64,000 nt of DNA. It comes from Gemmatimonadetes bacterium T265 (GTDB lineage: Bacteria; Gemmatimonadota; Gemmatimonadetes; Gemmatimonadales; Gemmatimonadaceae). Below the pieces are notes generated by a model. The model was given only the letters and a program-made list of their open reading frames with translations. It was not told where the DNA came from and did no database searches. The position numbers were made by a program, and so were the translations under genes. Where the stretch lies: the NCBI GenBank assembly GCA_019973575.1, contig BPUI01000002.1, forward strand, positions 1,116,001 through 1,180,000. The letters are read 5' to 3'. Positions 1 through 64,000 of the stretch are shown here, one piece after another; the stretch's first letter is position 1, and every line of letters starts with the position of its first letter.

Positions 1-249
1 GAGGACGCGGGCAAGCGCGTGCACGTGTGTGCGTCGATCGACGACCGCCAACTCGTCCTCGAGGTCCGGGACGAGGGCCCCGGCTTCGACCTCGGCGCGC
101 ACGCGTGGGGCCCGGACGCCGCCGACGCTCACGACCGCGAGGATGGCCGCGGCCTCTTCCTCATGCGGCGGCTCATGGACCACGTCGAACAGTTCGTCGC
201 CCCCGGGAGCGGCAACGTCGTCCGGATGACGCTCCGGCGCTCCGCGTGA
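1..249 (+). CDS. Anti-sigma regulatory factor (RsbW/SpoIIAB-type ATPase), C-terminal part
   Basis: Only the last 82 residues are in the window; the gene begins upstream. The visible part carries two ATP-lid signatures of the GHKL/HATPase_c fold: DEGPGFD near window residue 24 and GRGLFLMRRLMD near residue 48, the pattern seen in RsbW and SpoIIAB Ser/Thr protein kinases. Family members bind a sigma factor or phosphorylate an STAS anti-anti-sigma factor in a partner-switching cascade. The stop codon overlaps the GTG start of the GAF/SpoIIE phosphatase gene (GTGA at 246-249), so the kinase and the opposing phosphatase are probably translationally coupled. The N box lies outside the window, so activity cannot be judged. 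Confidence 0.82.
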   Translation, partial: EDAGKRVHVCASIDDRQLVLEVRDEGPGFDLGAHAWGPDAADAHDREDGRGLFLMRRLMDHVEQFVAPGSGNVVRMTLRRSA

Positions 250-1850
250 ACGGCGGCCGCGCGACCGGACGCGCGGCGAGTGAGCTCGGTGCCGTGTTGC
301 GCGCGTTCCGCGCGGCCGTGGGGTGCCGCGCGGCGCTCTGGGCCGCGCCGTCGTCCGGCGCGCCCGCACGCCTGCTCGCGCACGACGGCGACCCGGCCGG
401 CCTCCGCTGGCCCGACCCGCACGGGCCGCCGACGGGCGCGCGACTCGCGACCGTCCCGGGGCTCCCGTCCACGTGGCTCACCGTCGGGCCGTGCGCGGAC
501 GGGTCGGCGCCGTCGCAGGCGCAGCTCGACCTGCTCGCGCCGCTCGTCGCGCGTCAGCTGCAGACGGCGGGCGAGGTCGAGCAGGCCGCGCTCGAACTGT
601 CCGAGCGCTACGAGGAGATCAACCTCCTCTACACGATCACCGAGATCCTCGGCCGCGCGGTGACCCTCGAGGAGACCGCCCGCGTCATCCTCACCGAGGT
701 CTCCGAAACGGTCGGCGCGCGGCGCGGCGCGATCTACCTGTACGAGCCCGGCGCGGGCGTTCTCCGAGCGACCGCGACGTTAGGCGTCCCGGCGGCGGGC
801 GTGCCGCCCGTCGCCGTGGACGCGGCCGACAGCACCGCGGCCCGCGTGTTCCGTACGCTGCACCCGACGATCGACGAGCGCGACGGCCCGGGCGCGGACG
901 GCACGTCGCCGGACGGGGCGCTCCGCGACGGCGCGCTGCTCTGCGTCCCGATCGTCTGGAGCGGGCCGTCGGGCGGGGAGCCGCTCGGCGTCGTCGCGCT
1001 CTCGGGCCGCCGCGCCGGGCAGCAGTTCACGGCCGGGGACCTCAAGCTCGTCACGGCGATCGCGTCGCAAATCGCCGCCGCGATCCAGAACGCCCGGCTG
1101 GTCCGCGCCTCGATCCAGCAGCAGCGCCTCACGCAGGAGATGGCCCTCGCACACGACCTGCAGATGTCGCTGCTGCCGCGCGTCGACGTCGTCGCGCCCG
1201 CGGCCCGCGTCGCCGCGCGCGTGGTGCCGGCGGACAGCGTCGGCGGCGACTTCTACCAGCTGGTCCGCCTCCCCGGCGCGCGCACGGGCGTGATGGTCGG
1301 CGACGTGTCGAGCCACGGCTACCGCGCCGCGCTCATCATGGCGCTCACGATGAGCGCCGCGGCGATCCACGCGCAGCAGTCGGGCGACCCCGGCGAGACG
1401 CTCGGCGCGGTGCTCGGCTCGTTAGGCGACGAGCTGGCGACCACGGAGATGTTCATTTCGACGGTCTACGCGGTCGTCGACCCGCGCGCCGGCACCCTGC
1501 TCTACGCGAACGCGGGCCACCCGCACGCGTTCGTCCTCCGCGCCGACGGCAGCGCCGAGCGGCTGCCCGCGGGCGCGCCCCCGCTCGGACTCGTGCCCGC
1601 CACGCCCGCCTGCGCACGCACGACCTGGCACGCGGGCGAGGACCTGCTCGTCGTCTTCACCGACGGGATCAGCGAAGCCGTCGACGCGAACGGGCGGATG
1701 CTCGGCGAAGAGCCCGTCCTCGCGGCGGCGCGCGCAGTGCGCGACCGCGACCCCGACGCGGTGGTCGCGGCGGTGTTCGACGCGCTCGCCGCGCACACCG
1801 GCGGGGCCGCCCCGCGCGACGACCTCACCCTCGTCGTCGCGCGGAGCTAA
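246..1850 (+). CDS. GAF-domain SpoIIE/RsbU-type PP2C phosphatase
   Basis: A 534-residue protein. Residues about 1-100 resemble a degenerate sensor region, residues about 120-290 a GAF domain (ligand or redox sensor), and residues 300-534 a SpoIIE-type PP2C phosphatase. The phosphatase part begins with AHDLQMSLLP and has metal-binding signatures GGDFYQ (about residue 333), GDVSSHG (about 352), FTDGISEA (about 473) and RDDLTLVV near the C-terminus. Family members dephosphorylate STAS-domain anti-anti-sigma factors. The start is the GTG at 246 that overlaps the upstream anti-sigma kinase stop; a longer open frame back to 27 would run over the kinase coding region and is very Arg/Pro-rich, so it is not credible. 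No STAS protein or sigma factor is visible in the window. Confidence 0.86.
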   Translation: MNGGRATGRAASELGAVLRAFRAAVGCRAALWAAPSSGAPARLLAHDGDPAGLRWPDPHGPPTGARLATVPGLPSTWLTVGPCADGSAPSQAQLDLLAPLVARQLQTAGEVEQAALELSERYEEINLLYTITEILGRAVTLEETARVILTEVSETVGARRGAIYLYEPGAGVLRATATLGVPAAGVPPVAVDAADSTAARVFRTLHPTIDERDGPGADGTSPDGALRDGALLCVPIVWSGPSGGEPLGVVALSGRRAGQQFTAGDLKLVTAIASQIAAAIQNARLVRASIQQQRLTQEMALAHDLQMSLLPRVDVVAPAARVAARVVPADSVGGDFYQLVRLPGARTGVMVGDVSSHGYRAALIMALTMSAAAIHAQQSGDPGETLGAVLGSLGDELATTEMFISTVYAVVDPRAGTLLYANAGHPHAFVLRADGSAERLPAGAPPLGLVPATPACARTTWHAGEDLLVVFTDGISEAVDANGRMLGEEPVLAAARAVRDRDPDAVVAAVFDALAAHTGGAAPRDDLTLVVARS

Positions 1851-1854
1851 CCCG

Positions 1855-2697
1855 GTGCCGCGCGCGGGCGGCGACCTGCCGGCGCCGCGGAAGCGGTTCG
1901 GACAACACTTCCTGCGCGACGGCGCGGTCCTCGCCCGCATCGTCGAGGCGCTCGCGCTCACCGGCGCGGAAACCGTCGTCGAGATCGGGCCCGGGCGCGG
2001 CGCGCTCACCGACCTGCTCGCGCGCCGAGCACGCCGCCTCGTCGCGATCGAGATCGACCGCGACCTCGCGGCGCACCTGCGCGCGCGCTACGCCGCGGAC
2101 CCCCACGTCGAGGTGGTCGAGGCCGACGTGCTCCGCGTCCCGCTCGGCGACGTGGCCGGGCCCGACTACGTGCTGGCGGGCAACGTCCCGTACTACATCA
2201 CCACCCCGATCCTCTTCCACGCGCTCGTGCCGCCGCGGCCGGCGCGCGCGGTCTACCTCGTCCAGCGCGAAGTCGCCGACCGCCTCACGGCGCCGCCGGG
2301 CGGCAAGGCGTACGGTGCGTTAGGCGTCAACGTGCAGGCGGTCGCCCGCGTCGAACTGGTCACGCGCGTGCCGCCCGGCGCGTTCGCGCCGCCGCCGCAG
2401 GTCGACTCCGCGGTGGTGCGCGTGACGCCGCGGCCGGACCCGGTCGTCGCGCCGGACGAGGAACGACCGTTCCGGCGGTTCGTGCAGGCCGCGTTCGCGC
2501 TGCGTCGCAAGCAACTCCGGCGCGTCGTGCGGACGATCACCGGCCTCGACGTCGAAGCCGCCGAACGGGCGCTCGCGGCGGCCGACGTCGACCCGGACGC
2601 GCGCGCCGAGACGCTCTCGCCCGCCGAGTTCGCCGCGCTCGTCCGCGCGCTCGGCCCCGCGGTCGCGGCCCTACCCGCCGCGGACGACGTAGCCTAG
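1855..2697 (+). CDS. rsmA: 16S rRNA dimethyladenosine transferase RsmA (KsgA)
   Basis: A 280-residue SAM-dependent methyltransferase that by family dimethylates two adjacent adenines near the 3-prime end of 16S rRNA during 30S maturation. Visible landmarks: N-terminal RFGQHFL motif, SAM-binding EIGPGRGALT near residue 43, acidic EIDRD ending the second strand, and the catalytic NVPYYI motif near residue 109, followed by the small helical C-terminal domain. Length is normal for the family. The GTG start is 4 nt after the phosphatase stop. The TPP riboswitch begins about 13 nt after this stop. Confidence 0.95.
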   Translation: MPRAGGDLPAPRKRFGQHFLRDGAVLARIVEALALTGAETVVEIGPGRGALTDLLARRARRLVAIEIDRDLAAHLRARYAADPHVEVVEADVLRVPLGDVAGPDYVLAGNVPYYITTPILFHALVPPRPARAVYLVQREVADRLTAPPGGKAYGALGVNVQAVARVELVTRVPPGAFAPPPQVDSAVVRVTPRPDPVVAPDEERPFRRFVQAAFALRRKQLRRVVRTITGLDVEAAERALAAADVDPDARAETLSPAEFAALVRALGPAVAALPAADDVA

Positions 2698-2710
2698 CTT
2701 GCGCCGCAAC

Positions 2711-2812
2711 ACGACCGGGGTGCCCGCGCGGGCCGCTGCTACAGCGGCGTCCGCGTCCGGCTGAGAAAAACCCGTAGAACCTGATCCGGTTCGCACCGGC
2801 GGAGGGAGTCGC
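2711..2812 (+). ncRNA. TPP (thiamin pyrophosphate) riboswitch
   Basis: All THI-box landmarks appear in order: GGGGTGCC at about 2717-2724, a variable GC stem-loop, GGCTGAGA at 2759-2766, AACCCGTAGAACCTGAT (the ACCC and GAACCTGATC signature) at about 2768-2785, the CCGGTTCGCACCGG hairpin, and the closing GGAGGGA at about 2801. This matches the TPP aptamer. It lies directly upstream of a TonB-dependent receptor and not of a thi biosynthesis gene, so the receptor is probably repressed when cytoplasmic TPP is high. A GC hairpin at 2853-2881 could be the expression platform. Confidence 0.93.
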
Positions 2813-2852
2813 GTCATCGCGTGGCCACGGGGCATTCCCGTCGCGCGCGGTC

Positions 2853-2881
2853 ACACGGGGGCTGTCGAGCCCCGGCCGTGT
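2853..2881 (+). promoter_or_regulatory. Hairpin downstream of the TPP aptamer (possible expression platform)
   Basis: GGGGCT (2858-2863) pairs with AGCCCC (2868-2873) around a GTCG loop, and ACACG (2853-2857) pairs with CGTGT (2877-2881) around a 3-nt GGC bulge. There is no U-run after it, so it is not a textbook terminator. It lies between the riboswitch and the candidate receptor starts and could control either transcription or translation. Function is inferred from position only. Confidence 0.45.
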
Positions 2882-2951
2882 TCACGCCGTCGTGCGTCGC
2901 CCGCGCCCCGCGGGCGGACGCGGCGCCGGCGCCACGCCCGGTTCCCGCCTC

Positions 2952-5054
2952 GTGTCACTCGCTCGATCGGCCGCGTCCTCCGGCGCGGCACGCCGGACGC
3001 CGCTCCTGCTCGTCCTCGCCGCGGCCGTTCCCGCCGCCGCTCGCGCCCAAACGCCGGCGTCCGGCCGTGCCGACAGCACCGCGCGCGACTCGGCGCGCGC
3101 GCGGCAGCTCGAAGGCGTCACCGTCCGCGCGGTCCGCTCCGGCGCGGCGCCCGCGCAGACCACGCTCGACGCCACGGCGGTCGCCCGCGCGTACACCGGC
3201 CAGGACGTGCCGCTCGTGCTGCAGCAAGCGCCGAGCGTGACGACGTACAGCGAGAGTGGCTCGCAGAACAACTATTCGTATTTCCGGCTCCGCGGGATCG
3301 ACCAGTCGCGGGTGAACATCACGCTCGACGGTGTCCCGCTCAACGAGCCCGAGGACCAGCAGGTCTACTTCTCGGACTTCCCCGACCTCGCCAGCTCGCT
3401 CCGGAGCGTCCAGGTCCAGCGCGGCGTCGGCACGAGCACGTTCGGGCAGGCGTCGTTCGGCGGGTCGGTCAACCTCGAAACCGTTTCGTTAGGCGCGACG
3501 CCGCGCGGCGGCGAGGTCCAACTCGGCGGCGGCTCCTTCGGCGCGGCGCGCGCCAACGCGTCGTACACGACCGGGCTGCTGCCGAGCCGGTTCGCGTTCG
3601 CGGGGCGTTTCTCGAACCAGAAGGAGGACGGCTACCGGCGAGGGTCGGGGCACGCCGGCAACAGCCAGTATTTCTCGGCCGGCTACTTCGGCGAGCGCGA
3701 CCTCGTGAAGCTCACGCTGCTCACCGGCGTGGAATCGAACGGCCAGGCGTACGAGGCCGTGCCGCTCAGCGTGCTGCGGGTCGACCCGCGCGCCAACCCG
3801 CTCGCCGGCGTGGGCGACCGATTCCGCGAGAGCATGGCCGCACTCAGCTACACGCGCCTGCTGTCCCCGTCCGCGACGCTCGCCACCACAGTGTACGGCT
3901 TCCGCGCGGGCGGCACGTACGACTACCCGTCCGACAGCGTGCACGCGCCGTATCGCTACGGGCTCCAGTCGCGCTGGGGCGGTATCATCACCGCGCTCCA
4001 CGCGGTCCGGGGCGCCGCGACGCTCGACGTCGGCGCGCACGCTAACGACTACTCGCGCGACCACACGTTCGCGGACCGGCCGGACCTCGACGCGCCCGCG
4101 TACGCGAACCGCGGCTACAAGGCCGAGCAGAGCGCGTTCGGCAAGCTGGCATACGCGCTCCGCGATGCGACACTGTTCGGCGATCTCCAGCTCCGTCAGG
4201 CCGCGTTCCGCTACCGCCCGACCGCCGGGAGTGGCGTCCCGGACGCGAGCGCGGCGTGGCGCTTCGCCAACCCCCGCGTCGGCGCGGCGTACCGCGCCGC
4301 GCCGACGCTCACACTCACCGCCTCGTACGGCGCGTCGGGGCGCGAACCAACGCGCGCGGACCTGCTCGCCGGGGCGGACGACGTATCGCCCCAGGACGTC
4401 GACTCGCTCCTGCCGCTCACCCGCGTCCGCCCCGAGCGTGTCCGGGACTTCGAAGGCGGCGCCGACGTGCGCACCGGCGCGCTCTCGCTCCACCTCGGCG
4501 GCTACGTGATGCGCTTCCGCGACGAAATCGCGCTCACCGGCCGGACGACGCCGCTCGGCTACGACATTCGCACCAACGTGCCGTCCAGCGTGCGGCGCGG
4601 CGTCGAACTCGAGGGGCGGTACGCGATCACGTCCGCGCTCGCCGTCGGCGGATCGTTCGCGCGCAGCTACAATCGCATCGCGCGCTACGACGACGACGCG
4701 ACCGGGACCAACTACCTGAACGTGCCGCCCACGCTCACGCCCGACGTCGTCAGCGTCCAGCAGTTCACCTGGCGCGCTACGTCGTGGCTCGTGCTCACCG
4801 GCGACGGGCGGTACCAGGGTCGGACGTACCTCGCGCCGGTCGGCGACGCGCGGCTCACGACGCCCCCGTTCTTCGTCGTCGCGGGCGGGGCCCGGTTCCA
4901 GATCCGCGGGCGCGAACTGCTCGTCGAGGGGCGGAACCTGCTCGACCGGCGTGCCTACCCGTCCGGCGACGTGAGTGGCGACGGCGTCGCGCGCTACTAC
5001 GTGCTCGCCCCGCGGAACGTCGTCGCGACCCTGCGGCTCGGCTTCGGGCGTTAG
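2952..5054 (+). CDS. TonB-dependent outer-membrane receptor, probable thiamin transporter
   Basis: About 700 residues. The N-terminus is Arg-containing, then hydrophobic (LLLVLAAAVPAAARAQ), a Sec signal peptide with cleavage probably after ARA. Next come a plug domain (YFRLRGIDQSRVNITLDG, a typical plug signature) and a 22-strand-type barrel region to the C-terminus. An in-frame GTG at 2892 would add 20 Arg/Pro-rich residues; the GTG at 2952 gives the cleaner signal peptide. The upstream TPP riboswitch is the main evidence for substrate: it points to uptake of thiamin or a thiamin phosphate across the outer membrane, as proposed for TPP-controlled receptors in Bacteroidetes. No TonB/ExbBD or inner-membrane thiamin permease is in the window. 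The stop overlaps the stop of the convergent kinase gene by 4 bp (TTAG, 5051-5054). Confidence 0.85.
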   Translation: MSLARSAASSGAARRTPLLLVLAAAVPAAARAQTPASGRADSTARDSARARQLEGVTVRAVRSGAAPAQTTLDATAVARAYTGQDVPLVLQQAPSVTTYSESGSQNNYSYFRLRGIDQSRVNITLDGVPLNEPEDQQVYFSDFPDLASSLRSVQVQRGVGTSTFGQASFGGSVNLETVSLGATPRGGEVQLGGGSFGAARANASYTTGLLPSRFAFAGRFSNQKEDGYRRGSGHAGNSQYFSAGYFGERDLVKLTLLTGVESNGQAYEAVPLSVLRVDPRANPLAGVGDRFRESMAALSYTRLLSPSATLATTVYGFRAGGTYDYPSDSVHAPYRYGLQSRWGGIITALHAVRGAATLDVGAHANDYSRDHTFADRPDLDAPAYANRGYKAEQSAFGKLAYALRDATLFGDLQLRQAAFRYRPTAGSGVPDASAAWRFANPRVGAAYRAAPTLTLTASYGASGREPTRADLLAGADDVSPQDVDSLLPLTRVRPERVRDFEGGADVRTGALSLHLGGYVMRFRDEIALTGRTTPLGYDIRTNVPSSVRRGVELEGRYAITSALAVGGSFARSYNRIARYDDDATGTNYLNVPPTLTPDVVSVQQFTWRATSWLVLTGDGRYQGRTYLAPVGDARLTTPPFFVVAGGARFQIRGRELLVEGRNLLDRRAYPSGDVSGDGVARYYVLAPRNVVATLRLGFGR

Positions 5055-5641
5055 GCCGCGCGGCGGAGCGCCGCGTCGACCGCCGCCCGCGCGGCCGCGG
5101 CACGCGCGTCGCCCGCGCCCTCGACGGCCGTCCAGCGACAGCCGAGGGCGTCCAGCGTCCGCGCGAAGGCGGCGCGGAGCTCCGCACGCGCGTGCGGCTG
5201 GTCGCGCTGCTCGTCCGCGACCCACGGCAGGTCGACGTCGCAGAGGAGGTACAGGTCGGCGCGCCGCTCGCGGGCCGCGTCGACGATCCACGCCGCGCAG
5301 CGGCCGTAGTAGTGCCGGGCGTACACGACCGTGCTCACAAGGTCCGTGTCGTGCACGACGAGCGGGGCGCGGACGGCGGCCGCGCGCGCAGTCGCCACCG
5401 CTTCCAGCGCGATCTGCGCGCGGGCGATCGGGGCGACGTCGTCGGCGCTTAAGAGCGCGCTCGGCGGCGTGTCCGGCGGGAGCGTCGCCGCACGCGCGCG
5501 TGCGTACGCGCGGGCCGCCTCGAGCGAGAGTTCCGCGCCGTAGTCCCGGGCGAGCAGGACCGCGAGCGTGCTCTTGCCGGTGCTCTCCGGTCCGGTCAGC
5601 GTGACGACGAACGGCCGCGCCGGCGCGGACGACGCGTCGTC
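5051..5641 (-). CDS. NadR-like AAA-type P-loop kinase (nicotinamide-riboside kinase family); start unresolved
   Basis: The reading frame encodes a P-loop protein with Walker A GPESTGKST near its beginning, then a mixed alpha/beta kinase with LYLLCDVDLPW toward the C-terminal half, the arrangement seen in the NadR C-terminal kinase (AAA_28) family that phosphorylates nicotinamide riboside to NMN. The frame is open from 5668 down to 5051, but between the in-frame stop at 5669-5671 and the Walker A there is no ATG, GTG or TTG; the first such codon is a GTG at 5398, which would remove the P-loop. Translation may use a non-standard codon (a CTG at 5597-5599 or an ACG upstream), depend on re-initiation from rex, or a base error may be present. 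It follows rex immediately, so it is probably cotranscribed with it. Substrate is inferred from family. Confidence 0.72.
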   Translation of the reverse strand, partial: DDASSAPARPFVVTLTGPESTGKSTLAVLLARDYGAELSLEAARAYARARAATLPPDTPPSALLSADDVAPIARAQIALEAVATARAAAVRAPLVVHDTDLVSTVVYARHYYGRCAAWIVDAARERRADLYLLCDVDLPWVADEQRDQPHARAELRAAFARTLDALGCRWTAVEGAGDARAAAARAAVDAALRRAA

Positions 5642-6266
5642 AGTCGTCGCGGTTGCGGAGCGCGTAGCTCAGCCCCTCGAGCTCCATCGCCATGTTCACG
5701 GTCTTCAGCGTCACGCCCGGCGGCACCTGGACCTGTGCCGGCGCGAAGTTGAGAATCGCCGTGATGCCGGCGCGCACGAGCCGGTCGACCTCCGGCTGCA
5801 CGTCGTCGGCGGGGATCGCGAGGACGGCGATGTCCGGCCGTTCGCGGGCCGTATCGGCTTCGAGGTCGGCGATCGGGCGGACGACCTGGCCGTCCCACGA
5901 GCTCCCGATCTTGCGCGGGTCGTTGTCGTAGACGGCGATCACGCGAAAGCCGCGCTGGGCGAAGCCGCGGTACGTCGACAGCGCCGAACCGATCTTCCCG
6001 GCGCCGACGATCACCACCCTCCACTCGCGGCCGAGTCCCAGGATGTCCTGGAGCTTGGCGGTGAGGTCCGCGACCGAGTAGCCGAGCCCGCGCGTGCCGA
6101 ACGACCCGAAGAACGACAGGTCCTTGCGAACCTGCGCCGACGTCGTGCCCGCATAATGTGCAAGGTCCTCGCTCGAGGTCGTCGTGTGACCCCGCGCCGC
6201 ATGCTCTTCGAGGTAGCGCAGGTAGACCGAGAGCCGGCGGACGGTCGAATCGGCGATGTGTTTCAC
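5640..6266 (-). CDS. rex: Redox-sensing transcriptional repressor Rex
   Basis: 208 residues: N-terminal winged helix (residues about 5-80, with SAQVRKDLSFFGSFG, a hallmark of Rex) and a Rossmann NAD(H)-binding domain with GAGKIGSAL near residue 90, then a C-terminal swapped helix. Rex dimers bind DNA when NAD+ is high and release when NADH rises. Starts at GTG 6266. A near-ideal Rex operator sits at 6315-6332, 49 bp upstream and overlapping the candidate -10 (TAACTT on the minus strand), so the gene is very likely autoregulated. The NadR-like kinase gene follows without a gap, which links NADH/NAD sensing with a predicted NAD precursor kinase. Confidence 0.95.
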   Translation of the reverse strand: MKHIADSTVRRLSVYLRYLEEHAARGHTTTSSEDLAHYAGTTSAQVRKDLSFFGSFGTRGLGYSVADLTAKLQDILGLGREWRVVIVGAGKIGSALSTYRGFAQRGFRVIAVYDNDPRKIGSSWDGQVVRPIADLEADTARERPDIAVLAIPADDVQPEVDRLVRAGITAILNFAPAQVQVPPGVTLKTVNMAMELEGLSYALRNRDD

Positions 6267-6313
6267 GGAGCGCGGGAGGTCGGGACGGCCACGAACGGCG
6301 GGCTCGTCCCGAG

Positions 6314-6333
6314 CTTGTGAAATCGTTCACAAG
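6314..6333. promoter_or_regulatory. Rex operator (palindrome)
   Basis: CTTGTGAA-ATCG-TTCACAAG is an 8-bp perfect inverted repeat around ATCG, almost identical to the Rex consensus TTGTGAAnnnnTTCACAA. It overlaps the minus-strand candidate -10 of rex (TAACTT, 6331-6336). The arginine deiminase gene on the other strand starts about 90 bp away, so effects on that promoter are possible but less certain. Confidence 0.9.
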
Positions 6334-6422
6334 TTAGCCGTGTGTCGACGCGGCTTCCACCCGCCCTGCGCGGTCGCGCCCCGCGGCCGTCCGGCACGAG
6401 CCGCTCGGCTACCTTCCCCGGG

Positions 6423-7652
6423 ATGTCAGTGCACGTGGGTTCCGAAATCGGCGCGCTCCGGCGCGTGCTCGTCCACACGCCGGGGCCGGAGCTGCTCGCC
6501 GTCACGCCGAGTACGCGCGAGGATTTCCTCTACGACGACATCATCGACCGTGAGAGCGCCCGGCGCGAGCACGAACAGCTCGTGGCGGTCCTGGAGCGGT
6601 ACGCGGAGGTGCTGCACCTCCGCGACCTGCTCACCGGCGTGCTCGAGGACGGCGACACGCGCGCGGCGCTTCTACACGAAGCGCTCCGCGTTCCGCTCGT
6701 CGCTCCGCTCGCCGACGACCTGAGCACGCTCGACGCCGACGCGCTGGCCGGCGCGCTGATCACCGGGCACGCCGCCGAACCGGGACCGCTTGCGCGCGCG
6801 CTGAACGAGCCGACCTACGCGCTGCCGCCGCTGCCGAACCTGTTCTTCACCCGCGACACGGCCATGGTGGTCGGCAACCACGTCCTCCTCGGCGCGATGC
6901 GCTACGGCGCGCGGTGGTCGGAGGGCCTGATCATGCGCTACGTGTTCGACCATCATCCGGCGCTCGCGAACTGTGGCATTTTGTACGACGGCTCCGGCGA
7001 GCGGCGGCACGGCCACACGCTCGAAGGCGGCGACGTGCACGTCCTCGCGGACGACACGGTCATCATCGGCTTCTCCGAGCGTTCGACGCCGGCGGCGATC
7101 GACCACCTATGCGAGCTGTTGTTCGCGCGCGGCGGCGTCGAGCGCGTGATCGTCGTCGTGATGCCCGCGGAGCAGACGGCCATCCATCTGGACATGATCT
7201 TCACGCAGGTCGGTCGCGAGACGTGCGTCGTCTACCCGCCGCACTTCCTCGGCCCGAAGCGGCTGCCCGTGCTGCTCCGCCACCGCGGCGACACGACGCT
7301 CGCGACGATGCCCGACGTGTTCGCCGCCCTGCGCGCGTGCGGCCTCTCGCTCGAACCCGTCCTGTGCGGCGGGACGCGTCGCGCGGCGCAGGAGCGCGAG
7401 CAGTGGGCGTCGGGGTGCAACTTCGTCGCGGTCCGCCCGGGGGTGGTGCTCTCGTACGAACGGAACGGCGAGACCCTGCGCGCGCTCGCGGACGCCGGAT
7501 TCGCCGTCGTCCGTTCGGCCGACGTGGTCGCGCCGGACGCTCCGCCGCCCGACGACCGTCCGACGGTCATCACGATCGCGGGTGGGGAACTCGTCCGCGG
7601 CGGCGGGGGGCCGCGCTGCATGACGTGCCCGATCGAGCGCGACGGTCCGTGA
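6423..7652 (+). CDS. arcA: Arginine deiminase
   Basis: 409 residues, the usual family length. It hydrolyses L-arginine to citrulline and ammonia, the first step of the ATP-yielding arginine deiminase pathway. Guanidino-enzyme motifs: FFTRD near residue 140, HTLEGGDVH near 200, HLDMIFT near 255, and the C-terminal GGGPRCMTCPI containing the catalytic cysteine at about residue 399. The ATG at 6423 matches the conserved N-terminus; a TACCTT box ends 7 nt upstream, so the message could be leaderless. It is divergent from rex. Ornithine carbamoyltransferase and carbamate kinase, the later steps, are not in this window. The stop overlaps the GTG start of the exonuclease gene. Confidence 0.94.
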   Translation: MSVHVGSEIGALRRVLVHTPGPELLAVTPSTREDFLYDDIIDRESARREHEQLVAVLERYAEVLHLRDLLTGVLEDGDTRAALLHEALRVPLVAPLADDLSTLDADALAGALITGHAAEPGPLARALNEPTYALPPLPNLFFTRDTAMVVGNHVLLGAMRYGARWSEGLIMRYVFDHHPALANCGILYDGSGERRHGHTLEGGDVHVLADDTVIIGFSERSTPAAIDHLCELLFARGGVERVIVVVMPAEQTAIHLDMIFTQVGRETCVVYPPHFLGPKRLPVLLRHRGDTTLATMPDVFAALRACGLSLEPVLCGGTRRAAQEREQWASGCNFVAVRPGVVLSYERNGETLRALADAGFAVVRSADVVAPDAPPPDDRPTVITIAGGELVRGGGGPRCMTCPIERDGP

Positions 7653-8707
7653 CCTCGACGCCGCATCCCGAGCCCGCCCGTCGTGACGCGGGCGGCGTCA
7701 ACGTCCGGTCCGTCGACACGCTGCTGGTCGAGCGCGCGCGCGACTTCCTGCGGGGCGGGCCGGCCACGTCCGCGGAGCTCGTCGCGCGCGTCTGTCAGCT
7801 CCCGTCGGTCGCGCCCGCGATGGCCGAGCGCCTCGCCGCCGAACTCCTCGGCACGCACCCGGACTTCGCGCGCGGAGCGGACGGCCGCTGGACGTTAGGC
7901 GGCGCGCCGCGCGTGCCGACCTTCGCGGAGTGGCGCGCGGCGCGCGAGGCCGCGCCCGCGGCGGGCCCGCGGCACGCGCACGCGGCGCACGAGCGCGACG
8001 CCGCGCCGGCCCTCCCGGGCGACGACGACCCGCTCGACGCGCTGCCGTACGTCGTCGTCGACGTCGAGACGACGGGCGGGAGCCCGGAGAACGGGCACCG
8101 CATCACCGAGATCGCCGCCGTCGTGGTCGAGGGCGGGGAGGTGCGCGACGTCTACGAGACGCTCGTCAACCCGGAACGCGGGATCCCGCCCGAGATCATG
8201 CGGCTGACGGGGATCTCGTGGGAGATGGTGCGCGACAAGGCGCCGTTCGCGGGCGTGTGCGACGACGTCGTCGGCGCAATCGCCGGTCGCGTTTTCGTCG
8301 CGCACAACGCCGCGTTCGATTGGCGGTTCGTCCGCGCGGAGGTCGCGCGGACGTCCGGGCGGCAGCTCGACGGCCGGCGCCTCTGTACGGTGCGGCTCGC
8401 CCGCAAGCTGCTCCCGCAGCTCCGCAGCCGCTCGCTCGGCTACGTGGCCGAGTGGTACGGCGCGACGAAGTTCGCCGAGACGTACTTCGAGGGGCGGCAC
8501 GGGCGGGGGCGGCCGTGGCGACACAGCGCGGCGGGCGACGCGGTCGCGACCGCGCACTGTCTTATCCGGCTCCTGGGCGACGCCGCGGACCACGGCGTGA
8601 CGACGTGGGGGGCGATGGACCGCTGGCTCGCGGGTGGGACCGGGACCGCGCGACGTCGCCGGCGCAGCGCGATGCCGTCGGGCGTGAAGCGGGACCCGGA
8701 GGCGTGA
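7649..8707 (+). CDS. DnaQ-like 3-5 exonuclease (DNA polymerase III epsilon family) with N-terminal helical domain
   Basis: 352 residues. Residues about 20-75 form a short helical, winged-helix-like segment; residues about 130-320 are a DEDDh exonuclease with ExoI VVVDVETTGG (about 136), ExoII HNAAFDWRF (about 218) and ExoIII HSAAGDA (about 292). The C-terminal 30 residues are basic. These motifs match the epsilon proofreading family, but the extra N-terminal domain and the position away from polIII genes suggest an accessory exonuclease of the type found fused to other domains in PolC or DinG-like proteins. The GTG start overlaps the arcA stop (GTGA), so it is probably cotranscribed with arcA; I see no functional reason for that pairing. 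Confidence 0.85.
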   Translation: MTSTPHPEPARRDAGGVNVRSVDTLLVERARDFLRGGPATSAELVARVCQLPSVAPAMAERLAAELLGTHPDFARGADGRWTLGGAPRVPTFAEWRAAREAAPAAGPRHAHAAHERDAAPALPGDDDPLDALPYVVVDVETTGGSPENGHRITEIAAVVVEGGEVRDVYETLVNPERGIPPEIMRLTGISWEMVRDKAPFAGVCDDVVGAIAGRVFVAHNAAFDWRFVRAEVARTSGRQLDGRRLCTVRLARKLLPQLRSRSLGYVAEWYGATKFAETYFEGRHGRGRPWRHSAAGDAVATAHCLIRLLGDAADHGVTTWGAMDRWLAGGTGTARRRRRSAMPSGVKRDPEA

Positions 8708-8755
8708 GTTGGCCGGGGCACGGTCGCGCGGGCATGTTCGCGGCCGAATCGGCGT

Positions 8756-8884
8756 GTGTCATCCTGAGCGCAGCGAAGGATCTTGCGTCCGCTGCGAGGA
8801 GCCGGATCCGGTGGGACGGTCCATCTGCGCATACCAGCCCCCTCGTCCCGCACGCACGATCCTTCGCTGCGCTCAGGATGACAC
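8756..8884. repeat. Fold-back repeat element, copy 1
   Basis: Perfect 27-bp terminal inverted repeats: GTGTCATCCTGAGCGCAGCG... at 8756-8782 and its exact complement at 8858-8884, separated by 75 bp. A second copy with the same arms but a different interior is at 44741-44870. No coding capacity is evident. The structure resembles a REP/BIME-type or MITE-like dispersed element and would form a long hairpin in RNA. It sits between the exonuclease and hydrolase genes. Confidence 0.9.
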
Positions 8885-8911
8885 CGCTCTTGGTATGACA
8901 CGTTTTGACAG

Positions 8912-9799
8912 ATGCCCGCCGTGACATCCGCCGAGCACCGCACCGAGACCCGCCGCGTCGGCCGTCTCACCGTGCACACGATCCACGCCGGCGTGCAGCG
9001 GCTCGACGGCGGCGCGATGTTCGGCGTCGTCCCGAAGCCACTCTGGGAACGCCGAGCGCCGCCGGACGCGCGGAACCGCATCCCGCTCGCGATGCGGTGC
9101 CTGCTGGTCGAACACGACGACGGCCTCGTGCTCGTCGACGCCGGCCTGGGGAACAAAGAAGACGCCAAGTTCCGCGACATCTACGGCGTCGAGAACGCCG
9201 GCTCGGGCGGGCGCACCTGGCTCGAGGACGGACTGCGGGCGTTAGGCCACGCGCCGGAGGACGTGCGCGTGCTCGTGAACACGCACCTGCACTTCGACCA
9301 CGCGGGCGGCAACACGTACCGCGATGAGGGCGGCCAGGTTCGCCTGACGTTTCCGAACGCGCGGTACGTCGTGCAACGCGGCGAACTGGCCTACGCGACG
9401 GCGACGAACGAGCGCACGGCGGCGAGTTACCTTCCGCACAACGTCGCCCCGGTCGCGGCCGTGGGGCGGTTCGACCTCGTAGAGGGCGAAACGACGGTCG
9501 TGCCCGGCGTGCGCGTGCTCCCGACGCCCGGCCACGTGCCGCACCACCAGAGCGTATTGATCGAGAGTGCGGGCGAGGTCGCGTGCTTTCTCGGCGACGT
9601 GGTCGCGACCGCCGCGCACCTGCCGTTGCCGTGGATCATGGGATACGACGTCGAGCCGCTCGTGACACTCGAAACCAAGCGCGCCCTGCTCGCGCGGGCG
9701 GCGGACGAACAGTGGCTCGTCGTCTTCGAGCATGATCCGGCGGTCGGGTGGGGGCGGGTCGCGCACGATGGGCGGAGCTACGTGCTCGCGCCGACGTAG
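8912..9799 (+). CDS. Metallo-beta-lactamase-fold hydrolase
   Basis: 295 residues. The Zn-binding signature THLHFDHAGG lies near residue 124, with further ligands in PTPGHVPHH (about 207), the aspartate of LGDVVA (about 229) and a C-terminal EHD, giving the dinuclear site of the MBL superfamily. The general pattern is of the lactonase/quorum-quenching-like subgroup, but substrate cannot be assigned from sequence. No signal peptide is visible, so it is probably cytoplasmic. The fold-back element separates it from the upstream gene. Confidence 0.85.
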   Translation: MPAVTSAEHRTETRRVGRLTVHTIHAGVQRLDGGAMFGVVPKPLWERRAPPDARNRIPLAMRCLLVEHDDGLVLVDAGLGNKEDAKFRDIYGVENAGSGGRTWLEDGLRALGHAPEDVRVLVNTHLHFDHAGGNTYRDEGGQVRLTFPNARYVVQRGELAYATATNERTAASYLPHNVAPVAAVGRFDLVEGETTVVPGVRVLPTPGHVPHHQSVLIESAGEVACFLGDVVATAAHLPLPWIMGYDVEPLVTLETKRALLARAADEQWLVVFEHDPAVGWGRVAHDGRSYVLAPT

Positions 9800-9835
9800 C
9801 GAGTTGTTCCTCGCGCGCCGCCGTCTCCTGCCTGG

Positions 9836-9864
9836 TTGACAGCCAGGCACGGACGGGCTAACCT
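9836..9864 (+). promoter_or_regulatory. Candidate sigma70-type promoter of infC operon
   Basis: TTGACA at 9836-9841, 17 bp spacer, TAACCT at 9859-9864. The -35 is consensus; the -10 keeps the key first, second and last positions. It would give an infC leader of about 280 nt. Confidence 0.55.
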
Positions 9865-10148
9865 GTCCGGTCATAATGCGCGAAGTGGGGCGACGTGCGT
9901 CTGCCCCCACCCTCCGGCCCCGGGTTCGGCGACACGTTCTTCCGGAACGCCCTGTCGCGGCGCGGGTGTGCTGCAGGAGTCTAGGCAACCGCCGCGCGCT
10001 CCGTCCGATCCACCTTGACGCGGTGGGCACGCCTTCGAGGGCGGTCCATCCCGGGTGCGCGGGCGGGGCGTCTGCGTCGTGTGGCGTGGGCTCCGAGCGT
10101 TCGGGGCTCGCGCCGCTTGTGTTTTTCCCCACTCGAGGAGTACGGCGT
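9865..10148 (+). other. Long 5-prime leader of infC
   Basis: No gene is supported in the 349 bp between 9799 and 10149. Downstream of the candidate promoter the sequence is GC-rich and can form several stems, including CGAGC/GCTCG around 10096-10118, followed by a short T run (GTTTTT, about 10120). It ends with GAGGAG at 10135-10140, 8 nt before the ATT start. infC leaders in other bacteria carry attenuation or L20-binding control; here the structure is only suggestive. Confidence 0.4.
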
Positions 10149-10664
10149 ATTCAGGACACGACGAAGCGCGTCCGCGTCAACCGGCAAATCCGCATCAGCC
10201 CCATTCGCGTGATCGCGGCCGACGGCAGCCAACTCGGGATTTTGGAGGTCGAAGCCGCCCTCCGGATCGCCGAAGAACAGAACCTCGACCTCGTCGAGGT
10301 GGCACCGCTGGCACGTCCGCCCGTGGCCCGCATCATGGACTACGGGAAGTTCAAGTTCGAGCAGGCGAAGCAGGCGCGTACGGCCAAGAAGAAGCAGCAC
10401 GTCATCCAGCTCAAGGAAGTCAAGTTCCGGCCGGGCATCGACGAGCACGACTTCGAGACCAAGACGCGCCACGCCCGCCGCTTCCTCGAGGAAGGCAACA
10501 AGGTCAAGGTCACCCTCATGTTCCGCGGCCGGCAGATCACGCACCCGGAGTTGGGGCGCGCGGTCGTCACCCGCGTCGCGCAGGAGCTCGCCGACCTCTC
10601 GAAGGTCGAGAGCGACGCGCGGCTCGAGGGCAAGGCCATGACCATGATCCTCACACCGAAATAG
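10149..10664 (+). CDS. infC: Translation initiation factor IF-3 (ATT start)
   Basis: 171 residues. IF-3 binds the 30S subunit, prevents premature 50S joining and proofreads the initiator codon. The N-domain begins [13 protein letters not shown] and the linker/C-domain contains [16 protein letters not shown] and [11 protein letters not shown], all conserved. No ATG/GTG/TTG suits the start; ATT at 10149 does, with GAGGAG at 10135-10140 spaced 8 nt before it. An AUU start of infC is the known autoregulatory device in enterobacteria, since IF-3 discriminates against its own start codon. Followed by rpmI and rplT in the standard operon. Confidence 0.93.
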
Positions 10665-10678
10665 GAGACGGCGTACCC

Positions 10679-10879
10679 ATGCCGAAGATGAAGTCGCACC
10701 GGGGCGCGAAGAAGCGCTTCTCGGTCACCGGGACCGGGAAGGTCAAGCGCGCGAAGGCGTACAAGAGCCACATCCTCACCAAGAAGTCGCCCAAGCGGAA
10801 GCGCAACCTGCGCCGCAACACGACCGTGGGCACCAACGGCGAGGCGAAGGTGCTCAAGCGCCTCCTGCTCGCGTCCTGA
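10679..10879 (+). CDS. rpmI: 50S ribosomal protein L35
   Basis: 66 residues, highly basic, starting [14 protein letters not shown] and with [16 protein letters not shown], the conserved L35 pattern. It binds 23S rRNA in the 50S subunit. Lies 14 nt after infC and 26 nt before rplT; an AGGAG-type site (GGAGACGG) precedes the ATG. Confidence 0.97.
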
Positions 10880-10905
10880 CGCCGCCGACGATAGGAGCCT
10901 AGACG

Positions 10906-11292
10906 ATGCCTCGCGCAGTCTCGAACGTCCCGCGCCTCAAGCGCCGCAACGAAACTCTCAAGGCCGCGAAGGGCGCCTACGGCGCCCGCTCCAAGCTGTA
11001 CCGCCCGGCCAAGGAGACCGTCGAGCGCGGCTGGCGCTACGCCTACCGTGACCGCAAGAACAAGAAGCGCGACTTCCGCCGCCTCTGGATCGTGCGCATC
11101 AACGCGGCGGCCCACCAGCACGGGATGAGCTACTCGGTCTTCATCAACGGACTCAAGGCCGCCGGCCTCGAGATCGACCGGAAGATCCTCGCCGACGTCG
11201 CCGTGCGCGACCCGCAGGCGTTCGGCGTGATCGCCGACCAGGTGCGCGCGGCGCTGGACAAGAGCCAGCAGCAGACGGCCGCCGCGGCGTAG
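10906..11292 (+). CDS. rplT: 50S ribosomal protein L20
   Basis: 128 residues with the conserved basic N-terminal arm ([15 protein letters not shown]) and the core [12 protein letters not shown]. It is an early-assembly 23S rRNA-binding protein and in several bacteria represses the infC-rpmI-rplT operon; an equivalent control here is not demonstrated. The last 12 residues are Gln/Ala-rich. Confidence 0.97.
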
Positions 11293-11398
11293 CCGCTCGC
11301 GTTGGACGGGTGCCGCCCGTCCGTTGATCCGCCGCGGCGGCGGTGCGACCTTGCGAGGCGCACCGCCCGCCGCCGCGTTTCTGGCCCTTCGTATTCAC

Positions 11399-12439
11399 GT
11401 GACTCTTTCCGATTACCTCGCCCGCGGCGACGCCCTGCTCGCCGCCGTGCGCGCCCTTCTCGACGGGCTCGACCCCGCCACACGCCTCGACGATGCAAAG
11501 GGCCAGCTCAACGCGCTGAAGGACGCACCGCTCGCCGAGCTGCAGGGCGCGCTCCGAACGCTCGCACCTGACGACCGGCGCGCGGCCGGGCAGGCGTTCA
11601 ACGCGCTGAAGGTGGGCATCGCCGGCGCGCTCGCCGGCTTTGACGTGCGACACGTGGCGACCGCGGCGCCGCGTGCGTCGGTCGACCTCACGATGCCGGC
11701 GCGCCGGGCATGGGTCGGCGCGGTACATCCCGTCACGGCCGTGATCGACGAGATCTGCGACATCTTCCGCGAACTCGGTTTCACCGTCGCGAGCGGGCCC
11801 GAGGCGGAGCACGCGTGGTACAACTTCGGCGCGCTCAACTTCCCGGCGAACCACCCGGCGATGGACATGCACGACACGCTGTACCTCGCCGGCACGCCGG
11901 ACGCGGTCCTGCGGACGCACACGTCGCCGGTGCAGGTGCGCACGCTGCAACGCTTCCGACCGCCGGTGCGCGTGCTGATCCCGGGTAACGTGTACCGCCG
12001 CGACTTCTTCGACGCGACGCACGCGCCCGCGTTCGCCCAGCTCGAAGGGCTCGCGGTCGACGAGGGGATCTCGTTCGTCGACCTGAAATCGACGCTGATG
12101 ACCTTCGCGCGCCGGTTCTACGGCTCGTCGCGCCGGGTGCGCTTCGGCCCGTCGTACTTCCCGTTTACCGAGCCCTCCGCGCAGATGGACGTCGAGGTCG
12201 ACCTCGGCGACGGCCGCGGGCCGCGCTGGGTCGAGATCCTGGGATGCGGCATGGTGCACCCCGCGGTGCTCGAGTCGGCGGGCGTCGACTCGGAGCGCTA
12301 CACCGGGTTCGCGTGGGGAATGGGACCGGGGCGCATCGCGATGAGCCGCCACGACATCCCCGACATCCGCCACCTCTACGACTCCGACGTGCGCTTCCTC
12401 GAGCAGTTCGCGGGCGGCGCAGCGGGCACCGCGCCATGA
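11399..12439 (+). CDS. pheS: Phenylalanine-tRNA ligase alpha subunit
   Basis: 346 residues from GTG 11399. The N-terminal helical arm (residues about 1-90) would contact tRNA; the class II catalytic core follows with motif 2 YRRDFFDATHAPAFAQLEG, FTEPSAQMDVE and motif 3 GFAWGMGPGRIAM. It charges tRNA-Phe as an alpha2-beta2 enzyme with pheT. An in-frame ATT/ATG-poor extension to 11324 (GTG/TTG-type start) would add 25 unconserved residues, so the GTG is preferred. The stop overlaps the pheT ATG by 4 bp. Confidence 0.95.
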   Translation: MTLSDYLARGDALLAAVRALLDGLDPATRLDDAKGQLNALKDAPLAELQGALRTLAPDDRRAAGQAFNALKVGIAGALAGFDVRHVATAAPRASVDLTMPARRAWVGAVHPVTAVIDEICDIFRELGFTVASGPEAEHAWYNFGALNFPANHPAMDMHDTLYLAGTPDAVLRTHTSPVQVRTLQRFRPPVRVLIPGNVYRRDFFDATHAPAFAQLEGLAVDEGISFVDLKSTLMTFARRFYGSSRRVRFGPSYFPFTEPSAQMDVEVDLGDGRGPRWVEILGCGMVHPAVLESAGVDSERYTGFAWGMGPGRIAMSRHDIPDIRHLYDSDVRFLEQFAGGAAGTAP

Positions 12440-14901
12440 TCGTCTCGCACGAGTGGCTGCGAGCGTTCGTCCCGCACGCGCTCTCGGCCGCGCAGGTGGG
12501 CGAGCTGCTGAGCGCGCACGTCGCGACGCTGGAGGGCGTCGAGGCCCTCCGCGCCGACCTTGCGCCGTTCGTCGTCGGGCAGGTCGTCGCGAGCGAGCGG
12601 ATCCCGGACACGAAGCTGAGCGCGAACCGTGTCGACGACGGCTCGGGAGCGCTGCTCGATGTCGTATGCGGCGCGCCGAACGTCGAGGTCGGCGCGAAGT
12701 ACCCGTTCGCGCGCACGGGCACGACGATGCCCGGCGGCACGCTCACCATCGAGCGCCGCAAGATTCGCGGACACACTTCGAACGGGATGCTCTGCTCGGC
12801 GCGCGAGCTCGGGCTCGGCGACGCGCACGACGGCATTCTCACGCTGGCGACCGACGCGGCGCCGGGCACCCCGCTGCTCGACGTCCTCCCGCTCGGGGAC
12901 GCACGCATCGAGCTCGACGTGCTCGCCAATCGGCCCGACCTGCTGTCGCAGCGTGGCGTCGCCCGCGAGGTGGCGGCGCTCACAGGCGTCCCGCTGCAAG
13001 CGCCGCCGGAACTCCGCACGACGCCCGCGCTCCCCGACGTCGCGGCTGGCCTGGAGTCGGCGTCCGCCGCGGGCGTGACGATCCGGATCGACGACCCGGC
13101 GGGCTGCCCGCGCTATTGCGCGGCCGTCGTGCGCGGCGTCCGTGTCGGACCGAGCCCGGACTGGCTCGTCCGCCGGCTCGAAGGGTTGGGCGCGCGCTCG
13201 ATCAACAATGTCGTCGACGCGACGAACTACGCGCTGCACGGCCTCGGGCAGCCGATGCACGCGTTCGACGTCGCGCGCCTCGCGGACGCGACGGTCGTCG
13301 TGCGCCGGGCGCGCCCCGGCGAGCCGATCACGACGCTCGACGGCGTCGCGCGCACGCTCGGCGCCGACGTGCTCGTGATCGCGGACGCCGAGCGTGCGCA
13401 GGCGATCGCGGGCGTCATCGGCGGCCGCGACAGCGAGGTGACCGGCGAGACCGTCGACGTGCTGCTCGAGGTCGCGTACTTCGATCCACAACGCACGCGC
13501 GACTCGCGCCGGCAGGTCAACGTCAACACCGACGCGAGCTACCGCTTCGAACGAGGAGTAGACCGGGCCGCCACCCGCGAACTGCTCGACGCAGGCGTCG
13601 CCCTGCTCACGGCGGTCGCGGGCGGGACGGTCGCGGCGATCCTCGACGTCGGCGAGGCGCCCGGGCCGCTCCCGCCCGTCACGCTTCGCGAGGATCGGAT
13701 CGCGCAGGTGTTGGGCGTCGCCGTCGGGACGCACGACGTCGAGCGCCTGCTCGCGGCCATCGGATTCGAACTCCGACACGAAGCCGACGCGCCGGACCGG
13801 GGGCGCGTGTGGCGGGTGCAACCCCCGTCATGGCGCCAGGACATCGCGCGCGAGATCGATCTGGTCGAAGACGTCGCACGGCTCGTCGGGTTCGACGCGT
13901 TCCCCGACGAGCTGCGCCCGGCGCGTCCGGGCACGTCGCCGGACGACCCGCTCGTGATCGCGACGCGTCGCGTGCGCGCCGAGCTCGTCGCGGCGGGGCT
14001 CCTGGAGGCGCGCCCGCTGCCCTTCGTTCGCGGCGACGACGCGACCCACACCCGCGTCGCGAACCCGCTCGGCGAGGACGAACCCCACCTGCGGCGCGCG
14101 GTGCTCGAAACGCTCGTCGATCGCGCGGAGCACAACCTCGCGCGCATGCAGGGCGACGTGCGGTTGTTCGAGATTGGCAGCGCGTTCGAACCCATGACCG
14201 CCGGCGCGCTGCCGACCGAGACGTTGCGCGTCGGCGCGCTCGTCATGGGTGCCCGGCGGCCGCCGCACTTCACCGACCCGAAGCCGCCGGCGTTCGACGT
14301 GTGGGATGCCAAGTGGATCGGCGAACGTGCGGCCCGCGCGGCGCACCCTGCCGGCCGCGTTGCCTGCATCCCGGCCGCCGGTGACGAGCTCTGGAGCGTT
14401 ACGGTCGACGGACGGCTGGTCGGGCGGGTCGTCCGCCTCGCCCTCGACGCGCCGGTCTGGGCCGCGCCGGCGTTCGGCGTCGAGATCGCGCTGGGCGTGA
14501 TTGCCTCCGAGCCGGTCGCGGGGCACGGGGCGAACCGCTGGAGTGCGGCGTCCGACGGGCACGCGGCCAGCGCGGCTGCGCGCGTGCCGCCGCTCGGCTT
14601 TCGCCCGCTTCCGACGACGCCGGCCGTCGATCTCGATCTCGCGCTCGTGGTGCCGGACGGTGTGACGGCCGCCGCGGTCGCCGACGTGTTGCGCGCGACC
14701 GGCGGCTCGCTGCTGGAGTCGCTCGAGGTGTTTGACGAGTTCCGCGGCGGCGATCTCCCGCCCGGGACGCGCAGTCTGGCGTGGCGACTGGTGCTCCGCG
14801 ATCCGTCGCGGACGCTGCGAGACAAGGAGGTCGAGGGCCGCCGCGAGCGGCTGCTCGCGGCGCTCGACGCGCAACTCGGGGTTAGTACGCGTGGGCGCTG
14901 A
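12436..14901 (+). CDS. pheT: Phenylalanine-tRNA ligase beta subunit
   Basis: 821 residues, full family length. Domains in order: N-terminal MIVSHEWL and an OB/tRNA-binding (EMAP-like) region to about 150, B3/B4 editing domain with INNVVDATNYALH near 255, B5 domain, the catalytic-like core, and a C-terminal FDX-ACB anticodon-binding domain (from about residue 725, PLGFRPLPTTPAVDLDLAL). The ATG overlaps the pheS stop (ATGA). The start of the next small gene overlaps its last codons. Confidence 0.96.
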   Translation: MIVSHEWLRAFVPHALSAAQVGELLSAHVATLEGVEALRADLAPFVVGQVVASERIPDTKLSANRVDDGSGALLDVVCGAPNVEVGAKYPFARTGTTMPGGTLTIERRKIRGHTSNGMLCSARELGLGDAHDGILTLATDAAPGTPLLDVLPLGDARIELDVLANRPDLLSQRGVAREVAALTGVPLQAPPELRTTPALPDVAAGLESASAAGVTIRIDDPAGCPRYCAAVVRGVRVGPSPDWLVRRLEGLGARSINNVVDATNYALHGLGQPMHAFDVARLADATVVVRRARPGEPITTLDGVARTLGADVLVIADAERAQAIAGVIGGRDSEVTGETVDVLLEVAYFDPQRTRDSRRQVNVNTDASYRFERGVDRAATRELLDAGVALLTAVAGGTVAAILDVGEAPGPLPPVTLREDRIAQVLGVAVGTHDVERLLAAIGFELRHEADAPDRGRVWRVQPPSWRQDIAREIDLVEDVARLVGFDAFPDELRPARPGTSPDDPLVIATRRVRAELVAAGLLEARPLPFVRGDDATHTRVANPLGEDEPHLRRAVLETLVDRAEHNLARMQGDVRLFEIGSAFEPMTAGALPTETLRVGALVMGARRPPHFTDPKPPAFDVWDAKWIGERAARAAHPAGRVACIPAAGDELWSVTVDGRLVGRVVRLALDAPVWAAPAFGVEIALGVIASEPVAGHGANRWSAASDGHAASAAARVPPLGFRPLPTTPAVDLDLALVVPDGVTAAAVADVLRATGGSLLESLEVFDEFRGGDLPPGTRSLAWRLVLRDPSRTLRDKEVEGRRERLLAALDAQLGVSTRGR

Positions 14902-15232
14902 GCCGAGCGCGCCCGCGCCGTTCGCTGCACTCGACACGCTCGAGCAGCGCGTGCACGCACTTGCCGACGAGCTCGCGTTCTTCCGCCGGCGCGCGCTCGA
15001 CGCGGAGCGACGATTGCGCGACGTGCTCGGCCACCAGGCGGCGACCGTCGGCGGAGCCGCCGCACAGCGTTCGAGCGAGCTCGACCTTACGCGGCTCGGT
15101 GCGTTGGAGTTGGAGAACGCCGAGCTCCGTGCGCGGATCATCGAGGCCGCCGACCGCGCACGCGCGGTCGCGAGCCGCATGCGGTTCGCGCGACAGCAGG
15201 ACGATGCGGCCGCGGTCGACGGGGGCGGGTGA
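14891..15232 (+). CDS. Small coiled-coil protein between pheT and zapA
   Basis: 113 residues from GTG 14891, overlapping the pheT stop by 11 nt and ending in a GTGA overlap with zapA. The sequence is rich in Glu, Arg, Ala and Leu, with heptad-like runs (TLEQRVHALADELAFFRRRA and LELENAELRARIIEAADRA), so a two-segment coiled coil is likely. I recognise no named family. Its placement inside a pheT-zapA junction suggests a partner or division-associated coiled coil comparable in role to ZapB, but that is only inference. Confidence 0.65.
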   Translation: MGAEPSAPAPFAALDTLEQRVHALADELAFFRRRALDAERRLRDVLGHQAATVGGAAAQRSSELDLTRLGALELENAELRARIIEAADRARAVASRMRFARQQDDAAAVDGGG

Positions 15233-15534
15233 GCCCGCGCACGTCGATCCGCGTCCGCATCGTCGGCGAGGAGTACGCGCTCCGCAGCGACGCGGGCGAG
15301 GAGCACACGCGCGCGGTCGCCGCGTACGTCGACCGGGTTGTTGCGGAAGTCATGGCGAGTGGAACGGTCGTCGAGACGCACAAGGCGGCGATCCTCGCCG
15401 CGCTGCAGATCACCGACGAGCTCCTGCGCCTGCGCGCGACCGACGAGGCGCGCGACGCGCGGCTACGTGCCTTGAGCGACGAAGTCGCGCGGCTCCTCCC
15501 GCCGGCCCGGCGCAGCGCCGACGCGGCTGGCTGA
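15229..15534 (+). CDS. zapA: Cell division protein ZapA
   Basis: 101 residues. The N-terminal beta-rich head (TSIRVRIVGEEYALRS) and the following helix (VAAYVDRVVAEVM, then a long Arg/Glu/Ala helix) fit ZapA, which tetramerises and bundles FtsZ filaments at mid-cell. It also contains a conserved THKAAILAALQITDELL helix. The start GTG overlaps the preceding gene's stop. Confidence 0.85.
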   Translation: MSPRTSIRVRIVGEEYALRSDAGEEHTRAVAAYVDRVVAEVMASGTVVETHKAAILAALQITDELLRLRATDEARDARLRALSDEVARLLPPARRSADAAG

Positions 15535-15557
15535 GCCCGCGCTCGACGGCAGTCGCG

Positions 15558-15586
15558 TTGCCTTTCTGGTTGCCGTAGGGTAGCTT
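15558..15586 (+). promoter_or_regulatory. Candidate promoter upstream of rny
   Basis: TTGCCT (15558-15563), 17 bp, TAGCTT (15581-15586). Predicted start about 15593, giving a leader of about 170 nt before rny. Confidence 0.5.
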
Positions 15587-15592
15587 GGCGGG

Positions 15593-15658
15593 GCGCGGTC
15601 GATCCGTCGTATACGCAAGCCACGTCGTCACTTACGCCGTTCGCTCCGGATCGCGCGC
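15593..15658 (+). other. Structured rny leader or small RNA
   Basis: Directly after the predicted transcription start, GCGCGGTCGATCCG (15593-15606) can pair with CGGATCGCGCGC (15647-15658), closing a loop of about 40 nt. In many proteobacteria 6S RNA is found beside zapA, but the diagnostic central bubble is not recognisable here. Could be a leader hairpin for rny or an independent small RNA. Confidence 0.35.
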
Positions 15659-15760
15659 GCTCGTCGGCGGCGTTGTCGCGGTCCCGTCGGGGCCGCCATG
15701 CCGGACCGCCGGACTGCAGTCCGACCGCGCGCCCGAGCGCGCTGGCATATAGAGATCGAC

Positions 15761-17371
15761 ATGGGAGAGTTTCCGGTCCTCGCCCTCGCGGGCGTGCTCG
15801 CGTGCGTCCTGGCGGGCGCGAGTTACGTGTGGGGACGCAGTGCCGGCCGGGTGGCGGGCGAGGTGGCGGGGCGCGCGGACGAGCGTGCGAAACAGGCGAC
15901 CGCGCAGGCGACGGCAGAGGACGTCTCGCGCCGCGTCGTGGGCGAGGCGGAGCGCGAGGCCGAGCGTCTGAAGCGCGACGCGATCGTCGCCGGGCGTGAG
16001 GAGCTGCTCAAAGCGCGCGAGACGCAGGACGCGGATGCGCGCAAGCGACGTGAGGAGCAAAGCCGCGAGGAGCGCCGGCTCCAGGAGCGCACGGGCGACC
16101 TCGAGCGCCGCGCCGATGCTGTCGAACAGAAGGACCGTGAGATCGGGCGGCGGACGAGCGAGATCGGCCGGCGCGAGAAGCTCGTCGCTGATCGGCAGGG
16201 CGAGCTCGAGCGTGCCGAACAGGACGCGGCACGACGGCTCGAGGAGCTCGCCGGACTGTCGGCCGAGGACGCGAAAGCCGAGTTGATGCGCCGGATGGAG
16301 GAACAGGCGCATGCCGACGCGGCGAACCGCGTTCGGGAGATCCGCGAGAGTGCGCGTCGGACCGCGGAGCGGGAAGCAAAGAAGATCGTCGCCCTCGCCG
16401 TCCAGCGGATCGCGGCCGAGCACACGGCGGAGAGTACCGTGTCCGCGGTCGCGCTCCCGAACGACGAGATGAAGGGGCGGATCATCGGCCGCGAAGGGCG
16501 CAACATCCGCGCGTTCGAGCTCGCCACCGGCGTGGACGTGATCATCGACGACACGCCGGACACGGTCGTCGTCAGCGCGTTCGACCCGGTGCGTCGCGAG
16601 GTGGCGCGGCTCGCGCTCGAGAAGCTCGTCGCCGACGGCCGGATCCACCCCGGGCGGATCGAGGAGGTCGTCGGCAAGGCGCGGCAGGAGGTCGACCGGT
16701 CGATCGTCGAGGGCGGGGAAGCTGCAGCGTACGAAGTCGGCGTGAACGGATTACACCCCGAACTCGTTCGCCTCGTCGGGCGCATGCGCTACCGGACGAG
16801 CTACGGCCAGAACATTCTGCAGCACTCGAAAGAAGTCGCCTGGCTCGCGGGCATCATGGCCGCCGAGCTCGGCCTTGACGTCGCGCTCGCCAAACGTGGC
16901 GCCCTGCTCCACGACATCGGCAAGGTGCTCACCCACGACCACGAGGGTACGCACGTCCAACTCGGCGTCGAGATGGCGACCCGCTACGGCGAGCACCCGC
17001 TCGTCGTGAACGCGATCGCCGCGCACCACGACGACGTGCCGCACGAGAGCGAGGTCAGCGTGCTCGTCCAGGCGGCCGACGCGATCAGCGGGTCGCGGCC
17101 CGGCGCGCGGCGCGAGGCGTTCGAGACGTACGTCAAGCGCCTCGAAGGGCTCGAGCGGATCGCGTCGAGCTACAACGGCGTGGAGAAGGTGTACGCGATC
17201 CAGGCAGGGCGCGAGGTGCGCGTCGTCGTCCTGCCGGATTCGGTGGACGACGTGCGGATGAACGCGCTCTCGGACGAGATCGCGCGCCGGATCGAAGCGG
17301 AGCTGCAGTACCCGGGGCAGATCAAGGTCGTCGTCATTCGCGAAACGCGGTCGGTGGACTTTGCCCGTTGA
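15761..17371 (+). CDS. rny: Ribonuclease Y
   Basis: 536 residues. One N-terminal membrane segment (about residues 5-22), a long Arg/Glu coiled coil to about 200, KH domain with [15 protein letters not shown] near 239, then an HD domain with LLHDIGKV near 384 and AAHHDD further on. It is a membrane-anchored endoribonuclease that starts mRNA decay in bacteria using RNase Y. The ATG 15761 gives the normal N-terminus; a longer frame to 15698 adds Arg-rich residues and is less likely. The stop overlaps folD. Confidence 0.95.
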
Positions 17372-18266
17372 CGCTGTACCGGCCGCGGCCGGCCTGATCG
17401 AGGGCGCCGCCGTCGCCCGCGCCGTCCGGGCGCGGGTGGCGACAGAGTGCGCGGAGCTCGCGGCGGCGGGCGTCGTGCCGGGGCTGTCGGTCGTGCTCGT
17501 CGGCGACGATCCGGCCAGCGCGGTGTACGTCCACCACAAGGGGAACGACGCGCGGGAAGTCGGGATGCGGAGCGAGACGATCCGCATGCCCGCGACGACG
17601 TCGGAGGCGGAACTGCTCGCCGTGCTCGATCGGCTCAACACCGATCCGGCCGTGCACGGCATCCTCGTGCAGATGCCCGTGCCGAAGCAGATCGACGCCG
17701 AGACGGTGATCCGCCGGATCGACCCCACCAAGGACGTCGACGGCTTTCATCCGGTGAACGTCGGCGAGCTGCTCATCGGCACGGGCGCCGGCTTCGCGCC
17801 GTGTACCCCCGCGGGCGTCATGGAGCTGCTCCGGGCGTACGGCGTCGACACGCGCGGCCGCGACGTCGTCGTGATCGGGCGTAGCAACATCGTCGGCAAG
17901 CCGATGGCCGCGCTGCTCGTCCAACCCGGGGCCGACGCGACCGTCACGGTCTGCCACAGCCGCACCGCCGACCTCGCCGCGCACACGCGACGGGCCGACA
18001 TCCTTATCGCGGCGATCGGGCGCGCGCGCTTCGTCACGGCCGACATGGTCAAGCCGGGCGCGGTCGTCATCGACGTCGGGATGAACCGGATCGACGATCC
18101 GACCACGAAATCCGGATCGCGCTTGGTCGGCGATGTCGATTTCGAGCGCGTGCGCGAGGTCGCGACGCTCATCACGCCCGTCCCGGGCGGCGTCGGGCCG
18201 ATGACGCGCGCTATGCTCCTCGCCAACACCGTACGCGCGGCGCGGCGCGCGGCTGGCCTCCCGTAA
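17361..18266 (+). CDS. folD: Bifunctional methylenetetrahydrofolate dehydrogenase/cyclohydrolase
   Basis: 301 residues from TTG 17361, overlapping rny by 11 nt. Signatures: [14 protein letters not shown] near residue 55 (folate site with the catalytic lysine), [13 protein letters not shown] near 95, the NADP loop [12 protein letters not shown] near 172, and [14 protein letters not shown] at the C-terminus. It interconverts 5,10-methylene-THF and 10-formyl-THF in one-carbon metabolism. Confidence 0.96.
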
Positions 18267-18273
18267 CGCGCGC

Positions 18274-19578
18274 GTGAGTCCCCGGCGCCGCGCCGCGGCC
18301 GACGACGTCCTCGAGCTCTTCGACGCGGAGCCAGCGCGCCGTCGAAGCGCGCGCGCGCGCCCGCCGGTCGTTTCGGAAATGCCCGCGTTCGACGTCGAGC
18401 TCGACATCCCCGGTGCGTCCTCGTCGACGGCGGTCCCGGTCAGCGCCGTGGCCGAAACGGTGAAGGCGGTGGTCGAGGGCGCGTTCGTCCCGCTCTGGGT
18501 GCGCGGCGAAGTGAGTGACTTCAAGGCGCACCGAAACGGGCACTGGTACTTCTCGCTACGCGACCACGCCGCGCAGCTCCGCTGCGTCGTCTGGGCGCGC
18601 GACGCGCGCCGCCTGCCCGCGCCGCCCGACGACGGGATGCAGGTGGTCGCGCTCGGCCAGCTCGCCGTGTACACGGCCCGCACTGAAGTGCAACTCACGG
18701 TGCGCGCGCTCGACGCCGAGGGCGACGGGCTGTGGCGCAAGGCGTTAGAGCGGACGCGCGCCGTGCTCGCGGCGGACGGCCTGCTCGCCCCCGAGCGCAA
18801 ACGCGCGCTGCCGCGCTACCCGCGGCGCGTCGCGATCATCACGAGCCCCGACGGGGCCGCGCTGCACGACGTCGCCGCCGTGCTGCACCGGCGCTGGCCG
18901 GTCGCGGAGTTGATCGTCGTCGCGGCCAAGGTGCAGGGCGAAGGCGCCGCGGAGGAGTTGTGCGCGGCCGTCGAACGCGTGAGTCGCTACCGCGGCGTGG
19001 ACGTCGTGATCATCGGACGGGGCGGCGGCGCGGCGGAGGACCTGTGGGCGTTCAACGACGAGCGCCTCGCGCGCACGCTCGCCGCGTGTCCGGTCCCGAC
19101 CGTGTCGGCCGTGGGGCACGAGGTCGACGTTACGATCTGCGACCTCGTCGCCGATCTCCGCGCGCCGACGCCGTCCGCCGCCGCCGAGGCGGTCGCGCCG
19201 GTGCTCGATGACCTTCGCGCCGAGCTGCGCGAGGTGCGAGACGCGCTCGCCGTCGCGATGGACGCACGGCGCCGCGAGGCGCGCGCGGCCCTCGACGAGG
19301 CGGCGCACGACCTGCGGCGCGCGCTCCAGACCGTGGGCGAGCGACACCGTGCGACGCTCGCGACGCGCGCGGCCCAGTTGCACGCACTCTCGCCGCTCGC
19401 CACGTTGGGGCGTGGCTTCGCGTTCGCGCGGGCGAGCGACACCCACGCGCCGCTCACCAGCGTCGCCGACTTCGCGCCCGACCACGAGTTCGACTTGTTG
19501 CTCCGCGATGGCCGCGTCCGCGCCCGCACGCTCGCGGTGACGCCCGACCCGTTGGATTCGCCCCGACCCGGCTCGTGA
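18274..19578 (+). CDS. xseA: Exodeoxyribonuclease VII large subunit
   Basis: 434 residues. N-terminal OB-fold region with FVPLWVRGEVSDFKAHRNGH near 75, core with ITSPDGAALHD and VIIGRGGGAAEDLWAFND, then VGHEVDVTICDLVADLRAPT, all conserved in XseA. A predicted coiled-coil tail follows (about 330-400). Degrades single-stranded DNA into oligonucleotides with XseB. GTG start 8 nt after folD; stop overlaps xseB by GTGA. The first 40 residues are unusually Arg/Glu-rich. Confidence 0.95.
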   Translation: MSPRRRAAADDVLELFDAEPARRRSARARPPVVSEMPAFDVELDIPGASSSTAVPVSAVAETVKAVVEGAFVPLWVRGEVSDFKAHRNGHWYFSLRDHAAQLRCVVWARDARRLPAPPDDGMQVVALGQLAVYTARTEVQLTVRALDAEGDGLWRKALERTRAVLAADGLLAPERKRALPRYPRRVAIITSPDGAALHDVAAVLHRRWPVAELIVVAAKVQGEGAAEELCAAVERVSRYRGVDVVIIGRGGGAAEDLWAFNDERLARTLAACPVPTVSAVGHEVDVTICDLVADLRAPTPSAAAEAVAPVLDDLRAELREVRDALAVAMDARRREARAALDEAAHDLRRALQTVGERHRATLATRAAQLHALSPLATLGRGFAFARASDTHAPLTSVADFAPDHEFDLLLRDGRVRARTLAVTPDPLDSPRPGS

Positions 19579-19787
19579 GTTTCGAAGACACTTTGGAGCG
19601 CCTGCGCGAGATCGTCGCCTCACTCGAAGGCGACGCGCTCCCGCTCGGCGACGCGCTGCGGTTGTTCGAAGAGGGGGTGACGCGCCTGCGCGACGCGGAC
19701 GGCGAGCTCGCGCGCGTTGACGCCAAGTTGTCGCTGCTCGTCGAGCAGGACGACGGCTCATTCGTGCTCGCCGACCTGGCGCGATGA
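19575..19787 (+). CDS. xseB: Exodeoxyribonuclease VII small subunit
   Basis: 70 residues with FEDTLERLREIVASLEGD and LPLGDALRLFEEGVTRLRDAD, the conserved XseB helices. GTG start within the xseA stop, and its own stop overlaps the ATG of ispA (ATGA). The tight coupling fits a complex with many small subunits per large subunit. Confidence 0.95.
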   Translation: MSFEDTLERLREIVASLEGDALPLGDALRLFEEGVTRLRDADGELARVDAKLSLLVEQDDGSFVLADLAR

Positions 19788-20713
19788 CCGGCGTGGCCGA
19801 CGCGCGCGCCGGCGCCGAGCGGTCGGACGTGGGCGCGCGGTTCGCCGGCGACCGTGCCGCGGTGAATGCGGCGCTCCTGGCCGTCTGCGACGGGCATCTC
19901 GCGCCGCTCGACGCCCGGACCGCGGCCGCGGTCCGGTACGGGCTCCTGAGCGAAGGGAAGCGACTGCGGCCGTTGCTCGTCCTGGCAGCGTACGAGGCGG
20001 CGGGCGGCCGCGCGGATGCCGTCGCCCTCGCCACCTCGATCGAGATCGTGCACGCGTATTCGCTCGTGCACGACGACCTGCCATGTATGGACGACGACGA
20101 CGTGCGCCGCGGCCGTCCGACCGTCCACCGCGTGTACGGTACGGCCGCCGCGACCGCGGCGGGTCTCGCGATGGTCCCGCTCGCGGCGCGCTGCGCGCTC
20201 GAAGGCGCGCGGGCGCTCGGCCTCGTCCCGGCCACCGGCGGCGCGATCGTGCGCGAGTTGATGCGCGCATCCGGCGGCGCGGGAATGATCGGCGGCCAGC
20301 AGCTCGACTTGGACGGCGAAGGACGCGCGCTCTCGCTCGAACAGCTCGAGCGCATCCACACGGCCAAGACCGGCGCCCTCATCACGGCGGCGGCCCGGAT
20401 TGGCGGGCTCGCGGCCGGGGCGACGCCCGAGCGCCTTGAGGCGCTCGGGCGATACGGGCGTGCCGTCGGGCTCGCGTTCCAGATCGCCGACGACGTGCTC
20501 GACGTGACCGCGACGACGGACGAACTCGGGAAGACCGCGGGGCGCGACCTCGCGTTGCAAAAGAGCACGTACCCCGCTCTCCTCGGCGTCGACGGCGCGA
20601 TGCGACGCGCGACGTCTCTCGCCAGGTCCGCCGTCGACGCGCTCCGCGGCGTCGGACTGCTCACCCCCGCGCTCGCGTATGTGGCCGAGTTCTCGGTCGC
20701 ACGCCGGTCCTGA
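19784..20713 (+). CDS. ispA: Polyprenyl diphosphate synthase (farnesyl/geranylgeranyl type)
   Basis: 309 residues of the trans-prenyltransferase fold. First aspartate-rich motif DDLPCMDDDD near residue 96, second FQIADDVLDVT near 235, and GKRLRP near 62 for IPP binding. It condenses IPP with allylic diphosphates to farnesyl or geranylgeranyl diphosphate; chain length is uncertain. The next gene, dxs, supplies the MEP pathway that feeds it. Confidence 0.92.
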   Translation: MTGVADARAGAERSDVGARFAGDRAAVNAALLAVCDGHLAPLDARTAAAVRYGLLSEGKRLRPLLVLAAYEAAGGRADAVALATSIEIVHAYSLVHDDLPCMDDDDVRRGRPTVHRVYGTAAATAAGLAMVPLAARCALEGARALGLVPATGGAIVRELMRASGGAGMIGGQQLDLDGEGRALSLEQLERIHTAKTGALITAAARIGGLAAGATPERLEALGRYGRAVGLAFQIADDVLDVTATTDELGKTAGRDLALQKSTYPALLGVDGAMRRATSLARSAVDALRGVGLLTPALAYVAEFSVARRS

Positions 20714-20860
20714 CGGGAGCCGGGGGGTGAGCGGCCGGGCACGCGGCTCGCAACGCGCCTGCGTCCCGTGGGTATGCTCGGGACGTAGATTCGTGGCACG
20801 CGGGCGCCGCGTCCGGCGTTCGGCGCGGGCCCGCCACATTCTCCTTGGCTACACCCTGTC

Positions 20861-22765
20861 ATGTCCCTGCTCGCCCGCGTCCAGTCGCCCGTTGACCTGA
20901 AGCGCTTTTCGCGCGATGAGCTCCGTGCGCTCGCCGCCGAAATGCGCGAGCGCCTGATCGCCGTCTGTGCGACGACCGGCGGGCACATCGGCGCGGGGCT
21001 CGGCGTCGTCGAGCTGACCATCGCGTTGCACCACGTGCTCGACACCCCGCGCGATCAGTTGGTCTGGGACGTCGGACACCAGGGCTATCCACACAAGTTG
21101 CTGACCGGCCGGAACGGCGGGATGGAGACGCTCCGGCAGGAGAACGGCGTCTCCGGGTTCCTCAAGCGGACGGAAAGCGAGTACGACGCCTTTGGCGCGG
21201 GCCACGCCGCCACGTCAATTTCTGCCGCCCTCGGCATCGCCGCCGGGCGCGACCTCACGGGCCAGGAGTTCAAGGTCGCGGCGGTCATCGGCGACGGCTC
21301 GCTCTCGTCCGGCCTCGCCTACGAGGGGCTGAACAACGCCGGCAGTTCAGACCGCGACCTCATCGTCGTCCTCAACGACAACGAGATGTCGATCGCCCCG
21401 AACGTCGGGGCGATGCACAAGTACCTCGTCTCGGTGCAGCGGAACCCGCTCTACAACCGACTGCGAACCAAGGTGCGCGAGATCGCCGACGCGGTCGGCG
21501 GCAAGGGCGGGATCCCGAGCGCCCTCCTCCGGAAGTGGGAAGAGAGCTTCAAGGCGTTTATCACGCCCGGCATCCTGTTCGAAGAGCTGGGCTTCCGCTA
21601 TTTCGGCCCCGTCGACGGGCACGACGTCGACGCCCTCGTCGACACGCTGGCCGCCGTCCGCGACATGAAGGGGCCGCGTCTCGTCCACGTCATCACGCAG
21701 AAGGGGAAGGGATTTCCGGCCGGCGAGAATACCGAGAAGTGGCACGCGCTCCCGCCGGGGCACGACCCCGCGACGGGCAAGCAGCTCAAGGCGAGCACGG
21801 CCAACCCGGCGTACACGGCCGTCTTCGGCCGCGCGTTGGCCGAACTCGGCGCGCGCGACTCTCGCGTCGCGGTGATCACGGCCGCGATGCCGAGTGGGAC
21901 GGGGACGGCCGCGTTCGCGAAGGCGTTCCCGTCGCGGTTTTTCGACGTGGGCATTGCGGAGGGCCACGCAGTCACGTTCGCGGCCGGACTCGCGACGCAG
22001 GGCGTGAAGCCGATCGTCGCGATCTACTCGACGTTCCTGCAGCGCGCGTACGACAACATCATCCACGACGTCGCACTCCAGCACCTACCGGTCGTCTTCG
22101 CGATGGACCGCGCCGGCGTCGTCGGCGAGGACGGCGAGACGCACATGGGGCTGTACGACATCGCGTACATGCTTGCCGTCCCGGGGATGGTGGTCGCCGC
22201 GCCGAAGGACGGGACGGAGATGCTCTCGCTTCTGCGTGCTGGCGCGGCGTACGACGCCGGCCCGTTCTGCTTCCGCTACCCGCGCGACGCCACGCCCGAC
22301 GCCGTCCCGCCGCTCGCCGACGTCGAGCCCGCCCCGATCGGGACCTGGGAGGTGCTGCGCCGCGGGCGCGAGGTCGCCGTGCTTGCCGTCGGCACGATGG
22401 TCGGCGCGTCACTCGCGGCGGCCGAAACGCTCGGCGCCGAGGGGCTGGACGTCACCGTCGTCAACTGCCGCTACCTAAAGCCGTTCGACGAGCTCACGCT
22501 CACGGCGCTGCTCGCCGACCACCGCCAGCTGTTCGTCGTCGAGGAGGGTACCGTGGTGAACGGGTTCGGCGCCTACATGGCCGAAATCGTCGCGAAGCGC
22601 GACCCGCAGGTGCGCGTCATCGCGCACGGCGTGCCCGACCGGTTCATCTACGCCGCCTCGCGCACGCGTCAGCTCGCCCAGTGCGGGCTCGACGCGGCCG
22701 GCATCGCCGAGCGGGTGCGCGCCTTGCACGACACGCCGCAGGCGAGCGAGGCCTTCGCGGGTTGA
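20861..22765 (+). CDS. dxs: 1-deoxy-D-xylulose-5-phosphate synthase
   Basis: 634 residues. TPP-binding GDGSLSSGLAYEGLNN near residue 144, transketolase pyrimidine domain, and C-terminal domain ending with FIYAASRTRQL. Catalyses the first MEP-pathway step from pyruvate and glyceraldehyde-3-phosphate, requiring TPP, which ties it loosely to the TPP-riboswitch locus upstream. It has its own 147-bp upstream gap after ispA; a TACACC box ends 5 nt before the ATG, so a short or leaderless mRNA is possible. Confidence 0.95.
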   Translation: MSLLARVQSPVDLKRFSRDELRALAAEMRERLIAVCATTGGHIGAGLGVVELTIALHHVLDTPRDQLVWDVGHQGYPHKLLTGRNGGMETLRQENGVSGFLKRTESEYDAFGAGHAATSISAALGIAAGRDLTGQEFKVAAVIGDGSLSSGLAYEGLNNAGSSDRDLIVVLNDNEMSIAPNVGAMHKYLVSVQRNPLYNRLRTKVREIADAVGGKGGIPSALLRKWEESFKAFITPGILFEELGFRYFGPVDGHDVDALVDTLAAVRDMKGPRLVHVITQKGKGFPAGENTEKWHALPPGHDPATGKQLKASTANPAYTAVFGRALAELGARDSRVAVITAAMPSGTGTAAFAKAFPSRFFDVGIAEGHAVTFAAGLATQGVKPIVAIYSTFLQRAYDNIIHDVALQHLPVVFAMDRAGVVGEDGETHMGLYDIAYMLAVPGMVVAAPKDGTEMLSLLRAGAAYDAGPFCFRYPRDATPDAVPPLADVEPAPIGTWEVLRRGREVAVLAVGTMVGASLAAAETLGAEGLDVTVVNCRYLKPFDELTLTALLADHRQLFVVEEGTVVNGFGAYMAEIVAKRDPQVRVIAHGVPDRFIYAASRTRQLAQCGLDAAGIAERVRALHDTPQASEAFAG

Positions 22766-22792
22766 GCACGGCGACGCGCGCCTAACGTTTCG

Positions 22793-23680
22793 ATGCCCGC
22801 GCCCTCGGCGCCCGTCGCGCGCGTCGGCGTGGTCGGGCACCCGCGCTACGACGGACTTCCCGACGTGCTGCGGCGCCTGCGCGCCGCCGCCGCCCCGCTC
22901 GGCGTCGCGCTCGCCCCCGAGTCGGCGCTGCTCGCGGGGATCCCCGGCGCCGAACCGCTCACCGACCAGACGCCGCTCGACGCGGTACTCAGCCTCGGCG
23001 GCGACGGCACGCTGCTCCGCGCCGCCCGCTTCCTCGCCGGGCGCCCCGTCCCGATTCTCGGCGTCAACCTCGGCCGCCTCGGCTTCCTCACCAGCCTCGC
23101 CGCCGACGAACTGGAGGACGGCGTCCATCGCCTCGCCACGGGCGAGTACCAGGCCGAGGCTCGCCTCGCGCTCGCCGCCCACGTGCTTACGCACGACGGG
23201 TCGGTGCGGCACGCGTGGCGCTCGCTCAACGACGTCGTGCTGCACAAGGGCGGCTTCGCGCGCGTCGTCCGCTTCATGGTCGAGGTCGACGGCGAGCCGC
23301 TCGGCGCGTTCGCGGCCGACGGCGTCGTCGTCTCGACCCCGACCGGATCGACCGCCTATAGCCTGAGTGCGGGCGGCCCGGTGGTCGTGCCGACGGTCGA
23401 TTCGATCGGCCTGACGCCGGTCTCGCCGCACACGCTCGCGATCCGCCCGCTCGTTCTGCCCGCGAGTGCGCGGGTCCAGATCCGGGGCGAGTGCGAGACC
23501 GAATCGCTGCTCGCGACGATCGACGGCCAGGTCGGGGCACGGTTCGACACCGCCGAGACGTTGGTCGTCCAGCGGTCCCCAAATCCGGTGCTCGTCGTGC
23601 GGTTTAGCGACGGCCCGTTCTTCGGCCGGCTGCGGCAGAAGATGGGGTGGGGCGGGCTGTCCGACCGCGACGGAGCGTAG
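22793..23680 (+). CDS. nadK: NAD kinase
   Basis: 295 residues. Diagnostic LSLGGDGTLLRAAR near residue 66, GVNLGRLGFLT near 88, LNDVVLHKG near 145 and the TPTGSTAYSLSAGGP loop near 182. Phosphorylates NAD to NADP. ATG 22793 is 27 nt after the dxs stop; the GCCTAAC repeat word lies in this junction. The length is normal. Confidence 0.95.
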   Translation: MPAPSAPVARVGVVGHPRYDGLPDVLRRLRAAAAPLGVALAPESALLAGIPGAEPLTDQTPLDAVLSLGGDGTLLRAARFLAGRPVPILGVNLGRLGFLTSLAADELEDGVHRLATGEYQAEARLALAAHVLTHDGSVRHAWRSLNDVVLHKGGFARVVRFMVEVDGEPLGAFAADGVVVSTPTGSTAYSLSAGGPVVVPTVDSIGLTPVSPHTLAIRPLVLPASARVQIRGECETESLLATIDGQVGARFDTAETLVVQRSPNPVLVVRFSDGPFFGRLRQKMGWGGLSDRDGA

Positions 23681-23755
23681 CGGCGCGGGACGGGGTAGAA
23701 TGGAACGTACGCCCGCCCGCGCCGCCGCGGCGGCCGTGTCCACGTCCTACGCTGC

Positions 23756-25573
23756 ATGCTGACCGAGCTCCGCATCCGGAACTTCGCCATCATCGACGCG
23801 CTCGCGCTGCCCCTCGCGCGCGGGTTCAACGTGTTGTCGGGCGAGACCGGCGCGGGCAAGTCGATCATCGTCGGCGCGCTCGGGCTCCTCCTCGGCGAGC
23901 GGGCAAGTACCGAGGTGATCCGCACCGGCGCGGACCGCGCGACCGTGGAGGGCACCTTCGACGTCGACGGGCGCGACGACCTCGCGACGTTGCTCGACGC
24001 GCGGGGGATCGACGTCGACGCGCAAACCGTCGTCTTGAAGCGCGAGGTCGCCGCGGGCGGCCGCACGCGCGCGTGGGCGAACGGCACGCCGGTGACGGCG
24101 GGGGTCCTGGCCGAGATCGGCCGCCTGCTCGTGAACCTCCACGGGCAGCACGAGGCGCAGACGCTGCTCGACGGCGACTCGCAGCGGCGCACGCTCGACG
24201 CGTTCGCGGGCGCGCTGCCGCAGGCCGAGCGGGTGCGCGCGGCGGCGCACGCGCTCGACGGCGTGCGCGGCGAGGTGCGGGCGCTCGTCGCTCGGCGCGC
24301 CGAAGCGGAGCGGCGCGCCGACTACCTGCGCCACGTCGCGAAGGAGATCGAGGACGCGCGCCTCGTCGACGGCGAGGACGAGCGGCTGGACGACGAGGCG
24401 CGGCGCCTGGAACACGCGGAGGAGCTGCGCACGCTGGCCGCCGGTGCGGCCGGGCTGCTCGACGGCGGCGAGGACGCGGTCCTGCAGCAGCTCGCGGTGG
24501 TGCACCGTTCGTTAGGCACACTCGAGCGGATCGACCCGTCGCTCGCGCGTCTCGGCGAACTCTACGACGCGGCGTTCTACGCGCTCGAGGAGCTGTCGCG
24601 CGAGCTGGTGGACTACGAGCGCGGCGTCGAGCTCGACCCGGAGCGGCTGCAGGAGGTGCAGCGCCGGCGCGACCTCCTGTTCCGCCTCGCCAAGAAATAC
24701 GGCCCCGCGCTGTCCGACGTCGTCGAGCAGGGACGTCGCGCGCGCGAGGAGCTGGACCTCGTCGACTCGGCCGACACCGACCTGAAGGCGCTCGAGGCGC
24801 GCGAGCACGCCGCGCGCGAGGAGCTTGCGGCCGCGGCGGCGGAGCTGACCGCGCTGCGTACGACGGCCGCGGCCCGACTCAGCGAGGCGGTCGAGCGCGT
24901 CTTCCCGGACCTCGGGATGGCCGACGGGCGCTTTCTCGTCGCGTTGACGCCGCGGGGGGAGCCCACCGCCGCGGGTGCCGAAGACGTCGAGTTCCGCGTC
25001 GCGCTGAACGTCGGGCACGACGCGCGGCCACTGGCGCGCGCGGCGAGCGGCGGCGAGCTCTCGCGCGTCATGCTCGCGCTCAAGACGATCCTCGCGCGCC
25101 TCGACCGCGTCCCGACACTCGTCTTCGACGAGGTCGACGCCGGAATCGGCGGCCGCGTGGGGCTGCTCGTCGGCGAAACGATGCGCCGCGTGGCCGAACG
25201 CCACCAGGTGTTCGCGATCTCGCACCTCCCGCAGCTCGCGGCGCGCGCGCACCATCACATCCTCGTGAGCAAGGGCGCGCGGGACGGGGTGACGACGGCC
25301 GACGTGCACGTGCTCGCGGGGGAGCCCCGCGTCGCCGAGGTCGCGCGCATGCTCGGCGGCGACGCGGAGAGTCCGGTCAGCCGCGCGCATGCGCGCGAGC
25401 TGCTCGAAGACGCGGTGCGGACATCCGCGTCCGCGAACGCGCCGGTGCCGGCCGCGGGCGCGCGCACGGCCCGCGGTTCCCGCGCCGCCGAGCCGCCCGC
25501 GGCCCCGCCCGCCGTGGCGCCTAACGCCCGCGCAGCGCGGCGAACACCCGCAGCGAGAGCACGTCCGAGCTGA
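23756..25573 (+). CDS. recN: DNA repair protein RecN
   Basis: 605 residues, SMC-like ATPase for recombination repair. Walker A GETGAGKSI near residue 29, N-terminal MLTELRIRNFAIID, a long coiled-coil middle (about 180-360) and C-terminal Walker B VFDEVDAGIGG with signature SGGELSRVMLALK. The core ends near residue 565; the last 40 residues are a low-complexity Ala/Pro/Arg tail that overlaps the convergent gene by 53 bp. Confidence 0.95.
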   Translation: MLTELRIRNFAIIDALALPLARGFNVLSGETGAGKSIIVGALGLLLGERASTEVIRTGADRATVEGTFDVDGRDDLATLLDARGIDVDAQTVVLKREVAAGGRTRAWANGTPVTAGVLAEIGRLLVNLHGQHEAQTLLDGDSQRRTLDAFAGALPQAERVRAAAHALDGVRGEVRALVARRAEAERRADYLRHVAKEIEDARLVDGEDERLDDEARRLEHAEELRTLAAGAAGLLDGGEDAVLQQLAVVHRSLGTLERIDPSLARLGELYDAAFYALEELSRELVDYERGVELDPERLQEVQRRRDLLFRLAKKYGPALSDVVEQGRRAREELDLVDSADTDLKALEAREHAAREELAAAAAELTALRTTAAARLSEAVERVFPDLGMADGRFLVALTPRGEPTAAGAEDVEFRVALNVGHDARPLARAASGGELSRVMLALKTILARLDRVPTLVFDEVDAGIGGRVGLLVGETMRRVAERHQVFAISHLPQLAARAHHHILVSKGARDGVTTADVHVLAGEPRVAEVARMLGGDAESPVSRAHARELLEDAVRTSASANAPVPAAGARTARGSRAAEPPAAPPAVAPNARAARRTPAARARPS

Positions 25574-27191
25574 GCCGCGGCTGCGTCGCCCCGGCGCCGG
25601 CCGCGGTCACCGCGTGCAGGAAGCTGAGTTCGACCGGGAGGCGCGCCCGCCCGCGCGACCACGCGGCCACCGTAGAGTACGCGAGGCCGAGTCCGAGCCG
25701 GGCCTCGCGCTGCGCCGTCCCCTCGCCTAACGTGGACGCGTCGAACGAAACCGGCGTGCCGCCGGTCTCGGCGGCGGTCGCGGTGTACTCGCCGGTGTAG
25801 CGGTCCGCCTGGCGGCTCCGGACGAGCGCCTGCCCCCACACCGCGAACGTGCTCCCCGTCGCGTACCGCGGCGTCAGCTCCAGCTGCACCTCGCGGCCGA
25901 GCCGGCGACCGACGTCGCGCTCCCGGTAGAGCGGGACGTACCCGGAATCCAGCGACACCGGCACGCGGAGCCGTTTCGTGTCGGCGAGCGGCGAACTGAG
26001 GCGGACGGCCCCGGAGAGTGACAAGCGCCGGTTGAGCACCACGTCCGTGATGGACCGCAGCAGGACCGCGTTCGCGCCCGTCGCCGGCGGGACGTCGAGG
26101 AGGTAGCCCGGGATCTCGGTGTGACCAGTCCCCAAGCGGAATCCGGCCGCGACGGTACTGCGGACGTGCCACCCGGTCGCCGACGTGCGCGCGCGCGTCG
26201 ACCCGTGCGCGTCGTTCGGCTCGTCGAACGTGTCGAGCCACTGATACATGCCCGTCAACTCGACGTCGCCGATCGACTGGCGGAAGCCGCCGCCGAGCGA
26301 ATCGAGCGCGACCAGCCCGAACGACGTGTCCCGGACGGCGGTCCGGAAGCCGGCGAGGCCGATCCGCGCCTGGGCCGGGTAAGGGACGACCGTCGAGTCG
26401 AGCGGGACGCCGTCGGCCTGCGCCCGCGCGGCGAGATGCCGGAGCTGACGGACGACGGCGAGCTGCGCGTCCGAGCCGGCCAGCGGCACGACGTTCGCCC
26501 CGGCGCTCGTGCCCGTTCCGTAGACCGTCGCGAGCGCCGTCGCGAACCGCGTGAGCGAGTCGGCGAGCGCCGCCGCTCCCGCCGTCTTCAGCGCGGCGGC
26601 CGCGGCCCGCAGGTTGGTTTGCACCTGACCGTTCTGCGCGAGCGCCGCGGCCGCGGACGTCGAGCCGGGAAGCCCGGCGTTGGCCGGGTTCAGGCCGAAG
26701 TTCCCCGTCGTACCGCCCGGGTTCACGGTCGGGGCGATCGTCGTGCGCGTCTTGTTGAACGGGACTGTTAGGCCGAGCGCGAAGCGCCGCGCGATCCCGA
26801 GTTCGACCTGAATGGGGACGCTGACCGTCTGCGCGTACGCGCCGACCTGCACGCGCCCGAGCGAGAGGGCGAGCGAGCTATTTCCCGTGATCGCCCGCAG
26901 CGTGTCGCGCGTCGCGCTGAGGCGGGGGAGCTGCGTCGGTCCGAACGAGTCGGTCGAGAACGCGCTGCCGAGCCCCCGTCGCGCGCCCGCCGCGAACGTC
27001 GACCCGTACTCGCTAAAGGTCGCGACGACGCGGGCTCGCGCCTGGCCCGGCGTCGGGATCGTGGCGTCGTCGCCGGCACCAAGCACGGCCTGCGCGCCGA
27101 CCGCGCGCGCGGCCGCCGACGTCGTGAGGACGGCCGCGGCCAGGAGAACCGACGGACGGGGATGACGGGACGACAACGCTATGCTCCACAA
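25521..27191 (-). CDS. Secreted outer-membrane barrel-like protein, unknown function
   Basis: About 556 residues. A basic start, then hydrophobic VLLAAAVLTTSAAARAVGAQ gives a Sec signal peptide. The rest has alternating hydrophobic/polar strands typical of outer-membrane or porin-like proteins: GFRLGTGHTEIPGYLLDVP, SIGDVELTGMYQWLDTF and late ARLGLGLAYSTVAAWSRG. No named family is recognised. Two TTG codons (27191 and 27176) are candidate starts; the open frame also continues to 27260, but those added residues do not help the signal peptide. It overlaps the recN tail by 53 bp convergently and lies divergent from the glycosidase-like gene. A central stretch (about 155-225) is Ala/Asn/Thr-rich. 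Confidence 0.6.
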   Translation of the reverse strand: MWSIALSSRHPRPSVLLAAAVLTTSAAARAVGAQAVLGAGDDATIPTPGQARARVVATFSEYGSTFAAGARRGLGSAFSTDSFGPTQLPRLSATRDTLRAITGNSSLALSLGRVQVGAYAQTVSVPIQVELGIARRFALGLTVPFNKTRTTIAPTVNPGGTTGNFGLNPANAGLPGSTSAAAALAQNGQVQTNLRAAAAALKTAGAAALADSLTRFATALATVYGTGTSAGANVVPLAGSDAQLAVVRQLRHLAARAQADGVPLDSTVVPYPAQARIGLAGFRTAVRDTSFGLVALDSLGGGFRQSIGDVELTGMYQWLDTFDEPNDAHGSTRARTSATGWHVRSTVAAGFRLGTGHTEIPGYLLDVPPATGANAVLLRSITDVVLNRRLSLSGAVRLSSPLADTKRLRVPVSLDSGYVPLYRERDVGRRLGREVQLELTPRYATGSTFAVWGQALVRSRQADRYTGEYTATAAETGGTPVSFDASTLGEGTAQREARLGLGLAYSTVAAWSRGRARLPVELSFLHAVTAAGAGATQPRLSSDVLSLRVFAALRGR

Positions 27192-27295
27192 CGCGTTAGA
27201 CGATGCGCCGTGAGCCGGGCGCGCGCGGGCTAGATTAGCCGCGCCGCCGGGAAGCGTCAACGTGGCGCCCGGTCCGCGCCCTCCTCCGTCCCCCC

Positions 27296-29098
27296 GTGCG
27301 CACGCTTCCGCCCTCGCAAGTGCCGTGGCAGGTCACCGGCAATCATTGGTTGTCGCTCCCCTGCATCCACCCCGCGGACGGCGCCATTCACGCCGTCGGC
27401 GTATTGCATCGTGGCGCGCGTGCGGCGGTGGAGTTCGCGGGCGATCCCGACTTCCTCGGCGGGGCGGGCGCGCCGCTGCTGCGCCCCGTTTTGCGCGTCG
27501 ACGGCGTCGTCCGCGAACTAGGCGGTGAGGACGGCGCGATCGCGTGGGAGCGCGCGATGCACTGGCTCCCCACGTTCACGTCGACGGTCGACGGGACGCT
27601 CATCGTGCGCGGGACCGTCTTCGCGCCGCACGGGCGCGACGCCGACCTCTCCGGCGCGGTCTACACGATCGCCGTCGAAAATCGTGGACCCGCCGCGGTC
27701 GACGTCGAGCTCTCGCTCGAAGGAACGCTCGGCCATCGGCAGCTGCGCGTGCAGACCCCGCGCGCGTTCGACGACGCTGCACGCGTGCATCGCGCGGACG
27801 ACGTGCTCGTGCTCGAAGGCGTCGCGCTCCCCGGACTCGTCGCGTTCGCGCTTGGCGTCGACGGCGACGCCGTGGTCGACGCGCCGGACCCGGTCGGCGC
27901 CGCTGCACCCCGGTACGCCATCCGCCGCGCCTTCACCGTCGAGCGCGGGACGACGCAGCAGGCCGCGTTCTACCTCGCGGCCGGCCCCGAGCGCGACGGC
28001 GCGCAGGCGACGGTCGCCGTGATGCGCCGACGGGGCTGGCGCGAACTCCTCGCTCGCACGCGCGACGCGCTCCGCGACCTCGAGCAGACGACCGGCAACG
28101 CCGCGATCGACCGGCTGCTCAACCGCAACCTGCTGTTCGCGTACTTCTACGGCTGCGGACGCGCGCTCGACGACGCGCACTTTTACTTCGCGCGCACACG
28201 GTCTCCGGAACACGGACGCGGCGTGACGGTCCGCGACTGGGAGGCCCTGATGTGGACCCTCCCCGCGGTCCAACTCGCCGATCCGGGGCTCGCACGCGAA
28301 CTGCTGCTCCGCGCGTGCGAGCTGCACGGCTACGCGCCCGGCGAGGGCGTGCGCTACATCGATGGCACGCTGTTCGAGCCGGGGTTTTCGCTCGACGGCG
28401 CCGCCGCGTACGCGCTCGCCGCCGACCGCTACATCCGCGACACGAACGACGACCAGGTGATCGAGGAAGGCGTGCTCGCCGACACGCTGTACGCGGCGCA
28501 CGACGAGATCGCGGCGCGCCGCGACGAACGACAACCGCTCTATGCCACCGCGGTCGGCGTCTCGGGCGACCCGGTCGCGCATGCGTTCACGCTGCACGGC
28601 AACGCCGTTGTGGCGCAGGCCCTCGGCGTGTTCCGGCGGACGCTCGACGAAGAGACGGCGAAGACCGTGCAGGACCCCGAGGCGGTGCGCGCCGCGCTCG
28701 TGCGCCAGTTCTCGGTCGAGCGCGACGGCAAATCGACGTTCGCGGCCGCGATCGATCTCAAAGGCGCGAGCGCGGACCGCGACGATCCGGTCAGCTCGGC
28801 GCTGTGGCTTCCGCTCTACGAAACGGTCGAACGCAACGATTCGACGTACCGCCGCACGGCACGCGCGCTCGGGGCGCAACACGCAGGGCAGCTCGCCGCG
28901 CAGCTCGCGCGCCTGCTCGGGCCGGACGCGCCGCAGATGTTGCAGTGGCTCCGCCGTGCCCCGCTCGACCACGGCGTCGCGGCGGAGGTCGTCGACGACG
29001 ACGGACGCGCGACGGGTAACGGCGGCGATGCCGCGCTCTCCGGGCTGCTCGCGGCGACAGTATGGCACGCGGTCCACGTGCTCGGCATCAACCCGTAA
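27296..29098 (+). CDS. Putative six-hairpin (alpha/alpha-toroid) glycosidase-like protein
   Basis: 600 residues. Residues about 1-230 are beta-rich (a substrate-binding or super-sandwich-like N-terminal region, with WLPTFTSTVDGTLIVRG), and residues about 260-600 are helical with DRLLNRNLLFAYFYGCGR, GVTVRDWEALMWTLPAVQ and ADRYIRDTNDDQVI, the spacing of acidic residues seen in six-hairpin glycosidases such as GH15 and debranching-type enzymes. No signal peptide, so probably cytoplasmic. I cannot name the substrate or EC class. GTG start follows a 105-bp divergent gap; the gene is followed by two tRNA genes. Confidence 0.55.
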   Translation: MRTLPPSQVPWQVTGNHWLSLPCIHPADGAIHAVGVLHRGARAAVEFAGDPDFLGGAGAPLLRPVLRVDGVVRELGGEDGAIAWERAMHWLPTFTSTVDGTLIVRGTVFAPHGRDADLSGAVYTIAVENRGPAAVDVELSLEGTLGHRQLRVQTPRAFDDAARVHRADDVLVLEGVALPGLVAFALGVDGDAVVDAPDPVGAAAPRYAIRRAFTVERGTTQQAAFYLAAGPERDGAQATVAVMRRRGWRELLARTRDALRDLEQTTGNAAIDRLLNRNLLFAYFYGCGRALDDAHFYFARTRSPEHGRGVTVRDWEALMWTLPAVQLADPGLARELLLRACELHGYAPGEGVRYIDGTLFEPGFSLDGAAAYALAADRYIRDTNDDQVIEEGVLADTLYAAHDEIAARRDERQPLYATAVGVSGDPVAHAFTLHGNAVVAQALGVFRRTLDEETAKTVQDPEAVRAALVRQFSVERDGKSTFAAAIDLKGASADRDDPVSSALWLPLYETVERNDSTYRRTARALGAQHAGQLAAQLARLLGPDAPQMLQWLRRAPLDHGVAAEVVDDDGRATGNGGDAALSGLLAATVWHAVHVLGINP

Positions 29099-29142
29099 CA
29101 GCTTGCCTCACCCGCCACGCGCGGCTACGTTCGATCGACTGC

Positions 29143-29215
29143 GCGGGAATAGCTCAGTTGGTAGAGCACAACCTTGCCAAGGTTGGGGTCGCGGGTTCGA
29201 GTCCCGTTTCCCGCT
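29143..29215 (+). tRNA. tRNA-Gly (GCC)
   Basis: 73 nt with full cloverleaf: acceptor GCGGGAA/TTCCCGC, D-arm AGCTCAGTTGGTAGAGC, anticodon stem CAACC/GGTTG with loop TTGCCAA (anticodon GCC at 29176-29178), T-arm with GGTTCGAGTCC. CCA is not encoded. A TACGTT box about 12 nt upstream could be its -10. It reads GGC and GGT, the main glycine codons here. Confidence 0.98.
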
Positions 29216-29254
29216 TGTGGGGCCGCGGCGCCTTGTTCCTTCAAGGCCCCGCGC

Positions 29255-29337
29255 GCCCGGATGGCGAAATCGGTAGACGCATGGGTCTTAAAAACCCTGG
29301 CCCTCTGGGCGTGCGGGTTCGAGTCCCGCTCCGGGCA
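29255..29337 (+). tRNA. tRNA-Leu (UAA)
   Basis: 83 nt, class II with long variable arm: acceptor GCCCGGA/TCCGGGC, D-arm with GGCGAAATCGGTAGACGC, anticodon loop CTTAAAA with TAA at 29289-29291, T-arm GGTTCGAGTCC, A discriminator, no encoded CCA. It decodes the rare TTA codon (and TTG), nearly all of whose uses in this window are TTA-GGC. Separated from tRNA-Gly by 39 nt with a CCTTG/CAAGG mini-stem, so the two are probably processed from one transcript. Confidence 0.97.
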
Positions 29338-29344
29338 TGACGTA

Positions 29345-29377
29345 GGGGGCCCGCGACGACGGTCGTCGCGGGCCCCC
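29345..29377. terminator. Bidirectional terminator-like hairpin after the tRNA pair
   Basis: 15-bp perfect stem GGGGGCCCGCGACGA / TCGTCGCGGGCCCCC with a CGG loop, between the tRNAs and a convergent gene. No U-run follows, so it is GC-driven termination or RNA end stabilisation. Confidence 0.6.
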
Positions 29378-29406
29378 CGTTCGCGTCCCCGCCGGGCGCC
29401 GATGCG

Positions 29407-30324
29407 TCAGAAGGGAAGGTCGTCGTCGTCGATCGGGCTGCCTAACGGCGCCGCGTCGAACCGCGGCTCGGCCGCGACCGCCGTCGTCGCGCGCGACCGC
29501 GAGGCGGCGCGCCCGTTCCCGCGCGCCGCCGCACTCCCATCCCCCGGCGCGTCCGCGGGCGCGCCCGCCGGCTCCGCGGACTCGCCGGGGCGTGGCGGCC
29601 AGATCACGCCGTCGCAGCTCCGGTCGCGGCACTTGAAGTCCGGCGCCTTCGGGTTGCGCTTGGTCAGGCGATTGTCCCACATCCGACCGCTGCACTTCGG
29701 GCACGACGGATCGTCGCCCGCGGCGTTCGAGGAGGACGACTCGCGCGACGCGTCGTCCGACGTGAGCTCCGGCGCGGCGTCGACGACCGCCGGACGAGCG
29801 GGCGCCGGTGCGGTCGCGCGTCGCGCAATCGCCGCGGCGGCGCGGCGCGCGTCCGCGGCCGCCGGCGCGTCGAGCGGCTCGGCCGCGTCCGGGCCGTCGA
29901 CGACGACCCAGTTCGGCTCGCGCCCGTTCAGCTCGTGCCCGATGCCGAACCGGACGGCCGCGCGCGCGAGCGCGTCGTTCGCCGCGGACTTGTAATCCGC
30001 GCCGGTCCCGACGTCCTCGCGGATCACGCCGAGGATCTGAAGGCGCGCCTTGAAGGCGCATTCCTGCGGCTCGCCCGCGCGGGCCGGGAGCGACGGGAGA
30101 AGCTCGAGCGTGAGGTCCCACTCGCCAGGAACGACGCGGTCGAGGCGCTCGCGGACCGCGTTGGCGCCCGAATGGGCGACGTAACGTGCGTACCAGCCGC
30201 CGTCGCGCGCGACGGGCGGGCCCTCTTGGCGCCACGCGATCGCGTCGGCGTCGAGGGGCGCGGCGAGCGCGGACCAGAGGTTCGACTTGTCGAGGGAGGT
30301 GGGGGCGTCGTGGCGTGCGATCAT
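29407..30324 (-). CDS. Rad52-like annealing domain with zinc ribbon and SSB-type acidic C-terminus
   Basis: 305 residues from ATG 30324. Residues about 15-150 match the Rad52/Rad22 single-strand annealing family: GGWYARYVAHSGANAVRERL, CAFKARLQILGVIRED, then YKSAANDALARAAVRFGIG. A disordered Ala-rich linker leads to a zinc-ribbon-like CxxC...C...C (cysteines near residues 208, 211, 232 and 237). The last residues are SPIDDDDLPF, matching the conserved acidic tip of SSB proteins (DDDIPF) that recruits SSB-interacting partners. Each part is recognisable; the combination is unusual. Known Rad52-family proteins anneal complementary ssDNA; no recombinase or phage gene is nearby. The GCCTAAC word lies in the tail-coding region. 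Confidence 0.72.
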   Translation of the reverse strand: MIARHDAPTSLDKSNLWSALAAPLDADAIAWRQEGPPVARDGGWYARYVAHSGANAVRERLDRVVPGEWDLTLELLPSLPARAGEPQECAFKARLQILGVIREDVGTGADYKSAANDALARAAVRFGIGHELNGREPNWVVVDGPDAAEPLDAPAAADARRAAAAIARRATAPAPARPAVVDAAPELTSDDASRESSSSNAAGDDPSCPKCSGRMWDNRLTKRNPKAPDFKCRDRSCDGVIWPPRPGESAEPAGAPADAPGDGSAAARGNGRAASRSRATTAVAAEPRFDAAPLGSPIDDDDLPF

Positions 30325-30473
30325 GCGACTCTCATCCGTCCAGGCTGTGGCTGCCCCGGTCGAGGGGGCGTGAGGTGAACCGCTACCGCGCGGACCGTGG
30401 TGCGACGGGTGCCGGCCGCCGCGCGCGACGTGCACCCCGGAAAGCGGCGCCGAGCGCCGCGAAACAGGGAGGA

Positions 30474-31100
30474 TCAGCGACGGCGGCCGGCTCCGGCGCG
30501 CTGCGCCTTCAGTTCGGCGTGCACGTCGCGGACGGCGACGCAGCTCGCGCCGTGCACGCAGTACCAGCCGTGGCGGTCGAAGAACACCAGGTGCACCGTC
30601 GCCGTCCCGGCGACCTGCTCGTCGACGCGGTAGAGCTGTTCGACCGAGGTGTTCGGGCCACAGCGCGCGCACGGGTCGAGCGCTTTGATGCGGACGAGAC
30701 GCGTGACCGGGGCGGCGCTCCGCGCGCGCGCCGTCGTCGTGTTCGACCGCTTTGCCGACTTCGTCGGACGGGGGGTCGGAGTCACAACCGGAGCCTTCGC
30801 CGGCCGCACGGCCTTCACAACGGTCTTCTTGGCCGCGACGACGACGACCGTCGATCGCGTCGACGCTGGCCGGGTAACCGCCGGCGTCGACGGTTTCGAG
30901 CGCGTCGGCTTTGGTGCGGAACGGAGTGGACCGGTTACGCCCCTTCCCGCCGCCGTCGCGGCAGCGGGGCGTCCAACCTCGCGCGATGCCGCCGACGCGA
31001 CCGGCTTCTTTGCGATCGGCTCGCCACGACCGCGCACTGGCGGCGTGCCGACCGACGACTTCGAAGAGGTACGGCGTGACGCGGAGCGCGTGGACGGCAC
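30474..31100 (-). CDS. Basic tail protein with C-terminal zinc-binding domain, unknown
   Basis: 208 residues from GTG 31100. Residues 1-135 are low complexity, rich in Ala, Pro, Lys, Arg, Ser and Thr (for example AKKTVVKAVRPAKAPVV), resembling histone-H1-like DNA-compacting tails. A compact C-terminal domain follows with cysteines at about 144, 147, 181 and 187 (LDPCARCG and YCVHGASC), a likely zinc-binding fold. I do not recognise a family. It is on the same strand as the Rad52-like gene, 150 bp upstream, so they may be cotranscribed. A DNA- or RNA-binding role is inferred only from composition. Confidence 0.6.
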   Translation of the reverse strand: MPSTRSASRRTSSKSSVGTPPVRGRGEPIAKKPVASAASREVGRPAAATAAGRGVTGPLRSAPKPTRSKPSTPAVTRPASTRSTVVVVAAKKTVVKAVRPAKAPVVTPTPRPTKSAKRSNTTTARARSAAPVTRLVRIKALDPCARCGPNTSVEQLYRVDEQVAGTATVHLVFFDRHGWYCVHGASCVAVRDVHAELKAQRAGAGRRR

Positions 31101-31379
31101 GTCGGGAAGGGCAGAAGAACGATGACCGAAACGGACCGAATATTACCCGAAGATCGCGCGGCGGTCAACGTGCCAGCGGGTCGGAATTCGTACCCCGGTC
31201 GTGCCAAGTAAGTTGCGGCCGCGCAAGAGGTTACCGGCCACTCGCAGTGTTCGCGGCAACCCGGCGGCCACGCGACGCGGGCCTCGTGCGTCGCGAACTC
31301 GGCACTATCCGCGCGCGCCGTCGTGTGGCGCGCGTCGTGCAACCCGGCGGCGCGATCACCCCTACACCCGAGGACTGCC

Positions 31380-31913
31380 ATGGATCGCGGACGAGACTTC
31401 CTGAAGAGCCAGGTCAATAACGCCGTCATGCAGCACCAGACGTTCCTCAAGAATCTCGAGGACCACGAAAGTCAGGCCGAGGACGCGCGGTTCCGCGACC
31501 TGTGCAGCCGCTACATCGCGCCGATGCGCGAGCACCAGCGCATGCTCGAGCAGTACCAGCAGTCGATTGGCGCCGAGCTCGGCGCCGGCAAGAAGGCCCT
31601 CGGGGCCGCGCTCGGCATCGCGCGTGACCTCGCCGACGCGGCGCGCGAGAGCGACTTTCTCCGCCTCGTCGGCGACATCGTGACGGCACGTCAGTCCGAG
31701 GACACGTTCCGCACGTTCGCGACCGCCGGGCCGCAGATCGGTGAGACGCAGCTCGCGCAGATCGGCGAGACGGGGCAACGGCACCACCACGAGTATGTGC
31801 AGGACGCGAACAGCCTCGTCGCGCAGCTCTTCGTCGAGCACGTCCGCGGCACCGACCCGACGACGTCGGCGTCGCAGCAGCGGGACGCCGGCACGCAGCG
31901 CGCGGCGTACTGA
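31380..31913 (+). CDS. Helical protein of unknown function
   Basis: 177 residues from ATG 31380, nearly all predicted helix: KSQVNNAVMQHQTFLKNLED and YIAPMREHQRMLEQYQQSIG in the first 70 residues, a small-residue-rich Gly/Ala stretch (AGKKALGAALGIARDLADAA), then helices and a polar tail. Histidine/glutamate placement in the first helices loosely resembles ferritin-like or DUF892-type four-helix proteins, not enough to name one. The 279 bp upstream hold no gene; the divergent orientation relative to the basic zinc protein suggests a shared promoter region. Confidence 0.6.
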   Translation: MDRGRDFLKSQVNNAVMQHQTFLKNLEDHESQAEDARFRDLCSRYIAPMREHQRMLEQYQQSIGAELGAGKKALGAALGIARDLADAARESDFLRLVGDIVTARQSEDTFRTFATAGPQIGETQLAQIGETGQRHHHEYVQDANSLVAQLFVEHVRGTDPTTSASQQRDAGTQRAAY

Positions 31914-31936
31914 CGCGACCGGCGCCCCGGTCCGGC

Positions 31937-31968
31937 GGCCCCGCGCGTGGCACCCCACGCGCGGGGCC
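31937..31968. terminator. GC-rich terminator-like hairpin upstream of dapE
   Basis: 14-bp perfect stem GGCCCCGCGCGTGG / CCACGCGCGGGGCC with CACC loop. Lies 24 bp after the preceding stop and immediately before a TAGCTT box (31971-31976) that ends 8 nt before the dapE ATG, so a promoter for a leaderless dapE transcript may follow. Confidence 0.55.
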
Positions 31969-31984
31969 GCTAGCTTTGCGCGCC

Positions 31985-32986
31985 ATGCAACCCGCCGCCG
32001 ACGTTGTGTCCCTCGCCGCCGAGTTGCTGGCCGCACACTCGTCGACCGGCGGCGAGGGGCCGGCGGTCGATTTCGTCTCAGATTGGCTCATTCGCCGCGG
32101 CTGGGACGTCATGCTGCAGGAAGTCTCCCCCGGCCGCAGTAACGTGTGGGCGAAGCGGCGCGGCGGCGGCGTCGCCTTCTCGACGCATCTCGACACGGTG
32201 CCGCCCTACTATCCGCCGCGCCTCGAAGGCAGCCGCCTGTACGGCCGCGGCTCGGCGGACGCAAAGGGCATCGCCGCCGCAATGATGGTCGCGGCCGACC
32301 GCATCGCGCGCGCCGGCGAGGACCGCGTCGACCTGCTGCTGCTGGTCGGCGAGGAGAAGGGATCGGACGGCGCGCGCGCGGCGAACCACCTCCCGGCGAC
32401 GAGCGCGTGGCTCGTCAACGGCGAGCCGACCGAGAGCCGACTCGCGAGCGGCGCGAAGGGGTCGCTCCGCGTCACCGTCCGCACGCGCGGCCGCGAGGCG
32501 CACTCCGCGTACGCGCACCTCGGCCGCTCCGCGATCGACCCGCTCGTCGACCTCCTTCCGCGCCTCCGCACGATCGAATGGCCCGAGGACCCGACGCTCG
32601 GCGCGACGACGTACAACGTCGGCGTGATCCGCGGCGGGTCGGAGGCGAACATCGTCCCGGCCGCGGCGGAGGCGGAGATCATGTTCCGCCTCATCGGCGA
32701 CCCGGCACCCGTCCGCGAGCGGCTGGTCGCGTGGGCCGGCGACGCGGCGCAGCTCGAGTGGGGCTCGTACATCCCCGCGCAGCGGTTCCACACGATCGAC
32801 GGCTTCGACGTCGCGCCCGTCTCGTACACGTCCGACATCCCGCTGCTCGGCCGCTGGGGCACGCCCCTCCTCTTCGGGCCCGGCTCGATCACGGTCGCGC
32901 ACACGCCCGACGAGTACGTCGCCGTCGACGAGCTGCGCGCGAGCGTCGACGCGTACGAGCGGATCGCGCGCGCGCTGCTCGCCTGA
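31985..32986 (+). CDS. dapE: M20-family deacylase, probable succinyl-diaminopimelate desuccinylase
   Basis: 333 residues. M20 zinc-peptidase motifs: AFSTHLDTVPPY (metal ligand His), GRGSADAKG with bridging Asp near residue 85, and catalytic GEEKGSDGA near 125; the dimerisation insert has RGREAHSAYAHLGRSAI. Substrate is inferred from context: asd, lysC, dapB, dapA and dapD follow directly. It would remove succinate from N-succinyl-LL-diaminopimelate, consistent with dapD. Other M20 enzymes (ArgE, LysK) are similar, so symbol confidence is moderate. Confidence 0.8.
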   Translation: MQPAADVVSLAAELLAAHSSTGGEGPAVDFVSDWLIRRGWDVMLQEVSPGRSNVWAKRRGGGVAFSTHLDTVPPYYPPRLEGSRLYGRGSADAKGIAAAMMVAADRIARAGEDRVDLLLLVGEEKGSDGARAANHLPATSAWLVNGEPTESRLASGAKGSLRVTVRTRGREAHSAYAHLGRSAIDPLVDLLPRLRTIEWPEDPTLGATTYNVGVIRGGSEANIVPAAAEAEIMFRLIGDPAPVRERLVAWAGDAAQLEWGSYIPAQRFHTIDGFDVAPVSYTSDIPLLGRWGTPLLFGPGSITVAHTPDEYVAVDELRASVDAYERIARALLA

Positions 32987-33000
32987 GGCGCGGCCCCGCC

Positions 33001-34131
33001 ATGCCGCGCGCGCCCGAGTCGCCCGAGGTGCCGAACGGCGCTCCGTGGCCCGTCGCCGTCCTCGGCGCGACCGGCGCGGTCGGCCAGACGTTCGTCCGGC
33101 TGCTCGACGGCCACCCGTGGTTCCGCGTCGCGGAGCTCGCCGCGTCGGAGCGCTCGGCGGGCCGCCGATATGCCGACGCGACCCGCTGGCTCGACGGCGA
33201 GATGCCCGCCGGGGTGCGCGACGCGGTCGTGCTCCCCTGCGACCCCGCCGCGGTGACGGCGCCGATCGTCTTCAGCGCGCTCGACAGCGCCGCCGCCGAC
33301 GCGGTCGAGCCGGCGTTCGCCGCCGCGGGCCGGCTCGTGCTGAGCAACGCCAAGAGCTTCCGCATGGCATCCGACGTGCCGCTCCTCATCCCCGAGGTGA
33401 ACTGGCCGCAGGCCGCGCTCCTCTCCGGGCAGCCGGCCGCGCGCGAGTGGCCCGCGACGGGCGGCCTCGTCACGAACGCCAACTGCTCGGCGACGGTGAT
33501 CGCGATGGCGCTCGCGCCGCTGCACGCCGCGTTCGGCGTCGAACGCGTGTTCGTGGCGACGCTGCAGGCCGTCTCGGGCGCCGGGTACCCCGGCGTCTCG
33601 TCGCTCGACATCCTCGGCAACGTCGTCCCGTACATCGCCGACGAGGAGCAGAAGATCGAGGCGGAATTGCGGAAGTTGTTAGGCACCGTCGCGGACGCCC
33701 GCGCGCGCGACCACGACGTGCGCGTCGCCGCGCACGCCAACCGCGTCGCCGTCGAGCACGGCCACACGGCGTGCCTCTCGGTCGCGTTCTCGCGCCGCGC
33801 GACGCCGTCCGACGTGGTCGACGCGCTCCGCGTGTGGCGCGGTCCCGACGGACTCGCACCGTGGCTCGCGCGATGCCCGACCGCGCCCGCCGTTCCGGTC
33901 GTCGTGACGGACGCGGCGGACCGGCCGCAGCCGCGGCGAGACCGCGACGCGGGCGGCGGGATGACGGTCACGGTCGGGCGCGTCCGCGAAGACCCGCTGC
34001 TCGACGTACGCCTCGTCGCGATGGGCCACAACACGATCCGCGGCGCCGCGGGCGGTTCCGTACTCAACGCCGAGCTGCTCGCGCTCGGCACGCCGCCGTG
34101 CGACGGGCCGGTCGGGCCGTTCCGCCGCTGA
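33001..34131 (+). CDS. asd: Aspartate-semialdehyde dehydrogenase
   Basis: 376 residues. N-terminal NADP loop LGATGAVGQTFVRLL near residue 20, catalytic cysteine in LVTNANCSATVIAM near 160, later FVATLQAVSGAGYPGV and the C-terminal GHNTIRGAAGGS. The pattern is closer to the archaeal/fungal-type family than to the proteobacterial one. Reduces aspartyl phosphate to aspartate semialdehyde, the branch point for lysine/DAP and threonine/methionine. ATG 15 nt after dapE. Confidence 0.92.
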   Translation: MPRAPESPEVPNGAPWPVAVLGATGAVGQTFVRLLDGHPWFRVAELAASERSAGRRYADATRWLDGEMPAGVRDAVVLPCDPAAVTAPIVFSALDSAAADAVEPAFAAAGRLVLSNAKSFRMASDVPLLIPEVNWPQAALLSGQPAAREWPATGGLVTNANCSATVIAMALAPLHAAFGVERVFVATLQAVSGAGYPGVSSLDILGNVVPYIADEEQKIEAELRKLLGTVADARARDHDVRVAAHANRVAVEHGHTACLSVAFSRRATPSDVVDALRVWRGPDGLAPWLARCPTAPAVPVVVTDAADRPQPRRDRDAGGGMTVTVGRVREDPLLDVRLVAMGHNTIRGAAGGSVLNAELLALGTPPCDGPVGPFRR

Positions 34132-34152
34132 CGCCGGCCCGGGCGCGGAACG

Positions 34153-35523
34153 ATGATCGTCATCAAGTTCGGCGGCACTTCGGTCGGCGACGCGCCGGCG
34201 ATCGCGCGCGCGGCCGAGATCGTCCGCGCGCGCCTCGTCGCGCGCCCGCTCGTCGTGGTGTCCGCGATGGCCGGCGTGACCAACGCGCTGCTCGCGCTCG
34301 CGGAGCAGGCCGCGCGCGGGCACCTCGTCGGCGCGCTGAGCGCCGTCGCGGCGTTGCGGCAGCGGCACCTCGACGCCGCCGCGGCGCTCGTGCCCGACGC
34401 GGCGGGGGCCGAGTTGGCGGCGGAGGTGAGCGCGTCGTTCGACGAACTGGCGCGGTTGGCGGAGGCGCTCAGCGTGTTCGGCTACATCACGCCGCGCACG
34501 CTCGACGCAATCGCGGGGCAGGGCGAGCTGCTCTCCGCGCCGCTCGTCGCCGCCGCGCTCCGGGCGGGCGGCGTTGACGCCGAGTTCGTCGACCCGCGGC
34601 AGCTGACGATCACCGACGACGCGTTCGGCCGGGCGGAGCCGCAGCCGGAGGCGATCGCGGTGGCCGCGCGCGAGCGCGTGCTGCCGCTGCTCCGCGAGGG
34701 GCGGCTGCCCGTCACGGGCGGGTTCGTCGGCGCGACGCCGGAGGGCGTGATGACGACGTTAGGCCGCGGCGGGTCCGACTACAGCGCGTCGCTGCTCGGC
34801 GCGGCGCTACAGGCCGACGCGATCGAGATCTGGACCGACGTTGACGGGATGCTCACCGCGGACCCGCGCGTCGTCCCGCACGCGCGCCTCATCGAGCGGA
34901 TCCGGTTCGACGAGGCGGCGGAGCTGGCGAGCTTCGGCGCGAAGGTCCTGCACCCGAGCACGATCACGCCGGCCGTGCGCCGCGGGATCCCCGTCTACGT
35001 CTACAACTCGCGCCGGCCCGACGGCGCGGGCACGCTGATCACCGCCGACGCGCCGCGCCGCGCGGTCAGCGCCGTCGCGGCTAAGCCCGAGACGACGGTG
35101 CTCAAGCTGCGCTCCGCGCGCATGCTGCTCGCCCACGGGTATCTGCGCACGGTGTTCGACGTGTTCCACCGGCACAACACGTCGGTCGACGTGATCGCCA
35201 CCTCGGAGGTCTCGCTCAGCGTCACGCTCGACGACGCGACGCGGCTCGGCGCGCTCCTCGCCGACCTGCGCGCCTTTGGCGACGTCAGCGTCGAGCGCGG
35301 GCGCGGGATCGTCGCGGTCGTCGGTGCCGGGCTCACCGACGACCCGAGCGCGCTCGCGCGCGCCTTCATGGCGTTGGGCGACGGGGTGCGCGTGCACATG
35401 GCGACCGTCAGCGCGACGGGCATCAACCTCACGCTCGTCCTCGACTCCGATCAGGTCGGCCCGGCGATGCGCCGACTCCACGACGCGTTCTTCGGCGCGG
35501 CGGACCCCGCGCCGGGCGCATGA
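34153..35523 (+). CDS. lysC: Aspartate kinase
   Basis: 456 residues: amino-acid-kinase domain with IKFGGTSVGDAP at the N-terminus, LGRGGSDYSASLLGAAL near 203, and EIWTDVDGMLTADPR; tandem ACT regulatory domains from about 300 to the C-terminus. Monofunctional LysC type, no homoserine dehydrogenase fusion. First step of the aspartate family pathway; feedback by lysine is likely from the ACT domains but not shown. Stop overlaps dapB by ATGA. Confidence 0.94.
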   Translation: MIVIKFGGTSVGDAPAIARAAEIVRARLVARPLVVVSAMAGVTNALLALAEQAARGHLVGALSAVAALRQRHLDAAAALVPDAAGAELAAEVSASFDELARLAEALSVFGYITPRTLDAIAGQGELLSAPLVAAALRAGGVDAEFVDPRQLTITDDAFGRAEPQPEAIAVAARERVLPLLREGRLPVTGGFVGATPEGVMTTLGRGGSDYSASLLGAALQADAIEIWTDVDGMLTADPRVVPHARLIERIRFDEAAELASFGAKVLHPSTITPAVRRGIPVYVYNSRRPDGAGTLITADAPRRAVSAVAAKPETTVLKLRSARMLLAHGYLRTVFDVFHRHNTSVDVIATSEVSLSVTLDDATRLGALLADLRAFGDVSVERGRGIVAVVGAGLTDDPSALARAFMALGDGVRVHMATVSATGINLTLVLDSDQVGPAMRRLHDAFFGAADPAPGA

Positions 35524-36230
35524 GCGCGACGCCGCGCGTCCGCGCCGCCCTGATCGGGCACGGGAAGATGGGCCGCGCGATCGAGGCGCTCGCCGCCGAG
35601 CACGGCGTCGACGTCGTCGCAGTGCTCGGGCGCGGCGACGCGATCGACCGGGCGACGCTCGCCGATGCCGACGTCGCGATCGAGTTCACGGAGCCGGACG
35701 CCGCGATCGCGAACCTCCGAACCTGCGGCGCGGTGGGGTGTCCGGTCGTCGTCGGCACGACCGGTTGGGGTGGCCCGGACGACGAACTTCGAGCCGAGCT
35801 GCTGGCGGCGGGCGCCCGCGCACTCACCGCGGCCAACTTCTCGCTCGGCGTGAACGCGATCCTCGGCGCCGTCGGCCGGCTCGCGTCGGCGCTGGAGACG
35901 GCGGGGTTCGCGCCCCACGTCCTCGAAACCCATCACGCGGCCAAGAAGGACGCGCCGTCCGGCACCGCGCTCGCGCTCGCCGCGGCCGCGGCGGTCGACG
36001 GCGTGGCTCCTGCGATCACGAGCGTGCGCGTCGGCTCGGTGCCGGGCACGCACACACTGCTCTTCGACGCCGCGTTCGAGCAGGTGCGCCTGACGCACGA
36101 GGCGCGGGACCGGCGCGTGTTCGCGTCCGGCGCGCTCATCGCCGCACGGTGGTTGGCCGCGCCGCGCGCGCCGGGATTCTACACCTTGCAGGACGTGCTC
36201 GCGCCCGAACCCTCGGAGGAATCGCGATGA
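35520..36230 (+). CDS. dapB: 4-hydroxy-tetrahydrodipicolinate reductase
   Basis: 236 residues. Dinucleotide-binding start ALIGHGKMGRAIE near residue 10; VVGTTGW near 80; substrate and catalytic motif HHAAKKDAPSGTAL near 137. Family reduces HTPA to tetrahydrodipicolinate with NAD(P)H. Slightly short, mainly because the first strand region is compact. ATG overlaps lysC stop and its own stop overlaps dapA. Confidence 0.94.
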   Translation: MSATPRVRAALIGHGKMGRAIEALAAEHGVDVVAVLGRGDAIDRATLADADVAIEFTEPDAAIANLRTCGAVGCPVVVGTTGWGGPDDELRAELLAAGARALTAANFSLGVNAILGAVGRLASALETAGFAPHVLETHHAAKKDAPSGTALALAAAAAVDGVAPAITSVRVGSVPGTHTLLFDAAFEQVRLTHEARDRRVFASGALIAARWLAAPRAPGFYTLQDVLAPEPSEESR

Positions 36231-37192
36231 TCGATACCGCACGCACGATACGACCGGGCGCGCCGCTTCGCGGCTGCGGGACCGCCCTCGTGACGCCGTT
36301 CTCGCGCGACGGTTCGCTCGACGAGCAAGCCCTGCGTCGACTGGTGCGGTGGCAGATCGCGGAGGGCGTCCACTTTCTCGTCCCGTGCGGGTCGACCGGC
36401 GAGGCCGCAACGCTATCCGCCGACGAGCACCGGCGCGTTGTCGAGGTCGTCGTCGCCGAGGCCGACGGGCGCGTGCCGGTCGTCGCAGGCGCGGGCTCGA
36501 ACGACACGGCCAAGGCGATCGCGTTCTCGCGGACGATGCGGGACGCCGGCGCGACGCATCTCCTGCAGGTCTCGCCGATGTACAGCAAGCCGCCGCAGCG
36601 CGGCATCGAAGCGCACTTCCGTGCGATCGCCGACACGACGGATCTACCCGTCGTGCTCTACAACGTACCCGGCCGCACCGCGAGCAACGTCGAGGCCGCG
36701 ACGATCCTCCGCCTCGCAGAGGTTCCGAACATCGTCGCCGTGAAAGACGCGTCGGGCAACCTCGCGCAGGTCGACGCGATCCTCCGCGACCGACCCGCCG
36801 ACTTCGCCGTCCTCTCCGGCGACGACGCGCTCACGTTCGCGATGCTCGGCCTCGGTGCCGAGGGCGTGATTTCGGTCATCTCGAACGCGACGCCGCGCGC
36901 GACCGCGCAGCTCTGCGACATGGCCGCGGCCGGGCAGGCCGACGCGGCGCTCGACGCGCACCGGCGGCTCGGGCCGTGGATCGACGCGGCGTTCATCGAG
37001 TCGAACCCGATCCCGGTGAAAGCCGCACTCGCGATGCTCGGCGTCTGCGAGAACGTCCTGCGGCTGCCACTGGTGCCGCTCGCCGAGGCGCACCGCGAGC
37101 GCGTCGAGCACGCGCTCCGCGCCGCCGGCGCGTTCGACCACGCACCGGGTGCGCCCGCTCCCGCCGCCGGCGAGGGACTCGCCGTTGTCTAA
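36227..37192 (+). CDS. dapA: 4-hydroxy-tetrahydrodipicolinate synthase
   Basis: 321 residues from ATG 36227, with GGAGGA at 36215-36220. TIM-barrel aldolase motifs: [12 protein letters not shown] near 45, YNVPGRTAS near 144, Schiff-base lysine in [10 protein letters not shown] near 170. Condenses pyruvate and aspartate semialdehyde. The last 25 residues are Ala/Pro/Gly-rich; the last 8 nt overlap the dapD start. Confidence 0.95.
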
Positions 37193-38042
37193 CGCGACCG
37201 AGCTGGAGGCGCGCATCGCGGCCGCCGACGCCGCCGCCGGCGAACCGTTCCCGCACGCCGCGCGCGAGACGGTCGACGACTTGCTCGTCGCGCTCGAGTC
37301 GGGGTCCGTACGCGCGGCCGAACGCGGCGGCGACGGCACGTGGCGCGCGGTGCCGTGGGTCAAGCGCGGAATCCTACTCGCGTTCCGCGTCGGCCGGGTC
37401 GTCGACATGTCGCCCGAAGGTGCCGGACCGGGGTTCCGCTATTTCGACAAGGACACCGTCCCGCTCCGCCCTTTCGACGGCGGCGACCCGGGGCTCCGCA
37501 TCGTGCCCGGCGGCTCGGCCGTGCGCCGCGGCGCGTACCTCGCGCGGGGCGTCGTCTGCATGCCACCGATGTACGTCAACGTCGGCGCGTGGGTCGGCGC
37601 GGGCACGATGGTCGACTCGCACGCGCTCGTCGGCTCGTGCGCGCAGATCGGGGAGCGCGTGCACCTGAGCGCCGCGGCGCAGATCGGCGGCGTGCTCGAG
37701 CCGGTGAACGCCGCGCCCGTCGTGATCGAGGACGACGTGCTCGTGGGCGGCAACTGCGGCGTCTACGAAGGCACGGTCGTCCGCCGCCGCGCGGTGCTCG
37801 CCGCCGGCGTGGTGCTCACGCGCGGAACGCCCGTCTACGACCTCGTCCGCGAGACCGTCTACCGCGGCTCCGCGGACGCGCCGCTCGAGGTCCCGGAAGG
37901 CGCGGTCGTCGTGCCCGGCGCGCGCCGCGTGCGCGGGGCGTGGGCCGAAGCGGAGGGACTCGCGCTGCAGACGCCGCTCGTCGTCAAGTACCGCGACGAG
38001 CGCACCGACCTCGCGACCGCGCTCGAGCAGTGGCTACGTTAG
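37185..38042 (+). CDS. dapD: 2,3,4,5-tetrahydropyridine-2,6-dicarboxylate N-succinyltransferase
   Basis: 285 residues from TTG 37185, preceded by GAGGGA at 37172-37177 (7-nt spacing); an alternative GTG at 37149 adds 12 Pro-rich residues. Left-handed beta-helix signature runs from about 130: [20 protein letters not shown] then [18 protein letters not shown]. Succinylates tetrahydrodipicolinate, so the operon uses the succinylase branch, consistent with dapE. The aminotransferase DapC and the epimerase DapF are absent from this window. The last 13 nt overlap aroA. Confidence 0.93.
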
Positions 38043-39319
38043 GCGCACGAGGTACTGCCGTCGCGGGGACGGTGCGCGTCCCGGGCGACAAGTCGATCAG
38101 CCACCGCGCGCTAATACTGGCGGCGATCGCGCCCGGCGTCTCGCGCGTCCGCGGCCTGCAGGACGGGGCCGACGTCCGCGCGACCGCCGGCGCGCTGCGC
38201 GCGCTCGGCGCCGAGCTCGTCCGCGACGACGACGCGGTGCGCGTGACCGGCGGCCCGCTACGAGCGCCCGCCGCCGCGCTACAATGCGCGAACAGCGGGA
38301 CCACCGCGCGGCTCCTTGCCGGCGTCGCGGCGGCGCAGCCGTTTTCGTCCCGCTTCGTCGGCGACGCATCGCTCTCGGGTCGGCCGATGGCGCGCGTCGC
38401 GGAGCCGCTCCGCGCGATGGGCGCGACCGTCGCGTTCGACGGCGACGTCGCGCGTCTGCCGATGACTGTGACGGGCGGCGCGCTCGCCGACCTCGACTGG
38501 ACGAGCCAGACGGCGAGCGCGCAGGTGAAGAGCGCGATCCTCCTCGCGGGTCTGCTCGCCGGCGCGCAGGTCGTGGTGCGCGAGCCGCACCCGTCGCGCG
38601 ATCACACCGAACGGATGCTCGCCGCGCGGGGCGCCCACGTGTACGTCCGCGAGGGCGCCGTCCTGCTTCCGGGCGGTCAGCGCCTCGTCCCGCTCGACAC
38701 CACCGTGCCGGGCGACCCGTCGTCGGCCGCGTTCTTTGCGGCGCTCGCGGCGCTCGCCGCCCGCGGCGCGGTGACGCTCCCGGACGTTTGTCTCAACACT
38801 ACCCGGATCGGCTTCGTTGCCGTCCTGCAGCGCATGGGCGCGACGCTCGACTTCGAGCATGCCAGGGAAGAAGGAGGCGATCTGGTTGGCACCGTGGTGG
38901 CCGGCGCCGGCGCTCCGCTCGCCGGGATCGAGGTCGCGGCCGCGGACGTGCCGTCGATGATCGACGAACTCCCGCTGCTCGCCTGCGTCGCGGCCTGCGC
39001 GGACGGCGAGACGGTCGTGCGTGGCGCGGCCGAACTCCGGGTCAAGGAGAGCGACCGGATCACGAGCGTCGTCGAGAACCTGCGCGCTCTGGACGTCGAG
39101 GCCGACGAACTGCCCGACGGTTTCGTCGTGCGTGGGCGCGGGCCCCGCGCGTTCGCCGGCGCGGTGCGGACCCACGGCGACCACCGACTCGCGATGGCAT
39201 TCGGGATCCTGGGCGCGCTCGCCGGGAGCGACGTGCGCCTCGACGACCCGGCGTGCGTCGACGTGTCGTACCCGGCGTTCTGGCGCGACCTCGCCGGCGT
39301 CGTCGCGAGCACGCGGTGA
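38030..39319 (+). CDS. aroA: 3-phosphoshikimate 1-carboxyvinyltransferase (EPSP synthase)
   Basis: 429 residues from GTG 38030, overlapping dapD by 13 nt. Motifs: [15 protein letters not shown] near 16, [12 protein letters not shown] near 85, [15 protein letters not shown] near 225, KESDRI near 335, [12 protein letters not shown] near 380. Transfers the enolpyruvyl group of PEP to shikimate-3-phosphate. Its TTA-GGC start region shares the repeated heptamer. Stop overlaps cmk by GTGA. Confidence 0.95.
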
Positions 39320-40062
39320 CGGTCGCCGCGGGGGCGCGCGCGCGCCCCGTCGTCGTGGCAATCGACGGTCCGGCGGCGAGCGGCAAGTCGTCGACCGCGC
39401 GCTGGGTCGCGGAGCGGCTCGGCTACCACCACGTCGACTCGGGCGCCCTGTATCGCGCGGCGACCCTCCTCGCCATGCGCGAGCACGGCCCGGCGCCGCG
39501 GTGGACGGGCGAGGCACTCGCGGCGGCCGCCGAGCGCATCACGCTCACCCCCGTCCCGGCCGGCTTCGATCCCGCGATCGACGGCGTCTCCGTGGCCGAG
39601 GCGGTCCGCGGGACGGAGGTGACGCGCAACGTGTCGGCCGTGGCGCAGATGCCGCCGGTCCGTGCGTGGGTCAACGCGCGCGTGCGCGCGGCTGCGACCG
39701 CGCACTCGGTAGTCGTCGACGGCCGCGATATCGGGACGGTCGTGTTCCCGGACGCCGCGCTCAAGGTGTTCCTCGTCGCCGACCCGTGGGAGCGCGCGCG
39801 CCGCCGGCTGCTCCAGGAGCATGGCCGCGCGCCGAGCGATGCCGAGATCGCGGCCGAGACGGACCGCCTCGTTCAGCGGGACGCGCGGGACGCGACGCAG
39901 ACCGTGCAGGCGCGCGACGCGGTCCTGCTCGATACCACGTTTCTCACGCAGTCCGAGCAGGTCGACCGGATCGTCTCGCTCGCGCGCGCGCTGCCGGCGG
40001 CGGGGCGGCCCGCGGCGCCGACCGGGGTCGAGCCGCGGGACGAAGCGGGCTCGGGCGCGTAA
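39316..40062 (+). CDS. cmk: Cytidylate kinase
   Basis: 248 residues. P-loop IDGPAASGKSSTAR near residue 15, YHHVDSGALYRAA near 35, VVVDGRDIGTVVFPDA near 135, and a C-terminal lid helix. Phosphorylates CMP/dCMP. The aroA-cmk-rpsA order is common in bacteria. The last 25 residues are a Pro/Ala tail. Confidence 0.94.
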   Translation: MTVAAGARARPVVVAIDGPAASGKSSTARWVAERLGYHHVDSGALYRAATLLAMREHGPAPRWTGEALAAAAERITLTPVPAGFDPAIDGVSVAEAVRGTEVTRNVSAVAQMPPVRAWVNARVRAAATAHSVVVDGRDIGTVVFPDAALKVFLVADPWERARRRLLQEHGRAPSDAEIAAETDRLVQRDARDATQTVQARDAVLLDTTFLTQSEQVDRIVSLARALPAAGRPAAPTGVEPRDEAGSGA

Positions 40063-40098
40063 GTCTCGCGCCGATACAGACTTCCGGCGTGTGAAGCG

Positions 40099-40127
40099 TT
40101 GACGCCACACGCCGCCGCCGCTATGCT
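40099..40127 (+). promoter_or_regulatory. rpsA promoter
   Basis: TTGACG (40099-40104), 17-bp spacer, TATGCT (40122-40127). Strong sigma70-type match between cmk and rpsA; predicted leader about 100 nt. Confidence 0.75.
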
Positions 40128-40231
40128 GCAGGGTTCACGCGGCGCGACCGGTTCTCGGCGGCCCGCGTAGTCTCCTCCATGACTCGACGCGGCGAGCCTA
40201 AAAACTCCGCGGTCCGGAGAGCCGCTTCGGT

Positions 40232-42040
40232 ATGACCGAGCTCGACACTAACACCACCCAGGACGGCCAGGACTTCGCCGCCGCCCTGAACGCCAGCTTC
40301 GGGATGGGCAGCGGGCTCACGGCGCGCGAGAAGCGCGACCTGCAGCGCTCGCAACTCCGCCCGCTCGCCAACCGTCGCCCCGAACTCTACGACGAGGACG
40401 AATACTCGTCGGACGAGTACGACGCGATGGTCGACATGTACAACGGCACGCTCGCCTCGATCGAAGAGGGCGAGATCGTCAAGTCGCGCGTCCTCGAGAT
40501 CCGCGACAACATGGTCGTCCTCGACATCGGGTTTAAGTCCGAGGGCACCATCCCGCTCGAGGAGTTCAAGGACCTCCCCGACCTCAAGCCCGGCGACGAA
40601 GTCGAGGTGCTCCTCGAGCACCTCGAGGACGCCGAAGGCTCGGTCGTGCTGTCCAAGAAGAAGGCCGACTTCATGCGGGTGTGGGAGCGCATCCGCGTCG
40701 CCTACGAGACCGACCAGCCCGTAACGGGCACGCTGACCAAGAAGATCAAGGGCGGCGTGGTGGTCGACCTCATGGGCGTCGACGCGTTCCTCCCGGGCTC
40801 GCAGATCGCGCTCCGCCGCGTGCCCAACATCGACGACCTGCTCGGCCAGACCTACGACTTCAAGATCATCAAGCTCAACAAGCGTCGCCGCAACATCGTG
40901 GTGAGCCGCCGCGTCATCCTCGAGCAGGAGCGGAGCGGCAAGCGCGAGAAGCTGATGAAGGAGCTGTCGAAGGACCAGATCCGCCGCGGCGTCGTCAAGA
41001 ACATCACGGACTTCGGCGCGTTCATCGACCTCGGCGGCGTCGACGGACTCCTGCACATCACGGACATGTCGTGGGGCCGCATCCAGCACCCCACCGAGAT
41101 GGTCCAGATCGGGCAGGAGCTGGAGATCAAGGTCCTCGACATCGACTGGGACCGCGAGCGCATCTCGTTAGGCCTCAAGCAGCTCCAGTCGTACCCGTGG
41201 AAGGACGTCGCCGCCAAGTACCCGGTCGGCACGCGCGTCCAGGGCCGCGTCGTTAGCATCACCAACTACGGCGCGTTCATCGAGCTCGAGCCCGGCATCG
41301 AGGGCCTCGTCCACATCTCCGAGATGAGCTGGACGCGCAACGTCCGGCACCCGTCGAAGCTCGTCAGCATCGGGGAGAACATCGAGGCGGTGGTGCTCAA
41401 GGTCGACCCGGACGAGGAGAAGATCTCGCTCGGGATGAAGCAGACCGAGACGGACCCCTGGACGGTGCTGCCGCTCAAGTATCCGGTCGGCACGCGCATC
41501 ACCGGCAAGGTCCGCAACCTCACTTCGTTCGGCGCGTTCGTCGAGATCGAGCCCGGCATCGACGGCCTGATCCACATCTCCGACATGAGCTGGACGAAGC
41601 GCGTCCAGCACCCGTCGGAGGTCGTGAAGAAGGGCGACACCGTCGACGTCGTGATCCTCAACATCGACAGCGAGAACAAGCGCATCTCCTTGGGCCTTAA
41701 GCAGGCCGAGGCCGACCCGTGGCTCACGATCGCCGAGACGCTGGCGATCGGCACGGAGCAGCGCTCGACGATCGTCCGCCTCATGGACAAGGGCGTCGTC
41801 GTCGACATGGGCGACAACCTCGAAGGCTTCGTCCCGCTCTCGCAGCTCAACATCACGGGCCGGATCGTCTCCAACCCGGCCGACGTCGCGTACGAGGGCA
41901 TGCTTCTCGACACGCGCGTGATGGAGGTCGACCCCATCCAGCGCCGCATCGTCCTCGCGGTCACGAACATCCCCGACGAGCAGCCGCCCCGCCCCGAGAC
42001 GCCTTCCGTGGTGCACTCGAGCGAGGAGGAGGGGCTCTAA
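40232..42040 (+). CDS. rpsA: 30S ribosomal protein S1
   Basis: 602 residues with six S1 OB-fold repeats; clearest are FGAFIDLGGVDGLLHITDMS, YGAFIELEPGIEGLVHISEM and FGAFVEIEPGIDGLIHISDM. Acts at initiation by binding mRNA at the 30S platform. It has its own promoter 105 nt upstream; a perfect 15-bp hairpin follows the stop. Length is typical for six-domain S1. Confidence 0.96.
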   Translation: MTELDTNTTQDGQDFAAALNASFGMGSGLTAREKRDLQRSQLRPLANRRPELYDEDEYSSDEYDAMVDMYNGTLASIEEGEIVKSRVLEIRDNMVVLDIGFKSEGTIPLEEFKDLPDLKPGDEVEVLLEHLEDAEGSVVLSKKKADFMRVWERIRVAYETDQPVTGTLTKKIKGGVVVDLMGVDAFLPGSQIALRRVPNIDDLLGQTYDFKIIKLNKRRRNIVVSRRVILEQERSGKREKLMKELSKDQIRRGVVKNITDFGAFIDLGGVDGLLHITDMSWGRIQHPTEMVQIGQELEIKVLDIDWDRERISLGLKQLQSYPWKDVAAKYPVGTRVQGRVVSITNYGAFIELEPGIEGLVHISEMSWTRNVRHPSKLVSIGENIEAVVLKVDPDEEKISLGMKQTETDPWTVLPLKYPVGTRITGKVRNLTSFGAFVEIEPGIDGLIHISDMSWTKRVQHPSEVVKKGDTVDVVILNIDSENKRISLGLKQAEADPWLTIAETLAIGTEQRSTIVRLMDKGVVVDMGDNLEGFVPLSQLNITGRIVSNPADVAYEGMLLDTRVMEVDPIQRRIVLAVTNIPDEQPPRPETPSVVHSSEEEGL

Positions 42041-42071
42041 GCCCTCCCGGTTCCGCGGACCAACGCACGCA

Positions 42072-42105
42072 GAAGCGCCCGGGCGATCCGTCGCCCGGGC
42101 GCTTC
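42072..42105 (+). terminator. Terminator-like hairpin after rpsA
   Basis: GAAGCGCCCGGGCGA / TCGCCCGGGCGCTTC, 15 perfect bp around TCCG. No U-run follows. Confidence 0.65.
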
Positions 42106-42186
42106 GCGCGTCCGGGTCGGCCACCATTCCGCGGCCGGGCACCCCCGCCCGTTGCGGCCCGGCGCGCGCGGGCCGAGTTTGCCGAC

Positions 42187-43128
42187 GTGCCTACGCTCCG
42201 TCGTCTCCGTTCACCATCCCGCGCCGTACGATTGCTGGCCGCCGTCCTTGTCGGCGCCGCACACCTCGCGGGGTGCGTGGTCATCCCGATCAGCGCACGC
42301 CGCGGCGCGCAGAACACCGCCGCCCCGATCCGCGTGACCACGTTCGGTGACTCCAACACCGACATGGCATGGTCGCCCGAGGAGCCGCACGTGCGCGCCC
42401 GCTCGTACGTGAGCGACGGCGCGCCGCGCCCGGCGCCGTCGGACCCGAACGCCTCCGAGACGCTCGCCGGCCTCGTCGAGGCCCGCTGGCGCACCGTCGC
42501 GACGCGCCCGATCCGCGTCGTGAACCACGGCATCTCGGGCACGACCACCGGCGGCGGGGGGCACGGCGGCGCGGACCGGAACGGCAACGGCGCGCCTAAC
42601 GCGCGGGCGGTCGTCGCGGGGTACACGCGCTTCGACGGCGAGGTGCTCGGCGCCGCCTACCCCTGGTCCGGCGGCGAGCCCCGGAACGCGTCGTTCCCGC
42701 AGGGCCCGATCGCCCGCGTGAACGCCTACGTGCCCGGGCCCGACGACTTCGTCTACGTTTCGCTCGGAACGAACGACTACGCCAACGACGGCACGCCGGC
42801 GGCGAGCAGCGCGGCGAACCTCGCCTGGATGGTCGACCGGTGGAAGTCCGCCGGACACCGGCCCGACCACCTCGTCCTCACGACGCTCGCGCCACGCCCG
42901 CAGAGTCCGGAGGTGACCGCCGCGATCGTCGGGATCAACGACAGCGTCCGCGCGATCGCCCTCCGGACCCGCGCGGGGCTGATCGACCTCGCCGAACACA
43001 CGTCGTCCGACGACGGACGCACCTGGCGCGACGCGTCGATGCACGTCGGCGACCGGCTGCACTATACGACGCCGGTCCGCGCGTGGATCGCTGACCAGCT
43101 GGTCGCCTACATGCAGGCGCATCGCTAG
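42187..43128 (+). CDS. SGNH/GDSL-family hydrolase lipoprotein
   Basis: 313 residues from GTG 42187. Signal with lipobox near residue 28 ([11 protein letters not shown]), so a lipid-anchored periplasmic or outer-membrane protein. SGNH blocks: [14 protein letters not shown] near 58, [15 protein letters not shown] near 195, and C-terminal block [13 protein letters not shown] with the His. Family members are esterases or acylhydrolases; substrate unknown. A long Gly/Asn-rich insert ([18 protein letters not shown]) follows block II. Confidence 0.8.
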
Positions 43129-43141
43129 GTTGGCGCGCACG

Positions 43142-44695
43142 ATGAGCATGCAGGCCAAACTCGACACGCTCGCCGCGCGGCGCGCCGCCGCGGAGCTCGG
43201 CGGCGGCCCGGCGCGCCTCCAGGCCCAGCACGACAAGGGCAAGCTCTCCGCGCGCGAGCGCCTCGACGTGCTCCTCGACGAGGGAAGCTTCGTCGAGCTC
43301 GACCGCTTTGTCACCGCGCGCTCGGCCGCCGACGGTGGCAACGGCAACGGGCCCGTGTACGGCGACGGCGTGGTCACCGGGTACGGCCGCATCGACGGCC
43401 GGCTCGTCTACGTCTTCTCGCAGGACTTCACCGTCTACGGCGGCTCGCTGGCCGAGGCGCACGCGCAGAAGATCTGCAAGATAATGGACCTCGCCGTCCG
43501 CAACGGCGCGCCGATCGTCGGCCTCAACGACTCGGGCGGCGCGCGCATCCAGGACGGCGTCGTCGCGTTAGGCGGCTACGCCGACATCTTCCTCCGCAAC
43601 ACGCTCGCGTCGGGGGTGGTGCCGCAGGTCTCGGCCGTGCTCGGGCCGTGCGCCGGCGGCGCCGTCTACTCGCCCGCGATCACCGACTTCATCTACATGG
43701 TCCGCGGCACGAGCTACATGTTCGTGACCGGGCCCAACGTCGTGAAGACCGTCACGCACGAGGACGTCACGATGGAAGAGCTGGGCGGCGCCGACACGCA
43801 CGCCGGCACCTCGGGCGTGGCGCACTTCGCCCACGACTCGGAGCTCGCGTCGCTCGGCGCGATCCGCGAGCTGTTCCGCTACGTGCCGAGCAACAACCTC
43901 GACGACGCGCCGCGCGGGCGCGGCACCGACCCGCGCGACCGCCGCGACGAGACGCTGCTCGACGTCGTCCCGGACAACCCGAACAAGCCGTACGACATCC
44001 ACGACGTCATCCGCCGCGTCGTCGACGACGGCGAGTTCTACGAGGTGCACGCCGGGTACGCGCAGAACCTGGTCTGCGGCTTCGCGCACCTCGGCGGGCA
44101 CTCGGTCGGCGTCGTGGCGAACCAGCCCGCGGTGCTCGCGGGCGTGCTGGACATCAGCGCGTCGCTCAAGGGCGCGCGTTTCATCCGGTTCTGCGACGCG
44201 TTCAACATCCCGCTCGTGACGTTCGAGGACGTCCCCGGCTTTCTCCCCGGCGTCGCGCAGGAGCACGGCGGGATCATCAAGCACGGCGCGAAGCTGCTCT
44301 ACGCGTACTGCGAGGCGACCGTGCCCAAGCTCACCGTCATCACGCGGAAGGCCTACGGCGGCGCGTACGACGTGATGAGCTCCAAGCACATCCGCGGCGA
44401 CTTCAACGTCGCGTGGCCGACGGCGGAGATCGCCGTCATGGGGCCGAAGGGCGCCGTCGAGATCATCTACAAGCGCGAGATCGCCGAGTCGGACGACACG
44501 GCGTCCGCGACCGACGCGCGCGTGGCCGAGTACACGGAGCGCTTCGCCAACCCGTACGTCGCGGCGGCACGCGGGTACGTCGACGACATCATCGACCCGC
44601 GCGACACGCGGCCGCGGCTGATCGACGCGCTCGAGTCGCTGCAGGGGAAGCGGGACCGCAACCCGGCGAAGAAGCACGGGAACCTGCCGCTGTGA
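43142..44695 (+). CDS. pccB: Acyl-CoA carboxylase carboxyltransferase (propionyl-CoA carboxylase beta type)
   Basis: 517 residues. Start at ATG 43142; a TTG at 43130 would add 4 residues. Biotin-dependent carboxyltransferase motifs: [34 protein letters not shown] near 120, [16 protein letters not shown] near 170, [18 protein letters not shown] near 405. N- and C-domain in one chain as in PccB/MmdA, and no AccD zinc ribbon. Uses carboxybiotin to carboxylate propionyl-CoA (and possibly acetyl-CoA). Partner subunits follow. Confidence 0.92.
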
Positions 44696-44740
44696 GGGCG
44701 TTTGTCGGGGACACCGCGAAGATCCGTGGTACACGCGCGC

Positions 44741-44870
44741 GTGTCATCCTGAGCGCAGCGGAGGATCTTGCGTGCGGACCGGGGTGCGACGGTGGCGAGG
44801 AGAGACCGTATCGGCTGGACGCGGCTCCACGCACGGTACGCGAGATCCTTCGCTGCGCTCAGGATGACAC
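44741..44870. repeat. Fold-back repeat element, copy 2
   Basis: Left arm GTGTCATCCTGAGCGCAGCG... at 44741-44767 and complementary right arm at 44844-44870, one mismatch in 27. Arms are the same as copy 1 at 8756-8884, but the 76-bp interior differs. It sits between pccB and accC inside the carboxylase cluster, so it could affect pccB mRNA stability or the transcript ratio. Confidence 0.88.
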
Positions 44871-44908
44871 GGCTCCGTACCGTCCCGCCGCTCTGCGCGC
44901 CTAACGTC

Positions 44909-46432
44909 ATGTTCTCCAAGGTCCTCATCGCCAACCGCGGCGAGATCGCCCTCCGCATCGTCCGCGCGTGCCGCGAGCTCGGGGTCCGCTCCGTCGCGGT
45001 GTACAGCGACGCCGACGCGAACGCCCCGCACGTCCGCGAGGCCGACGAGGCCGTGCACGTCGGCCCGAGCCCCTCGGCGGAGAGCTACCTCGTCGGCGAC
45101 CGCCTCGTCGACGCGGCCCGCCGCAGCGGGGCGGAGGCGATCCACCCGGGGTACGGCTTCCTCTCCGAGCGCGCGTGGTTCGCGCGCGCCGTGCGCGACG
45201 CCGGCCTCGTCTGGGTCGGCCCGCCGGCCGAGGCGATCGACGCGATGGGGAGCAAGACCGCCGCGCGCCAGCTTGCGATCAGCGCCGGCACGCCCGTCGT
45301 CCCGGGCACGACCGAGGCGCTCCGCGACGCCGCCGAGGCGCACGAGGTCGCCGAGCGCTTCGGCTACCCGGTGCTGCTCAAGGCCGCCGCGGGCGGGGGC
45401 GGGAAGGGGATGCGCGTCGTCCGCGCGCCGGGCGAGATGGTCGACGCGTTAGGCGCGGCGCGGCGGGAGGCGCAGAACGCGTTCGGCGACGACGCGGTGT
45501 ACGTCGAGAAGTACGTCGAGGGCCCGCGCCACGTCGAGATCCAGGTGCTCGGCGACGCGCACGGCACCATGCTCCATTTGGGCGAGCGCGAGTGCTCCGT
45601 GCAGCGCCGGCACCAGAAGATGATCGAGGAGGCGCCGAGCGTCGCGGTCACGCCGGAGCTCCGCGCGCGCATGGGCGAGGCCGCGGTCGCGGCCGCCCGC
45701 GCGGCCGGGTACGTGAACGCGGGGACGTGCGAGTTCCTTCTCGCCCGCGACGGCGCGTTCTACTTCCTCGAGATGAACACGCGCATCCAGGTCGAGCACC
45801 CGGTGACCGAGCTGGTCACGGGCGTCGACCTCGTGCAGTGGCAGCTGCGGATCGCGGCCGGCGAGCGACTCCCCTTCGCACAGGCCGACCTGGTGCCCCG
45901 CGGCTGGGCGATCGAGTGCCGGATCACGAGCGAGGACCCGGCGAACGGCTTCCTGCCGTCGACGGGACGGATCTCGTACCTACACCTGCCCGCCGGCCCC
46001 GGCGTGCGGTGGGACGGGGGGGTCGAGGCGGGGAGCGACGTCGGGCTGTTCTACGACCCGATGCTCGCCAAGCTCATCGTCCACGCGCCAGACCGCGAAC
46101 GCGCGATCGCGCGCATGCACCGCGCGTTAGGCGAACTCGCGGTCGAGGGCGTCGAGACGTCCCGCGAGTTCCACCTCCGCGTCATGGAGGACGACGAGTT
46201 CCGCCGCGGCGACATCTCGATCCAGTGGCTCGAGCGCCGCCTCCCGGCGCTCGTCGCGACACGACCGTCGGCGGACGAACGTCGACTCGCCGCCATCGCG
46301 GTCGCGCTCGTGGCGCACCGCGATCGCGACGCGCGCGCGAGCGCAACGCCGACCGCCGCTGCCCCGCCGTCGCCAGTCGCGAACGGGGGCTGGCGCGCGA
46401 CGGCGCGCCGCGAGGCGCTGCGGCCGGCGTGA
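44909..46432 (+). CDS. accC: Biotin carboxylase subunit (acetyl/propionyl-CoA carboxylase alpha)
   Basis: 507 residues. Starts MFSKVLIANRGEIALRI; ATP-grasp core with AAGGGGKGMRVV near 165, MLHLGERECSVQRRHQK near 225, EMNTRIQVEHPVTE near 290. Carboxylates biotin of the BCCP with ATP and bicarbonate. The C-terminal 70 residues beyond the core are Ala/Pro/Arg-rich without a BCCP domain, so the biotin domain is separate (47784-48284). Stop overlaps rlmD by GTGA. Confidence 0.93.
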   Translation: MFSKVLIANRGEIALRIVRACRELGVRSVAVYSDADANAPHVREADEAVHVGPSPSAESYLVGDRLVDAARRSGAEAIHPGYGFLSERAWFARAVRDAGLVWVGPPAEAIDAMGSKTAARQLAISAGTPVVPGTTEALRDAAEAHEVAERFGYPVLLKAAAGGGGKGMRVVRAPGEMVDALGAARREAQNAFGDDAVYVEKYVEGPRHVEIQVLGDAHGTMLHLGERECSVQRRHQKMIEEAPSVAVTPELRARMGEAAVAAARAAGYVNAGTCEFLLARDGAFYFLEMNTRIQVEHPVTELVTGVDLVQWQLRIAAGERLPFAQADLVPRGWAIECRITSEDPANGFLPSTGRISYLHLPAGPGVRWDGGVEAGSDVGLFYDPMLAKLIVHAPDRERAIARMHRALGELAVEGVETSREFHLRVMEDDEFRRGDISIQWLERRLPALVATRPSADERRLAAIAVALVAHRDRDARASATPTAAAPPSPVANGGWRATARREALRPA

Positions 46433-47787
46433 GACGCGCGGGCCCGCCCCGACCGGCGCGCCCGCCGCGCCGCGCGCGACCGGTCGCGGCCTCCCCGGCC
46501 GGCCCGGCCCGCGAGCTCGCGATTGATACGATCGCGGCCGGCGGCGACGGCGTCGGCCGTGACGGCGGGCTCGTCGTCTTCGTGCCGCGGACCGCGCCGG
46601 GCGACGTCGTCCGCGCTCGGTGGGACGCGACCGGCCGGTTCGCGCGCGGCGTGCTGGTCGACGTTGTCCGCCCGTCGACCGAACGGGTCGAGCCGCCGTG
46701 CCCCCACTACCGCGAGGACCACTGCGGGGGCTGTCAGCTGCAACATCTCTCGGCCGACGCACAGCGCGAGGCGAAGCGGCGCCTCGTCGCCGACGCACTC
46801 GCGCGCATCGCCAAGCGGCCCGTCGAGATTGATCCCGTGCTGCCGAGTCCCGCGGCATGGCGGTACCGGCGCAAGCTCACGCTCGCGCTGCGCCGCCGCG
46901 GGAGCTCGTGGGTCGGCGGCCTGCACCCGTACGACGCGCCGGGCGAGGTGTTCGCGCTCCAGGATTGTCCGATCACGGACGAGCGCGTCCTCGCGGTCTG
47001 GCGCGAGGTCGTCGCCGCGTCGCGCTTGTTCCCCTTCGACGCACGCGAACTGCGCGGCGCCGTGCGACTGCTCGGAGGCGCGACCGATGGCGCGACGCCG
47101 GCGACGTTCACCCTCGTGGGCGGCGCGCGTTGGCCCGCGTGGGAGACGTTCGTGAACGCGGTGCCGTCGCTCGCGGGTCTCTGGTGGCAGCCCGACGGCG
47201 CGCACCGGCGTTTGCTGCACACGCGCCGCGAAGCCTCGGCGGGCGCGTCGTTCGCGCAGGTGAACGCGCCGATAGCGGCCCGCCTGCGCGCGGACGTCGT
47301 CGCCGCGTTGCGCGAGCGCCGTCCTGCGACGTTCGTCGACGCGTACGCGGGCGTCGGCGACGTGGCCGTGGCGCTCGCCGGAGCCGGCGCGCGGACGAGC
47401 GCGATCGAACTCGACGCGGAGGCCGCTGCACTGGCCGGCGCGCGCCTTGCCCCGCTCGGCGGGCGCAGCGTCCGGGCGCGGGTCGAGGACGCGCTCGCGA
47501 GCGTGCTGCCGGCCGCGGCCGTCCTCGTCAACCCGCCGCGGACTGGACTGGACGCCGCGGTTCCTGAAATCCTCGAACGCGCCGCGGACGGCGCGTTCGG
47601 GCCGCCGCCCGAGGCCATCGTCTACGTGAGCTGTAACCCCGCGACCCTCGCCCGCGACCTCGCGCGAATGCCGTCGTACGCGATCCGCCGGGTAACCCCG
47701 TACGACATGTTCCCGCAAACCGCGCACGTCGAGACGCTCGTCGTCCTCGAACGCGTCGTCGCGCGCGGCTCCGAGGTGGGCGTATGA
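46429..47787 (+). CDS. rlmD: 23S rRNA (uracil-C5)-methyltransferase of the RlmD/TrmA family
   Basis: 452 residues. TRAM-like N-terminal region (GGDGVGRDGGLVVFVPRTAP), an iron-sulfur cluster set with cysteines in PPCPHYREDHCGGCQLQ and a later ALQDCPI, a SAM-binding domain with FVDAYAGVGDVAVAL, and the catalytic cysteine in VYVSCNPATLARD. It methylates a uracil in 23S rRNA by family. Located inside the acyl-CoA carboxylase cluster with 4-bp overlaps at both ends. RlmD is the best fit because of the cluster cysteines; RlmC/TrmA cannot be fully excluded. Confidence 0.88.
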   Translation: MRRAGPPRPARPPRRARPVAASPAGPARELAIDTIAAGGDGVGRDGGLVVFVPRTAPGDVVRARWDATGRFARGVLVDVVRPSTERVEPPCPHYREDHCGGCQLQHLSADAQREAKRRLVADALARIAKRPVEIDPVLPSPAAWRYRRKLTLALRRRGSSWVGGLHPYDAPGEVFALQDCPITDERVLAVWREVVAASRLFPFDARELRGAVRLLGGATDGATPATFTLVGGARWPAWETFVNAVPSLAGLWWQPDGAHRRLLHTRREASAGASFAQVNAPIAARLRADVVAALRERRPATFVDAYAGVGDVAVALAGAGARTSAIELDAEAAALAGARLAPLGGRSVRARVEDALASVLPAAAVLVNPPRTGLDAAVPEILERAADGAFGPPPEAIVYVSCNPATLARDLARMPSYAIRRVTPYDMFPQTAHVETLVVLERVVARGSEVGV

Positions 47788-48284
47788 AGTACGTGGTCGA
47801 GATCGACGGTGTGCGTACTGACGTTGAGGTGTTCGGCGACGGAGTCCGCGTGGACGGCGAGACCGTGCGCGCGACGCTGACGCGCGTGCCCGATTCGCCG
47901 GTCAGCGTCCTCGCAATCGGCGACGCGATCCACCGCGTCATCGCGCAGCGCGGCGACGCCCGCGGTCGCTACCGCCTCGTGATCGACGGCCGGACGTTCG
48001 CGGCGGACGCGCTCGACGAGCGCACGCGCGCCATCCGCGACCTGTCGGCCGCGAACGCGGCGGCCGCGGGGCCGGCGCCGCTCGTCGCGCCGATGCCGGG
48101 GCTCGTCGTCCGCGTCGATGTGCGCGAGGGGGACGCCGTGGCCGGCGGCCAGGCGCTCGTGGTGATGGAGGCCATGAAGATGGAGAACGAGCTCCGCGCG
48201 CCGGTGGGCGGCACGGTCAAGCGCGTTGCGGTCGTGCCCGGCACGGCGGTCGAAAAGGGCGCGGTGCTCGTCGAGTTGGCGTAG
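47784..48284 (+). CDS. Biotin carboxyl carrier protein
   Basis: 166 residues. The C-terminal 75 residues form a biotinyl domain with MEAMKMENEL (the middle Lys carries biotin) after APMPGLVVRVDVREGD. The N-terminal half is a small beta-rich domain that could bind the carboxylase core. It completes the pccB-accC-rlmD-BCCP set as a three-subunit enzyme. ATG overlaps rlmD stop. Confidence 0.92.
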   Translation: MKYVVEIDGVRTDVEVFGDGVRVDGETVRATLTRVPDSPVSVLAIGDAIHRVIAQRGDARGRYRLVIDGRTFAADALDERTRAIRDLSAANAAAAGPAPLVAPMPGLVVRVDVREGDAVAGGQALVVMEAMKMENELRAPVGGTVKRVAVVPGTAVEKGAVLVELA

Positions 48285-48330
48285 CGCGGGACGGCGGCCG
48301 GCGCTCGCGTGGGCGCGCGCTACGCGTTCA

Positions 48331-48359
48331 TTGACAACGACTTACGTCGCGCCTATCAT
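48331..48359 (+). promoter_or_regulatory. rplM-rpsI promoter
   Basis: TTGACA (48331-48336), 17-bp spacer, TATCAT (48354-48359), one of the best sigma70-type matches in the window; leader about 100 nt. Confidence 0.85.
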
Positions 48360-48461
48360 CCGTGACTGCGCGAAAACGCCTTCTGCACGGACCGGAGGGC
48401 GGCCGAGACCCGGGTTGCGAGACGCACCGGTGAGGCGCCGTCGTCCCAGCCTGGATTGCAC

Positions 48462-48935
48462 ATGCGTTCCACCTACACCGCGACGCCGGCGGACATCGAG
48501 CCGCGCTGGTACGTCGTGGACGCCGAGGGCATGGTCCTCGGCCGCCTCGCTTCGGAGGTCGCCAAGATCCTCCGCGGCAAGCACAAGCCGATGTTCACGC
48601 CGCACATGGACACGGGCGACTTCGTGATCGTGCTCAACGCGAGCAAGGTCCGCGTCACCGGCCGCAAGGCGGAGCAGAAGACATACTTCACGCACACCGG
48701 CTACATGGGCCACGACCGGCAGATCCCGTTCGCGACCATGCTCGCCAAGCACCCGGAGCGGGTGATCGAGAAGGCGGTCTACGGCATGCTGCCGAAGTCG
48801 TCGCTCGCGAAGCAGGAGATCCGCCGCAAGCTGCGCGTCTACGCGGGCCCGACGCACCCGCACGCGGCCCAGCAGGCGACGCCGCTCACCTTCGACAACC
48901 TCGCCGGGGCCGGCGCGGCCACGGGGGCGCCGTAA
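48462..48935 (+). CDS. rplM: 50S ribosomal protein L13
   Basis: 157 residues. Core [19 protein letters not shown], then [20 protein letters not shown] and [12 protein letters not shown]. The ATG at 48462 is preferred over a TTG 6 nt upstream. Pairs with rpsI 2 nt downstream, as is usual. The last 15 residues are Ala/Gly-rich. Confidence 0.96.
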
Positions 48936-48936
48936 C

Positions 48937-49329
48937 ATGGCCGACCGGACCACGCACGCGATCGGCCGCCGCAAGGAAGCGGTGTGCCGCGTCTACCTCA
49001 CGCCCGGCTCGGGGAAGTGGGAGATCAACGGGCGCCAGCTCGGTGACTACTTCCCGCGCCCCGTGCTCGTCAGCTCCATCCAGCTGCCGTTCGTCGCGAC
49101 CGAGAACCTCGGCAAGTGGGACGTGACGGCGAACCTCGACGGCGGCGGCGTCGCCGGGCAGGCCGGGGCGCTCCGCCTCGCGATCGCCCGCGCGCTCGTC
49201 CAGACCGACGAGACGTACCGCCCGAAGATGCGCGAACTCGGCCTGCTCACGCGCGACGCCCGCGCGGTCGAGCGCAAGAAGCCGGGCCGCCCGAAGGCGC
49301 GCAAGCGCTTCCAGTTCAGCAAGCGCTAG
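48937..49329 (+). CDS. rpsI: 30S ribosomal protein S9
   Basis: 130 residues: IGRRKEAVCRVYLTPGSGKW at the N-terminus, GGGVAGQAGALRLAIARALV in the middle and the basic FQFSKR C-terminus that reaches the P-site. Complete and of normal length. Confidence 0.97.
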   Translation: MADRTTHAIGRRKEAVCRVYLTPGSGKWEINGRQLGDYFPRPVLVSSIQLPFVATENLGKWDVTANLDGGGVAGQAGALRLAIARALVQTDETYRPKMRELGLLTRDARAVERKKPGRPKARKRFQFSKR

Positions 49330-49369
49330 CCCGTTAGGCTCACCCGCTCGCATCTCGCACGCCCCCCGA

Positions 49370-49412
49370 GCGCCGCGCGGGTGCCCGCCCTCCGGGGCGG
49401 GTCGCGCGGCGC
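49370..49412. terminator. Strong GC hairpin between rpsI and rpsB
   Basis: GCGCCGCGCG (49370-49379) pairs with CGCGCGGCGC (49403-49412), and inside CCCGCC/GGCGGG form a second stem. Flanked by two GTTAGGC words (49333, 49440). Probably terminates rplM-rpsI or is part of the rpsB leader; no U-run. Confidence 0.5.
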
Positions 49413-49468
49413 CGCGACGGGGGCGGACGACCAACCCACGTTAGGCATATCGCCGTATCCGGCACACA

Positions 49469-50512
49469 ATGGCCACGACCGTCACGCCCGACCAGCAGTC
49501 CGAAGGCGGCGCCCCCGCGCCCCGCATGCTCGACCAGCTCCTCGCCGCCGGCGTCCACTTCGGGCACCAGACGCGGCGGTGGAACCCCAAGATGCGCCGC
49601 TTCATCTTCGCGGAGCGCAACGGGATCCACATCATCGACCTGCAGAAGACGCTGCGCCAGCTCGACCTCGCGCGGCAGATCGTCCGCGAGACGGTCGCGC
49701 GCGGCGAGCAGGTCCTCTTCGTCTGCACCAAGCGCCAGCTCGCCGCGATCGTGCAGGAGGAGGCCGAGCGCGCGGGCGCGTACTACATCACCGAGCGCTG
49801 GCTCGGCGGGCTCCTGACGAACTTCTCGACCGCCAAGAAGCAGATCAAAAAGCTCAAGGACCTCGAGGCCGGCTCGGAAGACGGGGGCGGCTTCGCGAAC
49901 TACACGAAGAAAGAGCAGCTCATGATGACCCGCGAGCGCGACAAGCTTGCGAAGAACCTCTCGGGCATCAAGAACATGGGCCGCCTCCCGGGCCTCCTCT
50001 TCGTCGTCGACTCCAAGAAGGAGCACATCGCGGTCGAGGAAGCGCGCAAGCTCGGCATTCCGGTCGTCGCGATCGTCGACACCAACGCGGACCCGGACCT
50101 TATCACCGTCCCGATCGCCGGGAACGACGACGCGATCCGCTCCGTCGAGTTGATCACGCGCACCGTCGCCGACACGATCGCCGAGGCCCGCCGCGAGACG
50201 CCGCAGCGTCAGCCGGACGAGGAGGCGCAGGAGAGCTACACCTACTCGTCGGAGCGCGGCAGCGAGCGCGCGGACCGTGGCGACCGCGGCCCGCGCGGTG
50301 GGGCCGGCGGCCCCGGTGCGCCCGGGGGCGGCGGTGAGGGTGCCGGCCCGGGCGGCGACCGTACGCGCCGCCCGCGTCGTCGGCGCGCCCGTCCCGACGC
50401 GATCGCGGCGGCTCGCCGCCCTGGCGCCGGCACGGACGGCGGCGACGCGAGCGACACGGGTACGGACGCCGACGCCCCGGTCCGCGACAGCACCAACACG
50501 GGCGAGGGCTGA
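49469..50512 (+). CDS. rpsB: 30S ribosomal protein S2 with long acidic/RG-rich tail
   Basis: 347 residues. Residues 1-245 are normal S2 ([59 protein letters not shown]). The last 100 residues are unusual: a Glu/Ser segment, then Gly/Arg/Asp-rich repeats ([13 protein letters not shown]) and a basic then acidic end. The tail is absent from most S2 proteins and likely disordered. Followed by tsf as usual. Confidence 0.95.
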
Positions 50513-50570
50513 GCACGCCGGGCGCCGCCTCGCGGCGCGCCGGCCCCCGTTCGCCCCCGCTAGATTCGAT

Positions 50571-50598
50571 ACGCCGCCGGCCCGTGCCGGCGGCGTTT
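50571..50598 (+). terminator. Terminator/attenuator between rpsB and tsf
   Basis: ACGCCGCCGGC / GCCGGCGGCGT hairpin with CCGT loop followed by TTCC. Could limit read-through from rpsB into tsf or act as an attenuator. Confidence 0.5.
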
Positions 50599-50671
50599 CC
50601 ACGACAGCCCCGCGTCGGTGCGGCCTGGGAGAATTCCCACCCCGTCCGCGACGCGTCCGGAGATACAGGTC

Positions 50672-51550
50672 ATGAGCACTGCCACCTTCACCGCGAAAGA
50701 CGTCCAGGAGCTGCGCCAGCGCACCGGCGCCGGCATGATGGACTGCAAGAAGGCCCTCGAAGAGAACCAGGGCAACATGGAGGCGTCGGTCGATTACCTC
50801 CGCAAGAAGGGGATCGCCAAGGCCGAGAAGCGCGCGGGGAAAAGCACGAGCGAGGGCGTCATCCGCGCCGAGATCTCGCCCGACGGCTCGACGGGCGTGC
50901 TCGTCGAGATCAACTGCGAAACCGATTTTGTCGCGCGCAACGACGATTTCCAGGCGATCGCGAAGACGGTCGCCGACCAAGCGCTCGCAAGTCCGTCGGC
51001 GACCGACGCGGCCGGCCTGCTCTCGTCCACGCTCGGCGGCGGCCAGAGCGTCGAAGAGTACGTGAAGGAGAGTTCGGCGAAGATGGGCGAGGCGGTGAAC
51101 GTGCGGCGCGTCGCGCGCTACGCCGCGCCCCAGGGCGTCGTCGGCTCGTACGTGCACTTCAACGGGAAGATCGGCGTCCTCGTCGAGGTCCAGGCGGCGA
51201 ACGGCGGCAAGGACGAGGCGCTCACGACGCTCGCGAAGACGCTCGCCGAGCACGTCGCGGCCGCGGCCCCGGTCGGCATCGACCGCGACACCGTCCCCGC
51301 GGAGGTCGTCGAGCGCGAGCGGGCGATCTTCGTCGACCAGGTGCGCGCGAGCGGCAAGCCGGAGGCGATGATCGACAAGATCGTCACCGGTAAGATCGAG
51401 GCGTACTACAAGGACGTCGCGCTCCTGCACCAGGCGTGGATCCGCGAGCCGAAAACGTCGATCCAGCAGGTCGTCGATCAGACGGCCAAGCAGGTCGGCG
51501 CGCCGGTCACCGTGAAGCGCTTCACGCGCTTCCAGCTCGGCCAGGAGTGA
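50672..51550 (+). CDS. tsf: Elongation factor Ts
   Basis: 292 residues from ATG 50672. UBA-like N-terminus [20 protein letters not shown], then [13 protein letters not shown] and the C-terminal core. Exchanges GDP on EF-Tu. A start at 50618 would add 18 residues and is not needed. Confidence 0.96.
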
Positions 51551-51557
51551 GCGTCGC

Positions 51558-52373
51558 GTGAGCGACGCGGACCAACGCACGGCGGCGGCGGCGATCGTGT
51601 CGCCGCCGGTCACGCCGGAGGCCACGCCCCCGGCGCCGAGCGCGCCGACGGTTAGGCCGACCCCGGCGCTGCGCTACCCGCGGGTGCTCCTCAAGCTGTC
51701 CGGGGAGGCGCTCGCGGGGGAGCGCGGGTTCGGGTACGACTTCGACAAGGTCAGCTTCTTCGCCGACCAGATCGCCGACGTCGCGCGGGCGGGCACGTCG
51801 CTCGGGCTCGTGATCGGCGGCGGGAACATGATCCGCGGCGCGCAGCTCTCGCGGCTCGGGATGGAACGCGTCGGCGCGGACTACATGGGCATGCTGGGCA
51901 CCGTGATCAACGCGCTCGCGATGCAGGACGCACTCGAGAAGAAAGGCCTCGACACGCGCGTGATGACGGCGATCCGCATGGAAGAGGTGGCGGAGCCGTT
52001 CATCCGCCGGCGCGCGATGCGCCACCTCGAGCAGGGGCGCGTGGTCATCTTCGCCGCCGGGACGGGCAACCCGTACTTCTCGACCGACACCGCGGCCGTC
52101 CTGCGCGCGATCCAGATCAAGGCGGACGTCATCGTCAAGGCGACGAGTGTCGACGGGGTCTACTCCGCCGACCCGAAGCTCGACCCGACCGCGACGCGCT
52201 ACGACACGATCAGCTACCGCGACGTGATGCTCGGCGACCTGCGCGTGATGGACCAGACCGCCGTCACGCTCTGCCGCGAAAACAGCCTGCCACTCATCGT
52301 GCTGAACATCCACGAAGCCGGCGCGGCGCTCCGGGCCGTGCGCGGCGAGAAGGTCGGAACCCTCGTCAGCTGA
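51558..52373 (+). CDS. pyrH: UMP kinase
   Basis: 271 residues; core from about residue 36 ([12 protein letters not shown]) with IGGGNMIRG near 91, then [18 protein letters not shown] and [12 protein letters not shown]. The first 35 residues are Ala/Pro-rich and not conserved. GTG 51558 preceded by AGGAG at 51543. Between tsf and frr as in most bacteria. Confidence 0.94.
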
Positions 52374-52380
52374 CCAGAGA

Positions 52381-52935
52381 ATGGCGACCATCAAGGAGAT
52401 CATGCAGCAGGGCCGCGCCGCGATGGACAAGGGCGTCGAGGCGGCCAAGCGTGAGTTCGCGACCGTGCGCGCGGGCAAGGCGAGCGCGAACATGCTCGAC
52501 GTCGTCCGCGTCGACGCGTACGGCTCCGAGCTCCCGCTCAACCAGGTCGCGTCGGTGAGCGCGCCCGAGCCGCGCCTCCTGCTCGTCACCCCGTTCGACC
52601 GCGGACAGGCGAAGGCGATCGAGAAGGCGATCCGCGACAGCGACCTCGGGCTCGAGCCGTCCAACATGAGCGGCGTGATCCGCGTGCCGCTCCCGCAGCT
52701 CAACGAGCAGCGGCGCAAGGAGCTCGTCAAGGTCGCGAACAAATACGCCGAGGACGGGCGCGTCGCGGTCCGCCACGCGCGCACCGAGGCGCGCGATCGG
52801 ATCAAGAAGCTCGACGGCGTCTCCGAGGACGAGAAGACGCGCGCGGAAAAGGAGCTGCAGAAGCTCACCGACGATCACATCGCCAAGGTCGAGGCCCTTC
52901 TGAAGACGAAGGAAGCCGAGATCCTGGCTGTGTAA
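52381..52935 (+). CDS. frr: Ribosome recycling factor
   Basis: 184 residues. Core helix FATVRAGKASANMLD, then YGSELPLNQVASVSAPE and basic helix NEQRRKELVKVANKYAEDG. Splits the post-termination ribosome with EF-G. Confidence 0.96.
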   Translation: MATIKEIMQQGRAAMDKGVEAAKREFATVRAGKASANMLDVVRVDAYGSELPLNQVASVSAPEPRLLLVTPFDRGQAKAIEKAIRDSDLGLEPSNMSGVIRVPLPQLNEQRRKELVKVANKYAEDGRVAVRHARTEARDRIKKLDGVSEDEKTRAEKELQKLTDDHIAKVEALLKTKEAEILAV

Positions 52936-52939
52936 GCTC

Positions 52940-53692
52940 GTGGACGAGGCGTCCGCCGACGAGCTGCTCGCGCGCGTTCGCGCGAGCGGCGACGTGCCGC
53001 GGCACGTCGCGGTGATCATGGACGGGAACGGGCGGTGGGCGCGGCAACGGCTGCTGCCGCGCCCGGTCGGCCACCGTTCCGGCATGAAGTCGGTACGCGA
53101 CGTCGTCAGCGGCGCGCTCGAGGCGGGCGTTGAATTCCTGTCGCTCTACGCGTTCTCGCAGGAGAACTGGCAGCGTCCCGCGCCGGAGGTCGGCGCGCTC
53201 ATGTCGCTGCTCGAGGAGTACATCGCGCGCGAAGTCGACGAACTGCGCGAGCGCGGCGTGCGCGTCCGCGTCCTCGGCGACCTGTCGCGCCTGACCGGGG
53301 CACCGCTGCGCGCCGTCCAACACGTCACGGCCGAAACCGCGCACAACGAGCGCCTCACGCTCAACCTGTTCATTTCGTACGGCTCGCGCGCCGAGCTGCT
53401 CGACGCCGTCCGCGCGATCGCCGCCGACGTGGCGGCGGGGCGCGTCCGCCCCGAGGAGTTGCGCGAGGAGCACGTCGCGGCCCGGCTGTACACCGCCGGG
53501 ATCCCCGATCCCGACCTGCTCATCCGCACGTCGGGCGAGCAGCGGCTCTCGAACTTCCTGCTCTGGCAGATCGCGTACACGGAGCTGTTCATCTCGCCCG
53601 TCCTCTGGCCGGACTTCGGGCGCGGCGAGCTGTTCGAGGCGATCACCGCGTACCAGGCCCGCGAGCGGCGGTTCGGGCGCGTCTCCGCGTGA
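52940..53692 (+). CDS. uppS: Isoprenyl transferase (undecaprenyl diphosphate synthase)
   Basis: 250 residues. Active-site VAVIMDGNGRWARQR near residue 28, LSLYAFSQENWQRP near 70, PDLLIRTSGEQRLSNFLLWQ near 193. cis-prenyltransferase making the lipid carrier for peptidoglycan. Its FPP/IPP substrates come from the ispA and dxs/dxr branch in this window. GTG start 4 nt after frr. Confidence 0.94.
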   Translation: MDEASADELLARVRASGDVPRHVAVIMDGNGRWARQRLLPRPVGHRSGMKSVRDVVSGALEAGVEFLSLYAFSQENWQRPAPEVGALMSLLEEYIAREVDELRERGVRVRVLGDLSRLTGAPLRAVQHVTAETAHNERLTLNLFISYGSRAELLDAVRAIAADVAAGRVRPEELREEHVAARLYTAGIPDPDLLIRTSGEQRLSNFLLWQIAYTELFISPVLWPDFGRGELFEAITAYQARERRFGRVSA

Positions 53693-53699
53693 CCGCCGC

Positions 53700-54563
53700 G
53701 TGAGCGAGCTCGCGCGGCGCGTCGCCTCGGCGCTGGTGGCGGCCCCGGTCACGCTCGCGTGCGTGTGGTTCGGCGACGCGGCGCTCGCGACGCTGCTCGC
53801 GGCCGCGGCCGCGGTCGGCGCGTGGGAGTTCTTCCGCATAGCCGACGCGGCGAGCGGCGCCCGCGCGTTCTCGCGCACCGGGATCGTGCTCGCGGCGCTC
53901 GTCCCGTTAGGCGTGCACGCGCACGCGCGCGGGCTCGGCGCGCCGCCCCTCACGGCGGGCGTGCTCGTCGTCCTCGCGCTTCTCGCCTTGGCGGTTTGGC
54001 GCCGCGGCGTCGCCGGACGCCCGCTGATCGCGGTCGCGACGACGGTGCTCGGCGTGCTGTACGCCGCGGTACCCCTCGCTTACGCGTACGCGCTCCGGAC
54101 GCACGACTGGGTCGTCGGCCGCGCGGCCGGTACGGCGCTCGTCCTACTCCCCGTCCTCTGCACGTGGGCCAGCGACATCGGCGCGTACGCGGCCGGGCGC
54201 CTCATCGGCGGGCCGAAGCTGATTCCCAGCGTCAGTCCGGGGAAAACCGTCGCCGGCGCGGCGGGCGCGCTCGTCGCTTCGGGCGCGCTCGCCGCAGCGT
54301 ACGCGCCGCACGTGCTCCGTCCGGTTGCGAACCTCGGCTTCGCGCCCGGCCGGGCGTTGCTCTTCGGTCTCCTCGTCTCGGTCGCCGCACAGCTCGGCGA
54401 CCTCGTCGAGTCGCTACTCAAGCGCGACGCGGGGGTGAAGGACTCGTCCAACCTCATCCCCGGCCACGGCGGCGTGCTCGACCGCGTCGATTCGCTCCTC
54501 TTCGTCCTCCCGTCGAGCTACCTCCTGCTTGGGTGGCTGCTCCTGCCGGCGTTCGGCGGGTGA
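53700..54563 (+). CDS. cdsA: Phosphatidate cytidylyltransferase
   Basis: 287 residues, multiple membrane helices, and the C-terminal signature DSSNLIPGHGGVLDRVDSLL. Makes CDP-diacylglycerol at the cytoplasmic membrane. The order uppS-cdsA-dxr-rseP is the common envelope block. Stop overlaps dxr by GTGA. Confidence 0.92.
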   Translation: MSELARRVASALVAAPVTLACVWFGDAALATLLAAAAAVGAWEFFRIADAASGARAFSRTGIVLAALVPLGVHAHARGLGAPPLTAGVLVVLALLALAVWRRGVAGRPLIAVATTVLGVLYAAVPLAYAYALRTHDWVVGRAAGTALVLLPVLCTWASDIGAYAAGRLIGGPKLIPSVSPGKTVAGAAGALVASGALAAAYAPHVLRPVANLGFAPGRALLFGLLVSVAAQLGDLVESLLKRDAGVKDSSNLIPGHGGVLDRVDSLLFVLPSSYLLLGWLLLPAFGG

Positions 54564-55726
54564 GCGGCCGCGACGTTTCGGCGGTTCCGCGGCGCGGAGT
54601 CGCAGTGCTCGGCAGTACCGGGTCGATCGGCACTGCCACGCTTCGAGTGCTGGCGCGCCACGCCGACCGGTTCGCGCTCCGCGCCGTCACCGCCCATCGG
54701 AACGCGGCCCTGCTCGCCGAGCAGAGCGCCGAGTTCACGCCCGACTACGTCGGACTAACGAACGGCGCGGACGGGTCGTCGACGACCGAGCCGTCGTGGC
54801 ACGTCGGCGGGGACGTGTTGATCGGCGCCGCGACTCAACCCGACGTCGACGTCGTCGTGAACGCGGTCGTCGGGGCCGCCGGCCTCGACGCGACGCTCGC
54901 GGCGCTCCGCGCCGGACGCCGCGTCGCACTCGCGAACAAGGAGACGCTGGTCATGGCTGGGCCGCTCGTGCGCGCGGCGGCCCGCGCCGGGCGCGGCGAG
55001 CTCGTGCCGATCGACAGCGAGCATTCGGCGATTCTGCAGTGCATCGCGGGCCGCCCGGGGCAGGAGGTCCGACGCATCATCGTCACCGCCTCGGGTGGCC
55101 CGTTCCGCGCGTGGAGCCCGGACCGCATCGCCCGGGCCACGGTCGCCGACGCGTTGCGGCATCCGACGTGGTCGATGGGCCGCAAGATCACGGTCGACAG
55201 CGCCACGCTCGCCAACAAGGCGCTCGAGGTCATCGAGGCGCACGAGCTGTTCGGGGTGCCGTACGAGCGCATCGAAGTCGTCGTGCATCCGCAGAGCGTC
55301 GTGCATTCGATGGTCGAGTTCGTCGACGGCAGCGTCCTCGCGCAACTCGGTGCGCCGAGCATGGAGGTCCCGATCCTGTACGCGCTGACGCACCCCGCGC
55401 GGCTCGCCGATACCGCCCTCCCCCCGTTCGACCCGGTCGCGCACGGGCGGCTCGAGTTCGAACCGGTCCGCCGCGACGCGTTTCCGATGTTCGACCTGGG
55501 GATCGACGCCGGTCGGAGGGGAGGCGCGGCGCCGGCGGTGTACAACGCCGCGAACGAAGCGGCCGTCGCGGGGTTCCTCGACGGCCGGCTCGTCTTCGGC
55601 GACATTCCGGTCGTGGTCGGCCGCGCGCTGGCCGCCTTCGGCGAACTGCCCGGTGACACACTCGACGCGCTCCGGGCGGCCGACGCGATCGCACGCCGAC
55701 ACGTTCGCGACCATCTTGCCCGCTGA
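54560..55726 (+). CDS. dxr: 1-deoxy-D-xylulose-5-phosphate reductoisomerase
   Basis: 388 residues. NADPH loop VLGSTGSIGTATLRVL near residue 15, ALANKETLVMAG near 127, PIDSEHSAILQC near 150, and GGPFRAWSPDRI and GRKITVDSATLANKALE later. Second MEP step, separated from dxs by about 32 kb. Confidence 0.95.
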   Translation: MSGRDVSAVPRRGVAVLGSTGSIGTATLRVLARHADRFALRAVTAHRNAALLAEQSAEFTPDYVGLTNGADGSSTTEPSWHVGGDVLIGAATQPDVDVVVNAVVGAAGLDATLAALRAGRRVALANKETLVMAGPLVRAAARAGRGELVPIDSEHSAILQCIAGRPGQEVRRIIVTASGGPFRAWSPDRIARATVADALRHPTWSMGRKITVDSATLANKALEVIEAHELFGVPYERIEVVVHPQSVVHSMVEFVDGSVLAQLGAPSMEVPILYALTHPARLADTALPPFDPVAHGRLEFEPVRRDAFPMFDLGIDAGRRGGAAPAVYNAANEAAVAGFLDGRLVFGDIPVVVGRALAAFGELPGDTLDALRAADAIARRHVRDHLAR

Positions 55727-55783
55727 GCGGCGGGGCGGCACGATCCGCCGCCGGCCCCGTCGCCCGACGCACCACTGACCCGC

Positions 55784-57004
55784 ATGCTCGCCTTCCTCGC
55801 GCCGCTTCTCGTGTTCGGGCTCGTGGTGTTCGTCCACGAACTCGGTCACTTCGTCGCCGCTAAGCTGACCGGCGTGTACGCGCCTCGGTTCTCGATTGGG
55901 TTCGGACCAGCGCTGCTGAAAAAGCGCGTCGGCGAAACCGAGTACGTGCTCGCCGCCCTCCCGCTCGGCGGTTATGTGCGGATGGCGTCGCGCGAGGACG
56001 ACGCCGTCGCCTTCCTCGAGGGCGGCGGCGAGCACCCCGCGGGTACCGTTCCGACGACCGGCGGCAACGCGGCCGGGCGCGCGGCGGACGATCACACCGG
56101 CGACCCGCACCGGAATCGCGATTGGGATCCGAACGCGCTTGCTCCGTTCGGGCCGCGGCCGGTGCCCTCGCACCGCTGGTTCGAGTCCAAGCCGCTGCCG
56201 GCGCGTCTGTTCATCCTGCTCGCCGGGGTGACGATGAACATCGCGCTCGCCTTCGTCGTGTACGCGGGCAACTTCGCCGTGCGCGGTCGCCCGTACGTAC
56301 CCCCCGTGATCGACTCGGTGGTCGCCGGACGGCCGGCGGCCCTCGCCGGCTTGCGGGCGGGTGACAGCGTGACGGCCATCGACGGGCGGCCGATCCGCAC
56401 GTGGGCGGAACTCGTCGCACGCGTCAGCCCGACGCCGCCGACCGCATTGACGCTCGACGTGCACCGCGCGACCGGTCTCGCGCGCGTACGTCTCACGCCT
56501 GTCCTGGCGGAATCGCCGGATCCGGCCACGGGCGCGCCGCGCACCGTCGGGCAGATCGGGGCGTACGTACGGCCGACGATCATCCGCGAGCCGGTCGGTC
56601 TCGGAACGGCGGTGCGCGAGGGAGCCGTGACCACATGGGAGAACGCGACGTCCGTGCTCGGCGTCCTGCGCGGCCTGTTCGGCGGCAAGGTCGCGGTGTC
56701 CAACCTCGGCGGACCGATCGCGATCGCACGAACGTCCGTCGCGGCGGCACGCGCCGGCTTCGAATCGCTGCTGCTCCTCGTCGCGTTCCTCAGTGTGAAC
56801 ATCGCCGTGCTGAACCTGCTCCCCGTGCCCGTGCTCGACGGCGGTCAGGTCCTCATCAACGTGCTCGAAGCGTTGAAGGGGCGTGCGTTCAGCGTGCGCG
56901 TACGCGAGCAGATCCTCCGGCTCGGGCTTGCGGCCGTCGCCCTGCTGTTCGTCACGGTGATGTGGAACGATCTTTCGCGCCTGGTCGGGGACTGGTTGCG
57001 TTGA
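55784..57004 (+). CDS. rseP: Site-2 protease RseP
   Basis: 406 residues. Zinc motif VFVHELGHFVAAK in the first membrane helix (near residue 15), a PDZ domain about 165-240 (AALAGLRAGDSVTAIDGRP), and the second metal motif PVPVLDGGQVLIN near 345. Intramembrane cleavage of anti-sigma or small membrane proteins; a specific partner is not in the window. A Gly/Asp/His-rich stretch around residue 95 is atypical. Stop overlaps the next gene (TTGA). Confidence 0.93.
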   Translation: MLAFLAPLLVFGLVVFVHELGHFVAAKLTGVYAPRFSIGFGPALLKKRVGETEYVLAALPLGGYVRMASREDDAVAFLEGGGEHPAGTVPTTGGNAAGRAADDHTGDPHRNRDWDPNALAPFGPRPVPSHRWFESKPLPARLFILLAGVTMNIALAFVVYAGNFAVRGRPYVPPVIDSVVAGRPAALAGLRAGDSVTAIDGRPIRTWAELVARVSPTPPTALTLDVHRATGLARVRLTPVLAESPDPATGAPRTVGQIGAYVRPTIIREPVGLGTAVREGAVTTWENATSVLGVLRGLFGGKVAVSNLGGPIAIARTSVAAARAGFESLLLLVAFLSVNIAVLNLLPVPVLDGGQVLINVLEALKGRAFSVRVREQILRLGLAAVALLFVTVMWNDLSRLVGDWLR

Positions 57005-57522
57005 CGTCGGGGCGCGTCCGGAGTACCGCGGCTCTCGCCGGGCTCGCACTCGCGGCCTGTCACCACCGGGCGACCGCGACCACCACACCGATCCCCAAGC
57101 CGCCGGGCGAACCGCCGTCGGTTCAGCCCCCGATCGGTTCGGCGCCGATCACTGACGCGAGCCCGCCACCGGCTTCGCCCGGCGCGCCCGACCCCCGGCT
57201 TCGGCGATACGAGATCGTCGCGGTCGACGACACGACGTTCACGATCCTCATCGGCGCCGAGCGGTGGGTGCGCCGCGGCACGACAGGTATCGCCGTCGAC
57301 CCTCGCCGCCGCGACGCGCTCGTCGCACGGTTCCGCGTGATCTCGCGTTTGGGAGACAGCGCCGTCGCGCTCGTTACGGGGCAGACGACACGGGTCGAGC
57401 CGACGCACGTCGCACTCATGCGCGCCCCGGTGTTAGGGACGCTGCGCCAGAAGGCGTTCTGGGCCGGGCTGTTCGTGGGACTCGCGGCGGGTTTCGGCAC
57501 GGGTCTGCTCGTCCGGCATTGA
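57001..57522 (+). CDS. Small lipoprotein with C-terminal membrane segment, unknown
   Basis: 173 residues from TTG 57001 overlapping the rseP stop. Lipobox near residue 20 (AGLALAAC), then a Pro-rich linker (PIPKPPGEPPSVQPPIGS), a compact beta-like region (RYEIVAVDDTTFTILIGAER) and a C-terminal helix AFWAGLFVGLAAGFGTGLLV. No family recognised. Coupled to rseP, so an envelope-quality-control role is possible but not shown. Confidence 0.6.
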   Translation: MTSGRVRSTAALAGLALAACHHRATATTTPIPKPPGEPPSVQPPIGSAPITDASPPPASPGAPDPRLRRYEIVAVDDTTFTILIGAERWVRRGTTGIAVDPRRRDALVARFRVISRLGDSAVALVTGQTTRVEPTHVALMRAPVLGTLRQKAFWAGLFVGLAAGFGTGLLVRH

Positions 57523-57555
57523 CCGGCCGTGTGGCGGCCGTTGGCCGCCGGGCGG

Positions 57556-59433
57556 CTACTGGCAGAGTAGACGGCCGGTTTCGCGGCGGGTCTTCCCGGC
57601 GACCACGGGTAGGTGCTCGTCCGAGTATTGCGCGCACGCGGCTGCCTCGATGGTGAGCCGGTACGTCCCGTCCGGGAGGACGAGCGGCTGACTGAGCGGG
57701 AGCAGTCCTTCGCGCGTGGGACCGCCGCGGAGCGGGATGAGCGAGTAGTGGGGCGGCGTCGACGCGGTGAACTCTAGCATCAGCTGTCCGCACGGGACCG
57801 GATCGAGCGCGATCGAATGCCGAGAGTTGGGCGTGACGTCGACGGTGACGGACGTATCGGCCGAGGCGCACCCCGGCAGCCCGCCGAGGCTCGCGCGTAC
57901 GGTGTACGCCCCGACCGGGACCGACGCGTTGCGCCACGGACCGCGCGACACGAGGTCGCCGTCGAAGTAGACGTTAGCCTCGGCGGGCGTGGACACCGCG
58001 ATCAACCCGACGGGTTTCGCCGCGGCGCCGTGCGTCGGGGCCGCGCCTCGGGCGCCGGGGAGTCGCCCGAGCTTCGCATCGCGCGCGGCGGACGCGTTGG
58101 CCAGGGCGGCGCTGTCACGCGCGGCGCTGCGCGCCGAACTATCGAGCGACGGGAACGCGGTGCCGACGGCCGCGAGCGGCGCGCGCGCCGAATCGAGTGC
58201 CGGCGCCGGCGCGGTGCCGGCCGGAGCCGGCGGCGTCGCGATCGCGGGCGGCGGTGTCGTGCGCGCGGGCGCGCCCGGGCCCGAGGGCACGCGCTCCGGC
58301 GCGCCGCGGACCGCCAGGACGCGGCCGCCGACGACCGCGACCCCGAGCGCGGCGACCGCGGCGGCGCCCCAGCGAAGACGGCGCGCCCGCACACCGGCCC
58401 GCGGCGCGGCGGCGACGCGCGGGATCTCCGTCGTGTTCAGCCGGTTGCCGGGCGCGCCGCGGAGCGCGTCGAACGCGTCGCCCAGCGCGTCTCCCGTGGG
58501 ATAGCGCGACGCCGGATCCTTCGCGAGCGCGCGCGTGAGCACTGCGTCGAAGGCCGGGCTGAGGTCGCGGTTGATGCTCGACGGCGAGGCCGCGGTCTCC
58601 TCGACGTGCTGGCGCATGACGACGTACCAGTCGTCGCCGCCGAACGGCACGACTCCGGTCGCCGCGCGGTAGAGCGTCACGGCGAGGGAGTACAGGTCGC
58701 TCCGGCCGTCGAGCGGGAGGCCCCGGGCCTGCTCGGGCGAGAAGTACGCGGGCGTGCCTAACAACACCTGGCGGCTCGGCCCGGACGGCGCCGCGCTCAG
58801 GGCGCGCGCGATGCCGAAGTCGGTGACGACCGCGCGGCCGTCGCGGGCGAAGAGCACGTTCTCGGGCTTCACGTCGCGGTGCACGATGCCCTGGCGGTGC
58901 GCGTAGGCGAGCCCGCGCGCGACCTCGGCCCCGATCCGCGCGACGTCGGCCTCGGGCAGCGTGGTCCCCGCGCTCACCCGGTCGGCGAGCGAGTGCGGGA
59001 GGTAGTCCATGACGAGGTACGGCGCGCCCGCCGGGATGCCGTCGAACGGCTCCGTGAGCCGCCCCACGGTGAGCACGGTGATCACGTGGGGATGCCGGAG
59101 CTTGGCCGCCGTCGTGGCCTCGCGGCGGAAGCGCTCGACGACCTCCGCGTCGTAGGTCAGTTCCGGTCGGAGGACCTTGACCGCGACGTCGAGTTCGAGA
59201 TCCGGGTCGACGGCGTGGTAAACGCGGGCGAACCCGCCGACGCCGACCGCCCGCACGACCCGGTAGCGGCCGAATAAACGGCCGCCGACGTCGGCGTCGG
59301 CGGGCTCGAGCCCGAAGTCGGGCCCCGTCGGAGAGGCGGGCGCGTCAGACAGAAGGCGGAACGGCGAGGGGGAAGCGCACGCTGAGAGCCGCGGGCGGGC
59401 GCGCGCCGGCGGCCGCTGCCGCATACTTGTCAC
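57556..59433 (-). CDS. Transmembrane Ser/Thr protein kinase with PEGA domain
   Basis: 625 residues from GTG 59433 (an ATG 9 nt later is an alternative). Residues about 50-320: complete Hanks-type kinase with [36 protein letters not shown] and FSPEQARG. A membrane helix ([16 protein letters not shown], about 360) leads to an Ala/Pro-rich extracytoplasmic linker and a PEGA-like domain ([15 protein letters not shown] and [12 protein letters not shown], about 500-530). Substrates unknown. Confidence 0.9.
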
Positions 59434-59448
59434 GCCCGGGTTCCGCGA

Positions 59449-59466
59449 GTAAGCTTATGTGCTTAC
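59449..59466. promoter_or_regulatory. Palindrome in kinase/rpsO divergent region
   Basis: GTAAGC (59449-59454) and GCTTAC (59461-59466) form a 6-bp inverted repeat around TTATGT between the kinase and rpsO. Position fits an operator for either divergent gene; no regulator can be named. Confidence 0.35.
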
Positions 59467-59514
59467 GAGCGTTGCGCGCACGAGCGCCGCCGGACGTGCG
59501 GAGAATATACATCC

Positions 59515-59775
59515 ATGGCTTTCGAGAAAGCACCGACCATTACCAAGTACCGGGCGCACGAGACCGACACGGGCTCGACACGCGTGCAAGTCGCGGTCAT
59601 CACCGATCGCATCAACTACCTGACCGAGCACTTCCGGACGCACAAGAAGGATCACCACGGCCGGCTCGGTCTTCTCAAGATGGTCGGCAAGCGGCGGCGT
59701 CTTCTCGACTACCTCAAGCGAACCGACGTCGCCGGGTACCGCCAGCTCGTGACCGAACTCGGGCTGCGTCACTGA
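59515..59775 (+). CDS. rpsO: 30S ribosomal protein S15
   Basis: 86 residues with [39 protein letters not shown] and [14 protein letters not shown], the S15 core. Binds the 16S central domain. Followed by an intrinsic terminator and then pnp, the conserved order in many bacteria; the upstream AT-rich AATATAC is close to the start codon. Confidence 0.97.
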
Positions 59776-59793
59776 ACGGTTCGTCACACTTCT

Positions 59794-59830
59794 CGCGCGG
59801 GCGCAGCGACTGCGGCCGCGCGTTTTGTGT
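59794..59830 (+). terminator. Intrinsic terminator between rpsO and pnp
   Basis: CGCGCGG (59794-59800) pairs with CCGCGCG (59816-59822), with an inner GCAG/CTGC stem and CGA loop, then TTTTGTGTT. The best U-tract terminator in the window; may attenuate transcription into pnp. Confidence 0.75.
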
Positions 59831-60019
59831 TCGACGCCGTTCGGACGTCCGGTCATCCGGTTCTGTCCGTCGTAGTTGCCGGAGCATTCCCGGCATCGGC
59901 CGCCGGGTGACGTCGTCCCCGGCCGCCCGCCGTCCCTGGGCTCCACGATTGGCTAGCGGTGCGCTAGCGGGCCCGCGACGGCTTCTTTCTCCGCGCATGA
60001 CGCGCGAGTGTACCTCCCT

Positions 60020-62254
60020 ATGATGCAACGCGTAGAACGCACGTTCGCCGGCCGCCGGCTCGTTATCGAGACCGGACGCATGGCGAAGCAGGCGGCCGGG
60101 TCCGCCCTCGTCCAGTACGGCGACACGATGGTGCTCGCCACCGTGACGGTGAGCGACTCCCAGAGCACGCTGCCGTTCTTCCCCCTCACGGTCGAATACA
60201 AAGAAAAGACGTACGGCGCCGGGAAGATCCCGGGCGGCTTCATCAAGCGCGAAGGCCGCCCGGCCGATTCCGAGATCCTCTCCGCGCGGATCATCGACCG
60301 CTCGATCCGTCCGCTCTTCCCGGAGGGCTTCAAGAACGAAGTCCAGGTGTTCGTCTACGTCATCTCCGCGGACCAGGAGAACGACTCGGACGTGCTCGCG
60401 CTCGTCGCGACGAGCTACGCGCTGAACGCCTCCAAGGTTCCCTTCCTCGGCCCGATCGCCGGCGTGCGTGTCGGCCGCGTCCAGGGCAGCTGGATCCTCA
60501 ACCCGACGTTCCAGCAGCTGCAGTACAGCGACATGGACCTCGTCGTCGCGGGGTCGCAGGACTCGATTGTGATGGTCGAGGGCGGCGCGCTCGAGGTGAG
60601 CGAGGACGACGTCGTCCAGGCGCTCACCGTCGGCCACAACGGGATCCGCGAGCTGATCGACGCGCAGCGCGAGCTGCTCGGCAAGGCCGGCCGCGGCGAG
60701 AAGATGGCCTGGACGAAGCCGGAGATCCCGGAGGCCATCACCGCACGCGTGAAGGAGGCGGCCGAGGGCAAGATTGCCGAAGCGATCAACCAGGCCGACA
60801 AGCAGGGGCGCGTCCAGGCCGTCGAGGCGGTCAAGAAGGCCGTCAAGGAACAGCTCCTCCCCGAGCTGCCCGACAACAGCAAGGACTTCGGCGCGATCCT
60901 CGGCGACATCGAGTACAACGCGCTCCGCGGCCAGGTGCTCGACACCGGGCTCCGCGTCGACGGCCGCAAGCCGAACGAGGTGCGCCCGATCACGATCGAC
61001 ACCGGCGTGCTGCCGCGCGCGCACGGCTCGGCGCTCTTTACGCGCGGGCAGACGCAGGCGCTCGTCGCCGTCACGTTAGGCACCGCCAACGACGTGCAGC
61101 GGCTCGACTCGGTGCACGAGGCGGCCGAGACGACGAAGTCGTTCATGCTGCACTACAACTTCCCGCCGTTCTCGACCGGCGAGGTGCGCCCCGTGCGCGG
61201 CACGAGCCGCCGCGAGATCGGGCACGGCAACCTCGCCGAGCGCGCGCTGCAGGGCGTGCTCCCCGAGTTCGAGCAGTTCCCGTACACGATCCGCATCGTC
61301 TCCGACGTCCTCGAGAGCAACGGCTCGTCGTCGATGGCGTCGGTGTGTGGCGGCTCGCTCGCGCTGTTCGACGCCGGCGTGCCGATGCGCGCCGCCGTCG
61401 CCGGCGTCGCGATGGGGCTCATCAAGGAGGGCGAGCGCTACGCGGTGCTCACCGACATCCTGGGCACCGAGGACCACCTCGGCGACATGGACTTCAAGGT
61501 CGCCGGGACGCGCGGGGGCATCACCTCGATCCAGATGGACATCAAGATCGAGGGCCTCGACCTCAAGATCCTGACCGAGGCGCTCGCCCAGGCCAAGGAC
61601 GGCCGGCTGCACATCCTCGGCGAGATGGAGAAGGCGCTCGCCGCGCCCCGGAGCGAGATGTCGGCGTACGCGCCGCGCATCGTGACGATCCAGATCAGCC
61701 CCGAGAAGATCGGTGACCTGATCGGGCCGAAGGGAAAGACGATCCGCGGCATCCAGGAGGAGACGAAGACCGAAGTCACGGTCGACGACACCGGCCTGGT
61801 CACCATCGCCGCCGTCGGCGCGGAGTCGATGGAGCGCGCGAAGCAGATGGTCGTCGCGCTCACGGCGGAGCCGGTGGTCGGCGACGTGTACGAGGGCACG
61901 GTGAAGAGCACGACCGCGTTCGGCGCCTTCGTCGAGATCATGCCCGGCACCGAGGCGCTCCTGCACATCTCGGAGATGCGCCACGGCCGCGTCGAGAAGA
62001 CCGAGGACGTCGTGAAGAAGGGCGACACCGTCAAGGTGAAGCTCATCGAGCGCGACGAGCGCGGCCGGCTCCGCCTGTCGATGAAGGCGCTCGAGCCGAA
62101 GCCCGAGGGCGCGCCCGACGCCGAGTCGAACGGCGACGCGGTGGGCGTCGGCGCGGGCGCGGGTGACTCGCGCGGCGAGCGTCCGGCCCGCTCCGGAGGC
62201 GACCGCGGCGGGCGCGACCGCGGCCCGCGTGGGGGAGGCCGCGACCGCGAGTGA
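60020..62254 (+). CDS. pnp: Polyribonucleotide nucleotidyltransferase (PNPase)
   Basis: 744 residues from ATG 60020 (ATG 60023 or GTG 60008 are alternatives). Two RNase PH cores: PLTVEYKEKTYGAGKIPGGF near 65, and LPRAHGSALFTRGQTQALVA with FPPFSTGEVRPVRGTSRREI later; KH domain IGPKGKTIRGIQEET near 570; S1 domain TAFGAFVEIMPGTEALLHIS near 630. The last 45 residues are Gly/Arg/Asp-rich (GDRGGRDRGPRGGG), similar in style to the S2 tail. Phosphorolytic 3-5 exoribonuclease of mRNA decay. Stop overlaps the M16 gene by GTGA. Confidence 0.96.
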   Translation: MMQRVERTFAGRRLVIETGRMAKQAAGSALVQYGDTMVLATVTVSDSQSTLPFFPLTVEYKEKTYGAGKIPGGFIKREGRPADSEILSARIIDRSIRPLFPEGFKNEVQVFVYVISADQENDSDVLALVATSYALNASKVPFLGPIAGVRVGRVQGSWILNPTFQQLQYSDMDLVVAGSQDSIVMVEGGALEVSEDDVVQALTVGHNGIRELIDAQRELLGKAGRGEKMAWTKPEIPEAITARVKEAAEGKIAEAINQADKQGRVQAVEAVKKAVKEQLLPELPDNSKDFGAILGDIEYNALRGQVLDTGLRVDGRKPNEVRPITIDTGVLPRAHGSALFTRGQTQALVAVTLGTANDVQRLDSVHEAAETTKSFMLHYNFPPFSTGEVRPVRGTSRREIGHGNLAERALQGVLPEFEQFPYTIRIVSDVLESNGSSSMASVCGGSLALFDAGVPMRAAVAGVAMGLIKEGERYAVLTDILGTEDHLGDMDFKVAGTRGGITSIQMDIKIEGLDLKILTEALAQAKDGRLHILGEMEKALAAPRSEMSAYAPRIVTIQISPEKIGDLIGPKGKTIRGIQEETKTEVTVDDTGLVTIAAVGAESMERAKQMVVALTAEPVVGDVYEGTVKSTTAFGAFVEIMPGTEALLHISEMRHGRVEKTEDVVKKGDTVKVKLIERDERGRLRLSMKALEPKPEGAPDAESNGDAVGVGAGAGDSRGERPARSGGDRGGRDRGPRGGGRDRE

Positions 62255-63537
62255 CGCTCCTGACGGCACGGGGCGCGCCGGCCGAGGCCGACGCGCCGCC
62301 GCGCCGCACGACGCTGCCTAACGGACTGACCGTGCTCTCGGCCCCCGTGCCGAGGGTGCGGTCGGTTGCGTTCGGGGCGTTCGTGCGCGCGGGATCGCTG
62401 CACGAGCCCCGCGCCAAGATGGGCGTCGCGCACCTCCTCGAACACATGGTGTTCAAGGGGACGCCGACGCGCACGGCGCGGCAGCTCTCGCTCGACGTCG
62501 AGACGTTGGGCGGCTCGCTCGACGCGTACACCACGCGCGAGTACACCTCGTACCAGGCGCGGCTGCTCGCGGAGGACCTCGGCGTCGCGGCCGACGTGAT
62601 CGGCGACCTCGTGTTCCGCCCGCTCCTGCGCGACGAGGACCTCGCGTTGGAGCGGAACGTCATCCTCGAGGAGATCGGGACGATGGAGGACACGCCCGAC
62701 GACCTCGTCTTCGAGTTGCACAACGCGCTGCTCTGGGGCGACCACCCGCACGGGTACTCGATCCTCGGCACGCGCGAAACGGTTTCGGCGGTCGCGACCG
62801 CCGACTTGCGCGCGTTGCACGCGCGGGCGTACCACCCCGCGCAGATCGTCGTCGCCGCGGCGGGCAACGTGGAGCACGAGCAACTCGTCGACGCGCTGCT
62901 CGCGACCGGGTGGGGCGACGTCGCGGCCGGCGACGCGACGCCGCTTGCGACGGAGGCGCCGCGCGCTGCGCCGCCGACGTACCGACACGTGGCGAACAAG
63001 GAGCTCGCGCAGACACACGTCGTGTTCGGCGCGCCCGGCGTGTCGCACGCGGACCCGCGCCGCGACGCGCTCGCACTCGTGAGCACCGTGCTCGGCGGCG
63101 GCATGAGCTCGCGGCTGTTTCAGACGGTGCGCGAGGAGCTCGGGCTGGCGTACGCCGTACACACGACGCAGTCGATTCACGCGGACGCGGGCACGCACGG
63201 CGTCTACCTCGCGAGCGCGCCGAAGACGGCCCGCAAGGCGGCCGACGCGGTGCGCCGCGAGTACGCGCGCCTGCACGCGGAGGGGCTGCCGGACGCAGAG
63301 CTCGACGCGGCCAAGCGTCAACTGCGTGGCCAGGTCCTGCTCGGCGCCGACAGCGTGACGAACGCGATGTACCGTGCGGCCGAGACGGTGCTCTTCGACG
63401 AGCCGTACCGCACGCTGGATGAGGTCGTCGCCCGCATCGACGCGGTCACGCCGGACGACGTGCGGGCGCTCTGCGCGGACCTCTACGATCCCGAACGGCA
63501 GACCGTGCTCAGCCTCGGCCCGAAGCCGGTCGGGTGA
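62251..63537 (+). CDS. M16-family zinc peptidase (pitrilysin/processing-peptidase type)
   Basis: 428 residues. Metal site GVAHLLEHMVFKGTP near residue 57 with downstream ERNVILEEIGTMEDTP near 139 (third ligand), and a C-terminal half resembling the partner domain. A single-chain M16 protein like those next to pnp in many bacteria. No signal peptide is visible, so a cytoplasmic role such as small-peptide turnover is inferred. Confidence 0.9.
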   Translation: MTLLTARGAPAEADAPPRRTTLPNGLTVLSAPVPRVRSVAFGAFVRAGSLHEPRAKMGVAHLLEHMVFKGTPTRTARQLSLDVETLGGSLDAYTTREYTSYQARLLAEDLGVAADVIGDLVFRPLLRDEDLALERNVILEEIGTMEDTPDDLVFELHNALLWGDHPHGYSILGTRETVSAVATADLRALHARAYHPAQIVVAAAGNVEHEQLVDALLATGWGDVAAGDATPLATEAPRAAPPTYRHVANKELAQTHVVFGAPGVSHADPRRDALALVSTVLGGGMSSRLFQTVREELGLAYAVHTTQSIHADAGTHGVYLASAPKTARKAADAVRREYARLHAEGLPDAELDAAKRQLRGQVLLGADSVTNAMYRAAETVLFDEPYRTLDEVVARIDAVTPDDVRALCADLYDPERQTVLSLGPKPVG

Positions 63538-63628
63538 ACGCACGCAGCCCGGCCGGTCGCGCGGCGCACGGCGGATAAGTTCCGCTGCGTCCGGCCTTTA
63601 CCCCACCTCCTCGCGTCTTCGCTGCACC

Positions 63629-64000
63629 ATGCTGATCGGCGTCCCGAAAGAGATCAAGACCAACGAAAACCGCGTCGCCCTCGTCCCGGCGGGGGTCGAG
63701 GCACTCGTCAGCGCGGGTCACGACGTACTGATCGAGACCGGCGCGGGAGAGGGGAGCAGCTTCGCCGACGACGCGTACACGAGCGTCGGCGGCCGCATCG
63801 CGCCGGACGCGGACGCGGTTTGGGGTGAGGCCGAGATGATCATGAAGGTGAAGGAACCCATCGAGCCGGAGTGGCGGCGCATCCAGCGCGGTCAGGTGCT
63901 CTTCACCTACTTCCATTTCGCGGCGGACGAGCGCCTCACGCGCGCGCACCTCGACAGCGGCGCGACGTGCGTCGCGTACGAGACAGTCGAGCTGCCCAAC
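63629..64000 (+). CDS. ald: Alanine dehydrogenase, N-terminal part
   Basis: First 124 residues only; the gene runs off the window. The N-terminus MLIGVPKEIKTNENRVALVP, then ADAVWGEAEMIMKVKEPIEP and LFTYFHFAADERLT fit the Ald/pyridine nucleotide transhydrogenase N-terminal domain. The Rossmann domain is beyond the end. Upstream, TAAGTT at 63575-63580 is a possible -10. Confidence 0.92.
   Translation, partial: MLIGVPKEIKTNENRVALVPAGVEALVSAGHDVLIETGAGEGSSFADDAYTSVGGRIAPDADAVWGEAEMIMKVKEPIEPEWRRIQRGQVLFTYFHFAADERLTRAHLDSGATCVAYETVELPN

Follow-up and report, generated by a model that had tools for sequence, protein, structure and literature searches.

The Rad52-like gene and its surroundings

The DNA that we have analysed (the window) is a stretch of 64,000 nucleotides from the 5.6-Mb genome of Gemmatimonadetes bacterium T265, a soil bacterium of the family Gemmatimonadaceae. 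It carries a gene for a protein with three recognizable parts, a Rad52-type annealing core, a four-cysteine ribbon and an acidic C-terminal tip of the kind found in the single-stranded DNA-binding protein SSB. The coordinates of these parts and of the other features of the locus are collected in Table 1.

Table 1. Features at the Rad52-like locus (positions are those of the window; residues are those of the Rad52-like protein)
Feature	Residues	Positions	Strand	Description
tRNA-Leu(taa)		29255..29337	plus	Fixed landmark downstream of the Rad52-ribbon-tip gene in relatives
Inverted repeat		29345..29377		Perfect 15-bp repeat, 3-base loop, GC-rich; between tRNA-Leu and the stop of the convergent Rad52 gene
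Rad52-ribbon-tip gene	1-305	29407..30324	minus	305 aa; ATG at 30324, stop at 29407; codon-model gene call; orthologues
SSB-type acidic tip PIDDDDLPF	297-305	29410..29436	minus	Conserved in 21/24 host copies
C4 zinc-ribbon-like module	206-246	29587..29709	minus	CPKCSGRMWDNRLTKRNPKAPDFKCRDRSCDGVIWPP; 4 Cys kept in all aligned copies
Rad52-type annealing core	12-175	29800..30291	minus	PHROG 1097, orthologues over Pfam cut-off, fold match
Residue 120	120	29965..29967	minus	Ala in window copy, Lys in all other aligned copies
Partner gene		30474..31100	minus	Start 31100 or 30818; basic N-terminal tail; Cys/His domain 30522-30707
Sigma-70-like promoter match TTGACC-17-TAATAT		31140..31168	minus	Upstream of the partner gene; consensus match only

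An earlier note, made from the letters of this DNA, had the reading frame, strand and coordinates right and gave the C terminus as DDDDLPF, which is indeed how the tip reads. The ribbon that it placed at about residues 208-237 was confirmed as well (cysteines C208, C211, C232 and C237), and with it the overall architecture of core, ribbon and tip. The frame is open, with codon usage typical of coding genes. The stretches that join the core to the ribbon and the ribbon to the tip are disordered and contain much Ala, Pro and Asp, and these segments of the AlphaFold model are mostly of low confidence, as expected for flexible linkers.

In relatives of several genera the gene is found at one site, flanked on one side by tRNA-Gly and tRNA-Leu(taa). 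On the other side, in five of the compared regions, lies the gene of an M20 peptidase together with asd, lysC, dapB and dapA (of the other compared regions, one belongs to a contig that ends at the gene, one has intervening genes and one was without proper gene calling). A core-ribbon protein was present in 8 of 34 other members of the family (first draw), and in some of the relatives without a Rad52 gene the tRNA and the M20 gene are still close together, so that, judged by gene order, gain or loss of the gene has taken place at a fixed site. The earlier remark that no phage genes surround it holds. The neighbors are chromosomal housekeeping genes, the same ones in relatives, and a prophage origin of the locus was rejected because of this conserved synteny. 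In three related phage records (possibly fragments) the 3' end of the tRNA-Leu was not found as an attachment site. The inverted repeat between the tRNA and the Rad52 gene is possibly the hairpin of a shared terminator, of a type without a T run.

Directly upstream of the Rad52 gene, and in the same direction, lies what we call the partner gene. Its product combines a tail, basic and often rich in Lys, Ala and Pro, by which it possibly binds DNA, with a domain of about 60 residues (CGxGTSVxxLYRVDE...HLVFFDRHGWYCEHGRxCxAV), and it has no Pfam match. The partner gene was present in 28 of the 28 ribbon-Rad52 genomes listed from the draw on the phylum, and the gap between it and the Rad52 start ranges from -4 to 100 bases in 23 loci (149 in the window). 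The promoter search gave two overlapping matches where 0.1 were expected, and such a promoter-like site before the partner gene is consistent with a two-gene operon. A strictly obligate pair was rejected, since some relatives have the partner gene and no Rad52 gene; in L417, L418, L420 and L427 it lies beside the M20 gene. The one pattern tried on viral contigs gave no relative of the partner gene, and a role in anti-phage defence was rejected, there being no PADLOC match. In genome G015 a second Rad52-like gene, with neither ribbon nor tip, adjoins a distant homologue of the partner gene (L426, 4954-5742).

Profile and fold of the annealing core

The N-terminal domain had been described in the earlier note as of Rad52/Rad22 type. 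With the corresponding Pfam profile (Rad52_Rad22, PF04098) the window protein itself scores 14.4 bits and falls short of the cut-off (20.3), which its orthologues pass (E 3.7e-10 and 4.4e-9; 37-40 bits); the phage homologue L116 scores 42 bits. The window protein does match PHROG 1097, a family of Erf-like annealing proteins (E 3e-9). The AlphaFold model, based on 25 sequences and with a core pLDDT of about 90, has the RAD52 fold, matching human RAD52 (Z 11.6 over 129 residues), yeast Mgm101 (Z 10.5) and phage Sak (Z 10.0), and a Foldseek search with it gave a RAD52-fold match at 8.6e-6. The domain assignment is therefore borne out by the model and by the orthologues. Phage records and genome contigs yielded nothing when searched with the single sequence of the window protein, because the protein is divergent, but profiles succeeded; likewise, no relative of the core was found by alignment to PDB sequences, while the comparison of folds did find some.

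The protein thus has the core fold of the annealing domain that characterizes the Rad52/Rad22 family (human RAD52, Mgm101, DdrA), with orthologues that match the family profile. Chromosomal members in bacteria were known before, namely DdrA of Deinococcus (PMC10140301). Compared with these known members, the window protein adds a C4 ribbon and an SSB-type tip, and it lacks a lysine of the core that is otherwise nearly invariant.

The ribbon and the tip in hosts and phages

The sole SSB detected in the genome ends in DDDDDLPF, and its last seven residues are those of the window protein. Of the SSBs of Gemmatimonadaceae, all 13 complete ends that were read (from the window genome and twelve relatives) finish in DDDLPF. 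Among the host copies of the Rad52-ribbon protein, an end of the form acidic-x-[ILV]PF was kept in 21 of 24 (the exceptions are L079, L097 and L098), which answers the question of its conservation in orthologues raised by the earlier note. The tip is not indispensable, since it is missing from these three copies and from the ribbon-bearing phage homologue L116. The earlier term SSB/Rad52 hybrid fits in part: the tip is identical to that of the host SSB and stands, as in SSB (PF00436), on a disordered tail, but it is attached to a Rad52 core and a ribbon instead of an OB fold, and no SSB domain was matched by Pfam in the window protein at E up to 1.

Selection differs along the protein. Pairwise dN/dS values are about 0.03-0.13 for the core, between 0.15 and more than 1 for the linkers, and mostly 0.01-0.08 for the ribbon, where the tip-less pair L097/L098 reaches 0.21. 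By these ratios the core and the ribbon of the family evolve under strong purifying selection.

The ribbon, although conserved with its four cysteines, matched Pfam zinc-ribbon models only below their cut-offs (for example zf_Rg, 20.2 against 25.5 bits; Zn_ribbon_Top1, 16.8 against 32), and comparison with PDB sequences gave no significant relative. It is, then, a conserved domain that scores above the cut-off of no current Pfam model. A profile of it found matches in 36 of 395 genomes of the phylum, with one significant place in the window genome. Small stand-alone host proteins in several genera (L029-L032, L094, L100-L109) consist of two ribbons and an SSB-type tip with no annealing core; the predicted structure of such a double-ribbon protein was poor (pLDDT 56).

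The same profile matched at least 101 viral contigs, 80 of which were read. The carriers in phages and prophages belong to the ERF, Rad52, RecT and Sak4-like AAA_24 families, and to PHROG families without an assigned function, and the majority of these viral ribbon proteins have an SSB-type tip at the end. After clustering of the viral ribbon proteins at 70% identity, a strict pattern detected the tip in 16 of 31 clusters, but in only 4 of 124 distinct tails from viral ERF/Rad52 proteins that lack the ribbon. The Fisher p of 4e-10 overstates the evidence, as the sequences are relatives of one another and each set was fetched in its own way, but the contrast is still large. Of 43 ribbon-bearing viral records 4 had a PF00436 gene, against 13 of 48 controls (p 0.03). 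As the records may be fragments and are related, this does no more than hint that phages with ribbon and tip rely on the SSB contacts of the host.

Several individual cases deserve mention. Sak4-like and RecT proteins of prophages with the same ribbon and tip are encoded at L033 9902-10966, L034 6971-8245 and L037 9668-10942, the latter two contigs having two RecT gene copies each. In L036 a prophage Rad52 without a tip lies near an 87-aa protein ending in GADDDLPF (6260-6523 and 7658-8329), so the tip is possibly supplied in trans there. The closest phage relatives without a ribbon, L288 and L289, have the Rad52 core and a different C-terminal domain (PFGKFKG...); L288 has the tip DLDLPF and L289 ends in DDGFAF.

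The link of bacterial Rad52-type proteins to phages, asserted in the earlier note, is thus visible in the shared module, yet the window gene itself resides at a chromosomal site. It resembles the phage Erf/Sak-type proteins (PHROG 1097, PHROG 155/2324, ERF PF04404) in the annealing role attributed to the family and in the ribbon and tip that many phage members have, and it differs from them in being fixed in a host chromosome with a partner gene. Since the module is common to phage annealing proteins, the window gene is probably a domesticated phage recombinase. The recurrence of ribbon and tip on several phage annealing families suggests a portable means of docking onto the repair machinery of the cell. 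A wider scenario, which we put forward tentatively and hold to be rather less probable than its opposite, is that the module has been shuffled among annealers of at least two unrelated folds (Rad52/ERF/RecT and the RecA-like Sak4), turning them into SSB surrogates whose phages would need no SSB gene of their own, and that Gemmatimonadaceae have domesticated one of these annealers and would use the module alone in the double-ribbon proteins, as docking proteins.

Possible roles of the tip

SSB tails of this type recruit RecO, PriA and other proteins (PMC5928155), and both RecO and PriA are encoded in the window genome. The reading that we favor, with about an even chance of being right, is that of a chromosomal annealer of the Rad52 superfamily that displays the tip of the host SSB, recruits the partners of SSB and can hold them or hand over to them. 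The core would bind and anneal single-stranded DNA, and the flexible linker behind it would bear a putative zinc ribbon, probably adding nucleic-acid binding. The copy of the SSB tip at the end of the second flexible linker would most likely dock in the same pockets of RecO, PriA and other partners as SSB does, and factors of repair or replication restart could thereby stay at the site after SSB has been displaced.

The rule known so far is that annealing proteins recognise the tail of a separate SSB, as described for Sak4 (PMC5928155) and RecT (PMC10711431), and this recognition limits the hosts in which annealers work for recombineering. Sak4 of phage HK620, for instance, requires the last six residues of its SSB (PMC5928155). 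There too an annealing protein is coupled to an SSB-type tail, but the tail is that of a separate SSB to which Sak4 binds, whereas the annealer of the window carries its own. Annealers with a tail of their own reverse the known relation, and we found none described in the open literature, to which the search was mostly confined, with most of the subscription literature outside it. Should the tip indeed recruit partners, the handover from an annealer to repair and restart would have an explanation, and the tip would serve as a simple handle for fitting recombineering proteins to laboratory hosts.

It might be argued that the tail is just an acidic end of biased composition with no SSB-like role, as the linkers of the protein, too, show disorder and an abundance of Ala, Pro and Asp. 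The [ILV]PF ending, however, is held in exact C-terminal register in the great majority of host copies behind a segment of 7 to 63 residues that cannot be aligned, it is the same as in the host SSB, and such ends are rare elsewhere: in the compared regions only 17 of 359 predicted genes encode a PF end, 15 of them ribbon-module proteins and the other two adjacent to each other in a prophage with Rad52-like genes. On these counts the tip is more than a product of chance, and a purely compositional origin seems to us highly improbable. The main rival to recruitment is an internal regulatory role. As the relation known to date is the reverse one, a tip carried by the annealer itself could have a different function, folding onto its own DNA-binding groove or SSB-tail pocket and keeping the annealer off until SSB-coated DNA displaces it. 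A built-in copy of the tail could fill the site by which proteins such as Sak4 and RecT recognise SSB (PMC5928155, PMC10711431), the acidic tail of E. coli SSB has been reported to touch its own DNA-binding site (discussed in PMC5928155), and the long flexible linkers would allow such a fold-back. Self-inhibition leaves unexplained, on the other hand, why the stand-alone double-ribbon proteins keep the tip without an annealing core, and we regard this role as unlikely.

A different possibility is that the window copy has lost annealing and is a relic, decaying or re-purposed, its ribbon and tip acting alone or the whole protein doing nothing. In the tree of cores its end branch is the longest among host copies (1.28 against a median of 0.26), and it alters 8 of 68 core positions that the other host copies keep invariant (D34E, F48Y, Y51H, T116N, F119L, K120A, Y133N and E152D), where any other host copy alters 0-3; its sub-threshold Pfam score points the same way. 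Within the motif that reads FKR in this clade, in the presumed single-stranded DNA-binding helix, the window copy has kept R121 and lost K120, both of which are present in the other copies. These two residues probably correspond to K152 and R153 of human RAD52, the former a DNA-contacting residue. The loss bears on the activity of the window copy more than on its descent. Annealing by this copy is doubtful, given the lost lysine and its position as the fastest-evolving host copy. Against decay speak the open frame with its coding-gene codon use, the ribbon, in which none of 23 invariant positions is altered, and the intact tip, and we think it improbable that the protein is a relic. Within the recruitment reading, the core of the window copy may be weakened and the ribbon and tip retained. 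In another host Rad52 copy (L071, 5407-6192) nine residues are missing beside the FKR motif, by a deletion or an assembly error.
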